The position numbers and the translations under genes were made by a program. This document shows positions 1 to 5,258 of a stretch of 5,258 nt of DNA, piece after piece. Below the pieces are notes generated by a model. That model worked only from the letters and a program-made list of their open reading frames with translations, did no database searches and was not told the origin of the DNA. The stretch is from NCBI GenBank assembly GCA_030637775.1, contig DAOWFY010000083.1, positions 1-5,258 of the forward strand, written 5' to 3'. Every line of letters starts with the position of its first letter. Positions within the stretch are counted from its first letter, which is position 1. Source of the stretch: DAOVGU01 sp030637775 [NCBI: bacterium] (lineage in GTDB: Bacteria; Ratteibacteria; UBA8468).

Positions 1-1019
1 CTACTACGATCAATATTCCCGATACCGTTGGCTATACCATACCCGAGGAATTTGGTAAACTCATTGCCTACATCAGGAAAAACTTACCGATCAGTATTAC
101 CATCAGTATCCATTGCCATAATGACTTAGGCCTGGCGGTAGCCAATTCCCTCTCCGCCATTGAGAATGGCGCAACGCAAGTGGAATGCACCATCAACGGC
201 ATTGGAGAAAGGGCGGGTAATGCCGCTTTAGAGGAGATTGTGATGGCGCTGAGAACAAGAGAGGATATCCTGGGGAAGAAAACAAAAATTCTTATCTCCG
301 AAATTTGTCCTGCCAGCAAATTGGTTAGTTCTCTCACCGGCATTCCTGTTCAGCCAAATAAGGCAATTGTGGGAGAGAATGCCTTCCGGCATGAGGCAGG
401 AATTCATCAGGATGGATTGTTGAAGAAAAGAACCACCTATGAAATCATCGACCCGAAGAAAATTGGCTTAAAAGGAAGTGAACTCGTTCTTGGCAAACAT
501 TCCGGAAGGCATGCCTTTTGGAAACGGATAGCGGAGCTTGGTTATCATCTCAAGCAGAAAGAGTTAGAGAAAATATTTTTCCGCTTCAAAAGATTAGCCG
601 ATAAGAAGAAGGAGGTTACCGACAGCGACCTTATCGCCATTCTGGAGGAGGAGACAACTCCCCTGCCCCAGGTCTATAGCCTTCTCTATTTTCATACCAG
701 TTCAGGAACGCAGACCATTCCTACGGCCACCATTAAATTAAAGAAAAATGGCAAGATTTTAGAGGATGCTTCCTGCGGGGATGGTCCGGTGGATGCGGCC
801 TATCGCACCATCGATAGAATGGTGGGATTAAAGAGTCGCCTCCTTGACTACAAAATCAAAGCGGTAACCTCGGGAAAGGATGCTCTGGGAGAGGTCTCTT
901 TAAAATTAGAGATTAAAAAGAGGATTGTGGCCGGCAGGGCGGTGAGCACCGACATTATTGAGGCCAGTGCCAAGGCCTACCTCAATGCCATTAATCGCTA
1001 CTTAGCAACTAAGAAATGA
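1..1019 (+). CDS. leuA: 2-isopropylmalate synthase, 5' end missing (cut by window edge)
   Basis: Catalyses the committed step of leucine synthesis in the cytoplasm: acetyl-CoA plus 2-oxoisovalerate gives 2-isopropylmalate. The reading frame is open from the left edge (first full codon at 3) and gives 338 residues, against about 510 for a full bacterial LeuA, so roughly the first third is outside. The visible part starts late in the TIM barrel with DTVGY. It then carries the metal-binding HCHND (bases 111-125) and NGIGERAGN. The middle holds HEAGIHQDG and GKHSGRHAF, typical of the linker subdomains. From about fragment residue 225 to the end lies the C-terminal leucine-sensing dimer domain, including [13 protein letters not shown], so the enzyme is probably feedback-inhibited by leucine (family knowledge). 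Internal GTG/ATG codons around 180-243 are not real starts, since conserved barrel motifs lie upstream. It ends in a 4-nt ATGA overlap with leuC. Homocitrate or citramalate synthase are less likely given the leu context. Confidence 0.96.
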
Positions 1020-2227
1020 CGATTACGGAGAAGATTTTAGCAGCACACTCTGGTAAAAAAGAGGTAGTCCCTGGAGATTTCATCTTAGCAGATGTTGATT
1101 TGGCTTTGGGTAATGATATTACGGCACCGGCAGCAATTAGGGAATTTAAAAAAGCAGGCGGTAAAAAGGTTTTTGACCCGGAAAAGATTGTTTTAATCCC
1201 TGACCATTTTTCCCCGGCCAAGGATTTAGAGAGCGCGCAATTGGCGAAAAGGTTAAAACTATTTGCCCAACAGCAGAAGATTCCTCATTTCTATGAGATA
1301 GGACGGATGGGGATTGAGCATGCCCTTATTCCGGAAAAAGGTCTTGTTTTGCCGGGAAATTTAGTTGTGGGAGCCGATTCCCATACCTGCACCTATGGGG
1401 CAGTTGGCGCCTTTGCCACCGGAGTCGGCAGTACCGATTTAGCCGCAGTCTTCATTAGCGGTAAATGCTGGTTTAAGGTGCCGGCTACCTTTAAATTCAT
1501 CTACTACGGAAAATTACCAAGATGGACAGGGGGAAAGGACATTATCCTTCACACCATTGGCGATATTGGTGTGGACGGAGCGCATTACAAAGCGATGGAA
1601 TTTAGCGGCGAGACAATCAAAAATCTTGCGATGGATGACAGATTTACCCTCTGCAATATGGCAATTGAGGCGGGAGCAAAGAATGGAATCATTGAGCCGG
1701 GTGAGATTACCTGGAAAAGTGACGCAGATAGCAACTATAGCGAAGTAAAAGAATACGATGTCAGCAAAATTGAGCCCCAGGTTGCCTTTCCTTCCTCCCC
1801 CAGCAATATAAGACCTATCGGTGAAGTTGGGGAGATCCCTATTGACCAGGTTGTGATTGGCTCCTGCACCAATGGGAGGATTTCTGATCTTCGGATCGCG
1901 GCCTCAATTCTGAAGAAAAAAAAGATTCATCCAGAAGTGCGAACAATCATCATTCCCGCAACCCAGAGGATTTACTTAGATGCACTTAGAGAGGGATTAA
2001 TAGACTTATTTATCAAGGCCGGCTGTATTGTCAGTACCCCTACCTGTGGTCCCTGTCTTGGGGGACATATGGGAGTTCTTAGCGAAGGGGAGGTCTGTCT
2101 TTCCACAACAAACCGAAACTTTATTGGAAGGATGGGAAGCCCTAAAAGCAAAGTCTATCTTGCCAATCCTGCTGTGGCAGCCGCTTCTGCAATAAAAGGG
2201 AGGATTGCCCATCCAGAGAGGATATAA
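1016..2227 (+). CDS. leuC: 3-isopropylmalate dehydratase (isomerase) large subunit
   Basis: Large, iron-sulfur subunit of isopropylmalate isomerase, an aconitase-family enzyme that with LeuD converts 2-isopropylmalate to 3-isopropylmalate by dehydration and rehydration. It has 403 residues. Visible motifs: DHFSP near residue 63, [23 protein letters not shown] at about 119-141, and the three cluster ligands C284 (GSCTNGR), C344 and C347 ([13 protein letters not shown]). The C-terminal [12 protein letters not shown] and the [10 protein letters not shown] segment are also classical. The protein matches the shorter, separate-subunit LeuC type that pairs with a roughly 165-residue LeuD. It is a little short: the segment after residue 228 ([11 protein letters not shown]) lacks about 15-20 residues compared with Thermotoga LeuC as I recall it, but no catalytic motif is lost. 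The ATG overlaps the leuA stop (ATGA) with no clear Shine-Dalgarno site, so translation is probably coupled to leuA. A homoaconitase role is possible for the family but unlikely here. Confidence 0.97.
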
Positions 2228-2550
2228 TGGAAAGAATGCGGGTAAGGCTGTATATTCCTAACTACTGGGTTGAAGGAACAATCTTTTTTGCTGAAACCAA
2301 GGAGGCCTCTGAGTTTATGGGTATAAAACCAAAATTATTTCTCCCCATTATAGAAGCAACAATCTATTCTCTCAAGAGCAATAGAGTCCTCAGCCACCCC
2401 AAATTCTTAGCCCTCAACAGAAAAAGTATTGAAAGGATTGAGCCGGTGAACAAAGAAGATATAAAAAAGGTATTTGTTATCTGGAGTTCCTGGCTGAGGG
2501 GAGAAATTCAGATTCCTCAACCGGTAGGAGATGGAGTGTTAGAAAAATAA
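2227..2550 (+). CDS. short conserved protein of unknown function, first of a tandem paralogous pair
   Basis: A 107-residue protein that I cannot assign a function. Residues 5-74 align without a gap to residues 9-78 of the next gene, with 32 of 70 positions identical. Shared blocks are IPxY, EGTIF, FxPI, ATIYS, PKF and LNRxSI. Alternating hydrophobic residues suggest a small all-beta fold; there is no signal peptide, membrane segment or cysteine motif. The pattern resembles a family of small uncharacterised bacterial proteins, perhaps Pfam DUF6812, but that name is from memory. This copy has a C-terminal extension of about 33 residues (VNKEDIKKVFVIWSSWLRGE and onward) missing from its partner. 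The ATG at 2227 shares one base with the leuC stop (TAATG) and has AGAGGA 4 nt upstream; a second in-frame ATG at 2236 is less favoured. The layout implies translation coupled to leuC, so a role linked to the isomerase or to its expression is possible but unproven. Confidence 0.85.
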   Translation: MERMRVRLYIPNYWVEGTIFFAETKEASEFMGIKPKLFLPIIEATIYSLKSNRVLSHPKFLALNRKSIERIEPVNKEDIKKVFVIWSSWLRGEIQIPQPVGDGVLEK

Positions 2551-2554
2551 AAAT

Positions 2555-2560
2555 AGGAGG
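2555..2560 (+). promoter_or_regulatory. strong Shine-Dalgarno site for the second small gene
   Basis: AGGAGG lies 8 nt before the ATG at 2569, inside the 18-nt gap that follows the first small gene. It is the best-placed consensus ribosome site in the window. It fixes the start of the second paralogue and suggests fresh initiation here rather than coupling to the gene upstream. Confidence 0.85.
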
Positions 2561-2568
2561 AAAAGATT

Positions 2569-2823
2569 ATGCCGACGGAGCAAGAGGAGGTGAGGGTAAC
2601 GGTTTTTATTCCCAAATACCGCATTGAAGGGACAATCTTTATGTATCAAGGAGGTCGCCTCTCCGACTTTCTCAACACAACAACTAAGGCCTTCGTTCCC
2701 ATTACCAATGCCACCATCTATTCCGAGCAAGATAATAAGGTTATGGGAAGGCCAAAATTTATGGGATTAAACAGAAATTCGATCATTATGCTCTACAAGG
2801 TAGAGGAGGCAGGTGCAGTTTAA
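2569..2823 (+). CDS. short conserved protein of unknown function, second of a tandem paralogous pair
   Basis: An 84-residue protein, homologous to the preceding gene over nearly its whole length (32 identities in 70 ungapped positions). It seems the less diverged copy: it keeps a GGRLSDFLN segment at residues 28-36, which I associate with this small-protein family, where the first copy reads differently. Other conserved blocks are FIPKYRIEGTIF, FVPITNATIYS and PKFMGLNRNSI. Predicted as a compact beta-rich cytoplasmic domain without membrane segments. Possible DUF6812 membership is unverified. Start ATG 2569 is supported by an AGGAGG 8 nt upstream. Its last 11 bases overlap the start of leuD, and its final codons carry the leuD ribosome site. 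Position between leuC and leuD suggests co-expression with the isomerase subunits; function unknown. Confidence 0.87.
   Translation: MPTEQEEVRVTVFIPKYRIEGTIFMYQGGRLSDFLNTTTKAFVPITNATIYSEQDNKVMGRPKFMGLNRNSIIMLYKVEEAGAV
2803..2809 (+). promoter_or_regulatory. Shine-Dalgarno site for leuD at unusually short spacing
   Basis: GAGGAGG within the last codons of the second small gene, only 3 nt before the GTG at 2813. The in-frame TAG at 2801-2803 rules out any start further upstream, and the N-terminus from this GTG matches the LeuD family, so the start stands despite the short spacing. The upstream gene's TAA lies 6 nt downstream of the GTG, so termination-reinitiation probably contributes. Confidence 0.7.
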
Positions 2824-3307
2824 GGGAAAGATCTGGAAGTTTCCGGATAATATCAATACCGATGAGATTATTCCGGCAAAGTATTTAGTTACATCCGATC
2901 AAAAAGAGCTGTCGAAACATTGCTTAGAGATTATTCATCCGGAATTCCCAAAAAGAGTGAAAAAGGGCGATATTATTGTGGCCGGAGAGAATTTTGGCTG
3001 CGGCTCTTCAAGGGAGCACGCCGCCCTTGCCATTAAAGGGACGGGTATCTCCTGTATCATTGCTAAGAGTTTTGCCAGAATTTTCTTCCGCAACTGTATC
3101 AATATTGGATTGCCGATCTTAGAGGAGAAAAAACTTCCTGAATCCTGTAGTCAAGGGGATATTATAAAGATTGATTTGGCAAAAGGAGTTATTAAAAATC
3201 TTTCTAACGAGAAGGAATCCGCCATTGGCGGATTCCCCCCGTTTCTTCAAGAGATTATAAGCAGTGGGGGTTTAATGAAATGGGTAAAAAAGAAGGTTAT
3301 AAGATAG
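2813..3307 (+). CDS. leuD: 3-isopropylmalate dehydratase (isomerase) small subunit
   Basis: Small swivelling-domain subunit of isopropylmalate isomerase, partner of LeuC. Its 164 residues match the short LeuD type (about 160-170), not the roughly 200-residue enterobacterial form. Motifs: NINTDEIIPAKYL at 13-25 and GENFGCGSSREHA at 58-70, both in the substrate-facing part of the family, then FPPFLQEI and GGLMKW near the C-terminus. The specificity loop reads YLVT (24-27). Valine rather than arginine at the third place favours isopropylmalate over homoaconitate in related archaeal enzymes. It starts with GTG, forced by an upstream in-frame stop at 2801. A perfect palindrome at 3214-3236 sits in frame and encodes ESAIGGF. 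The last 28 bases overlap leuB and give a basic tail, KWVKKKVIR. Confidence 0.96.
   Translation: MQFKGKIWKFPDNINTDEIIPAKYLVTSDQKELSKHCLEIIHPEFPKRVKKGDIIVAGENFGCGSSREHAALAIKGTGISCIIAKSFARIFFRNCINIGLPILEEKKLPESCSQGDIIKIDLAKGVIKNLSNEKESAIGGFPPFLQEIISSGGLMKWVKKKVIR
3214..3236. repeat. perfect 10-bp inverted repeat (hairpin) inside leuD
   Basis: The left arm GGAATCCGCC (3214-3223) and right arm GGCGGATTCC (3227-3236) are exact reverse complements separated by ATT. It lies in the leuD coding frame, 44 nt before the leuB start. A C-run follows the right arm rather than a T-run, so it is not a typical intrinsic terminator. It may be a transcript hairpin or one copy of a dispersed palindromic repeat. 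I saw no second copy in this window. Confidence 0.8.
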
Positions 3308-4347
3308 GCATTATCCCGGGCGATGGGGTTGGTCCCGAGGTAATCAGAGAAGGTTTAAAGGTGCTGAAGAGCGCCGGAGAAAAGTTCGGTATAAAATATG
3401 ATTTTGTCAACTATGATTTTGGTGGTGAGCGCTATCTAAAGACTGGTGAGGTTCTTCCCGATTCTACTCTAAAAGAATTTAAGCAATTAGATGCTATTCT
3501 TCTTGGTGCGGTAGGTCATCCCGAAGTAAAGACCGGAATTTTAGAGCAAGGGCTTTTATTAAAGATAAGGTTTGGCTTAGACCAATATATCAATCTTCGT
3601 CCGGTAAAGTTATTTCCTGGAGTTGACACACCTTTGGCAAATAAGAAACCGGAGGATATTGACTATTGTGTCGTGAGGGAAAATACCGAAGGCGCCTATT
3701 GCGGTAGCGGTGGGTTTTTCAAAAAGGGAACATCTGATGAAATAGCCATCCAGGAAAGCATTAATACTAAAAAAGGGGTGGAGAGATGTGTGCGCTATGC
3801 CTATGAACTTACTAAAGGAAGAAATAAAAAGAAGGAGCTTACCTTGAGTGATAAAGCAAATGTTCTTACCTTTGAAGGCGACTTATGGAGAAGAACCTTT
3901 AGGCAGGTAGGGAAAGAATATCCCGAGATCAAACAAAATTTTGCTCTTGTTGATGCAACCTGTATGTGGATGGTGAAGAATCCGGAATGGTTCGATGTCA
4001 TCGTTACCTCTAACCTTTTTGGAGATATTATTACCGATCTTGCCGCGGTAACTCAAGGAGGTATGGGTATTGCTGCGGGAGCCAATATCAATCCCGAAGG
4101 GGTCAGTATGTTTGAGCCGATTCATGGCAGTGCTCCCAAATATACCGGTAAGAATGTGATCTGTCCTCTCGCTACCATTGCTGCCGGGGCAATGATGTTA
4201 AAAATTTTGGGTGAAGAAGAGGCGGCAAAGACAATTGAGAAGGCGATAATGAAGTTAACCGGCGAAGGCCGCATCAAGAGTCTGCAGGCAGGCAGAATGG
4301 GACTTTCCACCGAAGAAGTCGGTGACTTAGTGGCAAAGTTTATATAG
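3280..4347 (+). CDS. leuB: 3-isopropylmalate dehydrogenase (type 2-like)
   Basis: NAD-dependent, metal-requiring oxidative decarboxylation of 3-isopropylmalate to 2-oxoisocaproate (via 2-isopropyl-3-oxosuccinate), the last leu-specific step. It has 355 residues. Visible: the N-terminal GIIPGDGVGPEV (10-21); substrate arginines in the LKIRF and NLRP segments (R97, R107) with a hydrophobic EQGLL just before them, as in isopropylmalate enzymes; RENTEGAY at 133-140; K192; D225; and the metal-site aspartates in NLFGDIITDLAA (D249, D253). The cofactor region follows, with EPIHGSAP at 279-286. The RENTEG, GSGG and LLLKIRFGLDQYINLRP wording is closer to actinobacterial type LeuB than to the E. coli/Thermus RELTGGIYFG type. 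Tartrate or homoisocitrate dehydrogenase is an alternative within the family, but position after leuCD favours LeuB. The ATG at 3280 lies 28 nt inside leuD with only a weak G-rich ribosome site (3266-3270); no alternative start was seen nearby upstream. Confidence 0.95.
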   Translation: MGKKEGYKIGIIPGDGVGPEVIREGLKVLKSAGEKFGIKYDFVNYDFGGERYLKTGEVLPDSTLKEFKQLDAILLGAVGHPEVKTGILEQGLLLKIRFGLDQYINLRPVKLFPGVDTPLANKKPEDIDYCVVRENTEGAYCGSGGFFKKGTSDEIAIQESINTKKGVERCVRYAYELTKGRNKKKELTLSDKANVLTFEGDLWRRTFRQVGKEYPEIKQNFALVDATCMWMVKNPEWFDVIVTSNLFGDIITDLAAVTQGGMGIAAGANINPEGVSMFEPIHGSAPKYTGKNVICPLATIAAGAMMLKILGEEEAAKTIEKAIMKLTGEGRIKSLQAGRMGLSTEEVGDLVAKFI

Positions 4348-4362
4348 ATTAATAGAGATAAA

Positions 4363-4755
4363 ATGAAAAAAGCAAAAGAAGTCTATCGAGGAGAAGAGAA
4401 AAGAAAATATATTCGTGTAAGCATTCCATTTACCTTTATTCATAAAAAGGAAAATGAAGATTGGCAAGAGGCGTCGACCACTAAGGATATTAGTTTAGGA
4501 GGACTTCGTTTTATTGCCTCCAAACTTCTTTCTAATGCCTCGCTGGAATTGGAGATCTGGATTCCAACTTCTATTGGTTCTCATATTAAGTTGAAGGCAA
4601 AGGTTGTTTGGCAGAAGAAAAAGAAAAAAGGCATTTTCTCTAAAGAATACGAAACTGGATTATCCTTCGTAGAGACTGAAAAGGACAGGAAAGATTTAGG
4701 GTTCTTTTTAGAGAAGAGTTTAGAAAAGAGGTTCCTTCTCAATGAAAAAATATAA
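4363..4755 (+). CDS. single-domain PilZ protein, predicted c-di-GMP receptor
   Basis: A 130-residue soluble protein matching the PilZ fold. The family's c-di-GMP signature is complete: RxxxR at R14-R18 (RKYIR) in the N-terminal switch, and DxSxxG at D42-S44-G47 (DISLGG, followed by LRF). The rest of the beta-barrel shows as LELEIWIP (61-68), IKLKAKVVW (75-83) and YETGLSFVE (96-104), ending in a charged helix. No second domain is attached, so by analogy it would act as a c-di-GMP-responsive adaptor on a partner protein; that partner is not evident here. A lysine run at 85-89 lies between the last two strands. It starts 15 nt after leuB with a poor ribosome site (AGAG-like), and its 3' end overlaps asd by 14 nt, so it is probably co-transcribed with amino acid genes. 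A metabolic role is inference; co-location may only be operon packing. Confidence 0.92.
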   Translation: MKKAKEVYRGEEKRKYIRVSIPFTFIHKKENEDWQEASTTKDISLGGLRFIASKLLSNASLELEIWIPTSIGSHIKLKAKVVWQKKKKKGIFSKEYETGLSFVETEKDRKDLGFFLEKSLEKRFLLNEKI

Positions 4756-5258
4756 TGTCGCGGTAGTGGGGATTGGGATGGTGGGGACAGAGATGGTGAA
4801 AATTCTCCGGGAGAGAAACTTCCCTGTTAATACTTTAAAAATCCTTGCCACCAGAGAAAGGACCGAGGAGATTGTGGGAGAAAAATTCAAGGTAGAAAAA
4901 ACTACAGGAGATTCCTTTAAGGATATCGACATTGCTCTTTTTGCGGGAACTGAAGGGGCAAAGGGTGCTTCCCGGCAGTTTGGCTGGACTGCCGTGGAAA
5001 AAGGGGCTCTTGTCATCGATAATGGAGATGACTTCCGGATGGATACAAGAGTTCCTCTGGTGGTACCGGAGGTCAATCCCGAGGCTTTGAAGAAACACCA
5101 TTTCATCTCCAACCCAAATTGCTCCACGATTCAGTTAGTGATGGCTCTTTTTCCTTTACACCGGAAAGCAAAAATTAAAAGGGTCATTGTCTCCACCTAC
5201 CAGGCAGTGAGTGGCACCGGTAAAGCAGCGGTCAGGGAATTGGAAGAGGAAACAAGAG
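4742..5258 (+). CDS. asd: aspartate-semialdehyde dehydrogenase, 3' end missing (cut by window edge)
   Basis: Reduces L-4-aspartyl phosphate to aspartate 4-semialdehyde with NADPH, the branch point to lysine/diaminopimelate, threonine and methionine. The first 172 residues are visible, about half of the usual 330-345. Evidence: an N-terminal Rossmann strand with VVGIGMVG (8-15), ILRERNFPV, VIDNGDDFRMD (91-101), LVVPEVNPEAL (106-116) and the catalytic cysteine C127 in SNPNCSTIQ, followed by the STYQAVSGTGKAA segment. Two places differ from the textbook enzyme: GIGMVG in place of GATGxVG, and IDNGDDFRMD in place of IDNSSAFRMD. The AxGTEGAKGA stretch (68-77) replaces the usual FSAGGSVS-like loop. 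Start ATG 4742 lies 14 nt inside the PilZ gene with AGAGG (4727-4731) 10 nt upstream. N-acetyl-glutamyl-phosphate reductase is excluded by the ASADH-type cysteine motif. Confidence 0.95.
   Translation, partial: MKKYNVAVVGIGMVGTEMVKILRERNFPVNTLKILATRERTEEIVGEKFKVEKTTGDSFKDIDIALFAGTEGAKGASRQFGWTAVEKGALVIDNGDDFRMDTRVPLVVPEVNPEALKKHHFISNPNCSTIQLVMALFPLHRKAKIKRVIVSTYQAVSGTGKAAVRELEEETR

Follow-up and report, generated by a model that had tools for sequence, protein, structure and literature searches.

A DUF6812 protein and its diverged paralogue, both with a predicted Sm-like fold, encoded between leuC and leuD

Introduction

Between leuC and leuD, the genes for the two subunits of one isomerase, the DNA analyzed here carries two short genes, designated X1 and X2. 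The locus raises the question of what these two proteins are, and whether their place in the leucine operon reflects a role in the isomerase, a role in regulating the operon, or neither. An earlier note, made from the letters alone, had left all three readings open. Profile searches, structural modelling, genome surveys and phylogenetic analyses were used to address this question.

Organization of the leu operon

The window, i.e., the whole stretch of 5,258 nt that was analyzed, consists of one whole contig and carries its genes in the order leuA-leuC-X1-X2-leuD-leuB-PilZ-domain protein (Table 1). The start of leuA is truncated by the contig end, its frame being open from base 3. With 233.4 against a required 245.85, LeuD scored just under the cut-off of the equivalog leud.

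Table 1. Features located in the window, with strand and supporting evidence
Feature	Position	Strand	Evidence
leuC, 3-isopropylmalate dehydratase large subunit	1016–2227	+	NCBIfam TIGR02083, 648 bits, over cut-off
X1, 107 aa, diverged DUF6812-type paralogue	2227–2550	+	ORF, BLASTP, profile, model
AGGAGG, probable ribosome-binding site for X2	2555–2560	+	sequence reading
X2, 84 aa, DUF6812 protein, predicted Sm-like barrel	2569–2823	+	ORF, Pfam, model
AGAGGAGG within X2, probable leuD ribosome-binding site, only 3 nt ahead of GTG	2802–2809	+	sequence reading
leuD, small subunit, GTG start	2813–3307	+	passes subfamily LEUD_arch
leuB, 3-isopropylmalate dehydrogenase, overlapping leuD	3280–4347	+	NCBIfam NF002898, 504 bits, over cut-off
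PilZ-domain protein, 3′ of leuB	4363–4755		Pfam

The two small paralogue genes that the earlier note had placed between leuC and leuD were confirmed from their ORFs, and both overlaps of reading frames that it had described were found in the sequence. The leuC stop and the X1 ATG have one base in common (TAATG), and the final 11 nt of X2 overlap leuD from its GTG onwards. X1 and X2 are separated by a spacer of only 18 nt. No Rfam element was matched in the window, a leader or riboswitch being rejected on this ground, and no terminator-like site was found at 1900–3000.

X1 and X2 and the DUF6812 family

When compared by BLASTP, X1 and X2 were identical at 32 of 67 positions without gaps (E 3e-23), which bears out their proposed origin by duplication; the 32 identities counted previously stand, while the aligned length is 67 rather than 70 residues. 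The suspected relation to Pfam family DUF6812 (PF20660) proved correct for X2, which scored 46.2 bits over the whole 53-position profile (cut-off 27.1), whereas X1 stayed below this cut-off with 20.0 bits. Judged by these scores, X2 is a clear member of DUF6812 and X1 is a diverged copy that is still recognizable as a paralogue of X2. No credible PDB match was obtained by sequence search (best E 0.75), and no mention of 'DUF6812', 'PF20660' or the phrase 'between leuC and leuD' was found in a library of 5.39 million papers. As judged by the PHROG profiles, of which none matched beyond chance (best E 0.24), a link to phages was rejected, as was a link to plasmids, X2 giving no plasmid match.

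In the second genome of the window's genus (G001), X1 and X2 are each 89% identical to those of the window. Following comparison of the two by the NG86 method, dN/dS amounted to 0.053/0.206 (~0.26) for X1, 0.053/0.463 (~0.11) for X2, 0.064/0.487 (~0.13) for leuC and ~0.10 for leuB. X1 and X2 are real genes under purifying selection, which is looser on X1. The X1-X2 spacer of G001, together with the last X1 residues, lies inside a repetitive element (L015 5850–5995); this 146-bp stretch had 44 matches in G001, 15 in G003, 6 in G000 (the window's genome) and 1 in G002, itself and partial matches included.

Conserved sites were scored on an alignment of 20 rows, after two X1 sequences and two near-duplicates had been left out of 24. 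Gly21, Arg30 and Phe42 were invariant (20/20), closely followed by Asp33 (19/20), Thr46 and Phe64 (18/20 each), and Asn36 and Asn68 (17/20 each). X2 has the loop R-L-S-D-F-L-N. X1 carries Glu, Glu and Gly at positions 30, 33 and 36, and thereby lacks the R-x-x-D-x-x-N patch of the family (Arg30/Asp33/Asn36).

Predicted fold

AlphaFold2 models of X1 and X2 were both built from the same 4 sequences, originating from the window and L015 only, the latter being the same sequence as G001. The X2 model (pLDDT 82.5, pTM 0.72) consists of strands 5–14 and 17–26, a helix at 31–37, and strands 42–52, 58–60, 64–68 and 74–77. In the X1 model (pLDDT 75.5, pTM 0.65) an additional C-terminal helix is predicted at 76–91, another difference from the family. 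Both models were searched with Foldseek against 350,542 PDB chains, and the best 50 of 499 matches (X2) and the best 50 of 843 (X1) were considered. For X2, all 50 had Sm/LSm titles or were snRNP/spliceosome chains (best E 2.0e-3); for X1, this applied to 49 of the 50, the other one being a NatC chain (best E 4.1e-4). An E-value of 0.001 was reached by no match of X2 and by one match of X1. Using VIA-align, Z scores of X2 went up to 7.8, below the tool's trust level of 8, under which a score may reflect a common arrangement. With the archaeal Sm protein AF-Sm1 (PDB 1i4k/1i5l), X2 gave a Z of 7.7 and an rmsd of 2.1 over 62 aligned residues of 1i5l_C, at only 10% identity.

Sm/LSm proteins have an N-terminal helix before strand 1. 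This helix is missing in the models of X1 and X2, which both begin at strand 1 and, unlike Sm/LSm proteins, place a helix in the loop that joins strand 2 to strand 3. Neither protein matched Pfam LSM at E ≤ 1. The DUF6812 alignment was also compared by hhalign with three archaeal Sm sequences, 100 column shuffles serving as control. The score was 17.2, which none of the 100 shuffles equalled (mean 9.65, maximum 16.3), at an hhalign probability of 4.6%; the Sm2 half alone aligned, with the Sm2 Arg opposite Asn68. As far as can be read from the alignment, DUF6812 does not clearly conserve the residues with which Sm proteins bind RNA. An Sm-type β-barrel is predicted for X1 and X2 with moderate scores, and because the sequence support is thin and the N-terminal helix is missing, it was labelled 'Sm-like fold, predicted' and not 'Sm family member'. 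This predicted fold is a new result, unforeseen in the earlier note.

To our knowledge, few Sm-like proteins other than Hfq and Rof have been described in bacteria. X1 and X2 match neither Pfam profile at E ≤ 1. Binding to Rho is a feature of Rof; Rof was absent from the best 50 of 499 and of 843 Foldseek matches, which argues neither for nor against a relation. The Hfq profile found no match among the proteins of the window or in the genome to which the window belongs, and none of the 61 Hfq-matching genomes came from the window's phylum. As members of the phylum without DUF6812 also lack an Hfq match, the idea that X2 substitutes for Hfq was rejected. Hfq and Rof are described as small Sm-like bacterial proteins, as X1 and X2 are predicted to be, that act on RNA or on termination (PMC11018626).

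These data bear on a possible cis-acting regulator, in which an Sm-like protein would bind the leu mRNA close to where leuD begins and tune the LeuC:LeuD ratio or message stability. The predicted fold of X1 and X2, the probable leuD ribosome-binding site inside X2, the described action of Hfq and Rof and the lack of Hfq matches throughout the phylum would all fit such a role. We nevertheless consider it doubtful: there is no Rfam element in the window and no terminator-like site around the junction, the Sm RNA-binding residues are not clearly kept, X2 is no stand-in for Hfq, and in the two leu-linked genomes of a second phylum (see below) leuC, the DUF6812 gene and leuD do not overlap.

Distribution within the phylum and family

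A search with X2 in 61 genomes gave matches in 5, namely the genome of the window, three others of its family, one of them its genus mate, and, weakly, one distant genome. The Pfam profile matched four of the 35 genomes surveyed from the phylum, all from the window's family, and none of the other 31. In all four family genomes examined (G000–G003), X2 lies between leuC and leuD. X1 was found in the window's genus only (G000 and G001). G001 has the same order as the window, leuA-leuC-X1-X2-leuD-leuB; in G002 and G003 the order is leuC-X2-leuD-leuB without X1. The overlap of X2 with leuD is present in G000, G001 and G002, and in G003, where the leuD start is unsure, the longest ORF overlaps as well. 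A second LeuD-like gene in G000 has no neighbour of the X1/X2 type.

Other parts of the operon vary in this family. The leuA gene of G001 (L015 2803–4317, compared with window 180–1019) is 58% identical to that of the window, although it occupies the same place in the operon, while leuC, leuD and leuB reach 86–90% identity and the window's leuA has 86% identity to its counterpart in G002; leuA of G001 has probably been replaced. The PilZ-domain gene does not adjoin leuB in G002.

DUF6812 genes and leu linkage in other bacteria

Of 386 bacterial genomes sampled, 41 had a DUF6812 match at E ≤ 0.001, 36 of them over the cut-off; a second set of 386, with most matched genomes common to the first, gave 42 (37 over the cut-off). 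Using tblastn, leu genes were sought in 42 stretches with DUF6812, taken from 40 genomes and excluding that of the window; five of the stretches (L072, L073, L132–L134) extend only ~1.5 kb to each side; the survey left out DUF6812 places in G163, G181, G228, G300, G321 and G415 and a second one in G281. Flanking leuC and leuD were found in 5 of the 42 (G001, G002, G003, G150 and G386), no leu gene was seen in 36, and in G099 the DUF6812 gene lies beside a lone LeuD-like gene on the opposite strand. The ends of these two G099 genes are 88 nt apart (L055 3944–4844), and no leuC was found in the stretch. Other neighbours, named by eye, included recA/queE, mutS, recJ/valS, hisS, comF and pilC. The DUF6812 match of G053 is broken by one TAG.

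G150 and G386, two members of a single genus from a second phylum, have the order leuC-DUF6812-leuD-leuB, with gaps instead of overlaps. This arrangement was seen in two of the three genomes sampled from that phylum; in the third (G287), leuD was matched just weakly and in part, where a contig ends. The refuting outcome named in the earlier note, homologues at random loci without leu linkage, is half borne out: the homologues do sit at scattered loci, and linkage is far from constant outside the window's genome, but it occurs in two phyla and in 4/4 genomes of the family. DUF6812 is not a leucine family; it has a leu-linked subset in two phyla.

The leuC/leuD junction and the LeuC loop

As a control, the junction was surveyed in 23 of the 31 class mates outside the family, i.e., those with a measured leuC-leuD gap. 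The gap was 2–147 nt in 20 of the 23, and an insert of ~1,030 nt was present in three (G029, G012 and G017). The inserts of G029 and G012 were each read as a single gene, of 337–338 aa, and the G029 protein, the one insert protein checked, matches Pfam URO-D. At the junction in G247 a 23S-rRNA-IVP protein is encoded, and G298 has a gap of ~355 nt with no forward ORF of ≥40 aa. The argument that leuC and leuD are normally adjacent, so that whatever separates them is functional, is weakened by these cases: since the junction also takes unrelated genes, placement alone does not prove that a gene serves the isomerase.

The 337–338-aa genes belong to genus g9 and are located at L079 474–1487 (the URO-D copy) and L081 2002–3018. 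In L081, leuD and leuB are also separated by a gene (183–1484), whose 433-aa product matches nothing in Pfam, and G017, G027 and G025 have gaps of the same size behind leuD.

LeuC was compared in 33 readable sequences, those of G029 and G012 being too short to read. Where 31 of the 33 keep 14–20 residues, LeuC has 1 residue in the only two X1-bearing genomes, G000 and G001; in the window, the missing loop of ~14 residues would follow ...GEIT, at 1700–1715. The coincidence of this loss with X1 is suggestive, yet it amounts to a single event, possibly due to chance.

If X2, together with X1, bound nascent LeuC or LeuD and aided assembly or upkeep of the iron-sulphur cluster, one would understand why the genes stand between those of the subunits and, in the window's genus, have reading frames that overlap theirs, why X2 occupies the junction in all four family genomes examined and a DUF6812 gene does so in two genomes of a second phylum, and why both genomes with X1 have lost the LeuC loop. 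Such an accessory role is rather unlikely, given that 31 relatives in the phylum give no DUF6812 match, at least 23 of them possessing leuC and leuD, that the second LeuD-like gene of G000 lacks such a neighbour, that no leu genes were seen near most of the DUF6812 genes examined, and that the loop loss counts as a single event.

Number of insertions

In a LeuC tree of 35 rows, a clade uniting the window's family with G150 and G386 was rejected (p-AU 0.008). G162, the nearest to G150/G386 in this tree, has no insert and a leuC-leuD gap of 67 nt. Quick LeuD and LeuB trees likewise placed G150/G386 apart from the window's family, and transfer of the whole operon between the two lineages was rejected on these grounds. 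The LeuC of the window's family is nearer to foreign LeuC than to that of most class mates, and constraining the family with its class was not rejected (p-AU 0.074); transfer of leuC alone is therefore possible, as far as this tree goes. The DUF6812 tree is short, and in it a single clade of all leu-linked copies was not rejected (p-AU 0.33). Because the LeuC tree rejects one clade and the short DUF6812 tree does not resolve the matter, two insertions appear likelier than one; one old insertion with losses, or an exchange of the DUF6812 piece alone, is possible.

The genes could also be pure passengers that landed by chance in a junction tolerant of inserts, without any bearing on the operon, either once per lineage or once and then passed on. 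Other genes at the same junction in relatives agree with this, as does the single origin left standing by the short tree. Its probability is nevertheless low: the junction is filled in two phyla, X2 is retained throughout the family genomes, and the duplicate has been kept in place under purifying selection.

Proposed role

The reading that we favour, while regarding it as just as open to being wrong as right, is that of a small Sm-like protein of general function carried in the leu operon, with a secondary tie to leucine. X2 would be a single small β-barrel domain of the Sm/LSm type, in which the loop joining strand 2 to strand 3, predicted to bear a helix, carries Arg30, Asp33 and Asn36. It would form oligomers and bind a partner, either RNA or a protein. 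X1, the tandem copy, would have kept the barrel, lost the patch and gained the C-terminal helix, and because it resembles a barrel without the binding patch, it is taken to join X2 in a mixed oligomer as its structural partner. X2, lying between leuC and leuD, would be translated with them, the tie to leucine probably residing in this shared expression and not in a part of the isomerase; perhaps the Sm-like protein tunes the operon in which it rides.

Consistent with this general role are the DUF6812 score of X2, the Sm-like models, the scattered loci of the family, the lack of a match in 31 of the phylum's 35 genomes, the other genes found at the junction and the loss of the patch in X1. Several results speak against it. 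The same junction is filled in two lineages, of different phyla, that are rejected as one clade by LeuC (p-AU 0.008), which chance should rarely give, and X2 is kept there in 4/4 species of the family. The link to Sm proteins is weak at the sequence level and the models lack the N-terminal helix; all Foldseek matches of X2 have E > 0.001 and its Z scores are < 8, and both models share the same 4 sequences.

A bolder combination of these findings would make DUF6812 an unrecognized bacterial Sm-like branch that was built independently into the leuC-leuD junction in two phyla. X2, or a mixed X1-X2 oligomer in the window's genus, would then bind the leu mRNA or nascent isomerase subunits and set the amount or assembly of the isomerase, and the lost LeuC loop would mark the contact. 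We think this improbable as a whole. The supposed Sm-type fold turns DUF6812 into a testable family, of which one can ask whether its members form rings and what they bind, and the recurrent placement between leuC and leuD is a rare case of genome context suggesting a partner for an Sm-like protein.

A double DUF6812 domain within a single frame was seen in two genomes that share a genus (L047 3671–4234 and L053 4061–4510). Both of these double genes are flanked by a recJ-like and a valS-like gene, as named by eye.
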